Of a stretch of 64,000 bases of DNA, positions 1 through 64,000 are shown one piece after another. The stretch comes from Desulfovibrio sp. (GTDB taxonomy: Bacteria > Desulfobacterota > Desulfovibrionia > Desulfovibrionales > Desulfovibrionaceae): NCBI GenBank assembly GCA_016208105.1, contig JACQYS010000019.1:326494-390493 (forward strand), in the 5' to 3' direction. Positions within the stretch are counted from its first letter, which is position 1. Every line of letters begins with the position of its first letter. Under the pieces are notes generated by a model. The model was not told the DNA's origin, searched no databases, and saw only the letters and a program-made list of their open reading frames with translations. A program made the translations under genes and the position numbers.

Positions 1-495
1 TTCTTTCTTTCCGTGGGCAAGGCCGAAATATGGTCCTTCGGCGGGTTCGGGGCCTTTCCGCTGCTTTTCGCGGATGCTGTCCGGACGCGCCACTGGCTGG
101 ACGCCGCCTCGTTTGCGGACCTGACCAGCCTGGCCCAATTGGCCCCGGGCCCGCTGCTTAGCGCCTCGGCTCTGGCCGGAACCTACTTCAAAGGTTTTCT
201 GGGGGCCGTCGCCGCGCTCACCGCTTTCTTCACTTCCTCCTTTTTTGTTCTTTTGGCAGCCGCGCCAGCGAGTGAGACAATCGCCTCATGCGCCTGGGCA
301 CGGAAAGCCGTTTTGGGGGTAAAAGCTGTACTCGGTGGCATCACCCTGGGAATGGCTGCCCTGTTCACTGCGGACATGGCCTGGGACCTTCCGCGAACGT
401 GCCTGGCCCTGGCTTCCCTGCTGGCCCTGGTTTTGCGGGTCCACCCGGCTTTGGTGGTGTTGGGTTCGGCGGCAGCCGGTCTCTTCTTAGTATGA
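1..495 (+). CDS. Chromate transporter (ChrA family), 3' part
   Basis: This is the C-terminal part of a CHR-family chromate/anion transporter of the inner membrane. The reading frame is open to the left edge, so the real start lies outside the window; the GTG at 13 is only the first possible internal start. The visible stretch of about 164 residues carries the family hallmark WSFGGFGAFPLL followed by LAQLAPGPLLSASALAG, which matches the conserved FGG...PL...QL.PGP pattern of one CHR domain. Several hydrophobic helices follow. CHR proteins come as one- or two-domain forms, and I cannot tell which from this piece. Substrate (chromate versus another anion) is inferred from family only. The gene is followed closely by a lipoprotein gene on the same strand. 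Confidence 0.85.
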   Translation, partial: FFLSVGKAEIWSFGGFGAFPLLFADAVRTRHWLDAASFADLTSLAQLAPGPLLSASALAGTYFKGFLGAVAALTAFFTSSFFVLLAAAPASETIASCAWARKAVLGVKAVLGGITLGMAALFTADMAWDLPRTCLALASLLALVLRVHPALVVLGSAAAGLFLV

Positions 496-547
496 CTTTT
501 TTACTCGAAACAATCAGGCGAGACTAGCGGAGCACACCTGCGTGGTG

Positions 548-553
548 TATAAT
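548..553 (+). promoter_or_regulatory. Candidate -10 element before the lipoprotein gene
   Basis: A perfect TATAAT lies 43 bases before the lipoprotein start codon. No good -35 hexamer is visible 16-18 bases upstream, so this is a weak promoter call based on one box. Confidence 0.3.
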
Positions 554-595
554 TCTGCCGTGAACATCCCGTGCACACCCAAAAGGAGACCCCGT

Positions 596-1012
596 ATGCG
601 TCCCATGCTTCCCGCGCTTGCCCTCGTGCTGACCCTTGTCATGCTCACCGGCTGCAAAAGCCTTAACTCCATAACTACAGAGGAAGTAGCAGGTACTCCT
701 TCCACCTACGCCAAGGTTCTCAAGGAGCCCAATCCATTGCTCATGGGCCATTATCGCCGCAGTGCTCCAGCAGAAATCAACAAGCCATGGACTTTCAACT
801 ATTATCTGGTGAAAAAAGGCGACAAGTACGCGGTATTCTACGATTACGACTCCCGCAAGAAGAACAGTTTCCATGGGTGGGCCGATTTTACCATCGACGG
901 CGACCGGATAACCTCGGGAGTGGACGGGGTCATGTTCTATGTTAAAGACGGTCGTGTATTCATGCAGTACCCTGGCCGCGACACTCCCTACCACATGGAT
1001 AAGGTAGACTAA
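596..1012 (+). CDS. Small lipoprotein of unknown function
   Basis: A 138-residue protein with a typical lipoprotein signal: positively charged start (MRPM), hydrophobic core and lipobox LTGC, so Cys20 should be lipidated and the protein anchored in the envelope. The rest is hydrophilic and rich in aromatic and beta-type segments (WTFNYYLVKKGDKYAVFYDY). I do not recognise a family. The start at 596 is chosen because AAAGGAG sits 7 bases upstream and it gives a clean signal peptide; the frame is open further upstream, but those residues would destroy the signal. A strong hairpin terminator follows 25 bases after the stop, so it is probably the last gene of its transcript or monocistronic. Confidence 0.8.
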   Translation: MRPMLPALALVLTLVMLTGCKSLNSITTEEVAGTPSTYAKVLKEPNPLLMGHYRRSAPAEINKPWTFNYYLVKKGDKYAVFYDYDSRKKNSFHGWADFTIDGDRITSGVDGVMFYVKDGRVFMQYPGRDTPYHMDKVD

Positions 1013-1037
1013 ATTTTTGACACCTTTCAATACAGAG

Positions 1038-1063
1038 ACGGCCGGGTAAACCCGGCCGTTTTA
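1038..1063 (+). terminator. Rho-independent terminator after lipoprotein gene
   Basis: A perfect 9-bp stem (ACGGCCGGG / CCCGGCCGT) with a TAAA loop is followed by a short T tract. Confidence 0.8.
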
Positions 1064-1133
1064 CTGTGTATGAGGGGCCAGTAACGCTTGCCCGCCAAGA
1101 GCCCGCTGGGTAAAGAGGTGGCTGCTTCGACCA

Positions 1134-1625
1134 TTGCCAATGGAGGCCTGCCGCATGGGAAGCCAAACCCTGTCTGCCTATTTTGACGGGATGCTCGCGG
1201 CCAAGCCCGAGCGCCTGCGCGAAGTCATCGAATTCAGGCTCGTTGTGGAACCCGAGGTGGCCGCCCTGGCCGCAGCCAGACGCTCCGGGGATGACCTGGC
1301 CCGCATGCGTCGCCTTGTAAAAGAACAGGAGGCTTCTCTCGGAAGAGGTTTCTCCGAGCTGGACTCCCGTTTCCATATGACCTTGGCTCGGGCCACCAAA
1401 AACGAAGTCATCTGGGAAATGGCCGCCGTGCTCCACGATCTGCTCTCCGAAAGCCGCAGCGCTCCCTTGATGAACAAAGAGCGTTTCGAAGTATCCCTGC
1501 GGGGCCATCAGCGCATCCTGGACGCTGTGGAAAGGGCGGATTCGGAGTTGTGCCGCGAGGCCATGCGCGCCCACCTCAAGGATATCGGTGAACAGGTGGG
1601 AGGAGAGGCCCTTAGCAAGGGGTGA
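1134..1625 (+). CDS. FCD ligand-binding domain without its DNA-binding domain (FadR-type GntR remnant)
   Basis: The protein (about 161-163 residues, TTG at 1134 or ATG at 1140) matches the helical FCD effector domain of FadR-type GntR regulators: it starts with LREVIEFRLVVEPEVAALAAARR, has the FHMTLARAT segment with its conserved metal/ligand His, and ends with HQRILDAVERADSELCREAMRAHL. FadR-type regulators normally have a winged-helix domain of about 70 residues before this, and none is encoded in frame. In another frame directly upstream (about 1082-1125) one reads LPAKSPLGKEVAA, which faintly resembles the start of a GntR helix-turn-helix. The simplest reading is a decayed regulator that lost its DNA-binding part by deletion and frameshift. 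A stand-alone sensor domain is possible but less likely. No good ribosome-binding site is seen. Confidence 0.65.
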   Translation: MPMEACRMGSQTLSAYFDGMLAAKPERLREVIEFRLVVEPEVAALAAARRSGDDLARMRRLVKEQEASLGRGFSELDSRFHMTLARATKNEVIWEMAAVLHDLLSESRSAPLMNKERFEVSLRGHQRILDAVERADSELCREAMRAHLKDIGEQVGGEALSKG

Positions 1626-1708
1626 TACGAAACACTTCCGGTCAAGCTGGAAGGCCCATCGGAGCTGAGGCCAGCGGACGGACCGAAACCTAAAAGCGGA
1701 GAGATCTC

Positions 1709-2509
1709 ATGGACTTAGACATCAAGCAGCTCTCAGCCCTTTTCCGAACTCTGCTCATAGAGAGCCTCGCCACTCCTGGCGTGGCCCAGATGCTTTGGCA
1801 GAACACCAACGCCCGGGACCAGAGCCTCACGCACGATGTCTGGCAGCCGCTCAATATCCGCGACGAGCTTTTCCGGCTGGTAGCCCAGGACAGCGCCCGC
1901 TTCATCGAAGAAACCATCGTCTCGGACAGACTCGGCAACACCAACAATCTCTACAACCGCGATTTCCCAAACGCCTTCGCCCTGCTGGACGAAAGCATCA
2001 AACAGTCCGTTCCCGGCGGCTTGTACCTCGAGTTCGGCGTGTTCCAAGCCCGCACCACCAACCACATCGCATCCCTCATCAACGGCGAGTTGCACGGTTT
2101 CGACTCCTTCGAGGGACTCGCTGAGAACTCCGGTATCTGGGGCAAGGGGGGGTTCACCATGAAGGGCACCTTCCCTGAGGTGATGCCCAACGTCCGGCTG
2201 CACAAGGGCTGGTTCGACCAGACACTTGTTCCGTTTTTGAGTGAACACAAGGAGCCGGTCAGCTTCGTGCACATCGATTCGGACACCTATGAAAGCGCCA
2301 GGTACGTTCTCAAAACCCTGGCTGGCAGGATTCAGGCCGGGACGGTCATCCAGTTTGATGAATATTTTAACTATCCCGGCTGGAGGGAAGGAGAGCACAA
2401 GGCCTTTTGCGAATTTTCGGCCGAGCGCCATGCCAGCTTCCGGTTCATCGGGTATGCGGAACGGGCCAACTGTCTGTCACTGGTTATAGAATCGATCGAT
2501 CCCGCCTAA
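1709..2509 (+). CDS. Class I SAM-dependent methyltransferase (TylF/MycF-like)
   Basis: A 266-residue protein of the TylF/macrocin O-methyltransferase-like group. The SAM-binding motif is LYLEFGVFQARTTNHIA (about residues 108-124), followed by the acidic strand-2 motif HGFDSFEGL and the substrate/metal-side motif FVHIDSDTYES, then IQFDEYFNYPGW, the conserved DE(Y/F) segment seen in this family. Family members methylate sugars and small molecules, often in glycan or antibiotic pathways; no such cluster surrounds this gene, so the substrate is unknown. The first 100 residues are a helical cap. The start has a GGAGAG ribosome-binding site. The next gene (MOSC) follows in the same direction after 68 bases. 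Confidence 0.8.
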   Translation: MDLDIKQLSALFRTLLIESLATPGVAQMLWQNTNARDQSLTHDVWQPLNIRDELFRLVAQDSARFIEETIVSDRLGNTNNLYNRDFPNAFALLDESIKQSVPGGLYLEFGVFQARTTNHIASLINGELHGFDSFEGLAENSGIWGKGGFTMKGTFPEVMPNVRLHKGWFDQTLVPFLSEHKEPVSFVHIDSDTYESARYVLKTLAGRIQAGTVIQFDEYFNYPGWREGEHKAFCEFSAERHASFRFIGYAERANCLSLVIESIDPA

Positions 2510-2545
2510 ATGCTTCAACCGGCTTGTCCATCCCGGCTTTAGGGA

Positions 2546-2564
2546 GTATGGATCAAATCCATAC
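2546..2564. promoter_or_regulatory. Perfect inverted repeat upstream of MOSC gene
   Basis: GTATGGAT-CAA-ATCCATAC is an 8-bp perfect inverted repeat with a 3-base centre, ending 13 bases before the MOSC start codon and touching its GGAGG ribosome-binding site region. It could be an operator or a short hairpin affecting translation. Confidence 0.4.
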
Positions 2565-2577
2565 CATGGAGGTTCCA

Positions 2578-3012
2578 ATGCCCATTGTACGAGCCGTGTG
2601 CACCAGTGAGAGGACTGGGGAAAAGAAAGCCCCTGTGGATTCCATTGAGTTGGTCGCTGATTACGGGGTGGACAAGGATGCCCATGCCGGCACAGGCCGC
2701 CAGGTGAGCCTGTTGGATTTCGGGAGCATGGAGGCCATGCGCGAAAAGCTGCCGACCATCGGACCTGGCGCTTTTGCCGAGAACATCGCCGTGGAGGGTT
2801 TGAACACCCTGGGCTTGGCCGTGGGGCAGCAGATCAAGATCGGCGACACCGCAGTGCTTGAGATCACACAAATCGGCAAGACCTGCCATCATGGCTGTGA
2901 GATTCGCCGTATCGTTGGCGACTGCATCATGCCCAAACAGGGACTCTTTGCCAAAGTGCTCAACGGAGGTCCTGTGCGCCCGGGGGACCACCTGGAACGC
3001 GTCCCACGGTAA
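2578..3012 (+). CDS. MOSC-domain sulfurase-like protein
   Basis: A 144-residue stand-alone MOSC domain (molybdenum cofactor sulfurase C-terminal fold). It shows the expected order: D-KDAHAG segment after the first strand, RQVSLLD, the FAENIAVEGL segment, and the Cys-containing signature KTCHHGCEIRRIVGDC with the downstream GLFAKVLNGG. MOSC proteins of this small bacterial type are thought to carry or transfer sulfur for metal cofactors, and often occur near molybdopterin genes, but no moa/mog/moe gene lies in this window. The start at 2578 follows GGAGG by 5 bases; a longer version from ATG 2566 would add only MEVP. The upstream inverted repeat suggests local regulation. Confidence 0.85.
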   Translation: MPIVRAVCTSERTGEKKAPVDSIELVADYGVDKDAHAGTGRQVSLLDFGSMEAMREKLPTIGPGAFAENIAVEGLNTLGLAVGQQIKIGDTAVLEITQIGKTCHHGCEIRRIVGDCIMPKQGLFAKVLNGGPVRPGDHLERVPR

Positions 3013-3061
3013 CGGACTCCAGGAGTTCATCCTCATCCGGCGCTCATGAAGCAAGCCTGAC

Positions 3062-5581
3062 CTAGCTCAGGGGAAACTCCAGCTCGAACCGGGCCCCTGG
3101 TCCTTGGCCCACCAGCAACCTGCCTCGGAGTTGGCTCTCCAGGGCTTTCACCAATTGCATGCCAAGCGTTGCGGACTCTCCCCCTTCGAAAGATCCCGGA
3201 AGCCCCGGCCCGTTGTCTTCCACTCTGAGCAGGCACGTTTCTCCGTTTTTTCGCAAGAACACCTTCAGTTCACCCTGCGCCTCATGCTTGAAAGCGTGCT
3301 TGTATGCATTTGTGATAAGCTCTGTAACCAAAAGCCCCAGGGGGATAGCCTTGTCCACACCGAGCGAGACATCCTCCGCCTCCAGCATGGTCCTTACCCC
3401 GCGCGCGGTTTCCTGGTAGGACGCTCCTATCTGGTCCAAAAGATCCTCCAGGTATCCTTTCATGCCCACAGCCCCGAAGTTGGAACTTCTGTAAAGCCGT
3501 TCATGAACGAGGGATATTGACCTGACCCTGTTCTGCATCATCTGGAAAGCTTCGACCTCGGATTTGTTGGAGAGGGTGTCTGCCTGAAGGTTGATAAGGC
3601 TCATGAGTATCTGCAGATTGTTCTTGACCCGGTGGTGCACTTCCTTAAGCAGCACCGTCTTTTCCTCAAGGGAACGCTGCAGGCTCTCCTCGGCCTGTTT
3701 ACGGGCTGTGATGTCTATCCAGCTGGCCCGGACGAGTTTGCGGTCGGGAGCAGGGAACAATACCAGCCTCACTTCGCAAAGCATCCGCTTGCCCTGAGCG
3801 TTGCGAATGGCCCGCTCGAATACCACCTCCTCCCCGGCCAACGCCCTCTTCCGGTATTCTCCGATGGTCTCGCCCATAGGCCTTCCGTCAGGCTGAACCT
3901 CCTGGTAGAATCTGCGATGCCCAAGGGCCAGCAGTTCCTCCCTGCTGCACCCGAACAGCTTCTCGGCATTGGCATTGACGATCACCGGCGATTCATCCTC
4001 CGCTTCCGACACGATGATGGCCTCAGGGGCCTGCTCCACCAGTAGCCTGAAGCGTTCCTCGCTGCCTCGCAAGGCGCGTAACAAATTCACCTGGTCCGTG
4101 ATGTCGGAGAATATCGTGGCAAAGCCGTCCTCACCCCAAGGGGTGGCGGACACATGGAAATGCTTACCCATTGGAGCAAAGCCCGCGTCGAAGGCGATCG
4201 GTTCGCCCTTGGCCACAGCCTCAGTGTAGGCCGCCAGGAAGGGTGGCTCCGAGACGCCATACGCCTGTGTTGCCAAACGCCCTGCCACAACCTCCTTCTC
4301 CATCCCAAGGATGCGGGTGTAGCTCGGGTTGACGTCCACAATCCTGTAATTGATAGCCCTGCCTGATTCGTCACGCACCAGGGAATGCAGGGCCACTCCT
4401 TCCTTCATGTTGCGAAAAAGCGAATGGAAGCGTTCCTCGCTTTTCCTGAGTGCTTCCATTGCCAGGTCACGCTGAGCGTCTCTCGTGGCGATTTCATGGC
4501 CCATGCGGGTGAACGCCGCAGCCACCGCCCCGGTTTCGCCATCCGTCATGGGAATGTCTAGCCTGGCCGAGAAGTCCCCCCGGCCAAAGCGCTCGGCGGC
4601 CGCCGCCAGCTGTTCAAGGTGCCTGCCGATGGTCTTGTCACCCATGAACCAGACCGTAGCCATAGCCAAAAGGACAGCCACCGCCATGAAAACAAGGTCT
4701 CTCAGAAAAATTCGCCCGGCGTTCGCAAGCACTTCGTCATGAGGGATGCCCGCGAACATGTACATGTAGGGCTCACCTCCCGAATCCAGACGCACCTGTC
4801 GCGTGGCCACGACGCGTCTTATCCCGTCCTTGTTCACCAGAGTGATCAAACGCCTTTGAGGCTCACTGCCGGAGTTGTATAATGCTCCGGTGTCGTTGCG
4901 GTACAGTTTCTCGGATACGGAATCACCAAGAGGTACGGAGGGATTTTGGGGATGGCGGAACAGCCGGATTCCTCGGTGGTCGGCAATGGAGAAGAACGAT
5001 CCTTGCGGGAAATCCGCCTGATCGAAGAGCTTACCGTAATAATTCAGCCTGATGGCGAGTATAATAACGCCAACCATGCTGCCAGCATCGTTTAGAACTG
5101 GTTGGGCAAAGGAAAATATCGGCTCCGAAACCGTACGGCCTATCATGAACTCACCTGCGGAAAAGTCCCTGGTGACCATGGTTTCCTGCACATGCTTGCG
5201 ATCCCCAAAATTTACGGGCTTAAATGGAAGCGCCGATGCCAATGCGTTTCCTTCCATGTCCAGCAGATTGATGTTGGCGTAGATTGGATTCGCCCTAAGG
5301 ATGGAGGCAAACAGCTCGGTGCATATGGGTATGTTGCGTTGTTTCACGTCAGGCAGCATGGTCAGGGTTTGCAGAAGCTGTCTGATCGATGCGGTGATCC
5401 GTCTCTGGTCCTCGGCGAAATGATCCACGAGTTGACTGATGTTCTTCTCGGCTTCCTTCAGGGCTTCGTTTCTTTTTTCAATGGCGGAAATAAAAAGAAT
5501 AAGAAATGCGGGAACAGCCGCGAACAGGATGATCAGCATGAGCTTCTTGCGGATGGAACCTTGAAAAAACCGTCGAAGCAT
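3062..5581 (-). CDS. Membrane sensor histidine kinase, Cache-HAMP-PAS-PAS-HisKA_2
   Basis: An 839-residue kinase. Order: membrane helix near residues 13-34, a large periplasmic sensor of about 255 residues resembling a dCache domain, second membrane helix near 292-315, HAMP linker to about 370, PAS domain about 380-500, second PAS about 505-630, then a HisKA_2-type dimerisation domain with the phospho-acceptor box EVHHRVKNNLQ (His about 649) and an HWE-like/HATPase domain with ELITNAYKHAF and DNGPGLP. HisKA_2 kinases often lack a linked classical response regulator, and none is adjacent here. The ligand of the Cache domain is unknown. I chose ATG 5581 because AAGGA lies about 8 bases upstream; the ATG at 5590 directly touches that site and would have no usable spacing. 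Confidence 0.9.
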   Translation of the reverse strand: MLRRFFQGSIRKKLMLIILFAAVPAFLILFISAIEKRNEALKEAEKNISQLVDHFAEDQRRITASIRQLLQTLTMLPDVKQRNIPICTELFASILRANPIYANINLLDMEGNALASALPFKPVNFGDRKHVQETMVTRDFSAGEFMIGRTVSEPIFSFAQPVLNDAGSMVGVIILAIRLNYYGKLFDQADFPQGSFFSIADHRGIRLFRHPQNPSVPLGDSVSEKLYRNDTGALYNSGSEPQRRLITLVNKDGIRRVVATRQVRLDSGGEPYMYMFAGIPHDEVLANAGRIFLRDLVFMAVAVLLAMATVWFMGDKTIGRHLEQLAAAAERFGRGDFSARLDIPMTDGETGAVAAAFTRMGHEIATRDAQRDLAMEALRKSEERFHSLFRNMKEGVALHSLVRDESGRAINYRIVDVNPSYTRILGMEKEVVAGRLATQAYGVSEPPFLAAYTEAVAKGEPIAFDAGFAPMGKHFHVSATPWGEDGFATIFSDITDQVNLLRALRGSEERFRLLVEQAPEAIIVSEAEDESPVIVNANAEKLFGCSREELLALGHRRFYQEVQPDGRPMGETIGEYRKRALAGEEVVFERAIRNAQGKRMLCEVRLVLFPAPDRKLVRASWIDITARKQAEESLQRSLEEKTVLLKEVHHRVKNNLQILMSLINLQADTLSNKSEVEAFQMMQNRVRSISLVHERLYRSSNFGAVGMKGYLEDLLDQIGASYQETARGVRTMLEAEDVSLGVDKAIPLGLLVTELITNAYKHAFKHEAQGELKVFLRKNGETCLLRVEDNGPGLPGSFEGGESATLGMQLVKALESQLRGRLLVGQGPGARFELEFPLS

Positions 5582-5894
5582 GGCCGACATCCTTTTTAAC
5601 GCGACCCAGTTCCATCCGCGACGCGGTAGAGTTGAGAACTGTTCTCTGCGTATCCCCGAGCATCCAGTCCCCTGTCAACCTGTTCCGGATCAGGCACTCG
5701 GAAGCTATTCCCGCTGGGCCCTGGGGCAGAGCGAAAGGACCAGCGCTTTTCTGCGGATGCGCAAAAAAGTTACACCCTTCTGGCATATTACAAGCAACTC
5801 ACCGTCATCATAAGCTTTCTTTTCCGGTGTCTGCGCTAAAGCCCACGGGAAGGCTGCCGATAACTCCAGTGAACACATACACAACGGCATCCAC
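5582..5894. other. Intergenic region with a 13-bp palindrome
   Basis: No gene is seen. GAGAAC-T-GTTCTC at 5634-5646 is a perfect 6-bp inverted repeat with one central base, between the kinase start and the FlgM-like gene, and may be an operator for the kinase promoter. Confidence 0.3.
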
Positions 5895-6062
5895 ATGAAC
5901 CACGACAAGAAACTTCCCGACGGCAACCAAGCCGATCCCCCCTTGGAGTCACCCGAGGAGCGGGCTCGGCGTGTGGCCGACATCAAGCGTCGCGTGGCGC
6001 AGGGGAAGTACTTGGTGAATGGCCGGGAGATCCTCTACAACATGCTCAAAACGGCTCCCTGA
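5895..6062 (+). CDS. Small FlgM-like protein (putative anti-sigma-28 C-terminal motif)
   Basis: A 55-residue reading frame starting at ATG 5895 and ending with TGA at 6060. Its C-terminal half, ERARRVADIKRRVAQGKYLV followed by NGREILYNML, resembles the helical sigma-28-binding tail of FlgM anti-sigma factors, which typically reads R..KVA.LK..V..G.Y.V....A..L. FlgM is usually 90-100 residues and sits near flgN/flgK; this copy is shorter, lies alone next to a histidine kinase and a ferredoxin, and keeps only a short charged N-terminus. No strong Shine-Dalgarno sequence is visible. It could be a real short FlgM paralogue or a remnant; the family call rests on the tail only. Confidence 0.5.
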   Translation: MNHDKKLPDGNQADPPLESPEERARRVADIKRRVAQGKYLVNGREILYNMLKTAP

Positions 6063-6159
6063 CCCTCCACGGCTTGACTTTCCATTCCTCATCCGCTTTA
6101 CATTCCTAATGCCGCCCGTGCGTTTGCGACGGCGAACGATTTACCGTGGAGACCCTGCC

Positions 6160-6348
6160 ATGCCCAAAGCCTATGTCGATCAGGATGAATGTATCGGTTG
6201 CGAGTCCTGCGTGGAGATATGCTCCGAGGCTTTCCACATGACCGACGAGGCCAAGGCGGAAGTCCTGCCCGGCGCTTCCGGAGACGAAGAGTGCATCCAG
6301 GAGGCCATGGACACCTGCCCTGCGGAGTGCATTCACTGGGAGGGGTAA
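6160..6348 (+). CDS. Ferredoxin, D. gigas ferredoxin I/II type
   Basis: A 62-residue low-potential iron-sulfur electron carrier of the cytoplasm. The cluster ligands are in CIGCESCVEIC plus the distal CPAEC, with the helix EECIQEAMDTCPAECI, the same plan as the single-cluster ferredoxins of Desulfovibrio. The first motif has Ser instead of Pro after the fourth Cys (CS rather than CP). The second Cys of CIGC could allow a [4Fe-4S] cluster, as in ferredoxin I. Start ATG 6160 is followed directly by the typical MPKAYVDQDEC opening; the frame is open upstream but those codons do not fit the family. It is followed by a universal stress protein gene on the same strand. Confidence 0.93.
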   Translation: MPKAYVDQDECIGCESCVEICSEAFHMTDEAKAEVLPGASGDEECIQEAMDTCPAECIHWEG

Positions 6349-6468
6349 GGTCTCTCATTCCGCAGAACACGGAGGGGCTTCGTTTTCTCGGATACAGTTT
6401 TAGCGGGCCGATGTGTTCAAGAGCCGTTGCGCCTGCGCGATAGTTCCACGCCAGCCAGGGAGAAGGCC

Positions 6469-7353
6469 ATGACTCCGTTGGAAAAGCATTTGTTGGTGAC
6501 CATCTCCGAGGACATCAACGCCCTATTCGGCCTTCGTTACGTCTACGGTTTCTTCAGCAGACGCGATCTGGTGCGCCTTACCCTCTTCTACGTTTCGCCC
6601 AGAGTCGGCGACAACACCATGTCCGAATCCGTCATCCCCTACTGCGACGCGGGGGAGCAGCCCGGTTTCGGCAAGACCTGCCGCAAGCCCCCCCAGGCCC
6701 TGGCCACGGCACGCGACTGGCTCCTGGACATGGGTTTTCCTGCCAAGAGGGTGTCGCTCAAGTCCGCCCCGGCCAAGCTCGGCACTGTCAAGGACATCGC
6801 GGCTGAGGCTGAAAGAGGTCTTTACGACGCAGTGGTGCTCGGACGCAGAGGGCTCTCCTGGTTTGACGAAATCTTCGACGATTCCATCACCCACCGTCTG
6901 CTCTGGGAGAGCATCACTTTTCCTCTCTGGGTTTGCAGAAACCCCATGCGCCACCGCAAGAACGTGCTCTTGTGCGTTGACGGCTCCGACCAATCTCAAC
7001 GAGTGGCCGACCACGTGGGTTTCATTCTCCGCAACGAACCGGAGCATTCCGTCACCGTTTTCCACAACCGTGCCCAGAGCCTTCCCGAAGGCGAGCGCAT
7101 TGAAGACATCATGGGCCAGGCGGGTGAAATTCTTCGTCAAAATGGCATCGAGGAGGAGCGCATCGATTATCTGGTGAAATCCTCCATGGATCCTGCGGAT
7201 CTCATTCTCAAACAGGCCCGCCAAGGCGAATACGCCGCCGTGGCCGTGGGCCGCACCGGCGGAAAACCCACCACGCGCGACAACATCTTCGGCACCACCA
7301 GCCTTACCCTTTTGCGCAAGCTCGAGGGTTCCGCTCTCTGGGTTTCCAAATAA
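6469..7353 (+). CDS. Universal stress protein with two UspA domains
   Basis: A 294-residue tandem UspA protein. The first domain covers about residues 1-155 (LEKHLLVTISEDINAL ... AVVLGRRG) and the second about 160-294 (KNVLLCVDGSDQSQRVADHV ... AVAVGRTGG). The second domain carries the ATP-loop pattern G..G then GTTS before the last strand (VGRTGG...IFGTTSLTLL), so it may bind ATP; the first has the shorter GRRGLSWFDEIFDDS variant and looks degenerate. Such tandem proteins are common in sulfate reducers and act in stress or energy-limitation responses, but the exact role is not deducible. Start ATG 6469 has AGGGAGAAGG just upstream. The genes downstream begin after 85 bases. Confidence 0.88.
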   Translation: MTPLEKHLLVTISEDINALFGLRYVYGFFSRRDLVRLTLFYVSPRVGDNTMSESVIPYCDAGEQPGFGKTCRKPPQALATARDWLLDMGFPAKRVSLKSAPAKLGTVKDIAAEAERGLYDAVVLGRRGLSWFDEIFDDSITHRLLWESITFPLWVCRNPMRHRKNVLLCVDGSDQSQRVADHVGFILRNEPEHSVTVFHNRAQSLPEGERIEDIMGQAGEILRQNGIEEERIDYLVKSSMDPADLILKQARQGEYAAVAVGRTGGKPTTRDNIFGTTSLTLLRKLEGSALWVSK

Positions 7354-7438
7354 TCCGGCCCTGACCCTCCCGCGCCCGGCATGGGGTTTTGACAATTTCC
7401 CCAAAAAGAGCCACCACCCACTGCCTGGGAGACACCGC

Positions 7439-8644
7439 ATGCGACGCAAATTTCTCTTTCTGGTTGCCGACGGCATGGGCGGCTGGCCCGGCGAGTTGGA
7501 CGCAGCCACAGCCATGGAGGCAGCCAACACCCCCGAGATGGACGCCATGGCCCGTGAAGGCACCGTGGGGCTGGCACGTACGATCCCCCCGGGCATGCCC
7601 CCCGGCTCGGACGTTGCCAACATGGCCCTCCTGGGTTTCGATCCGACCAAGCACCATACCGGGCGTGGGCCCATCGAAGCCGCTGCCCAGGGTCTTAACT
7701 TGGCCGAGGACGACCTTGTCTGGCGCTGCAACCTGGTCACAGTCACCCGGTACGCTTCTGACGGCACCATGCTCGACTACTCGTCCGGGCATATAACAAC
7801 CGAAGCGTCGCGCCCCCTTGTCGAAGCCTTGGACGCCTACTGCGCCAAATGCTCCGACGATTTCGCCCCGTTCCGTTTTTTCACAGGCGTTCAGTACCGC
7901 CATCTGCTGGTACAGCGCGGCGCGGCCTCCCTGCCCGAGGCCGGGCTTCCCATCAGCCCGCCGCACGACATAACCGACCGCCCCATTGCCCAGGATATTG
8001 AGGCCTACCGCTCATCGCCGCTGCTCTGGAGCCTCACGCGCTGCGCGGCCCGCTTTCTGGAAAGCCCGGCCAACACCACCAAAGCCAACGCCATCTGGCC
8101 CTGGGGCCAGGGCAAGGCACTTAGTCTGCCAGGTTTCGAAAACGCCTTTGGGCTCAGGGGCGCGGTGATCTCCGCGGTAGACCTCATAAAGGGGCTGGGG
8201 CGCGCGGCCGGCATGACCGTTATCGACGTGGAAGGAGCCACCGGGCTTCTGGACACCAACTATGAAGGCAAGGTCCAGGCCGCCATCGACTTCCTCAAAG
8301 ATGGCGACTTCGCCTTCGTCCACCTGGAAGGCCCGGACGAATGCGGCCACGGCGGCGACGCGCAAGGCAAGGCGGAAGCCCTGGCCCGGTTCGATTCCAG
8401 GGTGGTCGCTCCCTTAAAGCAAGCCTTTCCGGACGCGGTGTTTCTTGTCACCTGCGACCACCTGACACCGGTGGCCAAGCGAACCCACGTGGACGATCCT
8501 GTACCCTTCGTGCTTTTCGGCCGGGGCATCGCCGCCAACGGGGCCCTTTCTTTCAGCGAGGCGCAGGCCCAGGCCACCGGCCTGTCCCTTGAACAAGGTC
8601 ATCTGCTGCTCGGATGGGCGCTCAAACAGGCGGGCTTTCAGTGA
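7439..8644 (+). CDS. apgM: Cofactor-independent phosphoglycerate mutase, archaeal type
   Basis: A 401-residue ApgM-type 2,3-bisphosphoglycerate-independent phosphoglycerate mutase, which interconverts 3- and 2-phosphoglycerate in glycolysis/gluconeogenesis. It belongs to the alkaline phosphatase superfamily: N-terminal metal motif FLFLVADGMGG, the nucleophile region PPGSDVANMALLGFDP with the catalytic Ser, the GRGPIEAA segment, and C-terminal metal ligands in HLEGPDECGHGG and LVTCDHLTPV. The length matches the family (about 400). The gene overlaps the next one by a GTGA junction, implying translational coupling with a thioesterase and then an amidohydrolase. Archaeal-type ApgM is common in Desulfovibrionales. 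Confidence 0.93.
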   Translation: MRRKFLFLVADGMGGWPGELDAATAMEAANTPEMDAMAREGTVGLARTIPPGMPPGSDVANMALLGFDPTKHHTGRGPIEAAAQGLNLAEDDLVWRCNLVTVTRYASDGTMLDYSSGHITTEASRPLVEALDAYCAKCSDDFAPFRFFTGVQYRHLLVQRGAASLPEAGLPISPPHDITDRPIAQDIEAYRSSPLLWSLTRCAARFLESPANTTKANAIWPWGQGKALSLPGFENAFGLRGAVISAVDLIKGLGRAAGMTVIDVEGATGLLDTNYEGKVQAAIDFLKDGDFAFVHLEGPDECGHGGDAQGKAEALARFDSRVVAPLKQAFPDAVFLVTCDHLTPVAKRTHVDDPVPFVLFGRGIAANGALSFSEAQAQATGLSLEQGHLLLGWALKQAGFQ

Positions 8645-9069
8645 TTCGCCCGGGCGAACAATTCCCGGAATACGACACCTGGTTCGAGCTGTTCGTATCC
8701 TATGGCGAAACGGACGCCATGGGCGTGGTGTACTACGGCAACTACCCCCACTGGTTCGAGCGGGCGCGCGGCCAGTTTTTGCGACAGCGAGGCCTGTCCT
8801 ATGCTGAAGTGGAACGCCGGGGGATCATGCTTCCGGTGCGGGAACTGGGGGTGCGGTACCTGGCCCCAGCGCGCTACGATGACAAGATCCTGGTTCACGC
8901 CGGCATAAGCCAGTGGGGCCGGGCCTCGGTAACCTTCGTCTACCAGGTGTTCGGACCGCCGGAGGGCACGAAGCTCCTCTGCCTGGGAAGCACCCAGCAC
9001 GCCTGCGTGGACGCTTCAGGACGGCCAACCGCCGTGCCGGCCTGGCTCAAGGAAATCTGCCAACAGTGA
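8641..9069 (+). CDS. Acyl-CoA thioesterase, YbgC/4HBT hot-dog family
   Basis: A 142-residue hot-dog thioesterase. The 4-hydroxybenzoyl-CoA thioesterase motif YGETDAMGVVYYGNYPHWFE places the catalytic Asp in DAMGVVY near residue 24. Family members hydrolyse acyl-CoA thioesters in the cytoplasm. The GTG start at 8641 is chosen because it overlaps the apgM stop codon (GTGA), matching the same coupling at the 3' end, where the next gene starts GTG at 9066 over this gene's TGA. A slightly longer start is possible but would overlap apgM more deeply. Confidence 0.88.
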   Translation: MIRPGEQFPEYDTWFELFVSYGETDAMGVVYYGNYPHWFERARGQFLRQRGLSYAEVERRGIMLPVRELGVRYLAPARYDDKILVHAGISQWGRASVTFVYQVFGPPEGTKLLCLGSTQHACVDASGRPTAVPAWLKEICQQ

Positions 9070-9857
9070 CGCTTGATATCCACACACACGCCTTCCACCC
9101 CAAGATCGCCGCAAAGGTCCTTGCCCAGTTGGAAGCCCACTACGGAATTTCGCCCCTTGGCTCAGGCTTGGTGGACGATTTGCTCTTCAGGCTTGATGCC
9201 GCCGGAATCGACCGCGCCGCGGTGCACGCCGCCGCCACAGCCCCGGCCCAAGTCATCCCGGCCAACAACTGGGCCATTGAGCTGGCTAGGACTCAACCGA
9301 GAATCATCCCATTCGGCACAATCCATCCCGGCTTCCCGGACTTCGAACCGGAACTGGACCGGCTGGAACGGGCGGGCATCAAGGGAATCAAGATCCATGC
9401 CGATTTCCAGGGTTTCAGGCTGGACGATCCGGCCCTTTTCCCGGTGCTTGAGGCCATCCGTGGCCGCTTCGTGACCCTGTTCCACGTGGGCGACCGCCTC
9501 CCCCCCGCCAAGAACCCCTCATGCCCGGCGAAGCTGGCCGCCATCCACCGGAACTTCCCGGGGCTCACCATCGTGGCCGCGCACCTGGGCGGCTATCTGC
9601 ATTGGTCCGAAGCCCTTGATCACCTGGCTGGCCTGGACATCTACCTGGATACATCGTCCAGCCTTCCTTTCATCGAGAATGGCCATCTCCTGGCCATACT
9701 GGACCGGCACCCCGCCGAGAGGGTGCTTTTCGGCAGCGACTACCCTTTGTTCGATCCTGGAGTTGAGCTCAGAAGGCTCATTTCGCGCCTGGACCTTTCC
9801 AGCGAGCGTTTGGAACTGATGCTCACCTCAGGGCACGCTCTTTTTGACCCGGCCTGA
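9066..9857 (+). CDS. Amidohydrolase-2 family metal-dependent hydrolase
   Basis: A 263-residue TIM-barrel amidohydrolase. Metal-binding features are visible in order: HTH in TLDIHTHAFHP (residues 6-8), HVGDRLPP for the strand-5 region, AAHLGGY for strand 6, and the final catalytic Asp in LFGSDYPLFDP. Amidohydrolase-2 members include decarboxylases and lactone hydrolases, so the reaction is not fixed by sequence. The GTG start overlaps the stop of the thioesterase gene (GTGA) and immediately gives the conserved DIHTH strand. It is the last gene of the apgM operon; no clear terminator is seen before the feo operon. Confidence 0.85.
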   Translation: MTLDIHTHAFHPKIAAKVLAQLEAHYGISPLGSGLVDDLLFRLDAAGIDRAAVHAAATAPAQVIPANNWAIELARTQPRIIPFGTIHPGFPDFEPELDRLERAGIKGIKIHADFQGFRLDDPALFPVLEAIRGRFVTLFHVGDRLPPAKNPSCPAKLAAIHRNFPGLTIVAAHLGGYLHWSEALDHLAGLDIYLDTSSSLPFIENGHLLAILDRHPAERVLFGSDYPLFDPGVELRRLISRLDLSSERLELMLTSGHALFDPA

Positions 9858-9957
9858 CCCCAGACAGTGTCGCCAAGCCCCACCCCGGAACAGACTGGAC
9901 ATCTCACCCTACTGAATCCCGGTACATCGTTCGACTTTCTTTCAGTCACGCGTTGAC

Positions 9958-9970
9958 ATTGATTATCAAT
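9958..9970. promoter_or_regulatory. Fur-box-like palindrome upstream of feoA
   Basis: ATTGAT-T-ATCAAT is a perfect 6-1-6 palindrome inside an AT-rich stretch 42 bases before the first feoA start. It resembles the 7-1-7 core of Fur boxes (TGATAAT-n-ATTATCA). Iron repression of the feo operon is the expected outcome. Confidence 0.55.
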
Positions 9971-10011
9971 TGCATTATCTAGGGCTCGTGACACGCAAAA
10001 AAGGCAAAACC

Positions 10012-10230
10012 ATGATCCCTCTGAACCAGTGCCCGCGCGGGAGCAAAGTGAAGATCGTCACGCTCTGCGAGGACACACGTTGTCGCTGCCGCCTGTGCGC
10101 CATGGGTCTTACGCCCGGGGTGGAGGCAGAGGTATGCGAGGGGGGAGAATGCTGCCGTCTGAACGTTCGCGGCAGCGTGGTGTGCCTTGGGGCCGGCCTG
10201 GCCGGTCACGTCATGGTTACGCCAGTCTGA
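10012..10230 (+). CDS. feoA: FeoA ferrous iron transport accessory protein (first copy)
   Basis: A 72-residue SH3-like FeoA protein (MIPLNQCPRGSKVKIVTL ... CRLCAMGLTPGVEAEV ... GHVMVTPV). FeoA assists FeoB in ferrous iron uptake at the inner membrane. This copy is unusually rich in Cys (eight residues, including CRCRLC and ECC), which most FeoA proteins are not; it may sense redox or bind metal. Start ATG 10012 is preceded by AAAAGGCAAAA. It is the first gene of the feo operon, under a Fur-box-like palindrome, and 18 bases precede the next gene. Confidence 0.9.
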   Translation: MIPLNQCPRGSKVKIVTLCEDTRCRCRLCAMGLTPGVEAEVCEGGECCRLNVRGSVVCLGAGLAGHVMVTPV

Positions 10231-10248
10231 TTCAAGGAGTGCCTTCCA

Positions 10249-10437
10249 ATGCTTGAGAAAATTGTCGTGGCCGCCCTGGTGGTCCTGGCCGGAATCTATC
10301 TGACTCGCCGTTTTCTTCGTAAAGGCGCTTCCCCATGCGGCTGTTCTTCATCAGGTTGCTCCAGCTCCAGTTGCTGCGGAGGTGGCCAGGGTGAAATCAA
10401 GCCCATGCACGAATGCGGTTGCAGCCGGAAACAGTAA
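10249..10437 (+). CDS. FeoB-associated Cys-rich membrane protein
   Basis: A 62-residue protein with one N-terminal membrane helix (MLEKIVVAALVVLAGIYL) followed by a Cys/Ser-rich tail (CGCSS, CSSSSCCGGG, CGCSRKQ), typical of the small FeoB-associated Cys-rich proteins found in Feo operons of deltaproteobacteria and Firmicutes. The function is unproven; a role in delivering or sensing ferrous iron at FeoB is often assumed. It has a good AAGGAG site upstream. The next gene follows after 50 bases that contain a second Fur-box-like palindrome. Confidence 0.85.
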   Translation: MLEKIVVAALVVLAGIYLTRRFLRKGASPCGCSSSGCSSSSCCGGGQGEIKPMHECGCSRKQ

Positions 10438-10457
10438 GCTTTTTTTAATCCTTCCAA

Positions 10458-10474
10458 TTGATAATGAATATCAA
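10458..10474. promoter_or_regulatory. Second, internal Fur-box-like palindrome
   Basis: TTGATA-ATGAA-TATCAA is a perfect 6-5-6 palindrome within AT-rich sequence, 13 bases before the second feoA start. Its place inside the operon suggests a second iron-controlled promoter for feoA2-feoB. Confidence 0.5.
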
Positions 10475-10487
10475 CATCGGAGACGGA

Positions 10488-10736
10488 ATGCCTACGCCAC
10501 GCTCGATTCGCCACCTCAAGGTCGGCGAGAAGGCTCAAATCGACCGTATAACTGCTGAGGGAGAACTTGGCCGGCGCATCAGGGACATGGGGTTGGTGCC
10601 AGGTGCGGAAGTTGAGGTTGTGGGCAGGGCCCCCCTCAAGGACCCCGTGGCCATTCGCCTGAAAGGATTCACCTTGTCCTTGCGCAACAACGAAGCTGAC
10701 TTCATTTTGATATCGCCTCCGGAGGCCCAGTCGTGA
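10488..10736 (+). CDS. feoA: FeoA ferrous iron transport accessory protein (second copy)
   Basis: An 82-residue FeoA of the ordinary, Cys-free type: LKVGEKAQIDRITAEGELGRRI then RDMGLVPGAEVEVVGRAP and a C-terminal strand FILISPP. The start ATG 10488 follows a GGAGACGG site; a TTG further upstream would run through the palindrome and is rejected. It overlaps feoB by four bases (GTGA), so FeoA2 and FeoB are likely made in step. Two FeoA proteins per operon are common in Desulfovibrio, where they are thought to act together on the FeoB cytoplasmic domain. Confidence 0.92.
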   Translation: MPTPRSIRHLKVGEKAQIDRITAEGELGRRIRDMGLVPGAEVEVVGRAPLKDPVAIRLKGFTLSLRNNEADFILISPPEAQS

Positions 10737-13099
10737 CCCATCTCGATACCCACAAGACAATCGAAGCCAAACCCGGCAAAACCAGCAAGGACGTTATTAG
10801 TTCCTACACCGTGGCCCTGGCCGGGAACCCAAACTCCGGAAAATCCACGCTTTTTAACGCCCTCACCGGCGCCCGGGCCCATGTGGGCAACTATCCCGGC
10901 ATAACCGTGGAGAAAAAGGTCGGCCAGGTTCGCGCAGGGGACGCCATGCTCGAAGTGGTGGACCTTCCCGGAACGTATTCCCTCACCGCCTATTCCGCTG
11001 AAGAGCTTGTCGCGCGAGACTTCCTGGTGGACGAACGCCCCCAGGCCGTTGTGGACGTGGTTAACGCTGGTGCCTTGGAGCGCAACCTCTACTTGGCCGT
11101 ACAGCTTCTGGAACTCGGCTGTCCGGTGGTGCTGGGCCTCAATATGATGGACGAGGCCCGCAAGATGGGCCTTAGGGTCGACTCCAAACGCCTGAGTAAG
11201 CTCTTGGGCTGCCCCGTGGTGGAACTGGTAGCCCGGGTGGGCATGGGTGTTGGCGAACTCGGCCGGGCAGCCGCCGGACTCGCCGCCGAGCGTCAGGGGA
11301 GCTGGAAACCCATGGACATCTCCTATGGCCCGGACCTTGATCCGGCCCTGGCCGAGATGACCACCAAGATCATGAGCAAGTCGCTGCTTACGGCCCGTTA
11401 CCCCGCTCGCTGGGTCGCCCTCAAATACCTGGAGGGCGACGACCAGGTGAAGGAACAGGGACGCCTCGCCGATCCCGAGCTTGCCTCCTGGCTCGAGGCC
11501 AGGGCGCAGGAAGTGGCTGACCATCTCCGCGCCACCTTGGGCACCTACCCTGAAGCCGTGGTGGCCGACTACCGCTATGGCTTCATTGCCTCCATTCTCA
11601 AGGGAGGCGTGGTCACCCGGGACGACCTGGGCGAGCGTATCGCCGTGTCGGACAAGATAGATCTTGTCCTCACCCACAAATTGCTCGGCCCCATCCTCAT
11701 GCTCGGGGTCTTGTACTTAGTATACCAGATCACATTCACATTGGGGAAATTCCCCATGGAGTGGCTCCAGGCTTTCTTCGCCTGGGGTGGCAAGGCCGTG
11801 GAGGCCGGGCTTCCGGACGGCCTGTTGCGGTCGCTCCTGGTGGACGGCATCATCGCTGGCGTGGGCGGCGTCATGGGGTTCGTGCCCCTGGTCATGCTGA
11901 TCTTTCTGCTCATCGCCTTCCTGGAGGACTCCGGCTACATGGCCCGCATCGCCTACATGCTGGACCGGGTCTTCCGTATCTTTGGATTGCACGGCTGCTC
12001 GGTGATGCCCTTCATCATCTCCGGAGGCATCGCCGGTGGTTGCGCCGTGCCCGGGGTCATGGCCAGCCGGACGCTCAGAAGCCCCAAAGAGCGCATAGCA
12101 ACCATACTCACAGCCCCGTTCATGACCTGCGGCGCCAAGCTGCCGGTGTTTATCCTATTAACGAGCGTATTCTTCCCGGAAAAACAAGCCCAGGCCATGT
12201 TCGCCATGACGCTTCTGGGCTGGGCCATGGCTTTGTGCGTCTCCTGGCTGGTGCGCTCCACCGTGGTGAAGGGTGAATCAACCCCCTTTGTCATGGAGCT
12301 GCCCCCGTACCGGCTCCCCACCTGGAGGGGCCTTGGCATCCACACCTGGGAGCGGACCTGGCAGTACATCAAAAAGGCCGGTTCCATGATCCTGGCCGTG
12401 TCCATCGTGGTCTGGGCGGCCATGACCTTCCCCGGCCCGTCCGAAGACAAAACCGCCGCTTTCGAAGCGCAGAAGGCAGAAATCACCGCCAAGATCGAAG
12501 CTCTCGAAGCGGCCGAAGCCAAACCGGAGGCCCCCGCTTCCGAACCTGAGCCGGATGCGGCCAAGGACGGCAACACCAAGCAAGAGATGGCCGGAGACCC
12601 GGAAAAGACAGCCACGCCCAGCGCGGAGGCCGATGAGAACTCGCTTGAGGCGCTCAAGGCCAAACTGGAGGATCTGAACAAAGCCCAGGCCGCCGGCGCC
12701 CTGGCATCGTCCCTGGCCGGCAGGATGGGAATTGCCCTGGAGCCGGTGTCCAAATGGGCCGGATTCGACTGGCGCACCAACATCGCCCTGGTGGGCGGTT
12801 TCGCGGCCAAGGAAGTCATCATTTCCACCCTGGGCACTGCGTACTCACTTGGCAAGGTGGACAAGGAAGACACCGCGCCCCTGGCCGAGATGCTCTCCGC
12901 CGAAGGGCTCAGCATCTCCGCTGGCCTGGCGCTCATGGTGTTCATCCTGCTCTACTCGCCGTGTTTCCCCACAGTTGTGGCCATAGGCAAGGAGACAGGC
13001 TCCTGGAAATGGTCGGCTTTCGCCATAACCTTCAACACCGTTCTCGCCTTCCTGCTGGCCTCTGCCATCTTCCAGGCCGGCACAAAACTGTTCCACTAG
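10733..13099 (+). CDS. feoB: FeoB ferrous iron transporter with an acidic insertion
   Basis: A 788-residue inner-membrane Fe(II) transporter. The N-terminal G domain has GNPNSGKST (residues 31-39), YPGITVE, DLPGTYSL and the guanine-specificity NMMD motif; a helical GDI-like spacer follows to about 270; the membrane core starts near 310 and shows the Cys-containing gate segments GGCAVPGV and MTCGAKLP. Between the core and the last helices lies an extra stretch of about 90 residues (roughly 568-660) rich in Glu, Ala, Lys and Pro, bounded by coiled-coil-like KAEITAKIEALEAAEAK and LEALKAKLEDLNK. Many FeoB proteins have a shorter linker there. The GTG start overlaps feoA2. A strong terminator follows. 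Confidence 0.95.
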   Translation: MTHLDTHKTIEAKPGKTSKDVISSYTVALAGNPNSGKSTLFNALTGARAHVGNYPGITVEKKVGQVRAGDAMLEVVDLPGTYSLTAYSAEELVARDFLVDERPQAVVDVVNAGALERNLYLAVQLLELGCPVVLGLNMMDEARKMGLRVDSKRLSKLLGCPVVELVARVGMGVGELGRAAAGLAAERQGSWKPMDISYGPDLDPALAEMTTKIMSKSLLTARYPARWVALKYLEGDDQVKEQGRLADPELASWLEARAQEVADHLRATLGTYPEAVVADYRYGFIASILKGGVVTRDDLGERIAVSDKIDLVLTHKLLGPILMLGVLYLVYQITFTLGKFPMEWLQAFFAWGGKAVEAGLPDGLLRSLLVDGIIAGVGGVMGFVPLVMLIFLLIAFLEDSGYMARIAYMLDRVFRIFGLHGCSVMPFIISGGIAGGCAVPGVMASRTLRSPKERIATILTAPFMTCGAKLPVFILLTSVFFPEKQAQAMFAMTLLGWAMALCVSWLVRSTVVKGESTPFVMELPPYRLPTWRGLGIHTWERTWQYIKKAGSMILAVSIVVWAAMTFPGPSEDKTAAFEAQKAEITAKIEALEAAEAKPEAPASEPEPDAAKDGNTKQEMAGDPEKTATPSAEADENSLEALKAKLEDLNKAQAAGALASSLAGRMGIALEPVSKWAGFDWRTNIALVGGFAAKEVIISTLGTAYSLGKVDKEDTAPLAEMLSAEGLSISAGLALMVFILLYSPCFPTVVAIGKETGSWKWSAFAITFNTVLAFLLASAIFQAGTKLFH

Positions 13100-13128
13100 G
13101 AACCATACAGCCCCCTCCCACCCCACCT

Positions 13129-13161
13129 GACAGCCCGGCCGTGCCGGGCTGTCCGCGTTTT
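13129..13161 (+). terminator. Terminator of feo operon
   Basis: A perfect 11-bp GC-rich stem (GACAGCCCGGC / GCCGGGCTGTC) with a CGT loop is followed by a short T-rich tail. Confidence 0.8.
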
Positions 13162-13536
13162 CAGCCAGTTCCGGGAGATTTCGAGAGCAGCGTAACCACA
13201 TGGCGTACCCACGTCTCTAGAGGGTGTAGCCCAAAAAACGGATGGCGCGAACTGCCAGCGTTTTCTGTCCCGAATCGCCCAGGGTGGATGAGCCAGTTAG
13301 AGCGGTAACCATGTTCGGGACACATGCAAACCCCGGCTTTGGGTAAAGGAAACACCTTTCGAAGTTCCGGCTTATTCAAACCGGAACCAGACATTGGCGG
13401 AAAAGATGAACTCGGATATGTTTACAGGAGAGAATTTGCTGTGCATTCCATGGCGCACGCCGTACCCTTCGGCTTTGTCGGAGGCAACGCAGGCGGCGTA
13501 GTACGCAGGCAGCCGTCTGGGGGAGGGGAGTCCCCC
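13162..13536 (+). other. Long structured leader of the sigma factor operon
   Basis: No gene is convincing in these 375 bases. Inverted repeats are dense: TGTCCCGAA at 13266-13274 with TTCGGGACA at 13314-13322, a small AAAGG/CCTTT hairpin near 13345-13359, GTTCCGG at 13364-13370 with CCGGAAC at 13381-13387, and a final hairpin on the ribosome-binding site (separate entry). The pattern suggests a long structured 5' leader rather than spacer DNA. I could not match it to a known riboswitch. Confidence 0.4.
13519..13536 (+). promoter_or_regulatory. Hairpin covering the ribosome-binding site of the sigma factor gene
   Basis: GGGGGA-GGGGAG-TCCCCC forms a 6-bp stem with a 6-base loop directly before the ATG at 13537. 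The purine-rich GGAGGGGAG that should act as Shine-Dalgarno lies in the stem and loop, so folding would limit translation. Confidence 0.5.
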
Positions 13537-14172
13537 ATGATTGGCGTAAAAAGCATGAACCAGAGCAAGCGAGCGCAAAGCAAAGACGCCGAGGACGACG
13601 CCAAGACCATAAGGAAGGTTCTGGACGGCGACACGCAGGCCTTTTCGGTACTGGTCAAGCGCCATCAGGACTACCTGTTCGCCCTGCTTCGCCGGCACTT
13701 GCCCGTGTCGGAGGTGGCTGAAGCGGCCCAGGACTCCTTTGTGAAGGCTTTCGAGAAGCTTCACCAACTGCGCGTCCCGGAGTCTTTCCGAGCCTGGCTG
13801 TCGTCACTGGCGCTTAGAAGGGCCATTCGCTATTGGCGCGACGTGTCCGGCAGGCGTGAGGTCTCCATGGACATCGGCGGCCAGGACGACCACGATTGGC
13901 TGGAAGCCTTCATGTCCGAGGACTCCTGGCACCGCCACGACGAACTCGTCCGCAAGCGCGAGGCCAGCTCCGTGGTTACCTGGCTGCTCGGGCACGTGAA
14001 ACCGGAAGACCGCATTGCGCTTGGTCTCTTTTACGCCGGGGATCACGAGATAACGGAAATCGCTGAAATGCTCGGCTGGAGCGTGGAGAAAGTGAAGGTT
14101 CGCTTGCACCGGGCTCGCAAGCTCATGGCCAAGGTCATGCAGGACGAATCTCGTCGAGGGGGAGAGTTATGA
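13537..14172 (+). CDS. ECF-type RNA polymerase sigma factor
   Basis: A 211-residue sigma-70 family protein of ECF type. Region 2 spans about residues 30-100 (VLDGDTQAFSVLVKRHQDYL, FALLRRHLPVSEVAEAAQD, SFVKAFEKL), and region 4 about 140-200 with the DNA-binding helix-turn-helix ITEIAEMLGWSVEKVKVRLH. Start 13537 is preferred because a GGAGGGG sequence lies upstream; ATG 13555 is an alternative. The next gene overlaps by ATGA and encodes a small membrane protein, so this is a classical sigma/anti-sigma arrangement, followed by a Spy-like periplasmic protein. Similar layouts respond to metals or envelope damage, but the signal here is unknown. Confidence 0.88.
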   Translation: MIGVKSMNQSKRAQSKDAEDDAKTIRKVLDGDTQAFSVLVKRHQDYLFALLRRHLPVSEVAEAAQDSFVKAFEKLHQLRVPESFRAWLSSLALRRAIRYWRDVSGRREVSMDIGGQDDHDWLEAFMSEDSWHRHDELVRKREASSVVTWLLGHVKPEDRIALGLFYAGDHEITEIAEMLGWSVEKVKVRLHRARKLMAKVMQDESRRGGEL

Positions 14173-14468
14173 ACGAGGACAAGGTATACCAAAAGCTGGA
14201 CAGGCTGCTCTCGGGGGTATTTGCTCCCCTGGAAGGCGCGGCCGCACCGGGATTCGAGGCCCGGGTCATGGCCAGGATAATGGAAACGCGGCGCGAGCAG
14301 TCGTTCTGGGACTTTCTGCGCGAGGCGGCCAGCCCCATTCTCGTCTCCGGCTGGGCCACTGCCGCGCTGCTGGCTTTCGTGGCCTTGAAAGGCCTGGGGG
14401 AAAGCAGGGACATTGCCCTCGCCGCCCTCGTTAACGGCGATGCTGTGTCGCGCTGGCTTGTACTGTAG
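14169..14468 (+). CDS. Small membrane protein, putative anti-sigma factor
   Basis: A 99-residue protein with a charged N-terminal cytoplasmic part (MNEDKVYQKLDRLLSGVFAP, FEARVMARIMETRREQ) and one membrane helix near residues 58-75 (ILVSGWATAALLAFVAL). It overlaps the sigma factor gene by four bases (ATGA). Size, topology and position fit an anti-sigma factor of the CnrY or short zinc-finger-less type. No HxxxCxxC zinc motif is present. The assignment is by context, as the sequence itself matches no family I recognise. Confidence 0.6.
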   Translation: MNEDKVYQKLDRLLSGVFAPLEGAAAPGFEARVMARIMETRREQSFWDFLREAASPILVSGWATAALLAFVALKGLGESRDIALAALVNGDAVSRWLVL

Positions 14469-14476
14469 GAGGAGGC

Positions 14477-14932
14477 ATGACCAGGAGCAAAGGATGGCTC
14501 ATCGCCATTGCCATTTTTCTCACCGGAGCCGTGGTGGGCGCACTGGGGCTGGATGCCTGGCGCATGCTGCGCGGGGGACCGTTCGGCAAGGTTGAACGCC
14601 TGGGCCCGGCCGGCTTCATCATGGAGCATCTTAGCCGGGAGCTGGGGCTCACCCCCGAGCAACAGTCAAAGATTCGCCCAGTTGTCGATGAGATGGTCGT
14701 CAAGATGGATGAGACCCGCAAACCGTGCATCCAGGAAGATGAAATCCTGTTCGAGCAATACCAATCGAGGATTCATGGAATGCTCCTGCCTGAGCAGGCC
14801 AAACGGCACGACGATCTCCTCGAACGCTTACGGAAATTCCGCAAATTCGGCCCTCCCCCAGGGCCACCGCCAGTACCGCCCTCGCTGTTCGGCCCTCCCC
14901 CAGGGCCGCCACCGGGACCGCCTTCGAACTAA
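14477..14932 (+). CDS. Periplasmic Spy/CnrX/ZraP-like protein with proline-rich tail
   Basis: A 151-residue protein with an N-terminal signal anchor (WLIAIAIFLTGAVVGALGL) and a periplasmic helical part like the LTXXQ/heavy-metal resistance family: FIMEHLSRELGLTPEQQSKI and the helix HGMLLPEQAKRHDDLLERL. It ends in an unusual tandem tail: FGPPPGPPPVPPSL followed by FGPPPGPPPGPPSN, a nearly exact repeat at the DNA level too. In CnrYXH-type systems a periplasmic protein of this fold senses metal and controls the anti-sigma factor; the gene order sigma, membrane protein, periplasmic sensor is compatible with this. Good GGAGGAGG site upstream. A terminator follows. Confidence 0.7.
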   Translation: MTRSKGWLIAIAIFLTGAVVGALGLDAWRMLRGGPFGKVERLGPAGFIMEHLSRELGLTPEQQSKIRPVVDEMVVKMDETRKPCIQEDEILFEQYQSRIHGMLLPEQAKRHDDLLERLRKFRKFGPPPGPPPVPPSLFGPPPGPPPGPPSN

Positions 14933-14974
14933 GTCTCCTCCCCTGCGGGCCTTTCCCAGGGAGGCTCGCAAACG

Positions 14975-15008
14975 AAAGGCCTCACGTGTCCATGCGTGGG
15001 GCCTTTTT
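14975..15008 (+). terminator. Terminator of sigma factor operon
   Basis: A 12-bp stem (AAAGGCCTCACG / CGTGGGGCCTTT, one G-T pair) with an 8-base loop is followed by a T run. Confidence 0.8.
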
Positions 15009-15054
15009 GGCGTTCAGACGCCGAATCTGTAAGGAAAACGGGTCGCAGGAAGAC

Positions 15055-15501
15055 TCAGGCCGCGCTTCTGCCTTTCTTGCGGCAGGTTGGGCAGATTCCG
15101 TAGAGGTACATTTTGTGGCGGGTCAATTTGAATCCATGCCGGTTGGCGACTTCCTCCTGGAGCTTCTCGATGGTCTCGTCCAGGACTTCCACGTTCTTTC
15201 CGCAATGCTCGCAGATAAGGTGGTCGTGGTGGTCGTTGCCGTGCTGGCGCTCATAGCGGGTCACTCCGTCGCCAAAATCGACTTCCTTTGCGATGCCTGC
15301 CCCTGAGAGAAGCTTGAGCGTCCGGTAGACGGTAGCTTGACCGATGGTCTTGTAACTTGACTTGACCTTCTCGTAGAGTTCCTCGGAAGTGACATGTCCC
15401 TCCTGTCCGAGAAAGACATCCAGAATGTGCCGTCTCTGCGGAGTCATCTTGAGCCGCTGTTGGGCTACATAGTCGGCGAAGAGGACGTGGGCGTCTTGCA
15501 T
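15055..15501 (-). CDS. fur: Fur-family metal-responsive regulator
   Basis: A 148-residue Fur superfamily repressor. The winged helix includes RLKMTPQRRHILDVFL and the recognition region GQATVYRTLKLLSGAGI; the metal-binding part has HGNDHHDHLICEHCGK and a C-terminal CPTC, the two CxxC pairs for structural zinc. Fur, Zur and PerR share this plan; proximity to a feo operon with Fur-like boxes (5 kb away) favours Fur but is not proof. Start ATG 15501 is chosen because it gives the standard N-terminus and has GGAG upstream; the frame continues upstream without a good site. It is convergent with the sigma operon and close behind a cyclic-nucleotide-binding gene on the same strand. Confidence 0.88.
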   Translation of the reverse strand: MQDAHVLFADYVAQQRLKMTPQRRHILDVFLGQEGHVTSEELYEKVKSSYKTIGQATVYRTLKLLSGAGIAKEVDFGDGVTRYERQHGNDHHDHLICEHCGKNVEVLDETIEKLQEEVANRHGFKLTRHKMYLYGICPTCRKKGRSAA

Positions 15502-15607
15502 CAAGGGCTCCCGCGCAATTTTTAGGCACGTATCCGGGAAGGTGCCGGGTGTCAAACAGCTCCTCGACGGATGCACTTGCCGGCGTTGGAGCAGAAAATC
15601 CAGGACG

Positions 15608-16135
15608 CTAGAACAGCGTCAGGCCGAAATCCTGACCCAGTGCCGCGAATTCGGAGGGATGGCGGGTCACAAACCGTTCCTCCCAGGCCAAAAGATGCTC
15701 GGCCAGGGATTGAAGCAATGCCGGCTCCACCTGCTGGAAGCGCTGCACGGTTTTTAAGTATTTCTCCCTGCTAAGCATCATCACCGCAGTCTGCTCCACG
15801 GCGCGCACCGAGTAGAGGCTCCTGCCGCCAAGGATGAGAGCCAGGCCGCCGAAGGAATCCCCCTTGCCGAGGTCCTTAACCCTTACTGCGGCGCCATCGA
15901 CTTGGCGCGAGACTTCTGCCCGTCCGCAGGTCAGATAGTAAAACGATTCGGCGTGCTCCCCCTGGCGGACCAGATAGTCCCCAGGCAGGAAGGTTTCGGC
16001 CCGGCAAAGGTAGGCCAGGACCTTGCACACATCCAGCGGCACCCTGGAGAACAGGGGCAGGCCGCGCATGATGTCCAGAAAATCGCTGTAACCGCAGGCG
16101 CTATCCGCCGATTTTTGGTCCGTGGACGAGCTCAT
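15608..16135 (-). CDS. Cyclic-nucleotide-binding domain protein
   Basis: A 175-residue protein made almost wholly of a CAP/cNMP-binding domain: LPLFSRVPLDVCKVLAYLC, then ETFLPGDYLVRQGEHAESFYY and DLGKGDSFGGLALILGGRSLYSVRA. The phosphate-binding cassette is GDSFGGLAL...RSLYSVRA, where an Arg or other residue normally contacts the nucleotide phosphate; the pattern is recognisable but not canonical (E-to-G change in GE). No helix-turn-helix follows, so this is not a Crp-type regulator. The gene overlaps the end of the ABC exporter gene by 35 bases, with its own AAGGGG site within that gene. It probably senses a nucleotide or serves as a regulatory subunit for the exporter. Confidence 0.82.
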   Translation of the reverse strand: MSSSTDQKSADSACGYSDFLDIMRGLPLFSRVPLDVCKVLAYLCRAETFLPGDYLVRQGEHAESFYYLTCGRAEVSRQVDGAAVRVKDLGKGDSFGGLALILGGRSLYSVRAVEQTAVMMLSREKYLKTVQRFQQVEPALLQSLAEHLLAWEERFVTRHPSEFAALGQDFGLTLF

Positions 16136-18641
16136 AGAGCATCCCCTTCCTGTCCATAAGCTCCTGGTAGGAGCCTGTTTCAACTATTTGTCCGGCCTTC
16201 ATGACCGCGATTTTGTCGTAGCCCTTAATGGTATCCAGGCGGTGGATCACGGCGATCACCGTAGACTTGCCCTTCCACTTTGAGTCCAAAAGATTCTGGA
16301 TGCGGGTCTGGGAGGCGTTGTCCAATGCCGCCGTGGCCTCGTCCAGCAAAAGAAGGGGCGGTTCCTTGAGAAACGCCCTGGCCAGGGCGACCTTCTGGCG
16401 CTGCCCTCCGGAGAGCCTGTCTCCCTGGGTCCCCACCTGGAAATCGAGCCCAAGTTCCACCATGCGCTCCAGCATATCCTCTTTGATGAGCAGCATGATG
16501 ATGGTCTTGTTCACCGTATCCAAGACCTTGGAGCTTTCGCTCTTGAGTTTTCCGAAAAGGATGTTGTCCAGAATGGTCTGGGAGTGGATGTAGTTGTCCC
16601 GGCGATAGAACGTGATCTTGTCCGGGGCTTTGGAGGTTATATGCGCCATGAACGAAGCCCTGCCCGAGAGCAGCATGCGTTCGGACACGGCCGGAAGAGC
16701 GGCAAGGGTATGAATACCAGGAGTGAAGCGCAAAGCGAGGTTGAGAAGCATTCCGCGTTCGTCCTCGGACAGATCCCCCACCCCGGAGCGGTCCAGACGC
16801 TCGGCCAGTTGGGAGTATGCTTCGAATTCCTCCAAGAACATCGGGCTCTGCTCGAAGAAGGAGGCGTCCGCTCCTGGGACGTTCTTCAATATGTCCACGG
16901 TCTGGATCGTCAATTCGCGTCCCAGTTCCAAAAGCATCAGGGTGAGACCTGTTTCCTTCAAGAATGCGAGGAACTCTGGGTTTCTGGGCAGGTTCTCCGG
17001 CAGGTAGGAATCATCGTTGGGGTTGCCGAAAACCAGGTTGGCTGCAACGGAAGAATACTGCAGGTAGCGGCCCTCATCGAAGAACTCCACCTTGTTCTTG
17101 AGTTCTTCGCCCTGCTCTTCGTAGTAGGCCTCCCTGATGGCGATGAGCTTCTCCACCAGGTGTTCCTTTTTGCCCTTGCGGAACACCGTGTTCAGCCCGA
17201 ACCGCAGGACATCCAGGAACAGGCCAACCTGCTGGATGACTTCGATGAGCCGGTCCAGACTCGGTTCGTTCTGAGTAGGGTCGACCCCCTTGTCCACGTT
17301 TCGCGAGTTGACCGAGTAAAGCAGATTCTCCTTGATTGACCCCTCGAAAATGAAGGGCTGCTGGGGCACGAAACCCATGTTTTCGGCAAGATCGGACTTG
17401 GCCATGTCCGCGATCTCATGCCCGGCCAGCCGGCACTGGCCCGACGAATACTTGTATATCTGGGCGATGCACAGGGCCAGGGTGGATTTTCCCGACCCGG
17501 AGAATCCCACCAGGGCCAGATGCTCGCCCGGCTCCACGGACACTGACACACCCTTCAAGAGCTTGATGCCGCCCTGGGCCTCCATGACCAGATCCTTCAC
17601 GTCGATCTTGCCCGGCAAGGTGAGCGGTGCGCGCTGTTCGGCAGGCTCCAGGGTGAACTCGCAGTCCTCAGCGAAATACTCCATCACCCGGTTGTAGCTC
17701 ACGGTTGCGTCCTGCCAGGACTGGTAGAAATCCATGAGCTCCTTCCAAGGGTCGTAGAGCTTCTCATTGGCCGAGAGAAAGGCCACCAGGGCGCCAAGGT
17801 CGAAACGCCCGTTGATGGCCAACCAGCCTCCCACCAGAAAGAGCACGAACGGCCCGAGGGACTGGAAAAAATTGTTGGAGTTCTTGATGCCGAACTTCCA
17901 CAGATTCCATCGGACACGGACCTTGAACTGCTTGTCCGTAACATCCCCGAAGCGGTTGTTCTCATGGCGGAATGAGGCGTTCCCATGGATTTCATGGATG
18001 CCGGAAACGGTCTCCCCGATCATGGTGGACATCTTGCGGCCAATGTCCACCCGCTCCCGGTTGGCCGCGTTGGAACGCTTCTGCATCATGGGCACGAAGA
18101 TGAGCGCCAGGGGGTAGAGGATCATGGACAGTCCGGCCATGAGGGGATTCAAGTAAAAAAGGTACCCGGCAAAGGCCAGAAGCGTCAGGATGTTTGTAAC
18201 CGGCACAGCTATGGCCTGGCCGATGAAGTCCCCGGCATTGGCCACTTCGGTGACCAGGGAGGACACGATCATGCCCGGGCTGGCCTTGCGGAAAAAATTG
18301 ATGGGGAGAGTGAGGATGTGCGCGTAGAGTTTCTTGCGCATCTCAGCCAGGGCTTCCTGCCCAATGTAGGTCTGTAGCGCGTTGATGGCGAACTTGAGAG
18401 CCGATCCTGAGACCACGGCGGCCAGATAATAACCGCAATACAAAAGCAGAAGGTTTACCTTCTGCTCGCCGATAGCTTCATTGATTATCTTCTTCTGCAT
18501 CTCCAGGGGCAGAACCCTGATGGACACCGTGACCACGATGACCAAGAGCAGAATCAGTTGGAGCTTCAGATTGCTGGTAAGCACCCATGAAAACAGAGAG
18601 CGCTGGTACAGCTTGTCGGGAAGCTTCGGGTTTAAGCGCAT
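16101..18641 (-). CDS. ABC exporter (membrane and ATPase fused) with a large insertion in the ATPase domain
   Basis: An 846-residue half-exporter. Residues about 1-340 are the six-helix ABC transmembrane type-1 domain. The ATPase domain starts near 345 with Walker A GFSGSGKST (about 378-386) and Q-loop FVPQQPFIFEGS; the signature RLSGGQRQKVALARAFL comes only near 740, and Walker B LLLLDEATAALD near 768. Ordinary exporters have about 105 residues between Walker A and signature; here about 360. The extra 250 residues are helical and acidic, and the usual post-Q-loop motif appears three times (KENLLYS, AANLVFG, LDNILFG). Substrate unknown. Start ATG 18641 has GGAAGG upstream; an ATG 15 bases earlier lacks spacing. 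It is co-transcribed with the cyclic-nucleotide-binding protein. Confidence 0.85.
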   Translation of the reverse strand: MRLNPKLPDKLYQRSLFSWVLTSNLKLQLILLLVIVVTVSIRVLPLEMQKKIINEAIGEQKVNLLLLYCGYYLAAVVSGSALKFAINALQTYIGQEALAEMRKKLYAHILTLPINFFRKASPGMIVSSLVTEVANAGDFIGQAIAVPVTNILTLLAFAGYLFYLNPLMAGLSMILYPLALIFVPMMQKRSNAANRERVDIGRKMSTMIGETVSGIHEIHGNASFRHENNRFGDVTDKQFKVRVRWNLWKFGIKNSNNFFQSLGPFVLFLVGGWLAINGRFDLGALVAFLSANEKLYDPWKELMDFYQSWQDATVSYNRVMEYFAEDCEFTLEPAEQRAPLTLPGKIDVKDLVMEAQGGIKLLKGVSVSVEPGEHLALVGFSGSGKSTLALCIAQIYKYSSGQCRLAGHEIADMAKSDLAENMGFVPQQPFIFEGSIKENLLYSVNSRNVDKGVDPTQNEPSLDRLIEVIQQVGLFLDVLRFGLNTVFRKGKKEHLVEKLIAIREAYYEEQGEELKNKVEFFDEGRYLQYSSVAANLVFGNPNDDSYLPENLPRNPEFLAFLKETGLTLMLLELGRELTIQTVDILKNVPGADASFFEQSPMFLEEFEAYSQLAERLDRSGVGDLSEDERGMLLNLALRFTPGIHTLAALPAVSERMLLSGRASFMAHITSKAPDKITFYRRDNYIHSQTILDNILFGKLKSESSKVLDTVNKTIIMLLIKEDMLERMVELGLDFQVGTQGDRLSGGQRQKVALARAFLKEPPLLLLDEATAALDNASQTRIQNLLDSKWKGKSTVIAVIHRLDTIKGYDKIAVMKAGQIVETGSYQELMDRKGMLYELVHGPKIGG

Positions 18642-18983
18642 GGCGGGGCCTTCCATCCTTGTTTGTCCCGTGATGCCCCGAAAATGGCCTGTTGGCAACC
18701 GCCGGAGACATAATCTTCTGTATTTCGCTTAAATACCAAGGTTATGGCGCTCCAACGACTGCGGAGCAGACTGTACACTCCACTGCGGGCATTTACCTTC
18801 ACCAAACATTCACAGCGGTTAGACCTATAGAAAAACGCTGGAACAACCAGGGGATTGATAACACCCAGCTCCTCTCAGTCGCTGCGTCATGGCCGGAACG
18901 CACTTCAAGCACCAGCCGTGACATGGCGAACTCCATCCTGTAGAGTTGGGTGCAACCTTGTTCTCTCCAGGCCGGAGGCCTAC
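18642..18983. other. Divergent intergenic region
   Basis: No gene is seen in 342 bases between the divergently transcribed ABC exporter and GGDEF genes. It presumably holds both promoters; I could not identify clear -35/-10 pairs. Confidence 0.3.
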
Positions 18984-19817
18984 ATGCCGAAAGTCGCCCT
19001 GCCCAGGCTGCGGACGTGGTGGTCCGACAGAATCATCTCCATGCGCCGCGACAAGAGCCGCACGGCGTTCATGGGCATCCTCTACCTGGTGGGCATCGGC
19101 TGGCTGGATTACGCGACAGGCTATGAGATCAACCTTACCGTGGTCTACGTCACGCCCCTCATCATGCTCACCGTTGCCGGAGGCTGGCGCGTCGGGGTGT
19201 TTACGGCCATTGCCTGTGCGATCACCACCGAAGGGGCGGACTACCTGGCAGGCAGGCGCTTCGACCAGGACATCTACCACGTCTACAGCATGGCCTCCCA
19301 CTGTTTGTCGTATCTGTCCTTTCTTCTGCTCATAACCCAGCTTCTCATGCTCTATGACAGGGAACACGACTTAGCCGGGCTGGACCCTCTGACCGGGCTT
19401 AAGAATCGTCACGGCTTTCTCGCCAGGGCTGAAGACGTGCTCAGCGATTGCGTAAGGCGAAAAAAAACGGCCACTATGCTTGTGGTGAACGTAGGCAATC
19501 TCCGCAAGATCAACTCGGCCCATGGGCACGACAAGGCCGACGCCCTGATCTTAAGTTCGGCGAACGTGTTGCGCGAACTGTTCCCCCACGCCGTGCTGGC
19601 GAGACTTGGAGCGGACAGGTTCGCGGCGCTTATCGCTGGTGAGAGTTCCCCAGATGGGGCGGACATGCTGAACACGGCCCTGGAGCGAGCGGCGCAACAG
19701 CTTGAGGTGGTCGTTAATCCCCGCCAAGCTTCAACGGCCCTTTCCCCGTTGCACCGCACCCCGGACGAAATAGCGGCCCAAATGGACACCCTGCAGGATG
19801 GGGTCAGAAAGCTCTAA
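18984..19817 (+). CDS. Membrane protein with degenerate GGDEF domain
   Basis: A 277-residue protein. Residues about 26-125 form three to four membrane helices (GILYLVGIGWLDYATGY, LTVVYVTPLIMLTV, VGVFTAIACAITTEGADYL, LSFLLLITQLLML). The cytoplasmic part resembles a diguanylate cyclase domain: DPLTGLKNRHGF, then LVVNVGNLRKINSAHGHDKAD, but the active-site loop reads GADRF (209-213) instead of GGDEF, and the metal Asp of the first strand is Asn (VVNVGN). It therefore should not make c-di-GMP and may bind a nucleotide or serve as a sensor partner. GGAGG lies upstream of ATG 18984. Next to a histidine kinase/regulator pair on the same strand. Confidence 0.85.
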   Translation: MPKVALPRLRTWWSDRIISMRRDKSRTAFMGILYLVGIGWLDYATGYEINLTVVYVTPLIMLTVAGGWRVGVFTAIACAITTEGADYLAGRRFDQDIYHVYSMASHCLSYLSFLLLITQLLMLYDREHDLAGLDPLTGLKNRHGFLARAEDVLSDCVRRKKTATMLVVNVGNLRKINSAHGHDKADALILSSANVLRELFPHAVLARLGADRFAALIAGESSPDGADMLNTALERAAQQLEVVVNPRQASTALSPLHRTPDEIAAQMDTLQDGVRKL

Positions 19818-19884
19818 TCCGCGACGAACGCTGTCGGCGCCACCCGCCGCTTGACTTCCGCCCCTCCCCCTGCAACATCGCCCC

Positions 19885-21363
19885 ATGCGGCTCCACGTCT
19901 CCCTGCGTCTTCGTATCTATCTCGTTCTTGGGCTTCTCATGGCCGTCACCGTGGGAGGCGGTTCCTTCATGCTCTGGTATGGCACCAGAATCCAGACGTT
20001 CTTCTCCGGGCTCTTCGAACGGCAAGTCTACGCAGTGGACGCCGCCATGCGGATGGAGAGCGCTTTGGCAGCTCAACGCGGTTTTCTCACCTACTATTCG
20101 CTCGACTTCGACGCCACCTGGCTCAAACGGCTCTCTGAACAGCAGAGTTCATTTGAACACGAACTTGCAAAAGTGAGGGCCTTCACTGACGAAGACTCCG
20201 CCCGGAAACTTTTGAACGACATAGAATCGGGTTTTTTGCGCCTCACTGTGGAACGTGAACGCGTGGTAGAATTGATCGATGCCGGCGATAAGACCGGTGC
20301 GGCCGCGATACAGGCCGGCGCACGCAAACGCTTCGACATGCTTCTCACCCAATGCGAACTGTTTTTGGATTCCTTGCGCTCGGATCTCGAACGCAACAGG
20401 GAGGAGGGCATCGGGAGAATGCGTCTGGTCAATGCCATGGCTTCTGTCTTCCTGCCATCCTGTCTGGTGCTGGGCATGATTTTGACTCTTGTTCTCTCCC
20501 GCCAGATACTTGGGCCCATCCGCCGCCTGGCCAGGGGGGAAGACGACTTGGTCGGTCCGGACGAAGTGGCCGCCCTGGAAAACCGCATGCACGGGCTCTT
20601 GGAGCGCGCGGTTCAGGCCCGGTCGAAACTGGAAAAAAGCCAGGCCACGCTCATGGCTGCCGAGCGGCTGGCAACCGTGGGAAAGATGGCGGCTGGCGTG
20701 GCCCATTCCATCCGAAACCCCCTCACCTCAGTGAAAATGCGTCTGTTCTCCCTGCAGCGATCGCTTGAGCTCTCCGAAAACCAGCACGAAGACTTCGAGG
20801 TCATCTCCCAGGAAATCAAACATTTGGACCTCATCATCCAGAACTTTCTTGAATACGCCAAGCCGCCCAAGCTCTCGCTTACAAGGGTGAGCCCCTCGGA
20901 CGTGACCGACTCGGCCCTCAATCTGCTCAAACTCCGTCTTGATTCACAGCGGGTCCGGGTCAGCGTGGAGCGTGAAGCGCCCCTTCGTTCCATTCTCATC
21001 GACCCGGAGCAGCTCAAAGAGGTGTTGGTGAACCTCATTTCCAACTCCATGGAGGCCATGGACGGACCAGGCAGAATCACCATTACCGAGAGCGAAGGGT
21101 TCATCGAACCTCTGGGCCGGGTTGCCGTGCTCTCCGTTTCGGACTCCGGCCTTGGTGTGCCCGAACCTGAGCGCGAACGGGTGTTCGAACCCTTCCATAC
21201 CACAAAAGAGGAGGGCACGGGTCTTGGTCTGCCAATCGCACGCCGCATAGTCACCGAACATGGTGGAACACTTACCCTTACACAGGCCAAGGGCGGCGGG
21301 GCAAAATTCACCATCACCCTCCCCTTCGACGCTGAAGCGCAAGGAGGGGCACGGTGGCAGTAG
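19885..21363 (+). CDS. NtrB-like membrane sensor histidine kinase
   Basis: A 492-residue kinase. Two membrane helices (about 10-30 and 187-210) flank a periplasmic helical region of about 150 residues of the four-helix-bundle (CHASE3/MCP-like) type. After a short linker come HisKA with AAGVAHSIRNPLTSVKM (His about 274) and HATPase with NLISNSMEAMDG, DSGLGVPEPERERVFEPF and GTGLGLPIARRI. It overlaps the downstream sigma-54 activator gene by 10 bases, so the two form a two-component pair that feeds sigma-54-dependent promoters. The signal is unknown. Confidence 0.92.
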   Translation: MRLHVSLRLRIYLVLGLLMAVTVGGGSFMLWYGTRIQTFFSGLFERQVYAVDAAMRMESALAAQRGFLTYYSLDFDATWLKRLSEQQSSFEHELAKVRAFTDEDSARKLLNDIESGFLRLTVERERVVELIDAGDKTGAAAIQAGARKRFDMLLTQCELFLDSLRSDLERNREEGIGRMRLVNAMASVFLPSCLVLGMILTLVLSRQILGPIRRLARGEDDLVGPDEVAALENRMHGLLERAVQARSKLEKSQATLMAAERLATVGKMAAGVAHSIRNPLTSVKMRLFSLQRSLELSENQHEDFEVISQEIKHLDLIIQNFLEYAKPPKLSLTRVSPSDVTDSALNLLKLRLDSQRVRVSVEREAPLRSILIDPEQLKEVLVNLISNSMEAMDGPGRITITESEGFIEPLGRVAVLSVSDSGLGVPEPERERVFEPFHTTKEEGTGLGLPIARRIVTEHGGTLTLTQAKGGGAKFTITLPFDAEAQGGARWQ

Positions 21364-22781
21364 TCCTCATCGTGGATGACGACCCTGGGCTGAGGATGAG
21401 CTTTGCCAAGATCATCGGTCAGGAAGGACATCAAGCCCTCACCGCCGCCTCGGGCGAAGAAGGCATCGAGCGCTTAAAAGCCGACAGACCAGACCTGGTG
21501 GTCATGGATGTCCGGATGCCCGGAATGACCGGGATCGAAGCCCTGACCCGTATGAAAATCCACGATCCGTCCACTCCGGTGATCATCATGACCGCCTACG
21601 GGGCCACTGACACGGCCATAGAAGCCGTAAACAAGGGAGCCTTCGACTATATTCTAAAGCCCTTCGATATCCCGGAAATGCTTGGGCTCATAACCCAGGC
21701 TCTGGATGCTTCACAACTCGCCAAGGGCGCGAAACAGCCATCCGTTCCCGATACGGCGTCACAGGTGTCCCTCGTTGGCCAGAGTCGGGCCATGCGTGAA
21801 ATCTACAAGCAGCTTGGCCGAGTGGCCGCCACTGACGCCACGGTATTGGTGCAGGGGGAATCCGGAACCGGGAAGGAACTGGCTGCCCGCGCTCTCTGGA
21901 GCTATTCAGAGCGAAAGGGAAAGCCCTTCGTGGTAGTCAATTGCGTGGCCATCCCGGAATCACTTCTTGAGAGCGAGCTTTTCGGGCATGAGAAAGGTGC
22001 TTTCACTGGCGCCACGCACCGCCGGGCCGGCAAAATAGAACAGGCCCAGGGCGGCACGATCTTCCTGGACGAAATCGGCGACATGCCCCTGTCCATCCAG
22101 GCAAAGTTATTGCGACTTCTCCAGGAAAAACAGATCGAACGTCTGGGCGGCTCAGGCCCCATCCCGGTGGATGTGCGAATCATCGCGGCCACCAACCGTG
22201 ACCTCGAAGAAGCCATGGCCCAAGGGCGCTTCCGGGAAGATCTCTACTACCGTCTTCAAGTGGTGCGAATCGTTCTGCCTCCGCTACGCGAGCGCAAGGA
22301 AGACATCCCGCAACTGGCTGTGCATTTCCTTGGCTGTCACGCAAAGTCCATGTCCTCGCAAAACCCCGGCATTACCCAGGATGGCCTTGCCGCCCTTGCC
22401 GCTCACGACTGGCCCGGGAACGTTCGCGAACTCTCCAATGTGTTGCAAAAGACGCTCATCTTCAGCCGCGGACTAGCCATAAGCTCCGTGGCAGTCCGCG
22501 CCACCATCGCCGGAAGAAGCCCAGAGCCCGTCCCGGATATCAAAGAAGCCCTTAGTGAATACGTGTCTCAAGCTGTAGCGGCCGGCGGCCCGGACCTCTT
22601 CGCACAGGTGACGGACCGATTCGCGGCACAGGTGATTGCCGAAGCTCTGCGGGTCACCGGAGGAAACCGTTCCCAGACCGCCAAGCTCCTTGGTCTGTCT
22701 CGCCCTACGCTTTTGGCCAAGATGGAGAAGCTCGGTCTGGTGGTGAAAGCCAGCGTGAAGATCGGGGATGTTCTGCCCTAA
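21354..22781 (+). CDS. Sigma-54-dependent response regulator, NtrC family
   Basis: A 475-residue activator with receiver domain (residues 1-120, phospho-Asp in VVMDVRMPG near 50, Lys in YILKPFD), AAA+ domain about 140-370 (Walker A GESGTGKE, sigma-54 contact loop GAFTGATHR, Walker B GGTIFLDEIGD, arginine finger region FREDLYYRL) and a C-terminal Fis-type helix-turn-helix with GGNRSQTAKLLGLSRPTLLAK. The GTG start at 21354 has AAGGAGGGG directly upstream inside the kinase gene. The kinase upstream is its likely partner. A sigma-54 promoter is visible at 27197 in this window, but whether this activator drives it is not known. Confidence 0.94.
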   Translation: MAVVLIVDDDPGLRMSFAKIIGQEGHQALTAASGEEGIERLKADRPDLVVMDVRMPGMTGIEALTRMKIHDPSTPVIIMTAYGATDTAIEAVNKGAFDYILKPFDIPEMLGLITQALDASQLAKGAKQPSVPDTASQVSLVGQSRAMREIYKQLGRVAATDATVLVQGESGTGKELAARALWSYSERKGKPFVVVNCVAIPESLLESELFGHEKGAFTGATHRRAGKIEQAQGGTIFLDEIGDMPLSIQAKLLRLLQEKQIERLGGSGPIPVDVRIIAATNRDLEEAMAQGRFREDLYYRLQVVRIVLPPLRERKEDIPQLAVHFLGCHAKSMSSQNPGITQDGLAALAAHDWPGNVRELSNVLQKTLIFSRGLAISSVAVRATIAGRSPEPVPDIKEALSEYVSQAVAAGGPDLFAQVTDRFAAQVIAEALRVTGGNRSQTAKLLGLSRPTLLAKMEKLGLVVKASVKIGDVLP

Positions 22782-22865
22782 GCCTGCCCTGTCCCTGCTC
22801 CCACGCAAAGGCTTGGACGTGAGCCTCAACGTTTGCAGCAGGTTTTCATAACCCAGGCCGCACCG

Positions 22866-22903
22866 AAAAAAAGAGAGGGCATGTGCCCTCTCTCTTCTCT
22901 TTG
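22866..22903. terminator. Bidirectional terminator between activator and chemoreceptor genes
   Basis: A perfect 9-bp stem (AGAGAGGGC / GCCCTCTCT, loop ATGT). A T-rich tail follows on the plus strand and an A run precedes it, which gives a T run on the minus strand. Confidence 0.8.
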
Positions 22904-22923
22904 CCTGTGTGCAAACGACCGGG

Positions 22924-24969
22924 TTACGTCAGACTCTTCGGGCCTGAACCCTCTGCCAGGGTCATGCTCCCGATAACTTCCCGGAGCTCAGAGGCCACAC
23001 TGGCCACTTCCTTGGAGGTCTCCGCCAGCTCGTTCATAGCCTGAGCGGTTTCTCCGGCGATGGTATTCACGTCGTCCACGCTGTGGTTGATCTCTTCCGA
23101 GGCGGCGGACTGCTGTTCGGCGGCCGTGGCGATGGAACGGATCATGTCTGCGGTCTGCACCGACACCCCCACGATCTCCCGGAGCGCCTCCCCGGCGTTC
23201 TTCACCAGTTCCGCGCCCTGTTCAACGCTCTTGTCCGCTTCGTCCATAAGGCTGATATTGAGTTTCGCCCCTTCCTGAATTCCGCTCACAGCGGAATGGA
23301 CCTCTTGGGTGGCCTGCATGGTCTTCTCGGCCAGTTTGCGAACCTCGTCGGCCACAACCGCAAAGCCCCGGCCAGCCTCGCCCGCGCGGGCAGCCTCAAT
23401 GGCGGCATTCAGGGCCAGCAGGTTGGTCTGGTCCGCTATGTCGTTTATTATGTTCAATATACGCCCGACGCCTATGGCCTGTTCGCCGAGATCATGCAGA
23501 CTCTCGGACATCTTCATGGTCTGATTGCGCACGTTCATGATGGCCGTGATGGAATCCGCAGCGACCTTCTGTCCGTCCACTGCCCGCTGCTTCGCGTTTT
23601 CCGCATTGGTCGAAGCATCGGAAGCGTTCCGCGCCACTTCCAGAACCGAGGCGTTCATCTCCTCCACCGCGGCAGCGGTCTCTTGAATGCGGCTGCGCTG
23701 GTGGTTGGTTCCCTGTGTGGTTAGGCTGATCCTCTCCAGCAAGTGTTCCGAGGCTCCGGCCAAATGGTGGGCTATGCCGTCCGCACGTTCGGCCGCCTGC
23801 GCGATGACGGCGTTCTGTGCCTCGATCTGCTTATGCTGTTCGCGTATCTCGGTGATGTCGTTCCAGAAGGTCACGGACCCCATCAGATTGCCGTCCATAT
23901 CGAAGAACGGCGTTGCCGAAACCGCCACGAAGCGGTGCTTGCCCGTGTCGGTGATAACCTCCCGTTCTGCGCTGAGTGCCTGCTCGAGAACGATGGCCTT
24001 TTCGGACATGGTCTCCCGATTGTCGTCTTTCCAAATGAACATCCCGGAGGTGAGCCCCAGGTGGGTGGAGGGGTCGCCACGCTTTTCCAGAAGCTCGCAA
24101 ATGTGATTATTGAGCCAGATGATCTTCTTGTCGGCGCCAAGTATAAGGCAGGGAGTGGGAATGCCGTTCAGCACTCCCTCGGAAAAGCCGAGTTTGTCCT
24201 TCAATTGTACCACCATCTTGCCGATATCGCCCGCCAATGTAGCCAATTCATCCTGCCCGGCCACATCGAAGCTGACATTGTAATCCCCCTCGATAACCTG
24301 CTCTGAGGCATGTGCCAGAGTTTTTATCTTCCGTATGAGCATGACGCGCACGGCCCAGACAGAGATGCCGATGAGCACGGCCACCCCGGCCAAGCCCATG
24401 CCCATCGAGGTGAAGAGCTGGGAGCGCATGGCCCCCCAAGCGCCGGACACGTCTGAAAGCAGGATCATCTGGCCAATGATGGGCTCGGACTCGCCGTGAC
24501 AATGGTAGCACTTCTTCTGGTTAGGAATGGAGATCACACGGGCCAGTATCTTTTTCCCCCCCATATCCAGAAAGACCGACTCCCGTATGTTTTCCTTGAG
24601 CCCCCGCTGGTGGAGTTTGACCAGTTCGTCGTTGCCCGCGACGGAGGAATACTCCTTGCGAACGGTCCCGGTGTCGGTACTGTAGGTCACGTTCCCGGTG
24701 TAGGAGGTCATGTAGGCCGTCAGGTCTTTAAACTTGGTACCTATGGCGGCGAACTCGGCGATGGTGGATTTGTTGTCGCCCACCACCATCGGCTTTTCTA
24801 TGCCCATATAGGCCAGGTCCGCCTCGGTTTCCGCAGTGTGCCTGATCTGGTCGGACATCATCCTCTGAACGCCGATCCCCTCAAAAAGCATGATCACGGA
24901 AATGACCGCCAGAGAGATCAAGGCGATGACCAGGGTCATCTTCGCATTGATGGAGCGGGAAATGTTCAT
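22924..24969 (-). CDS. Methyl-accepting chemotaxis protein with a c-type haem motif in its sensor
   Basis: A 681-residue chemoreceptor. A membrane helix (about 12-31) is followed by a periplasmic sensor of about 150 residues that contains one CxxCH haem-attachment motif (CYHCH, 154-158, in [11 protein letters not shown]). The second helix is near 184-211, then HAMP, a PAS domain about 270-375, and a long signalling domain with the conserved tip [21 protein letters not shown] ending in [10 protein letters not shown]. It resembles DcrA, the haem redox/oxygen chemoreceptor of Desulfovibrio. A tetrahaem cytochrome gene ends 12 bases upstream in the same direction, so both are probably made together. 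Expected role: redox or oxygen taxis. The haem binding is inferred from the motif. Confidence 0.9.
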
Positions 24970-24981
24970 GTCTTGGCCCCC

Positions 24982-25443
24982 CTAGTGCGCGCCGGAGAAG
25001 ATGAGAGGTTTGAACCTGAAGTCTTCGATGCGTTCGGGGTTGTGGCATGTGGCGCACGTCTGGGTGGACGGGCGGCGGGTGATCTGCTTGGGGTCGCCGG
25101 ACTCGGCGTGGGCACTCCCGGGGCCGTGGCAGGTTTCGCACCCCACGTCAGCGAGATTCGGGGTGGTTTCCTTGCTGGTGAAGCCGCCTTTCTTGCCGTA
25201 CCCGGTGGTATGGCACTCATAACACTTCTTGAGTTCTTGTTCCTTGAGTTTGGGCTTCATAACAGCGATGGAATCCCATGCATGCGCCTTTTTTGAATAC
25301 TTCGCAAAGTTTGCGTACTGTTGCTCATGGCATTGAGCGCAGGACTTCGAACCAACGTAAGAATATTCGTCCTTGGCGCTAACCGGAATAGACCCAAAGC
25401 AGATTAATACCACAAAGGCGTACAACAGGATGCTTTTTCCCAT
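24982..25443 (-). CDS. Tetrahaem c-type cytochrome, cytochrome c554-like
   Basis: A 153-residue exported cytochrome. A signal peptide (MGKSILLYAFVVLICFGSIP) is cleaved near residue 23. Four CxxCH motifs are present: CAQCH (35-39), CYECH (74-78), CETCH (102-106) and CATCH (130-134), with extra His residues that can act as distal ligands. The spacing resembles the cytochrome c554/multihaem family. It lies 12 bases upstream of a haem-motif chemoreceptor gene on the same strand, so it may hand electrons to, or report periplasmic redox state to, the receptor. Ribosome-binding site AGGAGGA is good. Confidence 0.9.
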   Translation of the reverse strand: MGKSILLYAFVVLICFGSIPVSAKDEYSYVGSKSCAQCHEQQYANFAKYSKKAHAWDSIAVMKPKLKEQELKKCYECHTTGYGKKGGFTSKETTPNLADVGCETCHGPGSAHAESGDPKQITRRPSTQTCATCHNPERIEDFRFKPLIFSGAH

Positions 25444-25770
25444 TATAATATCCTCCTACGCTGTTTGCCCGGCCTCACATTGCGGTCGCGCCCAGATATT
25501 GTCAAGCTATCCACATAAGTTAGTATTGATAATAGTTGTTTAGCAAACTCCGACAAGAAGGGCGTCGCTCCTCATTTCCCACATCTGGGATTGCGAAACT
25601 GCCAGCAACTTGCCACACAAATGCGGGAAACACGCAAATGTTGCAGCCTTGGCTTCACAGAAGATTGAATGGGCAATTAGGTGAATCTAAATAGAGCGCT
25701 ACTAGAGAAACACGGAGCTCCCGGCTTGCAGAGGACCAGATTCTGTCAATTTTTCTCGACATTTGGCTAC
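25444..25770. other. Intergenic region before cytochrome gene
   Basis: No gene is seen in 327 bases. A TTGACA at 25500-25505 on the minus strand could be a -35 box for the cytochrome-chemoreceptor operon, but the -10 at the right distance is poor (CAATGT). Confidence 0.3.
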
Positions 25771-26355
25771 CTATGGAGAAACGTCAGGCTGCTTAACAAC
25801 AGACTGTTCGACATGTCCTAGAACTGTGGTGACGGATTTCTGTGGGATCAGCAGGTTTGCCGATGTGAGCGACAACCCCAGTGACCTCCCGGCGAGTTTT
25901 ACGATCATGGCCTGGGCCGCCAAGGGGAAATCCTTGGTCCCAGGGCTCAGGCGAATTGTGGTGGTCCCGATCCGCCTTCTTAGTCCGGCAATTTCGCGTC
26001 GCAGTGCCTGATCCACCAGCCATGTGCCGAAATAGTCGAGTACATACCCTGAAAACGCCTGCCCGGAGGTGAACATATCCCGCGCGCGCTCCTCAAGGCT
26101 CGGGCCGATGGTAGCAGCCAGGATCCATACCGAACCACACCCTTCCAAGCGCGTCATGAGGTGGGAACTGGCTCTTGCATGCGGTTCGAAGCATTCGATG
26201 AACGCCTCCCTGTCCAGACTTTCGCAAAACGTCGCCGGATGAGCCAGTTCCAGCGCCAAGTTCCACGCTCCGGCGGCCAGGGCGGCTTCGGGACTGCCGG
26301 GGTGTAAGCGCAAACGCTTAATCAGTCTGAGATATGCTCCGGACTTTTCTTGCAT
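25771..26355 (-). CDS. Stand-alone vitamin B12-dependent methionine synthase activation domain
   Basis: A 194-residue protein matching the reactivation domain of MetH. The typical features are the WILAATIGPSLEERARDMF region, the middle LVDQALRREI helix, and IRLSPGTKDFPLAAQ followed by LGLSLTSANLLIPQKSVTTVLG, the SAM-binding RxSPGY-like motif (here RLSPGT). In full MetH it uses SAM to re-methylate oxidised cobalamin. As a separate protein it is found in anaerobes, either helping a split MetH or a corrinoid methyltransferase; no such partner is in the window. The start at 26355 is chosen by family length; the ribosome-binding site is weak. It is divergent from the GyrI-like gene. Confidence 0.8.
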   Translation of the reverse strand: MQEKSGAYLRLIKRLRLHPGSPEAALAAGAWNLALELAHPATFCESLDREAFIECFEPHARASSHLMTRLEGCGSVWILAATIGPSLEERARDMFTSGQAFSGYVLDYFGTWLVDQALRREIAGLRRRIGTTTIRLSPGTKDFPLAAQAMIVKLAGRSLGLSLTSANLLIPQKSVTTVLGHVEQSVVKQPDVSP

Positions 26356-26404
26356 GCCCAAGGCAGGTATTGGCTTTGGACACTCTTGGCAACCTGGAGG
26401 GGAA

Positions 26405-27013
26405 ATGGCCACCGAAAAGATTGACCTGTTCGCCTTGAACAAAGCCGAATACGCAGCCACGCGCACACCCAAGCTTGTCACTGTTGATACTGCCTGGTTC
26501 CTGAGCATCGAGGGATCCGGACACCCACGTGAGCCTCTGTTCCAGCAGTCCGTTCAGGCCCTTTACTCCGTTGCCTACACTCTCAAAATGCAGAGCAAAA
26601 AAAACGGGCGCGACTATGTAATCAGCAAACTCGAAGGATTGTGGCATCTGGACCCCGGCTACTTCGACTTTGCTTCAGCTCCCCAATCAGCCTGGAACTG
26701 GACCCTCCTGCTGCGCACTCCGGACTTCATTGGAGAGAACGACCTGGACCGGGTTCAAGCCGAGCTTCTGGCCAAAGGCAAATCGCAGTTGGTAAAAAGG
26801 GTCGGTGTCATGGGCTTTGAGGAAGGCCAGTGTGTGCAGATGCTGCATGTCGGCCCCTATGACAAGGAAGACTCAACTCTCGAAATCATGCACGCCTTCA
26901 TCGAAAAGAAACAACTCACCGTGGTTGGCCGACATCACGAAATTTACCTCTCCGATCCAAGCCGGACAGCGTCGGACAAGCTTCGGACCATTATCCGCCT
27001 CCCTGTTATCTGA
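26405..27013 (+). CDS. GyrI-like small-molecule-binding protein
   Basis: A 202-residue protein of the GyrI-like/SRPBCC-type domain found at the C-terminus of AraC-type regulators, but with no DNA-binding domain. Features: TVDTAWFLSIEGSGHPREP, LYSVAYTLKMQSKKNGRDY, LEGLWHLD, the repeat partner EGQCVQMLHVGPYDKED and the ending HHEIYLSDPSRT...TIIRLPVI. These proteins bind small hydrophobic compounds in a central cleft containing Trp/Glu; a hydrolase role has been suggested for some. A good GGAGG site supports ATG 26405. A terminator follows 118 bases after the stop. Function here is unknown. Confidence 0.82.
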   Translation: MATEKIDLFALNKAEYAATRTPKLVTVDTAWFLSIEGSGHPREPLFQQSVQALYSVAYTLKMQSKKNGRDYVISKLEGLWHLDPGYFDFASAPQSAWNWTLLLRTPDFIGENDLDRVQAELLAKGKSQLVKRVGVMGFEEGQCVQMLHVGPYDKEDSTLEIMHAFIEKKQLTVVGRHHEIYLSDPSRTASDKLRTIIRLPVI

Positions 27014-27131
27014 TTGCCAGCCCGTATGAACCATTCCCGGGGCTTTCATTTCAAAATAGCTTAAAAGGCCACCTGAACGAATGCTCCGGAAACATAAAGT
27101 TTTACTAAGTGTAAAGAAAATGGACATCCAA

Positions 27132-27162
27132 GCGGCCAGCCAAATAGCTGGCCGTTTTTTTT
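27132..27162 (+). terminator. Terminator after GyrI-like gene
   Basis: CGGCCAGC / GCTGGCCG 8-bp stem with a CAAATA loop, then a run of eight T. Confidence 0.88.
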
Positions 27163-27196
27163 GTATTTCAATTCAGGCAATTAGGAACTGACTCTC

Positions 27197-27211
27197 TGGC
27201 ACACCCTTTGC
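27197..27211 (+). promoter_or_regulatory. Sigma-54 (RpoN) promoter
   Basis: TGGCAC-ACCCT-TTGC matches the -24/-12 consensus TGGCAC-N5-TTGC exactly. The predicted start of transcription (12 bases after the C of TTGC) is near 27223, one base before the ATG of the next gene. It should drive the receiver, permease and partner genes downstream. Confidence 0.75.
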
Positions 27212-27223
27212 CTAAGGCCTGTT

Positions 27224-27643
27224 ATGGCAACCGCCGCAACAGCTTCCTTCACTGTGATCCTGGCCAATCGCAACCGGCACATCCGGGAGCTTCTGGCCAG
27301 AGAGTTCTCGCGAGAGGGAATAAGTGTGAAAAGTTGCGGACTGGGACGTGAAGCCACGAATTTGGCAGCTTCCGGAGCGGACATTCTGGTGGTGGATTCC
27401 GAACTGCCGGACATGGACCCTTTAAGCGTCATCCGCCAGGCCCGCTTGGCAAGACCTGTGCTCCCAGTGGCCGTGCACGCGCATGAAATTGAGGAAGCAT
27501 CAGCCTGTTTGACAGAACCCATGGTTTTCTTCGTACCAAAGAGTGAGGATCCTTCGATTCTGGTGGAAGCGGTACGAGGGATGCTTGAACAGGGAATAGC
27601 CGGATCGCCGGACGGCCGGAATCCGGAGCAGAGGCAAGGGTGA
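27224..27643 (+). CDS. Receiver-domain protein (single-domain response regulator)
   Basis: A 139-residue single receiver domain. The phospho-acceptor Asp is Asp58 (ILVVDSELPDMDP) and the conserved Lys is in FFVPKSEDP near 108. The acidic pair at the end of strand 1 is missing (VILANRN in place of DD), which should weaken metal binding and phosphorylation. It has no output domain. The ATG coincides with the predicted sigma-54 transcription start, so the mRNA would be nearly leaderless; no Shine-Dalgarno is present. The next gene, a TauE/SafE permease, starts 72 bases later. It may adjust transport or expression of the two membrane proteins. Confidence 0.72.
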   Translation: MATAATASFTVILANRNRHIRELLAREFSREGISVKSCGLGREATNLAASGADILVVDSELPDMDPLSVIRQARLARPVLPVAVHAHEIEEASACLTEPMVFFVPKSEDPSILVEAVRGMLEQGIAGSPDGRNPEQRQG

Positions 27644-27715
27644 GGAGTGTGGCCCGCGCTGTTGGGGTGAAACCGCGAGGGGTGAAACTTTTTTCGGGAA
27701 CGGAGGTGTAACCGG

Positions 27716-28969
27716 ATGCGATTCTTCAGAGACGTGTACGAATTCATGATGGAAGGGGCGAGGGCCCATGCCAGGTGGGACTACGAAGTCTCCATGAGCA
27801 TCATCAAGAACCGCAAGAAAGTCTTGATGCTTCTGGTGCTGGCCCTGCCCATCCTGGGCTTCAGCCTTGTCGAGGCGGCGGACGTTATCGGCGGCAAGAC
27901 TGCCTACATGCCGTCCTACTACAACACCACGATTTTTCTGGCCTCCATCGGCGTCGGCCTGGCTGCCGGCCTGATCACGGGCTGCATCGGCGCGGGCGGC
28001 GGCTTCATCATCACCCCGGCCCTCATGGCCGCCGGCGTGAAAGGCATCCTGGCCGTTGGCACGGACCTGTTCCACATCTTTGCCAAAGCCATCATGGGCA
28101 CGGCTGTGCACAAGAAGCTGGGCAACGTGAGCGTGAAACTGGCCATGGGCTTCTTGCTGGGTTCCGGCTTCGGCGCTGTTGCGGGCGGCTACCTGAACAA
28201 GGCTCTCTACGACGCCGATCCGCTCATGTCCGAACTTTTCATTTCCTCCATCTACGCGGTGCTGCTCGGCTTCCTGGGCTTCTACGGCGCCTACGACTTC
28301 CTGAAGTCGCGTAAGGGTGAGGAAGGCGGCGACTCCCACGGCGGTCCCGCCGGCGGTGGCGTGCCCCCTCTGGCCAAGAAGGTCCAGGCCCTGAAGATTC
28401 CCCCGATGATCACCTTCGACGAGGACTTTGTCCCCGGCGGCCGCCAGCTCTCCATGTGGGTCCTGGCCTCCGGCGGCTTCATCGTGGGCGCTCTGGCCTC
28501 CATCATGGGCGTGGGCGGCGGTTTCATCACCTTCCCCATGTTCGTGTACGTGTTCGGTGTCTCCTCCATGACCACGGTGGGCACGGACATCCTGCAGATC
28601 ATCTTCACCGCCGGTTTCGCTGGCATCACCCAGTACGCGGTATACGGCTTCGTGTTCTACACCCTGGCCATGGGCATGCTCATCGGCTCGCTCTTGGGCA
28701 TCCAGGTCGGCGCGCTGGTCACCAAGGTGGTCAAAGGCGTTCACATCCGCGGTTTCTACGCCCTGTCCATCATCTCCGGTTTCATCAACCGCGCCGCCAC
28801 CCTGCCCAAGAAGCTCACTGAGCTCGGCTACCTTGGCTGGTCGCCCGAGTTGAACAACATGATCGAGTATGTGGGCAACATCGTTTTCTGGGTCAGCGTT
28901 GGTCTTTTCGGCGTGTGGGTGTTCGGAAAGTTCTTCGCCAACATCGGCATGCTGCGCGGGGAGGAATAA
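27716..28969 (+). CDS. TauE/SafE family anion permease
   Basis: A 417-residue inner-membrane permease. After a soluble N-terminal extension of about 35 residues (MRFFRDVYEFMMEGARAHAR) come about 8-9 membrane helices, with two copies of the TauE motif GCIGAGGGFIITPALMAAGV and MGVGGGFITFPMFVYVFGV. A cytoplasmic Gly-rich loop (GGDSHGGPAGGGVPP) splits the two halves. TauE/SafE proteins move sulfite, sulfoacetate or other organosulfur anions; in sulfate reducers such proteins are often predicted sulfate or sulfite transporters. Expression probably comes from the sigma-54 promoter upstream of the receiver gene. The next gene starts 3 bases after the stop, indicating a functional partner. Confidence 0.88.
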   Translation: MRFFRDVYEFMMEGARAHARWDYEVSMSIIKNRKKVLMLLVLALPILGFSLVEAADVIGGKTAYMPSYYNTTIFLASIGVGLAAGLITGCIGAGGGFIITPALMAAGVKGILAVGTDLFHIFAKAIMGTAVHKKLGNVSVKLAMGFLLGSGFGAVAGGYLNKALYDADPLMSELFISSIYAVLLGFLGFYGAYDFLKSRKGEEGGDSHGGPAGGGVPPLAKKVQALKIPPMITFDEDFVPGGRQLSMWVLASGGFIVGALASIMGVGGGFITFPMFVYVFGVSSMTTVGTDILQIIFTAGFAGITQYAVYGFVFYTLAMGMLIGSLLGIQVGALVTKVVKGVHIRGFYALSIISGFINRAATLPKKLTELGYLGWSPELNNMIEYVGNIVFWVSVGLFGVWVFGKFFANIGMLRGEE

Positions 28970-28972
28970 GAC

Positions 28973-29725
28973 ATGATGGTAGTCAACAAAGGCGCCTTCA
29001 CCAAGGGTGCGCTGCTCATGGTGAGTTTCCTGGTGGTTTTCATGCTGATCATGTCGCCGCTGTTCGGCGGCAAGACCGGCCTTGAATTCTCTGACGACTT
29101 CTTCAACAGGCTGTCCAAGAACTCCTCGGATTACTTCGCGGAGGTCAATGCCGGGGTGGAGAAGCAAAAGGGCAAACAGCTGGCCGTCACCGCGACCATT
29201 GCCAAGCCCGATCCCAAGGACGAACCGGACCCGGCCAAGGCTCAGGCCACGGCCAACAAAAAGGCCCAGGACGTGGCCAAGGCCCTCACAACTGCTGGCG
29301 CGACCGTGGACGTGAAGGAAAACGTGCTCACCGTGAAGGGCGACTTGGGCGCCATGCTCTCCTTCGCCGCCACCAAGTCCAAGGAAGTGTTCATGGTTGT
29401 CGGCCCCGCTGCTGACAAACCCGAGAACAAGGCCAACCACAAGCTCCTGAAGGACCTGTGGAGCGGTTTCTCGGCCCTGGTGAAGCCCCTGCAAAAGGAC
29501 GGCAAGGTGGCCGAGGCCAAAGCCCTGGATGCCGTGATGAAGAAGGCCATCGAACCCGGCTACAACTTCTACGGCATCGAAGGCGAACCGGTTTCAAAGA
29601 ACATCTTCCTCTTGAGCTTCCTGCTGATCTTCTACGTTATCTATACCATGTGGTATGGCTACGCCATCTTCTACATGTTCGACGGCGTCGGCCTGTCCAT
29701 GAAGAAGTCCAAGAAGAAGCACTAG
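28973..29725 (+). CDS. Membrane-anchored partner of the TauE/SafE permease
   Basis: A 250-residue protein with an N-terminal membrane helix (GALLMVSFLVVFMLIMSPLFG), a periplasmic domain of about 170 residues rich in Lys, Asp and Ala (KKAQDVAKALTTAGATVDV ... LTVKGDLGAMLSFAA), and a second helix near the end (NIFLLSFLLIFYVIYTMWYG) with a Lys-rich tail (KKSKKKH). I do not recognise the family. Its start is 3 bases after the permease stop, so it is very likely an accessory subunit of that transporter, perhaps a periplasmic anion-binding or gating part. A strong terminator follows. Confidence 0.75.
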   Translation: MMVVNKGAFTKGALLMVSFLVVFMLIMSPLFGGKTGLEFSDDFFNRLSKNSSDYFAEVNAGVEKQKGKQLAVTATIAKPDPKDEPDPAKAQATANKKAQDVAKALTTAGATVDVKENVLTVKGDLGAMLSFAATKSKEVFMVVGPAADKPENKANHKLLKDLWSGFSALVKPLQKDGKVAEAKALDAVMKKAIEPGYNFYGIEGEPVSKNIFLLSFLLIFYVIYTMWYGYAIFYMFDGVGLSMKKSKKKH

Positions 29726-29753
29726 AGTCTCTTAAACCCTATACCCCCCTAGA

Positions 29754-29784
29754 AGAGGCCGCCTACGGGCGGCCTCTCTCTTTT
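29754..29784 (+). terminator. Terminator of the TauE operon
   Basis: A perfect 10-bp stem (AGAGGCCGCC / GGCGGCCTCT, loop TACG) followed by CTCTTTT. Confidence 0.85.
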
Positions 29785-30207
29785 GAAGCGCTTCAGGGCA
29801 AACACTGGCCCGTTCCGAATGAATCCTGCCAGGGAACGCGTTCACGATATAACCGGGTCCATCCCCCTTTCACGCAGACAACAGCCCAGGACCATAGGGT
29901 AGTGGTTGCTCATCGTTATCCGCAGAGAAGTGCCGCACCGGTGGGGAAATCCAGTTTATGGCAGCTACACAGGTCCACCCACCGGGAAATATCTTTGTTT
30001 CCGTCACCCGCCCAACTGTTTGGAAATGACTCTCATACCCCAAGATATTGCATACTTCCTTCCAGAACAGCCCGCACATGCCTCTTGCGCTCCGCCCATA
30101 AGTTCGTGATAAGTGTTACTGGAACTAGCAACGATTCCTGGAGCAAACCCCGGCGTACCGCTTCGTCCTGTGGCAACCGTTACGTATTTCGGGAGAGAGG
30201 TATTTTC
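29785..30207. other. Intergenic region without recognised gene
   Basis: No convincing gene in 423 bases before the Old Yellow Enzyme gene. A long frame running into that gene from upstream lacks coding character here and is rejected. Confidence 0.3.
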
Positions 30208-31317
30208 ATGACGGCCCGAGACAAATTCGCCCCTTTCGAGGCTGGTCCGGCACTCCTTTCCCCCCTTGAAATTCGGGGAGTCACTGTCCGCAACCGCATC
30301 GGCGTATCCCCCATGTGTCAGTACTGCGCCACAGACGGCATGGCCGACGACTGGCATCTGGTCCACCTGGGAAGCAGGGCTGTTGGCGGGGCTGGCCTGG
30401 TTTTCGTGGAAGCGACTGCAGTATTGCCCGAGGGTCGCATCTCTCCCGGGGACATGGGGCTCTGGGACGACAAGCACATCGAACCCTTGGCCCGCATAGC
30501 CTCCTTCGTACGCCGCATGGGAGCCGTTCCCGCCATTCAGCTGGCTCACGCCGGGCGCAAGGCCAGCTGTCTGCCTCCCTGGCTGGGTGGCTCAAAGATT
30601 GTCACGCCTGACGAAGGCGGCTGGATAACCCAGGCCCCCTGTCCTATCCCCTTCGCCGAGGGGGACACGATACCCGAGCCCTTGGACGAGGCTGGAATCG
30701 CGAACGTGAAGGAGGCTTTCGTTGCCGCCGCGCGCCGCGCCGTGGCCGCCGGATTCGAAGTGGTGGAGTTGCATGCCGCTCACGGCTACCTGATGCACCA
30801 GTTCCTCTCACCCGTAAGCAACGTCCGCACGGACGCATACGGCGGTGAACTGGCCAACCGCATGCGCTTGCCGCTGGAAACCGCGGCCGCTATCCGAGCA
30901 GTGTTGCCAAACGATATGCCTCTGTTCACCAGGATATCCGCCACCGACTGGGTGGAGGGTGGATGGGACCTGAAGCAATCCATCATCTTTGCCAGGGAGT
31001 TGGCCAAAATCGGTATAGATCTCGTGGATGTCAGTACGGGCGGCCTGGTTCCCCACGCCTCGATTCCGGTGAAACCCGGCTTCCAGGTCCCCTTCGCTGC
31101 CGCCATCCGCCGAGAGGTCCATGTCATGACCAGCGCAGTGGGGCTCATCACTCAAGTCGATCAAGCCGAGTCCATCGTGGCTTCGGGCGAAGCCGACTTG
31201 GTGCTCCTGGGTCGCGAGATGCTAAGAGAACCCTACTGGTCAATCAAGGCGCAACAGGAGCTTGGGGGTGACCCATCCTGGCCGGTTCAATACGGATACG
31301 CCGTACAACGGCGCTAG
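30208..31317 (+). CDS. NADH:flavin oxidoreductase, Old Yellow Enzyme (YqjM/NamA-like)
   Basis: A 369-residue FMN-dependent ene-reductase of the YqjM (thermophilic-like) subgroup. Family marks: LEIRGVTVRNRIGVSPMCQY (with the YqjM-type Cys in PMCQY that tunes flavin potential), DWHLVHLGSRAVGGAGLV, QLAHAGRKAS, the catalytic pair in ELHAAHGYLMHQFLSP, RISATDWVEGGW and the phosphate-site region near LVLLGREMLREPYW. It reduces activated C=C bonds, with physiological substrate unknown. Start ATG 30208 follows GGGAGAGAGG by 7 bases; the frame is open far upstream but only this start yields the family's normal length. Confidence 0.93.
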   Translation: MTARDKFAPFEAGPALLSPLEIRGVTVRNRIGVSPMCQYCATDGMADDWHLVHLGSRAVGGAGLVFVEATAVLPEGRISPGDMGLWDDKHIEPLARIASFVRRMGAVPAIQLAHAGRKASCLPPWLGGSKIVTPDEGGWITQAPCPIPFAEGDTIPEPLDEAGIANVKEAFVAAARRAVAAGFEVVELHAAHGYLMHQFLSPVSNVRTDAYGGELANRMRLPLETAAAIRAVLPNDMPLFTRISATDWVEGGWDLKQSIIFARELAKIGIDLVDVSTGGLVPHASIPVKPGFQVPFAAAIRREVHVMTSAVGLITQVDQAESIVASGEADLVLLGREMLREPYWSIKAQQELGGDPSWPVQYGYAVQRR

Positions 31318-31409
31318 TGTGGATTGTGGCTGTACAGGGTGACACTCCTTGTTCATCCCCAGCCGATTCCACGTTAACGACAACCCGGGATCAACGTGCC
31401 CGGCATTCC

Positions 31410-31610
31410 ATGGAGCACAACGTGAAACAACTTATGCTGAGCACTCTTTGGGCTGTAACTGTCGCGGTTAATTCCGGGAGCACAAGCGTAAACGTAAGCG
31501 TTCCGGAATCGAGCTTCGCGACCCTTCTCTCAACCATCCAGTCTCTCGTCAGCACGACTCCAAACCTGTGGAGCCCGGACTTCCTCACCCAGCTTTTCCA
31601 GTATATTTAA
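31410..31610 (+). CDS. Small Ser/Thr/Val-rich orphan protein
   Basis: A possible 66-residue protein (MEHNVKQLMLSTLWAVTVAV ...) with a short hydrophobic stretch near residues 8-20 followed by a Ser/Thr/Val-rich region (NSGSTSVNVSVPES) and an amphipathic C-terminus (FATLLSTIQSLVSTTP ... LFQYI). No family recognised and no clear Shine-Dalgarno sequence. Support comes from a strong terminator directly downstream and a position separate from other genes. It might be a small secreted or membrane-active peptide. Confidence 0.35.
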   Translation: MEHNVKQLMLSTLWAVTVAVNSGSTSVNVSVPESSFATLLSTIQSLVSTTPNLWSPDFLTQLFQYI

Positions 31611-31645
31611 TTCTTCTTTTACACCTTGTTATCTCAAACAAGAAT

Positions 31646-31674
31646 AGCCCTGGCCGTGTCCGGCCAGGGCTTTT
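31646..31674 (+). terminator. Rho-independent terminator
   Basis: A perfect 10-bp stem (AGCCCTGGCC / GGCCAGGGCT, loop GTGTCC) followed by TTTTG. It ends the transcript of the small orphan gene. Confidence 0.82.
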
Positions 31675-31755
31675 GAGTCGATTGCGTCTTCCATGCCAAC
31701 CAGCCGTCATGCCTTGGCCTCCGGCGCAATGGGGGAAACGCTTGGCAACGATCGC

Positions 31756-32628
31756 TCACTCCTTGATGAACTTCTTTTCCCGCTCCCGGATGTCCTTCGC
31801 TCCTATGAAGTTGAAGTACTCTTCGAAATCCATCATGGTTTCTGCCCCGGCAAACCCCTGGCTTGTCCCGTGCTCCTTGAGATATCCGGCCCAGTTCGTA
31901 AGCGCCCTGGCCGCGGTGAACACGGAGGCACAGGGATACGCAGCCACTGAGTAGCCCAACTTCTGTAGTTCCGAAGCCGGAAGGAAGGGCGACTTCCCGC
32001 CCTCTATCATGTTGGCCATGCTTGGTACGGAAACAGCCGAATTGACCCTGCGCATATCCTCGGGCGAGGTCACGGCCTCCACAAACACCATGTCCGCCCC
32101 GGCTTCAGCGTAGAGCCGCGCCCGCCGGATGGCTTCGTCGATTCCGTAGACCGCGGCCGCGTCGGTGCGGGCCATGATGACGAAATCGGGATCGGATCTG
32201 GCCCACAAGGCTGCCTTAAGCTTGGGCAGAAACTCCTCCACAGGGACCACCTGTTTCCCGGCCATGTGGCCGCAGCGCTTTGGGTAGGTCTGGTCCTCAA
32301 TAAAAAGCGCGGCCGCGCCCAACTGCTCGACCAGACGCACCGTGCGAATGACGTTGTTGACGTCACCGAACCCGGTGTCGATGTCCACCATCACCGGCAG
32401 GCTGACCCGTTCCACAATGCGGGAGTAATGGCCAAGCATCTCCGTGGAGCTGATGAGCCCGATGTCTGGCAGGCCAAGCAGGCTGCCCGAGGTGCCGTAA
32501 CCAGCCACGGCCATGGCCTTGAACCCGGCCTGTTCGATGGCCAGGGCGGAGAGGCCGTCGTGGGCCACGGGAAGCATGAGTATTTCCGGATCGTTCACGA
32601 GTTGCCGGAAGAGCGTGGTCTTTCGCAT
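31756..32628 (-). CDS. Isocitrate lyase/PEP mutase superfamily enzyme
   Basis: A 290-residue TIM-barrel enzyme of the isocitrate lyase/PEP mutase superfamily. Visible: GYGTSGSLLGLPDIGLIS, the metal-binding strand MVDIDTGFGDVNNVIRTV, the catalytic-loop signature PKRCGHMAG (K[KR]CGH), and the ARTDAAAVYGIDEAIRRA segment. The family includes 2-methylisocitrate lyase, oxaloacetate decarboxylase, carboxyvinyl-carboxyphosphonate mutase and 2,3-dimethylmalate lyase; KRCGH with a Cys indicates lyase-type chemistry, but the exact substrate cannot be read off. Start ATG 32628 is the only start near the barrel's first strand. The gene stands alone downstream of leuS on the same strand. Confidence 0.85.
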   Translation of the reverse strand: MRKTTLFRQLVNDPEILMLPVAHDGLSALAIEQAGFKAMAVAGYGTSGSLLGLPDIGLISSTEMLGHYSRIVERVSLPVMVDIDTGFGDVNNVIRTVRLVEQLGAAALFIEDQTYPKRCGHMAGKQVVPVEEFLPKLKAALWARSDPDFVIMARTDAAAVYGIDEAIRRARLYAEAGADMVFVEAVTSPEDMRRVNSAVSVPSMANMIEGGKSPFLPASELQKLGYSVAAYPCASVFTAARALTNWAGYLKEHGTSQGFAGAETMMDFEEYFNFIGAKDIREREKKFIKE

Positions 32629-32796
32629 GGTAGTTCCTTGAATGAGGCAGTTCTTTGAAAACGGCTTGAGGGTAAGACCAACTCTCACCAATCACAAGCT
32701 CCCATGCCCACCTGTCGCGCTCTTGAACGAACACAGCTCCAGAGCATTTTCGAGTGGTCTGCCTGGAAATGCTTAAATAACACCCACCCACGCGAA

Positions 32797-32828
32797 AGCC
32801 CCCGGACGAGATGGCTCATCCAGGGGCT
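32797..32828 (-). terminator. Possible terminator of leuS operon
   Basis: An imperfect stem (AGCCCCTGGATGAG against CTCGTCCGGGGGCT) read on the minus strand just after the leuS stop, followed by a short T stretch. Two mismatches and a weak tail lower confidence. Confidence 0.5.
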
Positions 32829-32869
32829 CACACGGGAAGAACTCCCGCTAAATGCTCTTGATGCGCAGC

Positions 32870-35359
32870 CTAGTTGGCCACGATATTCACCAGCTTGCCG
32901 GGCACGTAGATGACCTTGCGCACGGTCTTGCCCTCGATATGGCGGGCAGCGTTTTCCTCGGCCAGCGCCGCCGCTTTCACAGACTCCTCGTCCGCGTCGG
33001 CCGCCACCTCGATCTTGCCGCGCAGCTTCCCGCACACCTGCACCACCACGGTGACCGTGTCCGTGGCCAGGGCTGCCGGGTCGTGGGCCGGCCAGGGTGC
33101 TTCCGCCAACATCTTTTTATGCCCGATCATCTCCCAGAGTTCCTCGCACACGTGCGGGGCCATGGGAGAAAGCGCCACCAGGAGTGAATTGACTGCGGAG
33201 GACAGGGCCTTGCCCGAATCCCTCTTCAACTCGTCCACATTGGCGTAGAGGAAGTTGAGCATCTCCATGATGGCGGCAATGGCCGTATTGAACTGGAACT
33301 GACCTTCGATATCCTTGGCCACCTTGGCCACCATGGCGTGCTCGCGGCGGCGGAGCTCCTTGGCCAGGGGCGAAAGCGACGCCGGGTCCAAGGCCAGGCA
33401 GGGGCCCGTGGGAGAAATTACGCCAGCCAGTTCTTCGGTGACAAGACGCCATATACGCGACAAGAACCTAGCCGAGCCCTCGATGCCTGAGTCGGACCAC
33501 TCCAGGTCCTTTTCCGGCGGGGCCGCAAACAGCATGAACACCCGGACAGTGTCCGCGCCGTACTTGGCAACCATGACGTCCGGGTCCACCACGTTGCCCT
33601 TGGACTTGGACATCTTGGCCCCGTCCTTGATCACCATGCCCTGGGTGAGCAGGTTGGCGAAAGGCTCGGCATGGGTCACGTATCCCAGATCACGCAGGGC
33701 CTTCACCCAGAAGCGCGAATACAGAAGGTGCAGGATGGCGTGTTCGATGCCGCCAACGTACTGGTCCACGGGCGACCAGTATTTCACGGCTTCCGCATCA
33801 AAGGGTGCCGTGTCCTCCCGGGGGCATGCGTAGCGCAGGAAATACCAGCTCGACTCCACGAAGGTGTCCAGGGTGTCGGTCTCTCGCCGTGCCTTGCCGC
33901 CGCACTTGGGGCAGGCCACGTTCACGAATTCGGCGCAGTCCGGCAGGGGGGAGCGGCCGTCCGGACGCACCTGGATGTCCAGGGGCAACTTAACGGGCAG
34001 CTCATTTTCCGGCACAGGCACCACGCCGCAGCTGTCGCAGTAGACCATGGGGATGGGGGCACCCCAGTAGCGCTGGCGGGAGATGTTCCAGTCGCGCAGG
34101 CGGTAGTTCACGGCCCGGGTGCCCTTGTTCTCCGCTTCAAGCCAGTCCGCGATGCCGACCTTGGCGGACTCGCTGCCCTGGCCGGTGAAGGGACCGGAAT
34201 CGGCCAGGACACCCGGGTCGGTGTAAGCCGCGGTCAGGACCTCGGCCGCAAGGGTCTCGCCCTTGGGATTGATGACCACCTTGAGGGGAAGGCCATACTT
34301 CTTGGCGAACTCGAAGTCGCGCTGGTCATGGGCCGGGACGGCCATGACCGCGCCGGTGCCGTAGCCCATGAGCACGAAGTTGGCCAGGTAGATGGGCATC
34401 TTGAGCCCGGTCACGGGGTTTGTGCAGTAGCTGCCCGTGAACACGCCCTCTTTTTCCAGATCGTCGGCCTGTCGCTTGATGCGGTCCAGGGAGCGGATCT
34501 TCTCGATAAAGGCCCGGGCTTCGCCCTCCTGGGGTTTGCCAGAGATCAGCTTCTCGGCCAGGGGATGCTCGGCCGCGAGCGACATGAAGGTCGCACCCCA
34601 GAGCGTATCTTGGCGGGTGGTGAACACCCGCACCGAGCCGGAGCCGTCCTCGAGGGGAAAATCTATTTCGCAGCCAACGGACTTGCCGATCCAGTTGCGC
34701 TGCATGGTGAGCACCCGCTCCGGCCAGCCGCCGGCCAGGGTCTCCAGGTCCTTAAGCAGTTCCTCGGTGTAGGAAGTGATGCGCAAGAACCATTGCTCCA
34801 GGTCCTTCTGCTCCACTTCCGAGTCGCAGCGCCAGCACTTGCCGTCCTCCACCTGCTCATTGGCCAGCACGGTGTGGCAGTCCGGGCACCAGTTCTGCGG
34901 TGAATTCTTGCGGTAAACCAGGCCCTTTTCATAAAACTTGAGGAAGAAGAGCTGCTCCCAGCGGTAGTAGGACGGGTCGCAGGTGGCCAGTTCGCGCTCC
35001 CAATCCAGCGAGTAGCCCATCTTCTGCAGCTGGGAACGCATGTTGTCGATGTTTTCGTACGTCCACTTGGCAGGATGCAGGCCGTGCTTGATGGCCGCGT
35101 TCTCGGCCGGAAGGCCGAAGGCGTCCCAGCCCATGGGATGCAGCACGTTGAAACCATGCATGCGCTTGAACCGGGCCACCACGTCGCCAATGGTATAGAC
35201 CCGCACATGTCCCATATGGATGCGCCCGGACGGGTAGGGGAACATCTCCAGAACGTAGTACTTGGGTTTGGAAGCATCCGCTTCAACATGGAAGCAGCGC
35301 TCCCCGGTCCACTTCTGCTGCCATTTGGCTTCTATGGAAAGCGGTTCGTAGCGTTTCAT
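32870..35359 (-). CDS. leuS: Leucyl-tRNA synthetase
   Basis: An 829-residue class I aminoacyl-tRNA synthetase that charges tRNA-Leu. The HIGH motif is HMGH (48-51) in [19 protein letters not shown], the editing domain contains the [21 protein letters not shown] region, and [13 protein letters not shown] is the KMSKS loop near 590. The CPDC...CWRC zinc knuckle ([20 protein letters not shown]) is intact, and the C-terminal LKRDSGKAL...[13 protein letters not shown] domain is present; length agrees with bacterial LeuRS. It starts one base after the nusB stop, so it is the last gene of the rib-nusB-leuS operon. Confidence 0.97.
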
Positions 35360-35360
35360 C

Positions 35361-35840
35361 TCAGGCTTCTTCTTTGTTGGACGCGAGGTCTTTCTTGATG
35401 GTGAACTTGCCCTGGTCCACGGCTTTGGCCACGGCGTCCAGGATGCCGTTGACGAAGCCCGGCGAGTTCTCGTCGCCGAATTCCTTGGCCAGCTCCACGG
35501 CCTCGTTTAAGGCCACGCGCAAGGGGATGTCCGCAACGTGCAGGATCTCGTACAGGGCCAGTCGCAGAATGGTCAGTTCCACCTTGGCGATGCGGGCGAG
35601 TTTCCAATGCTGGGAGTGCTCCTGAACGAGCTTGTCCAATTCCTCGTGGTCTTTCCACACTCCCTTGACCAGCTCCAGCACATAGCTGTCGCCGGACTCG
35701 GGCAGGTCCGGGTCCATGGGAGCGTTCTCCACGGCCTTTAACAGCGCCCGGTCGTTCACCGGTGGTTCGAAGTCGAACCCATAAAGCACCTGAAAGGCGC
35801 GTCGCCTGGCTTTGCGCCTTGGGGTCTGGGGTCCTGACAC
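35361..35840 (-). CDS. nusB: Transcription antitermination factor NusB
   Basis: A 159-residue all-helical NusB, part of the rRNA antitermination complex with NusE. Motifs: [20 protein letters not shown] at the N-terminus, [20 protein letters not shown] in the middle, and [19 protein letters not shown] then [14 protein letters not shown] at the C-terminus. The start is GTG 35840, which shares a base with the ribH stop codon and gives the right length; longer starts lie inside ribH. Position between ribH and leuS is the common Desulfovibrio order. Confidence 0.93.
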
Positions 35841-36310
35841 TATATCTGCTCCAGAACCCGAACCAGCTCCAGCGCGGCGGAGGCGGCTTCCACACCCTTG
35901 TTGCCGGCCTTGGTTCCGGCGCGCTCGATGGCCTGCTCGAGATTGTCGGTGGTCAGAAGGCCGAACCCGATGGGCACGCCGCTGTCCAGCCCCACCTGGG
36001 CCAGGCCCTTGGTGCACTCGCCGGCAACGAAATCAAAGTGCGGGGTGTGCCCGCGCACCACCGCCCCCAGGCAAATGATGGCCGAGTACATGCCGGACTT
36101 GGCCAGCTTTTTGGCCGCCAGGGGCATCTCGAAGGCGCCGGGAATCCGAACCAGGGTCAGGTCCTCGCGTTCGGCGCCGTGACGGACGAGATAGTCGACC
36201 GCGCCGCCCACGAGGCGGTCCACGATGGTGTCGTTGAAGCGGGAGGCCAGAATGGCGAACTTAAGCCCCTTGGCCGTCATTTGGCCTTCGATGGTGCGGA
36301 TGTGCAGCAT
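35840..36310 (-). CDS. ribH: 6,7-dimethyl-8-ribityllumazine synthase
   Basis: A 156-residue lumazine synthase that joins 5-amino-6-ribitylamino-uracil and 3,4-dihydroxy-2-butanone 4-phosphate, the penultimate riboflavin step. The family motifs are [52 protein letters not shown] (catalytic His in GHTPHFD) and [17 protein letters not shown]. Length is normal. The gene lies 11 bases after ribBA and overlaps nusB by one base. Confidence 0.96.
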
Positions 36311-36321
36311 GGCGCGGCTCC

Positions 36322-37539
<1,218 letters not shown>

Positions 37540-37556
37540 GAAAAAGTCCTCCTGAA

Positions 37557-37579
37557 GGCCAACGCTGGAAGCGTTGGCC
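37557..37579 (-). promoter_or_regulatory. Hairpin in ribBA leader
   Basis: GGCCAACGCT / AGCGTTGGCC is a perfect 10-bp stem with a 3-base loop, ending a few bases before the AGGAGGA ribosome-binding site of ribBA. It could be a processing or attenuation site. No FMN riboswitch pattern is visible. Confidence 0.45.
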
Positions 37580-37739
37580 GGAACACTTTTTAGTAGTAGG
37601 GAAAATCAAAAAGGGCAAGCCAGGCCGTAACAGCCCCACGCCTCGTCTCCTACCAGTCAGGCGCTCCCATGTGCTCTGGCTGCCAACACCCGTTTGCGAC
37701 CCACACCAGCATGTTTGCACCGCCCCTCCCCATCCAACA

Positions 37740-37755
37740 AAATCACGTGTGATTT
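37740..37755. promoter_or_regulatory. 16-bp palindrome, candidate operator
   Basis: AAATCAC-GT-GTGATTT is a perfect inverted repeat about 90 bases before the Tat redox gene. Its TCAC/GTGA halves resemble Crp/Fnr-family sites in inverted order, so a regulator cannot be named. Confidence 0.45.
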
Positions 37756-37799
37756 AAGATAGATGCCTAGCCCAGACAATGGCATGTGGCTTGCTTTCT

Positions 37800-37833
37800 T
37801 CCGGTCAGCATCCACAACCAAATACTGACCGGA
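37800..37833 (+). promoter_or_regulatory. Leader hairpin overlapping the ribosome-binding site of the Tat gene
   Basis: TCCGGTCAG at 37800-37808 pairs perfectly with CTGACCGGA at 37825-37833; the second arm includes the first bases of the GGAGGTGA Shine-Dalgarno sequence at 37831-37838. Folding would hide the ribosome-binding site. Confidence 0.5.
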
Positions 37834-37842
37834 GGTGATGGA

Positions 37843-38652
37843 ATGTTTTCCTGCAGCAGACGTGACGTACTGGGCGTGCTGGGCGGTGCCCTGATCGGGG
37901 GAGCGGCGAGCGTAGCGATGCCGAACGGGGACGCCAGAGGCGCAACACACGACACGGGGGACAAGCTGGCGGCTTGGCTTCCCCACAAGCTCGACGCCCA
38001 GACCTGCGCCCCTCTGGCCTACGACGGATATTGGCACAACGACTTCGGCTGTTGTTATGGGACGTTTTACTCCATTGTGGGCAGCCTGGGTAAACGCTAC
38101 GGGGCACCGTATAACCAGTTCCCGTTCACAATGATGGAAGTGGGCAAGAGCGGCATTTCCGAGTGGGGCACCATCTGTGGGGCGCTCCTGGGTGCGGCAA
38201 GCGCCTTCGCCCTGTTCTGGGGCCGCAAGGAGCGGGATCCGATGGTCACGGAATTGTTCCGCTGGTACGAACAAACCGCATTGCCCAAATACGATCCCGG
38301 AGAAAAGGCTCGGGGGGTGAAAGGGATGGTGCCCACCGGCGTTCCCGGCTCTGTGCTCTGCCATCTCTCCGTGAGCACCTGGAGCTTCGCCACAGGCATC
38401 GACGCCTCCAGCACCAAACGTAGCGAACGTTGCTCCCGGATCACGGCGGACGTTGCAATAAAGGCCATCGAGATCATGAATGCCAAAATCGACGGCACCT
38501 TCGCCTCTGCAAGCATGTCCAAGGCCGAGGAGGCCTGCGGATCATGCCACGGGAAGGGCAAGTCATCCCCAATCAGCAAGGGGCGAATGGATTGCACACC
38601 GTGTCACAGCGGCAGCGTCCATGTGCAGGATAAATTCCGCAAGCACCCGTAA
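37843..38652 (+). CDS. Tat-exported C_GCAxxG redox protein with two haem c motifs
   Basis: A 269-residue protein with a twin-arginine signal (SRRDVLGVLGGALIGGAAS) and no other membrane helix. The first half carries the pattern of the C_GCAxxG_C_C redox family: DFGCCYGTFYSIVG (Cys70-71) and WGTICGALLGAASAF (Cys112 in CGALLGA). The last part has two CxxCH haem motifs, CGSCH (232-236) and CTPCH (251-255). Family members are thought to be electron-transfer proteins in anaerobes; the haem motifs mean it likely works in the periplasm with c-type cytochromes. It sits between ribBA and ribE on the opposite strand, breaking the usual rib order. GGAGGTGA precedes ATG 37843. Confidence 0.85.
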   Translation: MFSCSRRDVLGVLGGALIGGAASVAMPNGDARGATHDTGDKLAAWLPHKLDAQTCAPLAYDGYWHNDFGCCYGTFYSIVGSLGKRYGAPYNQFPFTMMEVGKSGISEWGTICGALLGAASAFALFWGRKERDPMVTELFRWYEQTALPKYDPGEKARGVKGMVPTGVPGSVLCHLSVSTWSFATGIDASSTKRSERCSRITADVAIKAIEIMNAKIDGTFASASMSKAEEACGSCHGKGKSSPISKGRMDCTPCHSGSVHVQDKFRKHP

Positions 38653-38678
38653 TCGCGCTCACACGCAATTCCCAACTG

Positions 38679-38712
38679 GTCTGACGGCGGCGTATTGCCG
38701 TCGCCGTCAGAC
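38679..38712. terminator. Hairpin terminator between converging genes
   Basis: GTCTGACGGCG / CGCCGTCAGAC forms an 11-bp perfect stem between the Tat redox gene and ribE, which converge. Tails are only weakly T-rich. Confidence 0.6.
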
Positions 38713-38728
38713 CTCATCGCAAAAACTC

Positions 38729-39376
38729 CTAAAACCCGTGCTGCTTGAGGAAGTCGTCGGTGATCCCCGAGGGTTTGGCCTTGGAGGCGAACGGCTTTAG
38801 CATGCGGACCACGTATTTCCCGATAAGGTCGCACTCCATGTTCACGGCCCGGCCCGGCCCCCAGCCGGAGATGGTGGTTTCTGCCTGCGTGGCGGGAATG
38901 ATGTTCACACTGAGCCAATCCTGGCCGGACTCGTTGACCGTAAGGCTTATTCCGTCCAGGCAGACGGACCCTTTTTCCACCACATAGATGCCGAACTCAG
39001 GGGGAAAGACGAGGGTGTAACGCATGGACTCCCCGGCCGGGGAAGCGGAATCGACCTTGGCCTGACAATCCACGTGCCCGCTCACCAGATGGCCTCCCAG
39101 ACGATCGCCCAGGGCCAGGGCGCGCTCCAGGTTCACTTTGGAGCCAGACGCGAGTGCGCCCAGGTTGGTCTTCTCCATGGTTTCGGTTGATGCATAGGCG
39201 CTGAAGGAATGAGTTGCTGCGCTCTCAACCGTGAGACACACACCGTTCACCGCGATGGATTCACCCAAAACAATGTTTTGAAGTTCGAAAAGAGCCTTGA
39301 TGGACAACCGCATCTGTCCGCCACGCCTCTCAAGCGCCTCCACCTTGCCCATGCCTTGCACCAGTCCCGTGAACAT
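38729..39376 (-). CDS. ribE: Riboflavin synthase alpha subunit
   Basis: A 215-residue riboflavin synthase that dismutates two lumazines to riboflavin. It starts with the invariant MFTGLVQGMGKVEAL and shows the two tandem lumazine-binding halves: ESIAVNGVCLTVESAA with HLVSGHVDC in the first/second barrel boundary, and CLDGISLTVNESGQDWLSVNIIP in the second. ATG 39376 has a GGGGGG-type site upstream and matches the family N-terminus exactly. It lies upstream of ribBA-ribH-nusB-leuS on the same strand but with an opposite-strand gene in between; ribD is not in the window. Confidence 0.95.
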   Translation of the reverse strand: MFTGLVQGMGKVEALERRGGQMRLSIKALFELQNIVLGESIAVNGVCLTVESAATHSFSAYASTETMEKTNLGALASGSKVNLERALALGDRLGGHLVSGHVDCQAKVDSASPAGESMRYTLVFPPEFGIYVVEKGSVCLDGISLTVNESGQDWLSVNIIPATQAETTISGWGPGRAVNMECDLIGKYVVRMLKPFASKAKPSGITDDFLKQHGF

Positions 39377-39723
39377 GAGTCCCCCCCTTTCTCGCCTCGC
39401 GAAACATTTGCCCGGACAAACCACCTTTGTCAAAGCTGGGAACCATACGCAGTGTGATGCAGAACGTACGCAAATTTTTTCGTCACTGCTTTCTTTTTTG
39501 CAAACATCAAGTGCGAATCATCATGCCCTTATGGATTTCTAGAAACGCTAGCGAATTTGCCGGACGCCGCTCCAGGCAAAGCTTTTCACCGCATATTGCA
39601 TCTTAATCCGTAACACTCCAAAAAACTTTCACTGATGGAGAAAAATGCATTTGGGTTATTTACATTACGCCGTTGTTTCGTGTATTGCGTCGAAACACCA
39701 CCCGCGACAGTAAGGAGAATCAC
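39377..39723. other. AT-rich divergent intergenic region
   Basis: No gene is seen in 347 bases between ribE (minus) and the MucR-type gene (plus). It is clearly more AT-rich than its surroundings and should hold both promoters; MucR/Ros proteins often bind AT-rich DNA at their own promoter. Confidence 0.35.
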
Positions 39724-40119
39724 ATGGATGACTATCTTAAGGAAGCATTGGAAATCGTAAAAGCCCAAGCAAGTGTCCGCAATATGACCGAGGAGGAAAT
39801 TACCTCCATGGTTAAGAAAGTGGCCGAAGGCATTCGCGGCATCAGCGAGGGCGTGGCCATTGTTGACGAAAGCGGAGCTCCTGCCGTGGACCCCAAAAAG
39901 GCCATCAAGGAAAAGTCCGTTACCTGCTTGGAATGTGGCAAGACCTTCAAGATCCTTACCAAGAAGCACTTGGCCACCCACGGCGTCACTGCCGACGAAT
40001 ACAGGACAAAATACGGCTACAAGAAGGGAACGCCCCTGGTCAGCAAGTCCTTGCAGCGTGAACGCCGCGCCAAAATGAAGGACATGAAGCTCTGGGAAAA
40101 GCGCAAGAAGGCCAAATAA
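39724..40119 (+). CDS. MucR/Ros-family zinc-finger transcriptional regulator
   Basis: A 131-residue regulator of the MucR/Ros family. The zinc-finger ligands are Cys68, Cys71, His82 and His86 in VTCLECGKTFKILTKKHLATH, followed by GVTADEYRTKYGYKKGTPLV, the conserved MucR tail, and a basic C-terminus (RERRAKMKDMKLWEKRKKAK). The N-terminal helix (MDDYLKEALEIVKAQASV) is the oligomerisation part. MucR proteins silence genes by binding AT-rich DNA, like H-NS. Such proteins are numerous in Desulfovibrio. AAGGAG precedes the start; a strong terminator follows, so it is monocistronic. Confidence 0.93.
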   Translation: MDDYLKEALEIVKAQASVRNMTEEEITSMVKKVAEGIRGISEGVAIVDESGAPAVDPKKAIKEKSVTCLECGKTFKILTKKHLATHGVTADEYRTKYGYKKGTPLVSKSLQRERRAKMKDMKLWEKRKKAK

Positions 40120-40156
40120 TCTTCAAGCAACATCCGGCCTTTTCCACCACTCATAA

Positions 40157-40196
40157 CACCGCCTCCAAGCTACCACCTTGGAGGCGGTGTTGTTTT
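40157..40196 (+). terminator. Terminator of MucR-type gene
   Basis: A 13-bp stem (CACCGCCTCCAAG / CTTGGAGGCGGTG) with a 7-base loop followed by TTGTTTT. Confidence 0.88.
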
Positions 40197-40610
40197 AACG
40201 CCCGCACGCTTCTCTGTAGTTTCAGACGAACTTTCTAAGAAGGCCTCAGCTGGAACAAGCTTTCGCATGTATTTCGCTGAACTCTTGCCAGCGAGGCCAG
40301 GAGCCTGGCCATGGTAGCATGGGTATAGCGCCATCCGGCCGCCGGAACAGCAAGTCGGATAGCTCTCGAGAAGTCTTGCTGGGAGGCAAAACCGGGGATC
40401 ACATCTACGGTTGGCCCTGAGAGTTCTCTCGCTGAACAGTCCCAGCACGGCATCGCATTTTCTCACAAAGCGGCTGTGCCCGGGCGGGATGCCTAAACTC
40501 TGGGTAACCTGGGTGTGCTTATTTGCTGTTTAAAACGCGAAAACGTCACAGGCCTTTTTCCAGCACAATACCTTGCCGGACGATTTTTCTCTCCTGTGCT
40601 CAGGACGGAC
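40197..40610. other. Intergenic region without recognised gene
   Basis: In 414 bases I see no gene with coding character; a GGCCAGG-AG-CCTGGCC palindrome at 40295-40310 is the only clear structure. Confidence 0.3.
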
Positions 40611-41951
40611 TTATTTTTCGTCCGCTTCGCTGGTGCGCAGAATCCTTCGCAAGGTATCCTTGGTAATGCCAAGCTCTCGGCAAGCGGCGTTCCGATTTCC
40701 CAAATTGCGCAGGACGGCCCTTTTGGCAGCGTGGTAGCGCACCTCATCCATGGTGAGGGGGAAATCCTCCGAGGGCGGGCGAATCGCCGGGCGCAGGTTC
40801 TTTGGCAGGTGTTCCGGTTCAATGAGTCCGCCGGGGCACAGTATGCAGGCGAACTCGATAATATTTTCCAGCTCCCTGATGTTGCCGGGATAATCATGCC
40901 GGATAAGAAGGCGCATCACCTCAGGGGTCACTCCACGGATATCCTTGCCGAGCAGCTGTCGTCTGTGCCTGAGAGAATGTTCGACCAAAAGCGGAATATC
41001 CTGGCTTCGCTCCCGAAGCGGGGGCAGGACAAGCTGGACAACGTTCAGCCGGTAGTAGAGGTCGCGCCGGAAAGTGCCCTCTTCAACCATTGCGGCCAGA
41101 TCCCGATTGGTGGAAGCCACCACCCGCACATCCGCGGGTACGCTCTCCACGCCTCCCAACGGCTCGAAAACCCTCTCCTGCAGGACCCGCAGAATCTTTG
41201 ACTGCAAAGACAAGGGGAGATCCCCTATCTCGTCTAGCAGCAGTGTGCCGCCCTCGGCCAGTTGAAACCGCCCTGGCTTGTCCTTTCTGGCGTCGGTAAA
41301 GGCCCCGGCCTTGTACCCAAAGAGTTCGGATTCCATGAGCTGCTCAGGCAGGGCACCGCAGTTCACCGCCACGAACGGCCCCTTCGAGCGGCTTGAGAGC
41401 CTGTGAATCGCCCGCGAAAAGAGCTCCTTCCCCGTGCCAGATTCTCCCAAAAGGAGCACAATTGCGTCACTCTCGGCGATCTGGGGAAGAATCCTCACCA
41501 GTTCGGAAAGATGGGGATCACGCGTGCAGAAGTCCTCAGGGGAATGCCAGCCAATGAGCCGGTTGGTTTCTTCGCCCCCGGAAAGATCACGTATGGTCTC
41601 AACACCCCCGATTATCTCTCCTTTGTTGTCCTTGAGAGGAGCGGCGCTGACGCTTACCGACACGGTTGCCCCGTCAGGCCGGGTGATGCTCATGATACGG
41701 TGGGAAATCTTGCGGTCCTCTTCCATGCAGGGACGCAAGATGCAGACTTCCTTGCAATTCTTCGTCTGAAAAACATCCCAGCACTTCCGGCCCAAGGCAT
41801 CCTCCTGCTTTATGCCGGAGATGGCCTCGGCCGATCGATTAAAGAAGGTGACCGTCAAGTCGCGATCGATGGTAAAGACGCCATCCGCCACACTGTCCAT
41901 GATGAACGAGCACATGGACGTGCAGGGAAATGGCTTCCCGTTGCTTTTCAT
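40611..41951 (-). CDS. PAS domain-containing sigma-54 activator
   Basis: A 446-residue sigma-54-dependent regulator. Residues about 10-125 form a PAS domain (VADGVFTIDRDLTVTFFN) with a Cys cluster near its middle (CWDVFQTKNC, VCILRPC), which suggests an iron-sulfur or redox sensor. The AAA+ domain about 140-370 has Walker A GESGTGKE, Walker B GGTLLLDEIGD and the sigma-54 loop GAFTDA where the canonical sequence is GAFTGA; this variant occurs in other deltaproteobacterial activators. The C-terminus is a Fis-type helix-turn-helix (GNRNAACRELGITKDTLRRIL). No adjacent kinase. It is divergent from the NifU-like gene and may regulate it. Confidence 0.92.
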   Translation of the reverse strand: MKSNGKPFPCTSMCSFIMDSVADGVFTIDRDLTVTFFNRSAEAISGIKQEDALGRKCWDVFQTKNCKEVCILRPCMEEDRKISHRIMSITRPDGATVSVSVSAAPLKDNKGEIIGGVETIRDLSGGEETNRLIGWHSPEDFCTRDPHLSELVRILPQIAESDAIVLLLGESGTGKELFSRAIHRLSSRSKGPFVAVNCGALPEQLMESELFGYKAGAFTDARKDKPGRFQLAEGGTLLLDEIGDLPLSLQSKILRVLQERVFEPLGGVESVPADVRVVASTNRDLAAMVEEGTFRRDLYYRLNVVQLVLPPLRERSQDIPLLVEHSLRHRRQLLGKDIRGVTPEVMRLLIRHDYPGNIRELENIIEFACILCPGGLIEPEHLPKNLRPAIRPPSEDFPLTMDEVRYHAAKRAVLRNLGNRNAACRELGITKDTLRRILRTSEADEK

Positions 41952-42081
41952 ACCGCCCCTTTCGACCCCCGAATCCCACGCTGCGAAAAGAATCTACCCC
42001 GCCCACCTGCCCCGGTCAACGAAGCGGACGTATTTTTCTTCCGCCCCCACTTGTCCACCCGTCCACTTCGTCACAACATGC

Positions 42082-42087
42082 TATAAT
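42082..42087 (+). promoter_or_regulatory. Candidate -10 box before NifU-like gene
   Basis: TATAAT in an AT-rich stretch 118 bases before the start codon; the -35 box is unclear. Confidence 0.35.
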
Positions 42088-42204
42088 TAAACACTATGTC
42101 ATTGTGGCCCGCTTTATGCTTTTTTTCACAAGCAGGGCGCGGGCACGCCCTGGAAACCCTTGGGTTGCTGGGCAGCACCCATAGACACACGAGGAGGAAG
42201 GGAC

Positions 42205-43221
42205 ATGACACTCTCCCTGACTATTACAGGGCGCAGGTGCGACCTCGCACTGCACCCGGTTTCGGCAAAGACCGTGGAACGAATTCAGGCATTGGGCCGC
42301 AAGTTTTACACGAAGAAGTATATTCATTGGTGGCGCAGCGGAAACACCAGCACCTGCGGCATGAAGTTCGACGACGAATGCGTCATAAAGGTCGAACTCG
42401 ACGGCAAGAACATCCCCTTAGACACTTCGGCCATCCCGGAGTCCGCCGTCCTCTTACGCCGTCGACACTACCTGGAGAGCAATGCAAGGTACCTGGCGCT
42501 TCTGGGTTATGACGACGAGTACTGCCACATGGTCTGGACCTGGAACAACGTCGAGAACTTCGATCCCGCCAAGTTCGATTTCTTCGTCCATCGTTGGGAC
42601 CGCATCCTGGGAACCAAGGATTTTCTGATCCTCGATGATGTCCGCTATGGCGAGGCCTTTGCCGACGAGCAGGATTGGGGCGGAAGTTGCGGTTTCAGCC
42701 TGGTCGATCCCAGAATCATCGACCTCGACGAAGTTCGCCGGGAACTCGGCATCACCGCTCCCACTCCGGCAGCGGCCAAGAAGCCTGCGAAAAAGCCCGT
42801 GCCTTTAAAGACGCCAGAACCCGAGGTTCAACCCGATGTGGTTGCGGCAGCAGTAAACTCCCCCACTCCGGCCTGCGACGTCGGCACCGCACCGCTCACA
42901 ATAGCTGTGTCCAACCCCAATGCGGTGGGCCTGCATGGATGCACCACGTGCAAGCAGTCCATCCGCGTTGAGTTGCGCATTAAGGACGACGTGATTGAAG
43001 AGGCCGGAGGAGTGGCCGCTGGCTGCGACTATAGCAAGCAGTGCCTTGCCGCCCTTACATCCTTGATAAACGGCAAGTCCGTGTACGACTGCTACACCCT
43101 GAGCAACGAGGATCTTCGTCCCCGCCTGCCGAAGGTGTACCCGAAGCTCGACTGCGACACCTTCACTGTAGGCGCTCTGAAGATAGCCCTGCGCGACTGG
43201 GAAAAGAGATCCGCTGCGTAA
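42205..43221 (+). CDS. Protein with unknown N-terminal domain and NifU-like C-terminal domain
   Basis: A 338-residue protein. Residues about 1-190 are a soluble domain I do not recognise, rich in Trp and Tyr (KKYIHWWRSGNTSTCGMKF, YDDEYCHMVWTWNNVENFD). A Pro/Ala/Lys-rich linker (about 190-225) leads to a domain of about 95 residues like the NifU N-terminal scaffold or related Cys-rich proteins: RVELRIKDDVIEEAGGVAAG-CDYSKQCLAAL, SVYDCYTL and KLDCDTFTVGALKIAL, three Cys at scaffold-like spacing. It may bind an iron-sulfur cluster or other metal. The start has GAGGAGGAAGG. A terminator follows after about 140 bases. It is divergent from a sigma-54 activator with a Cys-rich PAS domain. Confidence 0.6.
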   Translation: MTLSLTITGRRCDLALHPVSAKTVERIQALGRKFYTKKYIHWWRSGNTSTCGMKFDDECVIKVELDGKNIPLDTSAIPESAVLLRRRHYLESNARYLALLGYDDEYCHMVWTWNNVENFDPAKFDFFVHRWDRILGTKDFLILDDVRYGEAFADEQDWGGSCGFSLVDPRIIDLDEVRRELGITAPTPAAAKKPAKKPVPLKTPEPEVQPDVVAAAVNSPTPACDVGTAPLTIAVSNPNAVGLHGCTTCKQSIRVELRIKDDVIEEAGGVAAGCDYSKQCLAALTSLINGKSVYDCYTLSNEDLRPRLPKVYPKLDCDTFTVGALKIALRDWEKRSAA

Positions 43222-43305
43222 CGCACTCTCGTACGAACTGGGCGTCTGCCGTTAAGGCGGGCGCCCGGGAGGTTTCGACCGTAATGTGATCATATGCCTG
43301 CCACT

Positions 43306-43351
43306 CCTCCGGAAAGCACGCCCCACCCCACCCACCTGTACTTTCCGGAGG
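43306..43351. repeat. Inverted repeat of 11-bp arms
   Basis: CCTCCGGAAAG (43306-43316) and CTTTCCGGAGG (43341-43351) are perfect inverted copies separated by 24 C/A-rich bases. It lies just before the terminator, so the NifU-like transcript would end in two stacked hairpins. Confidence 0.6.
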
Positions 43352-43363
43352 TTCCACGCGCTG

Positions 43364-43399
43364 GCCCCGGGCGGTCCCTCCCGCCCGGGGCTCTCTTTT
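43364..43399 (+). terminator. Terminator downstream of NifU-like gene
   Basis: An 11-bp GC-only stem (GCCCCGGGCGG / CCGCCCGGGGC, loop TCCCTC) followed by TCTCTTTTTT. Confidence 0.85.
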
Positions 43400-43567
43400 T
43401 TGCTCAAGACTGATCTGGTTCGGGATTACGCCCGCAAGCCGTCGGTGCATATCCGTTCTGGACTGCACTGTATTTCACCAGGCGGGCACGGGTGTCTCTT
43501 TCTATCTCGAGTGGCTGGGGTGGCAGAACAGAGGAAGAGGACGTGGAAGACTGAGTGCTGAAAACGT

Positions 43568-44020
43568 TCAGGGGGCGCCGTGTTCTGTCAGGAAGCGGTC
43601 AAGCTGGTTGGCGAAGTTCTCGCGATCCCGGCGGCTGAGCGGTGGAGGACCGCCTGTGGTCACACCGCCGCTTCGAAGCTCATAGAGCAGATTGCGCATG
43701 GTCAGGCGCCCCTGGATGTTGTCCTTGGTGTAAAGCTCTCCTCTGGGATTAAGGGCGTGGGCATCCTTCTCGATGACCTTGGCGGCCAGCGGGATATCCG
43801 CGGTGATGACCAGGTCGCCGGCCTGGACAAGCTCGACAATGGCCTCATCCACTACGTCGAAGCCTTGCCCCACCCGGATGGTCTTGATGAAGTCCGACAG
43901 GGGAATCTGCAGATTCTTGTTGGCCACCAGGGTAAGACGCAGCTTTAGACGCAGGGAGGCCCTGAAGAGTATCTCCTTGATGGCATTGGGAAGCGCATCA
44001 GCGTCGACTAAGATTTCCAT
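43568..44020 (-). CDS. YaiI/YqxD family protein (DUF188)
   Basis: A 150-residue protein of the YaiI/YqxD family, a PIN-like/DUF188 group found in many bacteria. Marks: [20 protein letters not shown], then [40 protein letters not shown], and the C-terminal [20 protein letters not shown]. The conserved Asp residues (VDADA, TADIPLA) are consistent with a metal-dependent nuclease fold, but function has not been established for the family. The length is standard. The next gene upstream on the same strand is YwbE-like. Confidence 0.92.
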
Positions 44021-44065
44021 TTTCTATGATCACCTTGGCGAGTGGATTAAGTATTTTCTATGACG

Positions 44066-44269
44066 TCATCCCTGTCCGCCCGGGATATCCCGTACCCGCC
44101 CGACCTCCCCGCTTACGAGGCGGACCTTGATTCCCCGGGAATGAAACGGTGCTTTGGTCAGGATGTCCTTGACCACGCCTTCCGTTGTCTTTCCGGTCCG
44201 CTGGTCCTGCTTGAGTACAATCAGGACGCGTAGGCCCGGCTTGATGTCACTGCGGTTTGTTCCATTCAT
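44066..44269 (-). CDS. YwbE family protein
   Basis: A 67-residue protein of the YwbE family: SDIKPGLRVLIVLKQDQRTGK followed by TTEGVVKDILTKAPFHSRGI and KVRLVSGEVGRVRDI. The family is small, conserved and uncharacterised, with an SH3/KOW-like pattern that suggests RNA or protein binding. ATG 44269 has AGGAG upstream and gives exactly the family N-terminus; a much longer frame on this strand extends through the next gene on the opposite strand and is a shadow. Confidence 0.88.
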   Translation of the reverse strand: MNGTNRSDIKPGLRVLIVLKQDQRTGKTTEGVVKDILTKAPFHSRGIKVRLVSGEVGRVRDIPGGQG

Positions 44270-44413
44270 GGCAATACTCCTGCGGCAAGGAAGTGGCCTG
44301 CCCGATAGCTGGTCTGGGCCGAACACGTCAAACCGCATGGGTAACTCGAATCCAGGAGAGTGAACCCGTTCGGGTCGTTGACCTTTTCCCCTACATAAAG
44401 CACGGATTGTTCC

Positions 44414-46954
44414 GTGAACGTACGCCCCGGGCTTTTCCCCGCACCTTTGGCCACATTCATTTTCGTTTTTCTCACCGGTATGTCCGCCATGATGGACGAG
44501 GTGGTCTGGCAACGCTACCTGGCCAGGTTGCTGGGCGCTGACGCGGCTGCCACCGCAGTGGTGCTCGCGGTATTCCTTGGTGGCCTCTCCCTGGGCTACT
44601 GGGCCTTCGGGCGTGTTGCCCGCCGCATTGCCCGCCCGCTTCGTGTTTATGCTTTCGCCGAGGCCTTCATCGGAGTCTGGGGACTGATGTTTCCCTGGCT
44701 TTTTTCCTTCGTCGAGGCCGCGGCCACGGATTTCAACCTGGAACCGCCACTGGGGCTTGCCCTCCAGGGATTTGGGCTTGCGGCCGTCCTTATGGGACCT
44801 CCCACCATCTGCATGGGCGCGACTATTCCGCTTCTGACCCAGGCTCTGAGCAGCGATCTCGAATCCTCCGGACCGGTCCACGCCTCTCTCTACGGGATCA
44901 ACACAGCCGGGGCCTTCCTTGGTGCCGTGGCAGCCGGTTATCTGACGGTTCCAGAACTCGGGCTTCCGGGCAGCCTCAAGCTGGCCGCATCGCTCAACCT
45001 TATGGCCTCTTGCTGGTTCGCCTTCGCGCCAGTCTGCTCCCCAGCTCAAACGACCGTCCCGCCGCCTTTGCCTTCTCAGCAAGCGATTCCAGTCAGCCCG
45101 CATCTGGCGAAAGCATTGCTGGGGCTGGCTATGCTGAACGGCTTCCAAGCCATGGGGCTCGAAAACGTGTTGGTGCGTTTCGTGGCCTTGTCCTTTGGCG
45201 GTTCAGCCTATTCCTTCACCATGGTTGTTGGCGTTTTCGTGCTGTCCATCGCTGCGGGCGCGCTTTTGGCCGGTAAATATACCCGATGGGACATCAGGGC
45301 GATGTGGTCGAACCAACTCCTCATCGCGGCGCTGCTCTTACTTATCCACCCAACCCTGGACACGTGGCCCTATTGGGCCCATAGGCTGCGCCTGCTCTTC
45401 GCTCCCACTCCAGCCGGGTTCTGGGGTTTCCAGGCCGCCGGATTCGCCGCCCTGGCCCTGATAGCCGGGCTCCCGGCCATGCTTATCGGCGCCGCCGTCC
45501 CCTTGATCTTCAACCGCCTGCGCTCCGACCTGGCAACGGTTGGACGCTTAAGCGGCCGGATTTTGTGCGCCAACACCTTGGGTAACCTTTCGGGTAGTCT
45601 CGTGGCGGGGCTGCTGCTCCATCCATATTTGAACAATGGCCAGATCTTTCTTTTGTGCGCGGTACTGGCGCTGTTCGGAGCGTGGTTCGCGGCGGCCGAG
45701 CTTTCCCGGCTGACCAGATGGGCCACGGCCCTGGCAGCCCTGGCAGGCATCGCCCTGATCCCGGCCAACCCAGCGTTCGACCCTGAACGCTTCATGGTGG
45801 GCACGTTTCGCGTCCAGGTTCCTCTTCCCTACAGTGAACTGCCTCCACAGCAGTTCTACCGGGAGTTCCAGGACGGCGCCGAGGCTCTGTTCCTTGAGGA
45901 CGGACCGGAGGGCTCCGCCGCAGTGGCCCGCACGCCCAGACAAGCCTGGCACTCCGAGGCTCCTCTGGCTATTCTGGTGAATGGTAAGTCCGACTCCTCC
46001 ACTGTGGCCGATATGGCCACCTTGCGGCTTCTGGCCCACCTGCCCGCATTGCTCTCTCCCAGCCGGACCGAGACCCTGGTGATCGGCCTGGGCACCGGCG
46101 TCACCTCCGGTGAATTGGCCCTCTACCCGGACGTGGCCAGCATCGACACGGCGGAAATTTCTTCATCCGTCATCAAGGCACTGCCATTGTTCGGAGTGTT
46201 TACCGGAGCGGTGCACCAGGACGCGAGATTCAATGTGATCCAAGGCGACGCCTTTCGCATCCTGGCCAGGTCTCACAAACACTGGAACCTGATCGTCTCA
46301 GAACCCAGCAACCCCTGGGTGCTTGGCGTCGATGCGCTCTTTTCCAGGGAATTCTATCGATTGGCCCGGCGTCATCTGGCTGAAGATGGACTGTTCGTCC
46401 AGTGGATCCACATACACGACGCCTCAGAGGCTGTGCTCGGAATCGTCCTGCGGACATTGCGCTCCGAATTCCCCCACATTCGCCTGTTTATGAGCCAAGC
46501 CAACGACCTCATTGTCCTGGCCTCAATCCAAGACTTTGCTGCCTCTCACCTTGACGGCGCAGCCAGAACGCTGGCCGCGAACCCCTTGGTGGCCGGATCT
46601 CTTGAGCAGATCGGATTGCATTCGATCGAAAGCCTGCTTGCCCGTGAAATCACTCCACCTTCGCTCCCCGGGGTGGTTCAGACCCTGGACAAGCCCCTGC
46701 TGCATTATCTGGCTGGGAAGAGTTACTTCATGGGTGATCGTGTATCCCAACGTCTTCTTCTTTCCGGAGAGGGCGATGACGCCAGCACGAGGAGCTTGCT
46801 TGAACAGCGGGTGCGGCACCGGTCTGAAGGTCCATTAGGGCGCCGGGAAGCCGAGGCTATCAGGAACTCGGCCATGGACCGCAGGGGGGAGGAGGCTGTT
46901 CCTCTTCCTCTGCACGAAGGGCTCGGGAATAAGCTCAACCGGTTGGCACAGTGA
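44414..46954 (+). CDS. Membrane-bound spermidine synthase-like protein
   Basis: An 846-residue fusion. Residues about 1-430 form a dozen membrane helices of the MFS-like/spermidine synthase membrane type (FIFVFLTGMSAMMDEVVWQ, GGLSLGYWAFGRVARR, GATIPLLTQAL, YGINTAGAFLGAVAAGYL). The soluble C-terminal part is a spermidine-synthase-type SAM-fold domain: ETLVIGLGTGVTSGELALY, VASIDTAEISSSVIKAL, the PSNPW motif (SEPSNPWVLGVDALFSREFY) and GLFVQWIHIHD. In such fusions the catalytic Asp of true spermidine synthases is often not conserved, so polyamine synthesis is not certain. The start is GTG 44414. A bidirectional terminator follows. Confidence 0.85.
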   Translation: MNVRPGLFPAPLATFIFVFLTGMSAMMDEVVWQRYLARLLGADAAATAVVLAVFLGGLSLGYWAFGRVARRIARPLRVYAFAEAFIGVWGLMFPWLFSFVEAAATDFNLEPPLGLALQGFGLAAVLMGPPTICMGATIPLLTQALSSDLESSGPVHASLYGINTAGAFLGAVAAGYLTVPELGLPGSLKLAASLNLMASCWFAFAPVCSPAQTTVPPPLPSQQAIPVSPHLAKALLGLAMLNGFQAMGLENVLVRFVALSFGGSAYSFTMVVGVFVLSIAAGALLAGKYTRWDIRAMWSNQLLIAALLLLIHPTLDTWPYWAHRLRLLFAPTPAGFWGFQAAGFAALALIAGLPAMLIGAAVPLIFNRLRSDLATVGRLSGRILCANTLGNLSGSLVAGLLLHPYLNNGQIFLLCAVLALFGAWFAAAELSRLTRWATALAALAGIALIPANPAFDPERFMVGTFRVQVPLPYSELPPQQFYREFQDGAEALFLEDGPEGSAAVARTPRQAWHSEAPLAILVNGKSDSSTVADMATLRLLAHLPALLSPSRTETLVIGLGTGVTSGELALYPDVASIDTAEISSSVIKALPLFGVFTGAVHQDARFNVIQGDAFRILARSHKHWNLIVSEPSNPWVLGVDALFSREFYRLARRHLAEDGLFVQWIHIHDASEAVLGIVLRTLRSEFPHIRLFMSQANDLIVLASIQDFAASHLDGAARTLAANPLVAGSLEQIGLHSIESLLAREITPPSLPGVVQTLDKPLLHYLAGKSYFMGDRVSQRLLLSGEGDDASTRSLLEQRVRHRSEGPLGRREAEAIRNSAMDRRGEEAVPLPLHEGLGNKLNRLAQ

Positions 46955-47086
46955 AGCGGTACGGACGCGACGACCAAAATCTCTCGCGTCTCTGGCCTTG
47001 CACCGCGTGCAATGAAGATTTTCGCGATGATGCGTATGCGCCCCACCCGGACATGACGTGAGTCCGCACGGAAGATAGGAACACGT

Positions 47087-47127
47087 AAAGAGGCCCTGGC
47101 CGAAATCCTCGGTCAGGGCCTCTTTTT
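47087..47127. terminator. Bidirectional terminator
   Basis: A 12-bp perfect stem (AAAGAGGCCCTG / CAGGGCCTCTTT) extended inward by seven more pairs with one G-T, followed by TTT on the plus strand and A-rich before it. It ends the spermidine-synthase-like gene and the tRNA-Ser gene that converge here. Confidence 0.85.
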
Positions 47128-47138
47128 GAAAGCGCAGT

Positions 47139-47232
<94 letters not shown>

Positions 47233-47242
47233 GCGAACCGGA

Positions 47243-47271
47243 CACATATCCATCCGCACTTTTCCGGTCAA
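47243..47271 (-). promoter_or_regulatory. Sigma-70-type promoter of tRNA-Ser
   Basis: On the minus strand TTGACC, 17-base spacer, TATGTG, then about 10 bases to the tRNA 5' end. Position and spacing are ideal; the -10 box has two mismatches. Confidence 0.65.
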
Positions 47272-47352
47272 GAACGAATGTGCGCCTTTGACACCACGCC
47301 CGCCCCCCGCTACATTCCACGGATTCAAACACTTGAGAAGGAGCCGTTCGCG

Positions 47353-48531
47353 ATGCACAAGTTCGCGCGCATGGAGCGCCTGCCTCCCTACGTTTTCGCC
47401 GTGGTCACTGAGCTGAAGATGCAGATGCGCCGCCAAGGCGTGGACATCGTCGACCTCGGCATGGGCAATCCCGACATCCCAACGCCCAAGCACATCGTGG
47501 ACAAGCTCATCGAGGCATCCCAGAAGGGCGTCAACCACCGCTACTCAGCATCCAAGGGCATCCCCGGGCTTCGCCTGGCCATGGCCAACTGGTACCTGCG
47601 CCGCTTCGGCGTGGAGCTTGACGCGGACTCCGAAGTGGTGGTCACCATGGGCGCCAAAGAGGGCCTTGCCCACCTGGCTCTGGTGATGCTCCAGCCCGGC
47701 GACGTCGTCTTCGCCACGGACCCGGCCTATCCTATTCACCCTTACGCCTCGGTGATCTCCGGTGCAGACGTGCGCCGTATTCCGCTTGGCAAAGGGCGTG
47801 ACTTCTTCGACGATCTGCTCACAGCCACCAAGCAGACATGGCCCCAGCCGAAGCTGCTCATCATAAGCTATCCGCAGAACCCCACCGCCGAAGTGGTGGA
47901 CGTCGACTTCTTCGACAAGATCGTGGCCTTCTGCAAAGAGCACAACATGCTCGTTATCCACGACTTCGCCTACGCCGACCTCTGCTTCGACGGCTACAAG
48001 GCCCCGAGCTTCCTCCAGGCCAAAGGCGCCAAGGATGTGGGCGTGGAGTTCTTCAGCCTGTCCAAGAGCTATTCCATGGCCGGCTGGCGCGTGGGCTTTT
48101 GCTGCGGCAACAAGGACATGGTCTACGCCCTGACCCGCATCAAAAGCTACCTGGACTACGGCATCTTCCAGCCCATCCAGATCGCGGCCGCCGTGGCCCT
48201 GAACGGCCCGCAGGACTGCGTCCAGGAGATCTGCGACGTCTACAAGGACCGCCGGGACGCCCTTATCGAGGGTCTGCACCGGGCCGGATGGGACGTCCCC
48301 CCGCCCAAGGCCACCATGTTCGTCTGGGCCCAGATTCCCGAAGAGTTTCGCAAGATGGGCTCGGTTGAGTTCTCCAAGATGCTTCTGAGGGAAGGGCACG
48401 TGGCCGTATCCCCGGGCCTGGGCTTCGGCCACTTCGGTGACGACCACGTCCGTTTCGCCCTGGTGGAGAACCGCCACCGCATCAATCAGGCTGTGCGCGG
48501 CATCAAAAAGGCCCTTTCGGGGGGCGCGTGA
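47353..48531 (+). CDS. Class I aminotransferase (AlaA/AspC-like)
   Basis: A 392-residue PLP enzyme of fold type I. Visible: [16 protein letters not shown], the cofactor Gly motif [47 protein letters not shown] with the pyridine-N Asp region [16 protein letters not shown], the Schiff-base Lys in [17 protein letters not shown] (about 236) and the substrate-carboxylate Arg in HVRFALVEN. Substrate is likely alanine, aspartate or methionine/homoserine-related; linkage with homoserine dehydrogenase, which overlaps by GTGA, points to aspartate-family amino acids. ATG 47353 follows AAGGAG by 9 bases. The frame is open far upstream through the tRNA gene, which cannot be coding. Confidence 0.88.
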
Positions 48532-49829
48532 GTCCCGCCCCCGTCCGCCTGGGCCTGGCCGGTTTCGGCACTGTGGGCCAGGGCCTGGCCTCCATCCTGG
48601 CCGAAAGCGGCGACTGGGTCGAACGCCGCCTGGGCAGGCCCGTGGTCTTCTCGGCCGTGGCCGTGCGCGACCCGGCAAAAAAACGCCCGGTCCCGGTACC
48701 TGCCGGGGCTCGTCTCGTAAGCGCTCCACTTGAGCTGGCCACTGCCGAGGATGTGGACATCGTGGTGGAGCTCATGGGGGGCTTGAACGCCGCCTACGAG
48801 CTCATCCGCCTGGCCCTCGCCTCGGGCAAGCACGTGGTCACGGCCAACAAGCACCTGCTGGCCGAAAAGGGCGAGGAACTCTTCGCCCTGGCCGCCCAGA
48901 AGGGAGTTGGCCTTTACTACGAGGCCAGCGTCTGCGGCGGCATCCCCATCGTCCAGACGCTCAAGGAATCCCTGGCAGGCAATCACATTCTGGCCGTCAC
49001 CGGGATTCTCAACGGCACGTCGAACTTTATTCTTTCGCGCATGACCCGAAAGGGCCTCTCCTACGAGGACGCCCTCAAGAAAGCGCAGAAGAAGGGATTC
49101 GCCGAGGCCGACCCCACCCTGGACGTGGAAGGGCTCGACGCCGCCCACAAGCTCATCCTGCTCATCCGGCTGGCCTACGGGCAGGGCTATCCCTTGAGCG
49201 CATTGCCCGTCACCGGGATCACCCGGGTGACGCCCCTGGACATCGCCTATGCCCGGGAGTTCGGTTGCGAGGTGAAGCTCATCGGCCAGGCCAAGCTGGT
49301 GGATGGCAAAATAATGGCCGCGGTGCACCCCATGCTTTTGTCCAAGACCTATCTGCTGGCCCAGGTGCACGGCGCCTTCAACGCGGTGCGTGTGGTCGGC
49401 GACGCAGTGGGCGCGGTGATGCTCTATGGCCAGGGCGCGGGCGGCCGACCAACGGGCAGCGCGGTGCTGGCGGACATCATGGATCTGGCCCGCGACGGCT
49501 CAGCGCCCAACAACACCGGTTTCCCGGAAAAGATTCTCCCTCCGGCAAGGCTTCTTCCCGCTGACGAGGAAGTGAGCCGCAGGTACTTCCGCTTCACCGT
49601 GGAGGACAAACCCGGCGTGCTGGCCGCCATCGCCAAGGTTCTCGGCGACGCGGGCATTTCCATTTACCAGGTGGTGCAGAAGGTTGACCCTGACGCCCAG
49701 GACGAGTCCATCGTGCCCATCGTGTTCATGACTCATCAGGCCCGCCAGCGTGACGTGAAGGCGGCCCTGGAGAAGATCAGAGCCTTCCCGTTCGTGAAGG
49801 CCGAGCCCATGCACTTGAGGGTTTTGTAG
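48528..49829 (+). CDS. hom: Homoserine dehydrogenase with ACT domain
   Basis: A 433-residue NAD(P)-dependent enzyme converting aspartate semialdehyde to homoserine, at the branch to threonine and methionine. The dinucleotide motif is [17 protein letters not shown], the catalytic region has [20 protein letters not shown] then [14 protein letters not shown] and the Lys/Asp-containing [20 protein letters not shown]. The C-terminal 80 residues form an ACT regulatory domain ([20 protein letters not shown]), so feedback by an amino acid such as threonine is expected. The GTG start overlaps the aminotransferase stop by four bases. Confidence 0.96.
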
Positions 49830-49901
49830 AGAGCACAATTCAAGATCGACGCATCTACTGACAGGACGCCAGAATAGCGACCGTTGTTGATTCTGAATTT
49901 C

Positions 49902-49935
49902 AGGGGTTAGATCTGCGATCTAACCCCTTTCCGTT
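49902..49935 (+). terminator. Terminator of aminotransferase-hom operon
   Basis: A perfect 12-bp stem (AGGGGTTAGATC / GATCTAACCCCT, loop TGC) followed by a T-containing tail. Confidence 0.82.
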
Positions 49936-50091
49936 TGCTGGCCGAAGTTTAAAAATGATTGATCACCGGCCGGTGATGCGCAATGGCCATGTCCTCATGG
50001 GGATTATCAGGGACATCGCTCGAACTTCACCTCACAATGATTATTACGACGCTGGAAGGTTGGGGCACAATCTCAACCCCACCTTACAGGA

Positions 50092-50235
50092 TCATTCCTC
50101 TACGGACTGCTCCTGCTCTTCTTCTGGAGGGGCGTTTTTTTTCTCCAGCTTGCGCTGAAGCTTTTCTTCCTTCTTCTTGTTCTTGGCCGCCTCTTTAGCT
50201 CGTTTTTCAAAAGAATAATTAGGTTTTTTAGCCAT
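50092..50235 (-). CDS. Small charged protein MAKKPNYSFEKR type
   Basis: A 47-residue protein starting MAKKPNYSFEKRAKEAAKNK and going on with KKKEEKLQRKLEKKN, ending in an acidic tail PPEEEQEQSVEE. This opening is widely conserved in short proteobacterial proteins of unknown function. The centre is one highly charged helix. The sequence before ATG 50235 contains AAGGACG, a usable ribosome-binding site. It lies alone between the hom terminator and purT, on the opposite strand. A role in nucleic-acid binding is possible from the Lys content but only a guess. Confidence 0.7.
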   Translation of the reverse strand: MAKKPNYSFEKRAKEAAKNKKKEEKLQRKLEKKNAPPEEEQEQSVEE

Positions 50236-50620
50236 GGATCGTCCTTGTTGGAAGTAAGAGGAATATTCTGCCTTTACGCAACTGGACGAGCCAGAGTCAC
50301 GTTGGCATCAATAGAACTTTTCGAAACCATTATCTCAATACCCACTCAACAATGCCGCACTATACGGTTTGCTCGTCGTCATCATGACCGGCAAGGGCTC
50401 CTCATACGCGAGGTCTCTCTCTTGTTGCTTCGAGTATGAAGGAAGGATGGGCTGGTATCAAGGGGTGTTCATTAACTGGCCTTCCATTTTCCTGCCGGGA
50501 CCCAATGTTCATTTGGTCCAGAGAAGGGGCATCCCCCGCGCGCCCCTAAAAACTGGTTGTTCATACAGCTTCTTCCCTGTAATTTTCTGCGCTCAATCTT
50601 GTCCTGCCAAGGAGATTTCC
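50236..50620. other. Intergenic region before purT
   Basis: No gene is seen in 385 bases; a frame from 50369 into purT does not look coding before 50621. Presumed to hold the purT promoter. Confidence 0.3.
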
Positions 50621-51802
50621 ATGACGACTATCGGCACGCCCCTCACCTCGTCCGCAACCAAGCTCCTGTTGCTCGGTTCCGGCGAACTCGGCAAGGAAGT
50701 GGCCATCGAGGCCCAACGTCTGGGTGTCGAAGTCATCGCTGTGGACCGCTATCCCAATGCTCCGGCCATGCAGGTCGCTCATCGCTCTCATGTTGTGAGC
50801 ATGTTGGACGCCGCCGCCCTGCGCCGCATTATCGAAGAGGAGAAGCCTGATTTCGTTGTGCCGGAGATTGAAGCCATCGCCACCGAGGAATTGCTGGCTC
50901 TCGAGGCCGAAGGAGTAACAGTGGTCCCGACGGCCAGGGCCGCCCGGCTGACAATGGACCGAGAGGGCATTCGCCGCTTGGCTGCCGAAGAGCTGAACCT
51001 TAAGACCTCCCCCTACCGTTTTGCCGATGCGAAGGATGATTTTCTGGCCGCCTGCCAGGCCGTGGGCTTTCCCTGCGTGATCAAGCCGGTCATGTCGTCT
51101 TCGGGCAAGGGCCAAAGCGTGGCCAGGAGCCTGGCCGACGCTGAAGCATCGTGGGAATACGCCCAGACAGCCGGACGCGCCGGAGCCGGGCGGGTCATCG
51201 TGGAAGGGTTCGTGGAGTTCGATTATGAAATCACGCTTCTAACCGTTCGGCACGCCGGGGGCACGAGCTTTTGCCCCCCCATCGGCCATCGGCAGGAGAA
51301 AGGGGACTACCGGGAGTCCTGGCAGCCCCACCCCATGAGCGAAAGAGCTCTGGCCGAGGCCCAGAGAATGGCGGAAACAGTCACCGCCGCCTTGGGCGGA
51401 CGCGGCATCTTCGGCGTGGAGCTGTTCGTAAAGGGCGACCAGGTGATCTTCTCGGAGGTCTCACCCCGTCCCCACGACACGGGCATGGTCACCCTCATTT
51501 CCCAGGATCTGTCCGAATTCGCCCTGCATGTGCGGGCCATTCTCGGCCTGCCTATCCCGGCCATACGCCAATACGGACCAGCCGCTTCCCGCGTTATCCT
51601 GGCCGAGGGAGACTCGACCGCCCCCAGCTATGAGATTGCCCCGGAAGCTCTCTCCGAGCCGGACACGGCCATCCGGCTCTTTGGTAAACCAGAAATTCAC
51701 GGCATGCGTCGCATGGGCGTGGCCCTGGCTTTGGGCAAGGACGTGGACGACGCCAAAAGCAAAGCCATCCGCTCAGCTTCGATGGTCCAGGTCCGGCTGT
51801 AA
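50621..51802 (+). CDS. purT: Formate-dependent phosphoribosylglycinamide formyltransferase
   Basis: A 393-residue ATP-grasp enzyme of purine synthesis that uses formate and ATP to formylate GAR. Family motifs: [73 protein letters not shown] and the ATP-grasp catalytic [26 protein letters not shown]. Length matches PurT. Formate use fits an anaerobe producing formate. AAGGAG precedes ATG 50621. It is the last intact housekeeping gene before the decayed region. Confidence 0.96.
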
Positions 51803-51838
51803 TCCATTACTCGGGCGAGGTTTAATCCTCTTGAAAAA

Positions 51839-51875
51839 ATGTTCTCCGTGTATGTCGATCATGCGCGGAGAACAT
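51839..51875. terminator. Hairpin after purT
   Basis: ATGTTCTCCG / CGGAGAACAT is a perfect 10-bp inverted repeat with a 17-base loop. A T run is on the minus-strand side (A run at 51834-51839), so it would better stop leftward transcripts. Confidence 0.5.
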
Positions 51876-51959
51876 ACTCGTTAGCCAAGATGAAGTATTG
51901 CCAATTCTCTCCAAGCAACTAAACACGATTAAGCGGCCTCCGATGATAGGGCTTTTGAC

Positions 51960-53209
51960 AACGTAAATGTGGCTAGCCCATCATCAGGAGCTTGCATCGT
52001 TTTTTTTGAGAACCGCCCGAATAAGGCAATGCGGTGGACGTGGGCTATCCCTGATTTAAGCCCGTTCGGTACCATGAATCATGGAGCGACCGGGACGTCT
52101 GGGAAAGGCCTGCTGGGGAGCCGATCCTGCCAGGTGTCTACGATTTCTACCTGGCTGAAGGTGACGAGGTGCATGAGGTCGCCGTTGACCCGGTGCACGC
52201 CGGGATCATAAAACCTGGACACAACCACTTCCAGTGTCATGGTGAACTTGTGCTTCATCTGGAAATCGCACTGGATTTTCAGCATCGTGGGGTCGAAGAG
52301 GCATTGATCGGCGGTCCTGATGCGCGCTCAATCCAATATGGGGAGACACTGGCAGGAAGATCGCCTTTCACTCACACTACTGCGTACTGTCGAGTGATTG
52401 AAGCTTTGTCCAAGTGTCGAAAATCGGCACGGGCGAAGAGGCTTCGCGGAATTGCCCAGGAGCTTGAGCGTATGGGATCGGGCGCGCTGGCGGGCGACAT
52501 CGGTTTCCTGCCCACCATGAGCTATTGCGGGCGCATACGCGGCGACTTTCTTATTATGACCGTGCTCTTGTGCGAGAACAGGTTCGGGCGTGGCATGATA
52601 TGCCCGGGTGGTATCGGTTTCGACATGGACGACGGGTGGGTGGAGAAGCTGCTCCGCCAGCTTGATACGACGGAGAAAGACGCCAATGTTGCCATCGAGC
52701 TTCTTTGGGACACTCCCTCGCATGGCTCGATTCGAGAATATCAGCCACCTACACAAGCAAGTGACCCTTGATCTTAGAATGGTCGGCACGGCCGCGTGCT
52801 ACCGGGGTGGAAGTCGACACGCGCAACGACCAACCATCGGGGGTGTTCCGTTTCACCCATGCACCAGTATCTATTTACGATACGCGGGACGTTTTTGGTC
52901 GCGCGTACGTCCGATGGCTGGGGATTCAACACTGTATTCCATTCGTCCGGGAACAACTGCACATCATTCCCTTGGAGGATATACAAAATAAGGCCGGATC
53001 CCTATTGCCAAACCGTAGTGCAGTGTCTCTGGATGAAGATTGGCGGGGTGAAGTGTGCCATGTCGCTATCACTGACGATGAGGGGAGATTCATGCGCTAC
53101 ATCGTTCCACTACTGGTCAGGACTGGCGTATGCTTACGGAGCCAGCAGATTTCTGATTCCCGCTGTGCAAAAGGGCTTCAACCTGTTGTATTTCGGGTAT
53201 GATCTCTGA
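51960..53209 (+). pseudogene. Decayed 49 kDa-like large subunit of a Hyf/Ehr-type complex
   Basis: Fragments in all three frames add up to a HycE/HyfG-like large subunit. In order: VDVGYP then a TGA where Trp is expected then FKPVRYHESWSDRDVWERPAG; EVHEVAVDPVHAGIIKPGH and HGELVLHLEIALDFQHRGVE; GDIGFLPTMSYCGRIRGDF and NRFGRGMICPGG; after a frameshift RFENISHLHKQVTLDLRMVG; again shifted, DVFGRAYVRWLGIQ and LDEDWRGEVCHVAITDDEGR; and the C-terminal GFNLLYFGYDL. Nickel-binding CxxC pairs are not seen at the expected places (AYCRV near the N-terminal site; nothing at the end), so the parent was probably an Ehr-type subunit without NiFe site. Start unclear; 51960 is approximate. Confidence 0.8.
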
Positions 53210-53269
53210 CATAATTTAGGAATGAATATTGTTGAACGTCATAGTATCCAGGCTGAAGCAGGGCCACCG

Positions 53270-53560
53270 GACGATTGTGTACCCCTCTGAGCCTTCCCCG
53301 AATTGCCGGACAGGTTTCGGAGGTACCCGTCGATCGACCCCAAGAAATGTCTCACGTGGTTCCATCTCTGTAGCGACATCTACCCGGTAAAGGCCATAAC
53401 TGTAGCGGCCACGGTCAATATCGACATGGGGAAGTATCTCTTCTGCACCGATCCTCCACTGTTTGTCCGCAGCAAGCCATAACGTTCATGGATGAGTACC
53501 GCTTGGCCGCCCGTACTCGGCAGGTATGATTCTCCTGCCAGAAAACCAGAGGCACTCCCT
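53270..53560 (+). pseudogene. Decayed HyfH/HycF-like ferredoxin subunit
   Basis: Between the large and small subunit remnants one reads LPDRFRRYPSIDPKKCLTWF, HLCSDIYPVKAITVAA, VNIDMGKYLFCTD and, after a frame change, CPQQAITFMDEYRLAARTRQ. This is the usual two-cluster ferredoxin subunit that follows the large subunit in hyf/hyc operons. Several cluster Cys are lost (the first motif keeps two of four, with YP for CP). It has no intact start; boundaries are approximate. Confidence 0.75.
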
Positions 53561-53574
53561 GATGCACGGCTCGA

Positions 53575-53990
53575 TGACAAACCGTTGAGCACGTTCGGTC
53601 GGTGCCTGAAACTTCGCCAGGTCAACGCAACGGGCTGCAACGTGTGTGAAGCTGATACGATCGTTCTGGGCATGGTCGGCTGGGAGCTTGGCTGTTACGG
53701 CATACATTTTGTTGCCTCGCCTAGGCACGCCGAGGGGGTGTTGATAACCGGCCCCATGAGCAGGCACACTTTGGACTCGAGAAGACCTTCCGGGCCGTTC
53801 CTGAGCCTAAGATCCTCATTGCAGGTGGGCTGCGCCATTGCCGGGGCCCGTATGCCGACCACACAGAAGTGGAGAGTGGTGCCAACAATACCGTTCCGGT
53901 GAATCATTATGTCCCGGGATGCCCTCCTCATCCGCTAACAGAACTAGACGGGTTGCTTCGGCTGTTAAACCGAATTTGTTTTTTACAAGC
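53575..53990 (+). pseudogene. Decayed HyfI/NuoB-like 20 kDa small subunit
   Basis: The frame starting before 53600 reads LKLRQVNATGCNVCEAD (the CxxC cluster motif, normally CNGCE), then YGIHFVASPRHAEGVLITGP; after a frameshift near 53800 it continues EPKILIAGGLRHCRGPYADH and NNTVPVNHYVPGCPPHPL, the conserved PGCPP end. These are the cluster N2-type ligands of the NuoB/HyfI family. At least one frameshift breaks the gene, and the C-terminus runs into IS sequence at 54015. Gene order large-ferredoxin-small equals hyfG-H-I. Confidence 0.8.
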
Positions 53991-54014
53991 CAACTGCAAA
54001 TATTCAGGAAGGGC

Positions 54015-54922
54015 TATCAGGCCCCCTGTTTGGTGAGCGGTTGGCCTGACTGAGTTTTCGTAGTTTCTTACCAGAAGGAGCATGGCCATGAAACGACGCA
54101 TGCGGAGCACGGGGCAGAAGGCTCTCATCGTCCTCGAACGCCTTCGAGGATGATCAGCTATGAGTTTCGCAACGAGCACGGCATTCCCACAACGCACTAT
54201 TCTCTTTGGCGGGAGCGCGTTCTCGGTAGCGCGCACTGAGTCTTCAAGGCGACACCTGGGCAAATGCCCCACCTGCTTGATTCCCATAATGCCAAGCACA
54301 AAAGCTTGGCTGGCGAACCTACCTCGGAATAATATACGGACTGTCGGCCTAAAGAACCGCGGCCAATACTCCAAGGTGCCGCACGAAATTCTACACAGGT
54401 AGAAGGTATTCGCGGACTCAGGCCAATCATCATTTCTGGGACTTCCGACAAATCTGGACGCAACTGCGCTTCGTTGATGAGTGGAAAGTAGGCAAGAACC
54501 GGGTGAACCGGCTGATGAAGAAGCACTGCCTCAAAGTGCGAGGTAGTCTACTACTCAAGGCTAAGTAAAAACCAACCGGCAAAAAACCGAGCCCCCCAAG
54601 CCAAACCAATGGGACATCTATGTGATCAAGGCCATGATCAGAGCCTTAGCTGAGTATACGTGATAATCGTGTTGGGCTGGCCCACCAAGAATGTCGTGGA
54701 ACACTACGCCGGAGTACATCCCTGGGCTTGGCACGGGCTGACAGCTTTAAACAAGGTTGTAAAACTGCAAGCCTCTGAAGGAGCGTTAAAGGCCACCTAC
54801 ATGCCCGACAATGGCTTTCAGCCGATCTCGATGAGCTTCATGTAGGCCAGCCAGCTCATGGGAATCAACCACGCCTTCACTAGTTAGTCCCCCCCAATGG
54901 GCAACGCGGATACTGAGCGGTG
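54015..54922 (+). mobile_element. IS3-family element, decayed copy A (3' end cut by copy B)
   Basis: The left end resembles the others (GCCCCCTGTTTGGTGAGCGG). orfA begins MKRRMRSTGQKALIVLERLR and is broken by a TGA and shifts; orfB remnants include FVDEWKVGKNRVNRLMKKHC, WDIYVIKAMIRALAEYT, then in another frame VIIVLGWPTKNVVEHYAG and PDNGFQPISMSFM, ending at PPNGNADTE. That point is exactly where copy B begins, so B inserted into, or recombined with, A. Many stops make it inactive. It is the most diverged copy. Confidence 0.8.
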
Positions 54923-56035
54923 TAACTTGCCCCTGGTTTGGTGATCGGTTGCGCTAATTGTATTATCGTGTCTGATTCCCAGGAGGAGAACAGTCATGAA
55001 CCGCGTAAGCGGAACGCTGAGCAGAAGGCGTTGGTCATCCTCGCAGGCCTTCGAGGACGACCACTCGGCGAGTTGTGCAATGAACATGGTATTCCTCAAG
55101 CTAAGTATTATCAATGGCGAGACCGCTTCCTGGGAAACGTCCACCGTGTGTTCGAGACGGCCACTGTGGACAAGCGTACCCAGCTGTTTGAGTTAGCAAA
55201 CGCCAAGTTCAAGGGACTGGTCGGCGAATTGACCCTGTAGTAAATAAACGGACGGCTGGTCGTGATGAAGCGAGGGCCTGACGCCAAGACGGCCACTCGC
55301 AATGCGGAGTTGTTTGTACGCATTCGTACCCTCAAGGCCGATCATACTTACTAGGCCTACAGCCGAATCTGGTCCCATCTGTGCTACATTGATGAATGGA
55401 GCGTAGGCAAAAACCGGGTCCATCGTTTGATGTAGGAGCACTGTCTCACGGTGCGAAGCAGTTTGCTGCTCAAGGCCAGCGCAAGCCTACCGGACGCAAG
55501 CCAAGCCCGACCAAGCCAAATCACTGGGGGGCATCGACATGACTAAGGTAATGATTGAAGGCTTTGGATGGCTGTATTTGTGGTGATCGTGCTGGACATG
55601 CACACCAAAAGGATCGTGGGCCACTATGCCGGGTTCCAGGCCCGGGTATGGCATTGGCTGGTTGCTCTGAATAAGGCCGTGAACAGGCAGTTTCCCGAAG
55701 GCACACGTGGCGCTAGCCTTAATCTGATGTAAGAGAATGGCTGTCAGCCGACCAAGGCCATGGGAGAAAATCAAAGCTTAGCCAGTTACACCAACCCCAA
55801 GGGCAACTAGGATACAGAACACTTCATGCGCACACTCAAGGAAGAGCGGGTCCGGATCAATGAGTTTACAAGTCTCAGCAGCTTCCTGGAAGCCCAGGAT
55901 GGCTTGATCGATGGCTACAATGCTTACTACCTGCACTCGGCGCTCGGCTACAGGTCGCAAGATGCCTTCGAGGCGGAAAAACTAGGCCGCGAGACACTTC
56001 TGACTGAAGCTTGTTAAATCGTGGCAGAACATAAA
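54923..56035 (+). mobile_element. IS3-family element, nearly full-length but defective copy B
   Basis: Left end GCCCCTGGTTTGGTGATCGG. orfA starts RKRNAEQKALVILAGLRGRP, followed by LGELCNEHGIPQAKYYQWRD and ends early at a TAG. orfB has MKRGPDAKTATRNAEL, in-frame TAG codons, GGIDMTKVMIEGFGWLYLW then a stop with the continuation one frame over (VVIVLDMHTKRIVGHYAG), and the C-terminal FMRTLKEERVRINEFTSLSS and YYLHSALGYRSQDAFEAEKL. The DDE residues are at D of GGIDM, D of the SDN-like SLNLM.ENG region (lost here) and E of TLKEE. Right end near AGCTTGTTAAATCG. No intact transposase. Confidence 0.85.
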
Positions 56036-56956
56036 ATGCTTAACAATGCGGACCGAATTTGATATTTTTTTTATTACCGAAACGTAAGAAATTGACCCGC
56101 TTCTCCAAGACGCAATCCGGTACAAAGCCGTGTAGGCTGTTGTCGAGGGCAAGATGACCCCCCCCGAAGAGAGACTTTTTTTTGTTGCTACATTTACACC
56201 AGCGTGCTTGTGGGGCAAGGCATGCCTTTTAGGAGCCGTTTTTTGAAGGGGGGGGAATCCTGAACAGTTGCGACTACCAGACATGCTCTGCCCGACACAT
56301 ATTAGTAAGACTTCTCATTGAACTGCAGTTCGCATCCGGTTGTCGCGCTGGGCTGTGGGCCGCCTACTTTAGCGATGGGGACTGACCCTAGAAGCCAACG
56401 ATATGCGCCTGGGACGGACTTCGGACCAGCTCAAATACTGGTTTGAACACAAATATACCGCCATCTGCGGCTGGCCAAGGCCGCTAGGGCCATAATTTGG
56501 CGGGGCTACGAAACTGGTTACGCCCGGAATACTAGGCAAAGAGTGTCTGAGACGAATAGAGCGTAGCACCTGTCGACAAATGCAGCCTAAAGCGCATTCG
56601 TTGCAACGCGATCATGGCACTCGCCACGAGGGTACCTCAGCTTTATGGTCTTCAAGGAGCGTTCAACATGTAGTTACCCTAGCATTTATGGGTCACATTC
56701 AGACTGTTTCTGCCTCCAACCTAATAGCCTTGAGTTGGACTCCGATCGGACTTGCGAATCAAGACATCAAGCTGAACATCTTTCGGGATGGGAAAGTCCA
56801 GGACAAGCCAGTACTGATGAGCAAGATGAGAGGCTTCCTGCGCAGTAGGCGGTGTCGGCCACAAAAGGTGAAAAAGTATCTCGAGAGAATCATGCGTCGT
56901 CTCTGCCAAGGATGCGTAATTGAGGTTATTGTGTTCTAATATTTAGTGGATTAGGT
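56036..56956. other. Accessory intergenic region with decayed sequence
   Basis: About 920 bases with several homopolymer runs (T8, C7, G9) and no recognisable gene. A frame at 56580-56939 (119 codons) lacks family features and a convincing start. It may contain the promoter of the glycosyltransferase operon. Confidence 0.35.
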
Positions 56957-58423
56957 ATGTTTAAGAGCGAAAAATTTAAATTTCTTGTCGATCGGACAGT
57001 CCTCAGATTTCAATTGGATTGGCGCTATTCTTGGAGCAGTCGTCCAGCTCGGAGCATTTTATGGTCAGTGCTTTTTTGCACATTGCTACTAACAGGCTTG
57101 GTTCCCTGGTCATTCACCTACTGGGTTGATATCCCTCAATGGACCAACCCCTGGCGTGCTTCGGATTTTGTGGCGATGTTCGCCCCAGGTGCGGATTACT
57201 GGCCCATATACCAAGCTTCGGCAACTCTTGCGGCCGGGCAGTCCCTGTACAGTCCAACTCCAGATATTCCTGACGACAAAAAAGATCCGGGGGCCAAGCC
57301 GGAAACAGGGTTCAGTCAATATTCCTACCCCCCTCCTTTGGCTTACATACTACTGCCCCTGTCGCGTCTACCGTTTCCACAAAGCTATAATTGTATTGTC
57401 ACATTAAACGTAATCATGACCGTACTGGGCATATGGTTTGCTGCGAGATGCCTGCCGTGGGCTTGGCCAGCCTTTTTTGCGGGACTAGTACTTTACGGGC
57501 AATCCAGCTTTATGCACTTTGAAATTGAAAGGGGACAGACAAACGGATTAACACTATTATGTATTTCTTTGATGGCTTACATATATTTTCGAAAGAAGAA
57601 TTCGTGGCTAGCTGGGACGCTATTAGCCCTTGCCACTCTAATTAAAATGACCCCGCTGTTGTTGTTTTTCTGTTTTATTGTTCGCAGAGATACAGTGGCC
57701 ATTCTGTCTGGTATTGGCACATCCTTGGTTGTAATATTTATTACTGGAGTCTGGAACTGGGCATACTGGATTTCCGATGTTGCTCCATACTGGTCCAGGG
57801 TTTCGGTGGGCTGGGGAATGGATCATAGCCTTAATTACCTGTTAACATGGTTTTTTCTTGATTCGAACGACCTCAAGTTGGTCGCATTCGCATCCATGGC
57901 AACCTTAACTATTTTGTTTGCTATTTTTGTCATGTTAAACAAGCAGCGAGACAATTACTTTTTCCTCGAGCTGTCAATTTTAAGCATCATTATGAACTTG
58001 AGTTTGCCATGGTCTGCGAATTATAAACTATTGATGCTTGCTTTTCCTCTGTTGTCAATCTTCTGCATACCGTATTTTAAATTTCTACTCAGCAACCATA
58101 CTATTGCCTCTATCCCTTTTCTTACATCTCTATGGCTTATTGTCCCTGTCACATCTCTGCAAGTGATTCATTTTTTTACGGCGATTCTACCTGCAATATT
58201 TAGAGGGAAGCGCTTTACAAGGCTAGAGTTTTACAACATAATATCTCAGCGAGTGCTCGAAAACAACTCAATTGACTCGCTATTCGCCGATCGGCGTTGT
58301 GCGGTAGGGTTGGTTTTGCTGTTAATTGCTCTCATTGCTCTTTATGCAAAAACTACGTTTATATCGCGCGACCGTAGCCTGTCACTCAGTCAAAGGAGCC
58401 GTCGGGTGATGGCTCAAGGATGA
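56957..58423 (+). CDS. Membrane glycosyltransferase, family 87-like (DUF2029)
   Basis: A 488-residue polytopic protein with about 10-11 membrane helices. The first periplasmic loop has the acidic DFVAMFAPGADYWPIYQA segment (D-x-x-x-Y pattern of GT87, polyprenyl-phosphate-mannose-dependent enzymes), followed by YSYPPPLAYILLPLSRLP, another GT87 hallmark. GT87 members add mannose or arabinose from lipid carriers on the outer face of the membrane. Base composition is clearly more AT-rich than the chromosome around it, supporting transfer. It starts with GGATTAGG upstream and ends 4 bases before the next gene. The acceptor is unknown. Confidence 0.75.
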   Translation: MFKSEKFKFLVDRTVLRFQLDWRYSWSSRPARSILWSVLFCTLLLTGLVPWSFTYWVDIPQWTNPWRASDFVAMFAPGADYWPIYQASATLAAGQSLYSPTPDIPDDKKDPGAKPETGFSQYSYPPPLAYILLPLSRLPFPQSYNCIVTLNVIMTVLGIWFAARCLPWAWPAFFAGLVLYGQSSFMHFEIERGQTNGLTLLCISLMAYIYFRKKNSWLAGTLLALATLIKMTPLLLFFCFIVRRDTVAILSGIGTSLVVIFITGVWNWAYWISDVAPYWSRVSVGWGMDHSLNYLLTWFFLDSNDLKLVAFASMATLTILFAIFVMLNKQRDNYFFLELSILSIIMNLSLPWSANYKLLMLAFPLLSIFCIPYFKFLLSNHTIASIPFLTSLWLIVPVTSLQVIHFFTAILPAIFRGKRFTRLEFYNIISQRVLENNSIDSLFADRRCAVGLVLLLIALIALYAKTTFISRDRSLSLSQRSRRVMAQG

Positions 58424-58427
58424 ACCT

Positions 58428-59444
58428 ATGTTTAGATGGCTTTGCATGGGTTCCAGACCCCTTCCTCCGGTTTTTACCCCTGACGAACTTATGTCGGACC
58501 GATTGCGGTCGCGAATCCATGGCCACTTCATGTATTATTTCGACAGTCTGTCAACAGTGGAATGGCTTGTCGTTTATGGCCGCATGAGTGAGGCGGCCCA
58601 GGCATGGACCTCATTATCCGCCCAGGTGGAAGTCTTGTGCGACTTGATCCATCAGGCACTGGATTTGGCCGGAATAAATCGCGAAGACTGTGCTGCGAAG
58701 GCCCTGTTGACTCAACTCGACGGTGGCCCGGCTTTTGCCCCCCTTGACGGCGAGTTCGAACAAACTTCTCTGCCCTCCCCTCCTCCAACCGTCCTGCTGA
58801 AGAATCTTGCCTTGGCTAGAAGCAAGATTGAAATAGTTTTTCTGACCTTCAAACGCCACTTTTATCATTTGATGGGGACAAGTCAGGATGACTATGCGCA
58901 TCGGCGCGGTGCCTGGAAATGCAGGATTTTTCTTCACATTCTGGCGGGCATGTTGATTATCGCCATGGCCATCGTAGGCGGCTCTTATTTTAATACACGT
59001 CTTAAAGCTAATTTCATTATCCGCCCCTTGAATCTACTGGCACCAGGCTCGCCCGACACTGTGCGCGTGGGCGGCCTGAACCCCATGGAAACGGGAGGGG
59101 CTGGGCCGTTTGCCTGGGCCGAAGGGCCACGCCTCTTGATCGCGTTCTCCATCGGCAGCCCCGCCCCGGTTCGCCTGACTTTCCGTTTCGGGAATCCAAT
59201 TGCCCACCAGACGATCATGGTCCGGGCCAACGGAGAAGAGTGTAGGTCATATCGAGATATTCCCGTGACCCCCCACGGAGTGACATCCGTCGAAGGCTCA
59301 CTCGAAATGAACGCAAAAGCGGGCCTCAATACCTTGGAATTCGACTTTGAAAAGTACAACGGCTTCGAGAACTTGTTCGCCCCGGGTGATCCTCGTCCTC
59401 TAGCCGCTCCTTTTTTTGAGCTGACCATCGTCCGCGTGCCATGA
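58428..59444 (+). CDS. Membrane-anchored protein of unknown function in glycosyltransferase operon
   Basis: A 338-residue protein with a cytoplasmic N-terminal helical domain of about 165 residues, one membrane helix near 168-190 (IFLHILAGMLIIAMAIVGGSYF) and a periplasmic beta-rich domain of about 150 residues (RLTFRFGNPIAHQTIMVRANG, AGLNTLEFDFEKYNGFEN). The periplasmic part has the character of a carbohydrate-binding jelly-roll module, seen as an alternation of strands and short loops, but I do not recognise a named family. It lies between two glycosyltransferase genes with 4 and 89 bases of spacing, so it likely acts with them, perhaps as a regulator or acceptor-binding subunit. Confidence 0.7.
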   Translation: MFRWLCMGSRPLPPVFTPDELMSDRLRSRIHGHFMYYFDSLSTVEWLVVYGRMSEAAQAWTSLSAQVEVLCDLIHQALDLAGINREDCAAKALLTQLDGGPAFAPLDGEFEQTSLPSPPPTVLLKNLALARSKIEIVFLTFKRHFYHLMGTSQDDYAHRRGAWKCRIFLHILAGMLIIAMAIVGGSYFNTRLKANFIIRPLNLLAPGSPDTVRVGGLNPMETGGAGPFAWAEGPRLLIAFSIGSPAPVRLTFRFGNPIAHQTIMVRANGEECRSYRDIPVTPHGVTSVEGSLEMNAKAGLNTLEFDFEKYNGFENLFAPGDPRPLAAPFFELTIVRVP

Positions 59445-59533
59445 CTTGGTTGATGGTTATATCAGGTGATCAAACTCCAGACAGCTATGTTTAGTCGAAA
59501 AGTCGGCTAGAACCGTTGAGGAAAATACCCTCC

Positions 59534-61621
59534 ATGCCAATAATGACCCTCTTTGGACGACATTCCTCGGCAGTTGCTGGTCTCGCTCTCGGACTTAGCC
59601 TGATCGCGGCCACCCCGTGCATCACTAACCCTTTCATTAAGACGTTATGGGTGCCGACGCTCTTAGGCCTAGCAATCATCTGGAGTCGCCAGTACGACCA
59701 GAAACAGCCAAGCTGGAATAGAATCCCCGTCGTCGCGGCATGCACCTATCTTTGCCTACAACTCGGCTCGGGCTTGCTTCTAAGTGCGGACTTTTATCTC
59801 CACACCTCCTGGGCTCAGTGTCAGGATACCATGATAAGCGGTAGAGAAATTCTGAAGATTTGGCTGCTCCGGCATGGCCAAAACATATACCCGGAATTGA
59901 GAGACTTTCCTTTTCTGGTCACTTTGTACACCCCGGGGTATTATTTGGTTTGCGCGGCATGGCTCGTGGCGACAGGCAATCCGGCCTTGTCAGCCTCGTC
60001 GGTAAGTTTTCTATCCTTAATCGCACTGTGCATGGCGATGGGCGTATGGTTGCGGCGAGAAACTGACCGACCTTGGCTTGCCCTTGTTACAGTGGGGCTT
60101 TTTCTTGTAAACCCCTATATCATCAATACAGGGTTGCTGGCGCGTCCAGATTTCTCAGCTTGGTCCCTGGCCATACTGGGAACGTATCTATTTCTCGCGC
60201 CGGGCAGGGAAAAACCTAGTCAGTTGCAGATATTGGCTGGCTGTTTAGTTCTATGCTTAGGTCCATTCTTCAAACAGCAGACCCTACCTATCGTCCTTGC
60301 GTGCGCAACCGTTTGCGTATTCAAACCACACCTCTGGAAGCGATGCCTGGGCTTGGCAGGAATGGGACTGGCTCTTGGTTTGGCGTCTCTTGCTGTATTG
60401 CAATTAGGAACCGACGGAAACTTTCTGACCCATTCCTTCCTTTATCCGATCAAGCTGGCCGGCGACGTGTCTATTACCAATTGGTCTAATGCTGCTGAAA
60501 GGATCCTGGAATTCACCAGACAGCAATTCATTCTCCTCGGGCTGTATGGGGCAGCCCTGCTTTACGGATTCGCGCAACGCAGGCTCCACGTCCTTGATTG
60601 GCTCATCCTTATCCATACTCCTTTTCTCCTGAAACTCGTCATGACTTGGGGAGCGGCGTCTAACTATTGGTGGGGTATGCTGGCTCTCCTTTTCCTGCGT
60701 GTAGGCATTTTTATGGGTGAAGTGACCAATAAACTGCCCGTAGGCCCGTCCATTGCTTTGGTGGGCCTTCTTGCTCTGTGTCCGCAATCCCTTGCCCCGT
60801 CCAGTTGGGGGGCTGCGTTTTCTGCCCGCGTGCCTGCTTCAGACGGTCTTCGCTTGGCCGAGGCCATCCAAAGGATTGATCAGGGCGAAGTTTTGATCAA
60901 CGCTGAGGCCAGCCCTCCCCTACTTTCAAAGGACTTCACACAGCGTTTTCAGTTCTTTGATTCAATTGAAACTCAATTTTTCGAAGCCGTTGGCCTCTGG
61001 CGTTTCATAGACTCAAAGATGTATCGCGACATATCCAACAAGCGCTTCGCTGCAGTTGTCCTTGGCAAAACATTCATGAACCATGCCATCCCCTTAAGCA
61101 TACTCAATTACTACCACGTGGATCAAACTATTGGCCCATATACATTATATAAGCCGTTGCCCGGAAGCACCATTCTCTACTCCGTTCCAACTGATCAGAC
61201 GGTATACTCTCCACCCCTCACTCTACGTTTAACAGAAATCGATGGAGTGTATGTTAAACAAAGCTTTAACGCTTTTTCAATATCCAAGACTGAAGAGGCC
61301 AATCTTGGGTATGTTGTATTTACTTTAGATGGATTGGAACCAATGCGTTCTGTGAATGTCTGCTTCTTTCCGAAGGTAGTACACTACGGCCCTGGAAGCA
61401 TGCTATCTTGTGAATGGTCAACAGATGGTGTGAATTTTACTAATTTTTTAGACTACTACGGTACAATTAATGACATGAATAGCTCTTTACCTCATCAGAG
61501 AGTTAAAAAAGCGATACTCCTCGCGAATAAGAAGGTCTTCATACGGTTTATCATATACGGATCTGCGCAGTTGTGGTTCAATAGAGAGATGCCATTTGCA
61601 TTCATTGTCAATTCAGAATAG
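59534..61621 (+). CDS. Large membrane glycosyltransferase-like protein (GT-C fold)
   Basis: A 695-residue protein with roughly 10-12 membrane helices in the first 430 residues and a soluble periplasmic C-terminal part of about 250 residues. The layout, with an acidic first loop (LLSADFYLHTSWAQCQDTM) and PGYYLVCAAWLVATGNP, resembles GT-C enzymes of the PMT/ArnT (GT39/83) type. The final 130 residues are beta-rich and coded in very AT-rich DNA. No frameshift is seen. ATG 59534 is used; a TTG start at 59516 is also possible and has a similar weak ribosome-binding site. It should work with the GT87-like protein on surface glycan or protein glycosylation. Confidence 0.65.
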   Translation: MPIMTLFGRHSSAVAGLALGLSLIAATPCITNPFIKTLWVPTLLGLAIIWSRQYDQKQPSWNRIPVVAACTYLCLQLGSGLLLSADFYLHTSWAQCQDTMISGREILKIWLLRHGQNIYPELRDFPFLVTLYTPGYYLVCAAWLVATGNPALSASSVSFLSLIALCMAMGVWLRRETDRPWLALVTVGLFLVNPYIINTGLLARPDFSAWSLAILGTYLFLAPGREKPSQLQILAGCLVLCLGPFFKQQTLPIVLACATVCVFKPHLWKRCLGLAGMGLALGLASLAVLQLGTDGNFLTHSFLYPIKLAGDVSITNWSNAAERILEFTRQQFILLGLYGAALLYGFAQRRLHVLDWLILIHTPFLLKLVMTWGAASNYWWGMLALLFLRVGIFMGEVTNKLPVGPSIALVGLLALCPQSLAPSSWGAAFSARVPASDGLRLAEAIQRIDQGEVLINAEASPPLLSKDFTQRFQFFDSIETQFFEAVGLWRFIDSKMYRDISNKRFAAVVLGKTFMNHAIPLSILNYYHVDQTIGPYTLYKPLPGSTILYSVPTDQTVYSPPLTLRLTEIDGVYVKQSFNAFSISKTEEANLGYVVFTLDGLEPMRSVNVCFFPKVVHYGPGSMLSCEWSTDGVNFTNFLDYYGTINDMNSSLPHQRVKKAILLANKKVFIRFIIYGSAQLWFNREMPFAFIVNSE

Positions 61622-61689
61622 TAAAATGCGGCTTAGGCATAATGAACCTCTTGAGAAGTGTGAGAAATCTGCTTGGATTCTTTCACGCC

Positions 61690-62294
61690 GACTGAGAGCG
61701 AGGGAAGCTTTCTGCAGAGATTAGGGCCATGTTGGCCTGGAGGCCTTGATCGGCGAATTGACTTTGTCTGAACTGGCGAGCAGTACGACGCTCACCCACA
61801 CCACGTCCTGGAAGCGCCAAGCCAAGGACTGCAGGGTGTCGGCATTCTCCGGGGCCGCTGCCGTGAAGAAGGATGGTGAGGCAGAGCTTCGCGATCTGCA
61901 CGCGCTGATCGGCCAACTGACCGTGGAAAAGGATTATTTGGAGAGAGCCTTCGCTCGACGGTGAGTCAGGAGCGGAGGCCCAGGATGATCGAACTGGTCA
62001 TCCAAAGTTCATTATTTCCCGGCAATGCCGAATACTCGGTTTGCCCCGGTCGACATGGGATCATCGCCCCAAGGGAGAGAGCGTCATGAATCGTGGGCAG
62101 ATGCGGCTCCACTTCAAATCAGTACATCTTTGTGGGGCGTGGTCGAACTCGAGCGTTAGATGGAGCTGACGGTGATGTCCAGAACCCAGGACCAAGACCC
62201 TACATCCTGAGCACAGAATCCACCCGTATCTCTTGCGAGGGATGCGGGTTGATCGACCGAATCACGCGTGGTGTGCGTTCATCACATATGTGCC
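61690..62294 (+). mobile_element. Second IS3-type element, decayed and interrupted by copy C
   Basis: Pieces of orfA (TLSELASSTTLTHTTSWKRQ, AELRDLHALIGQLTVEKDYL) are followed by orfB start (RQCRILGLPRSTWDHRPKGE, MNRGQMRL) and, after an internal deletion, EPRTKTLHPEHRIHPYLLRG then DRPNHAW and ITYVPI. The series matches IS3-family transposases with HAKIGQLTVE and YLLRGL...RPNQVW motifs, different from copies A-D. The element stops where copy C begins, i.e. C inserted into it. Confidence 0.75.
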
Positions 62295-63236
62295 TATCCT
62301 GCTCCCTTTTGGGTGAGCGGTTGGCCTGACTGAGTTTCCGTAGTTTCTTCACAGAAGGAGCATGGCCATGAAACGACGTAAGTGGAGCGCTGAGCAGATG
62401 GTACTCATCGTCCTCGAAGGCCTCCGAGGATGACCACTCGGCGAGTTGTGCAGTGTACAAGGTATTTCTCAAACTCAGTATAAGCAATGGCGAGACCGCT
62501 TTCTGGGAAACGCCCACCGTGTGTTCGAGACGGCCACTGTGGACAAGCGTACCCAGCGGTTTGAGTTAGCAAACGCCAAGTTCAAGGGACTGATCGGCGA
62601 AAGACCCTGAAGCAAATAAACGAATGGCTGGTCGTGATGAAGCGAGGGCCTTACGCCAAGGCGGCCACTAGCAATGCGGAGCTGTTGGAACGCATTCGTA
62701 CCCTCAAGGCCGATCATCCTTTCTGGGGCTACCGCCGAATCTGGGCCCATCTGCGCTACGTTGACGAATGGAGCGTAGGCAAAAATCGGGTCCATCGGTT
62801 GATGAAGGAACACTGTCTCACGGTTCGAAGCAGTTTGCTGTTCAAGGCCAAGCGCAAGCCGACCGGCCACTAACCAAGGCTGACCAAGCCAAATCACTGG
62901 GGGGCATCGACATGACTAAGGTCATGATTGAAGACTTTGGATGGCTGTATTTGTGGTGATCGTGCTGGACGTGCACACCAAGAGGATCGTGGGCCACTAT
63001 GCCGGGTTCCAGGCCCGGGAATGGCATTGGCTGACTGCCTTGAATAAGGCCGTGAACCGACAGTTTCCCGAAGGCACACGTAGCGCTGGCCTTAATCTGA
63101 TGTCAGACAATGGCTTGTCAGCCGACCTCGGTGTGTTTCATGAAGGCCTGCAGGGCCAGGGGAGATAATCAGGCCTTCGAGGCGGAACAACTTGGCAGCG
63201 AGACTCTCCAGGCTGAAGCTTGTTAAATCGGGGACG
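62295..63236 (+). mobile_element. IS3-family element, defective copy C with internal deletion
   Basis: Left end TATCCTGCTCCCTTTT...GGTGAGCGG. orfA starts MKRRKWSAEQMVLIVLEGLR, broken by TGA. orfB has MMKRGPYAKAATSNAELLER, ADHPFWGYRRIWAHLRYVDE and GGIDMTKVMIEDFGWLYLW then a stop, continuing one frame over with VVIVLDVHTKRIVGHYAG and LNLMSDNGLS. A deletion then joins GRD.Q-like sequence to the last part FEAEQLGSETLQAEAC. The right end AGCTTGTTAAATCGGGG is shared with copy B. Confidence 0.85.
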
Positions 63237-63687
63237 GTACACGCCGGTAGCCCCTGAATGGGTGGTCAGCCTTGAGAGAGCAAATCCGGTCTAGCAGTTC
63301 GGCGTTTCGGGCGGCCACTTTGGCGTAGCAACCGCGCCTCTTCACGGCCAACCATCCGTTTTTTTTAACTCCAGGGTCAACTCGCCGACCAACCCTTTGA
63401 GATTGGCGTTCTCCAACTCAAGCCGCTGAGTGCGCTTGTCCAAGCTAGCAGTCTCAAAAACCCGGTAAGCATTGCCCAGGAAGCGATCGCGCCATTGGTA
63501 ATACTGAGATTGAGAAATGCCGTGATAGTTGATCAACTCGCCAATCGGTCGTCCTCGAAGGCCTTCGAGGACGACCAGAGCCTTCTGCTCAGGGGGTCAC
63601 TTACGTCGTTTCATGGCTCTTTTCCTCCCGGGGATCAGCCACGAAAACTCACTTAACGCAACCGCTCACCAAATGGGGGGCAGGATA
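63237..63687 (-). mobile_element. IS3-family element, truncated inverted copy D
   Basis: Read on the minus strand, the left end TATCCTGCCCCCCATTTGG lies at 63687. orfA has QKALVVLEGLRGRPIGELIN, YYQWRDRFLGNAYRVFETAS and LKGLVGELTLELKKTDGWP, followed by an A8 run and the start of orfB (VKRRGCYAKVAARNAELLDR ... HPFRGYRRV). It stops where copy C ends, so only about 450 bases remain. The 5' part of orfA has a stop near the start (GTAAGTGACC). C and D are tail to tail. Confidence 0.8.
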
Positions 63688-63711
63688 AGCGGTGAAGGAC
63701 CCTATCTAACC

Positions 63712-63912
63712 ATGAAGGAGGCAGCGGGCTACTTTGACTACGCATCTGTTACTTTCAGAAGAATCATCTAAGACTACCGAATCAACCGCTACGGCCCGAA
63801 AAAGAACAAGTTCTCACAACCTGAGCTTGCGGCCTGGATGCAGAATCCCCAGGGCCTCTTGGACGAGCCCAGGATAACCTCCTCCAGGAAACCAAAACCG
63901 CTGGAGGTGTAG
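63712..63912 (+). pseudogene. Excisionase-like small helix-turn-helix protein, interrupted
   Basis: The frame reads YLTMKEAAGYFDYASVTFRR-II, then TAA, then DYRINRYGPKKNKFSQPELA and ends at TAG 63910, one base before the integrase-like start. The opening matches the MerR-like helix-turn-helix-17 domain of excisionases, which usually reads LTVKEAA.YL.VS..TIRR.I. One in-frame TAA (63769) breaks it; the rest is intact. It could be a nonsense mutation in a formerly working xis gene. Confidence 0.6.
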
Positions 63913-63913
63913 A

Positions 63914-64000
63914 ATGAGTGTCCACTCAAGAGCCCGTGACGGCGCCTGGTTTGTTTCCTGGCGTAACGAGAACGGCAAGCAGCACAACATAATCACAGGC
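63914..64000 (+). CDS. Start of a phage-type integrase (cut by window edge)
   Basis: The first 29 codons read MSVHSRARDGAWFVSWRNEN then GKQHNIITG, which fits the N-terminal arm-binding strand set of tyrosine recombinases (XXR.RGG.W..R...NGKR). It starts one base after the excisionase-like gene's stop, with GGAGGTG as ribosome-binding site. Only the N-terminus is in view, so the catalytic residues cannot be checked. Confidence 0.5.
   Translation, partial: MSVHSRARDGAWFVSWRNENGKQHNIITG

Follow-up and report, generated by a model that had tools for sequence, protein, structure and literature searches.

Triplication of the helical lobe in a family of type IV ABC exporters accompanied by a cNMP-fold protein

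The type IV ABC exporters MsbA, Sav1866 and TAP1 combine a transmembrane domain of family PF00664 (TMD) with a nucleotide-binding domain of family PF00005 (NBD), and it is the helical lobe of ABC proteins that couples ATP binding to transport. Large insertions in the helical region of the NBD, between the Q-loop and the signature, are known from Rad50/SMC and UvrA, where they constitute coiled coils or DNA-binding modules of soluble proteins rather than copies of an exporter lobe. HetC of Nostoc, an ABC exporter that contains a peptidase, has a cNMP-fold domain at its N-terminus; this domain is described in PMC10986499 as needed in vivo and as binding ppGpp, while cAMP gave no significant protection or stabilization. 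HetC is a precedent for a cNMP-fold domain that can be essential to an exporter and can bind ppGpp (PMC10986499). The partial texts returned by our literature queries, several of which were narrow, contain no description of an exporter with a triplicated lobe, a result that does not establish its absence from print.

We have analyzed an exporter encoded in a 64,000-nucleotide stretch of Desulfovibrio sp. DNA (contig JACQYS010000019.1, positions 326,494 to 390,493; the whole stretch is hereafter called the window). Its gene occupies 16101..18641 of the minus strand, the coordinates given in the first-pass annotation being correct, and the open reading frame translates into 846 amino acids. Pfam recognizes PF00664 at residues 50-290 (E 1.4e-25, 91 bits, cut-off 28) and PF00005 split into two stretches (E 5.4e-29, 102 bits, cut-off 25), so that the protein, having a TMD fused to an NBD, is by domain content a type IV ABC exporter. 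The TMD covers residues ~13-330 (17652..18605, minus strand), with AlphaFold2 (AF2) helices at 16-322 that are of low confidence at residues 158-177 and 283-296. All the catalytic elements are intact in the window exporter and invariant in 35/35 Desulfobacterota homologues: Walker A GFSGSGKST (residues 379-387, 17481..17507, including K385), the Q-loop, the signature LSGGQ (residues 743-747, 16401..16415, with S744, G745, G746 and Q747), Walker B LLLLDE (residues 763-768, 16338..16355, with D767 and E768) and the H-loop H800 (16242-16244), all on the minus strand. The protein thus shares with MsbA, Sav1866 and TAP1 the two domains, the catalytic motifs and, as predicted, the full NBD fold, but differs from them in having about 260 extra residues, which comprise two more copies of the helical lobe, and in the near-constant presence of a cNMP-fold partner in its family. 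Although the best NCBIfam model is that of MsbA (TIGR02203), its score of 312 bits falls far under the equivalog cut-off of 602, and identity with the lipid A exporter was rejected. No peptidase family is present among the seven Pfam families reported for the window exporter at E up to 0.1; lacking the N-terminal C39 peptidase domain, it cannot be identified with HetC-like peptidase-containing exporters. With respect to HetC, which has the C39 peptidase and an N-terminal sensor, the family described here has its sensor either in a separate downstream gene or fused at the C-terminus, and its NBD carries an insertion.

The distance of about 360 residues between Walker A and signature that had been reported for this gene is accurate, since 359 residues separate K385 from S744. 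From the Walker A Lys to the signature Ser there are 98-100 residues in seven ordinary exporters (MsbA, MdlA and MdlB of E. coli, one protein of R. johnstonii and three from the window's own genome), as against 352-372 in 35 Desulfobacterota homologues and 385-398 in 12 alphaproteobacterial homologues; this amounts to about 260 extra residues, compared with the earlier figure of 250. The threefold recurrence of the post-Q-loop motif is equally evident, its copies aligning ungapped over 22 residues (MGFVPQQPFIFEGSIKENLLYS / VEFFDEGRYLQYSSVAANLVFG / ITFYRRDNYIHSQTILDNILFG) in the same register as the profile alignments. Copy 1 (residues 420-484, 17190..17384), delineated by profile and AF2, contains the Q-loop (Q427) and the first helical segment. 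Copy 2 (residues 493-585, 16887..17165), defined by profiles and its fold in isolation, includes the helix of R503, a strand at 518-520, the N535..G539 motif and helices at 555-585, and is followed by a helical spacer that shows no repeat signal in profile comparison (residues 586-650, 16692..16886). Copy 3 (residues 651-735, 16437..16691), again from profile and AF2, has the equivalent R661 helix, strand 676-678 and N693..G697, and leads to the signature; all four segments are encoded on the minus strand.

Profiles of the three copies were built from 35 homologues with the non-overlapping segments 414-511, 512-600 and 668-746. HHalign probability was 84% for copies 1-2, 92% for 1-3 and 97% for 2-3, while the best of 40 column shuffles per pair reached 42, 7 and 6%, respectively; six other segments of the exporter gave at most 6%, and residues 601-667 gave 5.7% or less with any of the copies. 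The 12 alphaproteobacterial proteins on their own produced 85, 82 and 98% for the same pairs, with none of 40 shuffles as high. The Q-loop-to-signature region of the seven generic exporters was matched by copies 1, 2 and 3 at 98.0, 81.6 and 96.7% (control residues 546-655, 0.1%), and by the alphaproteobacterial copies at 96.7, 41.6 and 83.2%, copy 2 being weak there. A match of copy 2 to the adjoining segment (35.6% over six columns) was discarded as evidence because both segments contain those six residues. The self-alignment proposed in the first-pass annotation, carried out for residues 500-590 over 445 ungapped offsets, gave a single clearly high value (score +17) at +158, the offset between copies 2 and 3; the offset -96 came second but barely so (-23 vs -26 for the next). 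These results support the view that the Q-loop/helical-lobe segment recurs twice more within the insertion, hence a triplicated lobe, and the growth by internal duplication suggested previously is borne out by the profiles against their shuffles and by the alphaproteobacterial replicate, with modest support from structure.

The structural evidence comes from an AF2 model of the exporter monomer (mean pLDDT 83.5), which has values of 78-94 by ten-residue block over residues 441-740 and its weak spots mainly in the TMD and the termini. The NBD of TAP1 can be superimposed on this model along 251 of its 254 residues (Z 31.0, rmsd 2.5 A), and the predicted NBD fold is complete around the insertion. 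Folded alone, copy 2 with the spacer (residues 486-672) reached a mean pLDDT of 84.2, but Foldseek found no match to the isolated copy in the PDB at E ≤ 0.001. Rescoring of Foldseek's 564 chains with VIA placed 12 ABC rows on top, eleven of which had Z values of 6.2-4.2 and the twelfth 3.5, about equal to that of the first unrelated row (3.4); these 12 rows represent five proteins (CFTR, MRP1, ComA, MsbA and ABCB6), seven of them being CFTR NBD1, and for a helical model even a Z of 6.2 may reflect merely a common arrangement. The best alignments, of about 72 residues at 2.5 A that are spread over 143 residues of the model, were to CFTR 494-565 and MRP1 714-786, which we take to be the Q-loop-to-signature lobe in these proteins. 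The matches agree modestly with copy 2 being a copy of the lobe. In a sequence search of solved structures, every match among the 60 listed of 599 consisted of two or more stretches, and none of these had its best stretch covering the insertion.

A survey of relatives and their neighbors, another proposal of the first-pass annotation, showed that both the insertion and the adjacent cNMP-fold gene recur. The insertion is present in 28/395 genomes of the window's phylum, the window genome included, and in 27/28 loci extracted from genome contigs (the other, L066, is a generic ABC match); the clade label Desulfobacterota is used here after the named relatives. Tblastn with the window's insertion matched 85 plasmid records, and with a rhizobial insertion 262, mostly from Rhizobium (144) and Sinorhizobium (80), with Azospirillum, Ruegeria, Sulfitobacter and others besides; the alphaproteobacterial sample of 12 loci was chosen from plasmid records. 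(PMC10945364 calls S. meliloti SMb20813 an msbA homologue, with no established tie to the gene of this family, and PMC11103875 mentions pRL110056, which could likewise not be connected with the exporter cluster.) In a tree calculated without the insertion columns, the 47 insertion-bearing proteins were separated from the seven generic exporters by a branch with 100% SH-aLRT support, a value obtained with a quick method and long branches that call for caution. The 35 Desulfobacterota rows group together at only 63%, and L034 is a basal member of the family, in a position that this tree does not fix relative to the alphaproteobacterial clade. The insertion-bearing exporters of Desulfobacterota and Alphaproteobacteria constitute, as judged from this phylogeny, one distinct family.

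Disruption of the insertion among relatives was seen only in the MAG locus L064, and the insertion is otherwise conserved. Within Desulfobacterota, mean pairwise identity amounts to 38.7% in the insertion, compared with 57.0% in the TMD and 53.4/66.7% in the NBD cores; the corresponding values between clades are 22.6, 29.5 and 26.8/27.5%. The insertion is therefore the least conserved region of the aligned exporters in both comparisons, and only its key residues are exceptionally kept: R503, N535, R661, N693 and G697 are identical in 47/47 proteins of both clades, and G539 in 44/47.

The overlapping cyclic-nucleotide-binding gene mentioned in the first-pass annotation lies at 15608..16135 on the minus strand and encodes a protein of 175 amino acids that matches PF00027 (E 4.4e-17, 62.3 bits, cut-off 27.5). 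Its ATG at 16135 is located inside the exporter gene, with an overlap of 35 bases, and is preceded by the Shine-Dalgarno-like GGAAGGGGAT at 16141-16150, so that translational coupling of exporter and partner is likely. At E up to 0.1, the partner's only Pfam hit is PF00027 and no DNA-binding domain was found, and the absence of a C-terminal HTH domain in this search eliminates its identity as a CRP/FNR transcription factor. TIGR03896, 'bacteriocin-type transport-associated protein', is tied to transport by its family name and matches the partner weakly (E 1.7e-05); membership was rejected, the score being 24.3 bits against a cut-off of 161. In 55/56 loci (26/26 plus 29/30), the exporter gene has a homologue of the partner gene at its 3' side, encoded in the same orientation and either overlapping it or lying no more than 100 bases away; this corresponds to 49/50 distinct Desulfobacterota exporters, window included, since six exporters are present twice. 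The sole exception among these loci is L030, in which no cNMP gene adjoins the exporter within the ~1 kb flank. Among the 12 alphaproteobacterial loci, seven (L068-L072, L075, L076) have a separate PF00027 ORF downstream and four (L073, L074, L077, L078) have PF00027 fused to the C-terminus of the exporter according to Pfam; no cNMP gene is among the annotated neighbors of the Methylobacterium locus L067. The counts given here for the partner, and below for STAS and HATPase genes, derive from direct sequence searches, which replaced a conserved-neighbor clustering of 18 loci that was hampered by shadow ORFs (exporter grouped in 15/18, partner in 7/18). Adjacency might reflect shared regulation only, but the fusions argue against this, and together the near-universal adjacency and the fusions support a working link between the exporter and its cNMP-fold partner.

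Whereas the Desulfobacterota exporters keep every catalytic residue, the 12 alphaproteobacterial proteins retain Walker A Lys in one case, Q-loop Gln in none, signature Ser in none, Walker B Asp in one, Walker B Glu in one and H-loop His in none; 10/12 are devoid of all six, L067 retaining the Asp and L078 the Lys and Glu. The repeat residues persist in all 12 despite the decayed ATPase, and this retention of extra lobes by relatives whose motor has decayed suggests that the lobes have a job of their own. A motif of Glu and Arg in the phosphate-binding cassette is the mark of canonical cNMP-binding proteins. In 48/50 distinct Desulfobacterota partners, Gly, Ala, Ser or Thr takes the place of the pocket Glu, and the window partner has Gly and Ser at the places of Glu and Arg, with an Arg one position earlier; with neither residue in place, it was excluded as a canonical cNMP-binding protein. 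Conversely, 11/11 alphaproteobacterial cNMP-fold domains found retain an acidic residue and Arg in the pocket. The L031 partner keeps the Glu and not the Arg, while L034 combines a full ATPase with a canonical pocket. Read from their residues, the two clades have decayed in mirror image, Desulfobacterota keeping the ATPase and Alphaproteobacteria the pocket, and would represent two natural separation-of-function lineages. The nucleotide-regulated exporter envisaged in the first-pass annotation consequently survives in part: the working link with a cNMP-fold protein stands, as adjacency and fusions indicate, but regulation by cAMP or cGMP is weakened in the window's clade because the pocket Glu is missing in 48 of its 50 distinct partners. 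Conventional sensing of cAMP or cGMP by the window's cNMP-fold protein is improbable.

Our preferred account, which we advance tentatively and as slightly more apt to fail than to hold, is that the lobe array would be a docking and relay platform through which a cNMP-fold regulatory subunit gates ATPase activity or transport. The exporter, of type IV and presumably homodimeric, belongs to a distinct family whose NBD helical lobe was copied twice in tandem to give three related cytoplasmic modules between the Q-loop and the signature; such an array, with the rest of the NBD fold complete, emerges from the sequence comparisons and is predicted by the model. Situated on the lobe by which the NBD is coupled to the TMD, the array may dock and relay, and the co-translated cNMP-fold protein may engage the exporter as its regulatory subunit, with the lobe platform as the predicted, probable site. 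It would then gate ATPase activity or transport upon a small ligand or a partner signal; in the window's clade, this ligand is probably neither cAMP nor cGMP bound in canonical fashion. Some alphaproteobacterial relatives carry a domain of this type fused to the exporter's own C-terminus. We infer that lobe array and sensor form the functional core. A rather unlikely alternative is that the insertion serves as a structural or dimerization module, or as a lid controlling substrate access, and that the cNMP-fold protein has its target at another site, such as the TMD or the NBD core, the two being linked only by descent. It would fit with the few structural-looking residues (Arg, Asn and Gly) retained by copies 2 and 3, which form no obvious binding patch, with homologues that have the insertion and no adjoining cNMP gene (L030, L067) and with the fact that the tie between insertion and partner is inseparable from common descent in these data; it sits less easily with the pairing in 49/50 distinct Desulfobacterota exporters and the fusion in four alphaproteobacterial proteins.

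The mirror-image decay bears on two further proposals. ABC scaffolds can serve as receptor or switch, as in the SUR proteins, and we consider it improbable, though worth stating, that an undescribed ABC family with triplicated NBD lobe and cNMP-fold subunit would be a membrane signaling switch from which either the engine (Alphaproteobacteria) or the pocket (Desulfobacterota) was discarded; if true, an exporter scaffold would have turned regulator or receptor in one lineage. Slightly more doubtful still is that the family consists mainly of membrane signaling proteins that use this scaffold as receptor or switch without pumping, ATP turnover being optional and lost in Alphaproteobacteria. Catalytic residues mostly gone in the 12 alphaproteobacterial proteins while repeat residues are kept, class III cyclases near the exporter in three alphaproteobacterial loci and STAS/HATPase_c_2 genes nearby in Desulfobacterota would all be congenial to it, but the complete catalytic set in 35/35 Desulfobacterota proteins argues for ATP turnover there, and pairing of the alphaproteobacterial proteins with an active half-transporter is an alternative. 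That we are dealing with an ordinary lipid-A-type exporter carrying a neutral insertion beside an unrelated gene is very improbable: MsbA is the best NCBIfam model, but the insertion occurs in two phyla with invariant residues, the family stands apart from generic exporters and the partner is adjacent or fused. A natural tandem triplication in a full-length exporter, with key lobe residues retained even where the ATPase has decayed, offers a test case for lobe roles beyond catalysis, and with a cNMP-fold sensor paired or fused to it, direct control of the exporter by a ligand becomes testable.

As for other neighboring genes, STAS and/or HATPase_c_2 genes occur in the Desulfobacterota flanks of 15/27 long loci and 8/30 short loci; a search of ~1.5 kb next to the window's cassette revealed neither. 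Class III cyclases are hardly more common with the exporter in the window's phylum, being present in 23/28 insertion-bearing genomes vs 307/395 overall. Among Alphaproteobacteria, a class III cyclase lies just upstream in L078, and an annotated cyclase is about 5 kb from the exporter in Phyllobacterium. In R. johnstonii, the exporter-partner pair ends a same-strand run annotated with a class III cyclase, an Opp-type importer and three glycosyltransferases, of which the cyclase and the importer ATPase were confirmed by Pfam.

Genes of the STAS (RsbV-like) and/or HATPase_c_2 (RsbW-like) families adjoin the cassette, namely the exporter gene with triplicated ATPase lobe followed by its cNMP-fold partner gene, in 15 of the 27 long and 8 of the 30 short Desulfobacterota loci (L030, L045-L053, L055-L059, L063 and L017-L023). 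Their family membership suggests a role in partner-switching. In L030, which lacks the downstream cNMP gene, they lie directly downstream, at the place of the missing gene.

In the window, the exporter gene is flanked by a divergently oriented GGDEF-domain gene (Pfam; 18855-19817, + strand), the product of which is of doubtful activity because its signature reads GADRF. The other side of the cassette adjoins a region (10733-15576) containing a Fur-family gene (PF01475, Pfam), a gene that reads as ECF-sigma-like and another that we take to be FeoB-like, neighbours which possibly indicate an iron or metal context. In three of the alphaproteobacterial loci (L075, L078 and L079, the last on R. johnstonii pRL11), class III cyclase genes are found close to the canonical cNMP domain and to an exporter whose ATPase has decayed.

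Five loci titled Desulfovibrio or Desulfovibrionales present, just 3' of the cNMP gene, a protein of ~200 aa with a signal-peptide-like start (L048:6957-7613, L051:6984-7616 and L059:7010-7621; as ORFs, L049:6601-7656 and L053:6584-7648); the three in-frame sequences tested, from L048, L051 and L059, had no Pfam match. The exporter reading frame of L064, a MAG contig, is broken into two overlapping ORFs, perhaps reflecting a sequencing or assembly frameshift.
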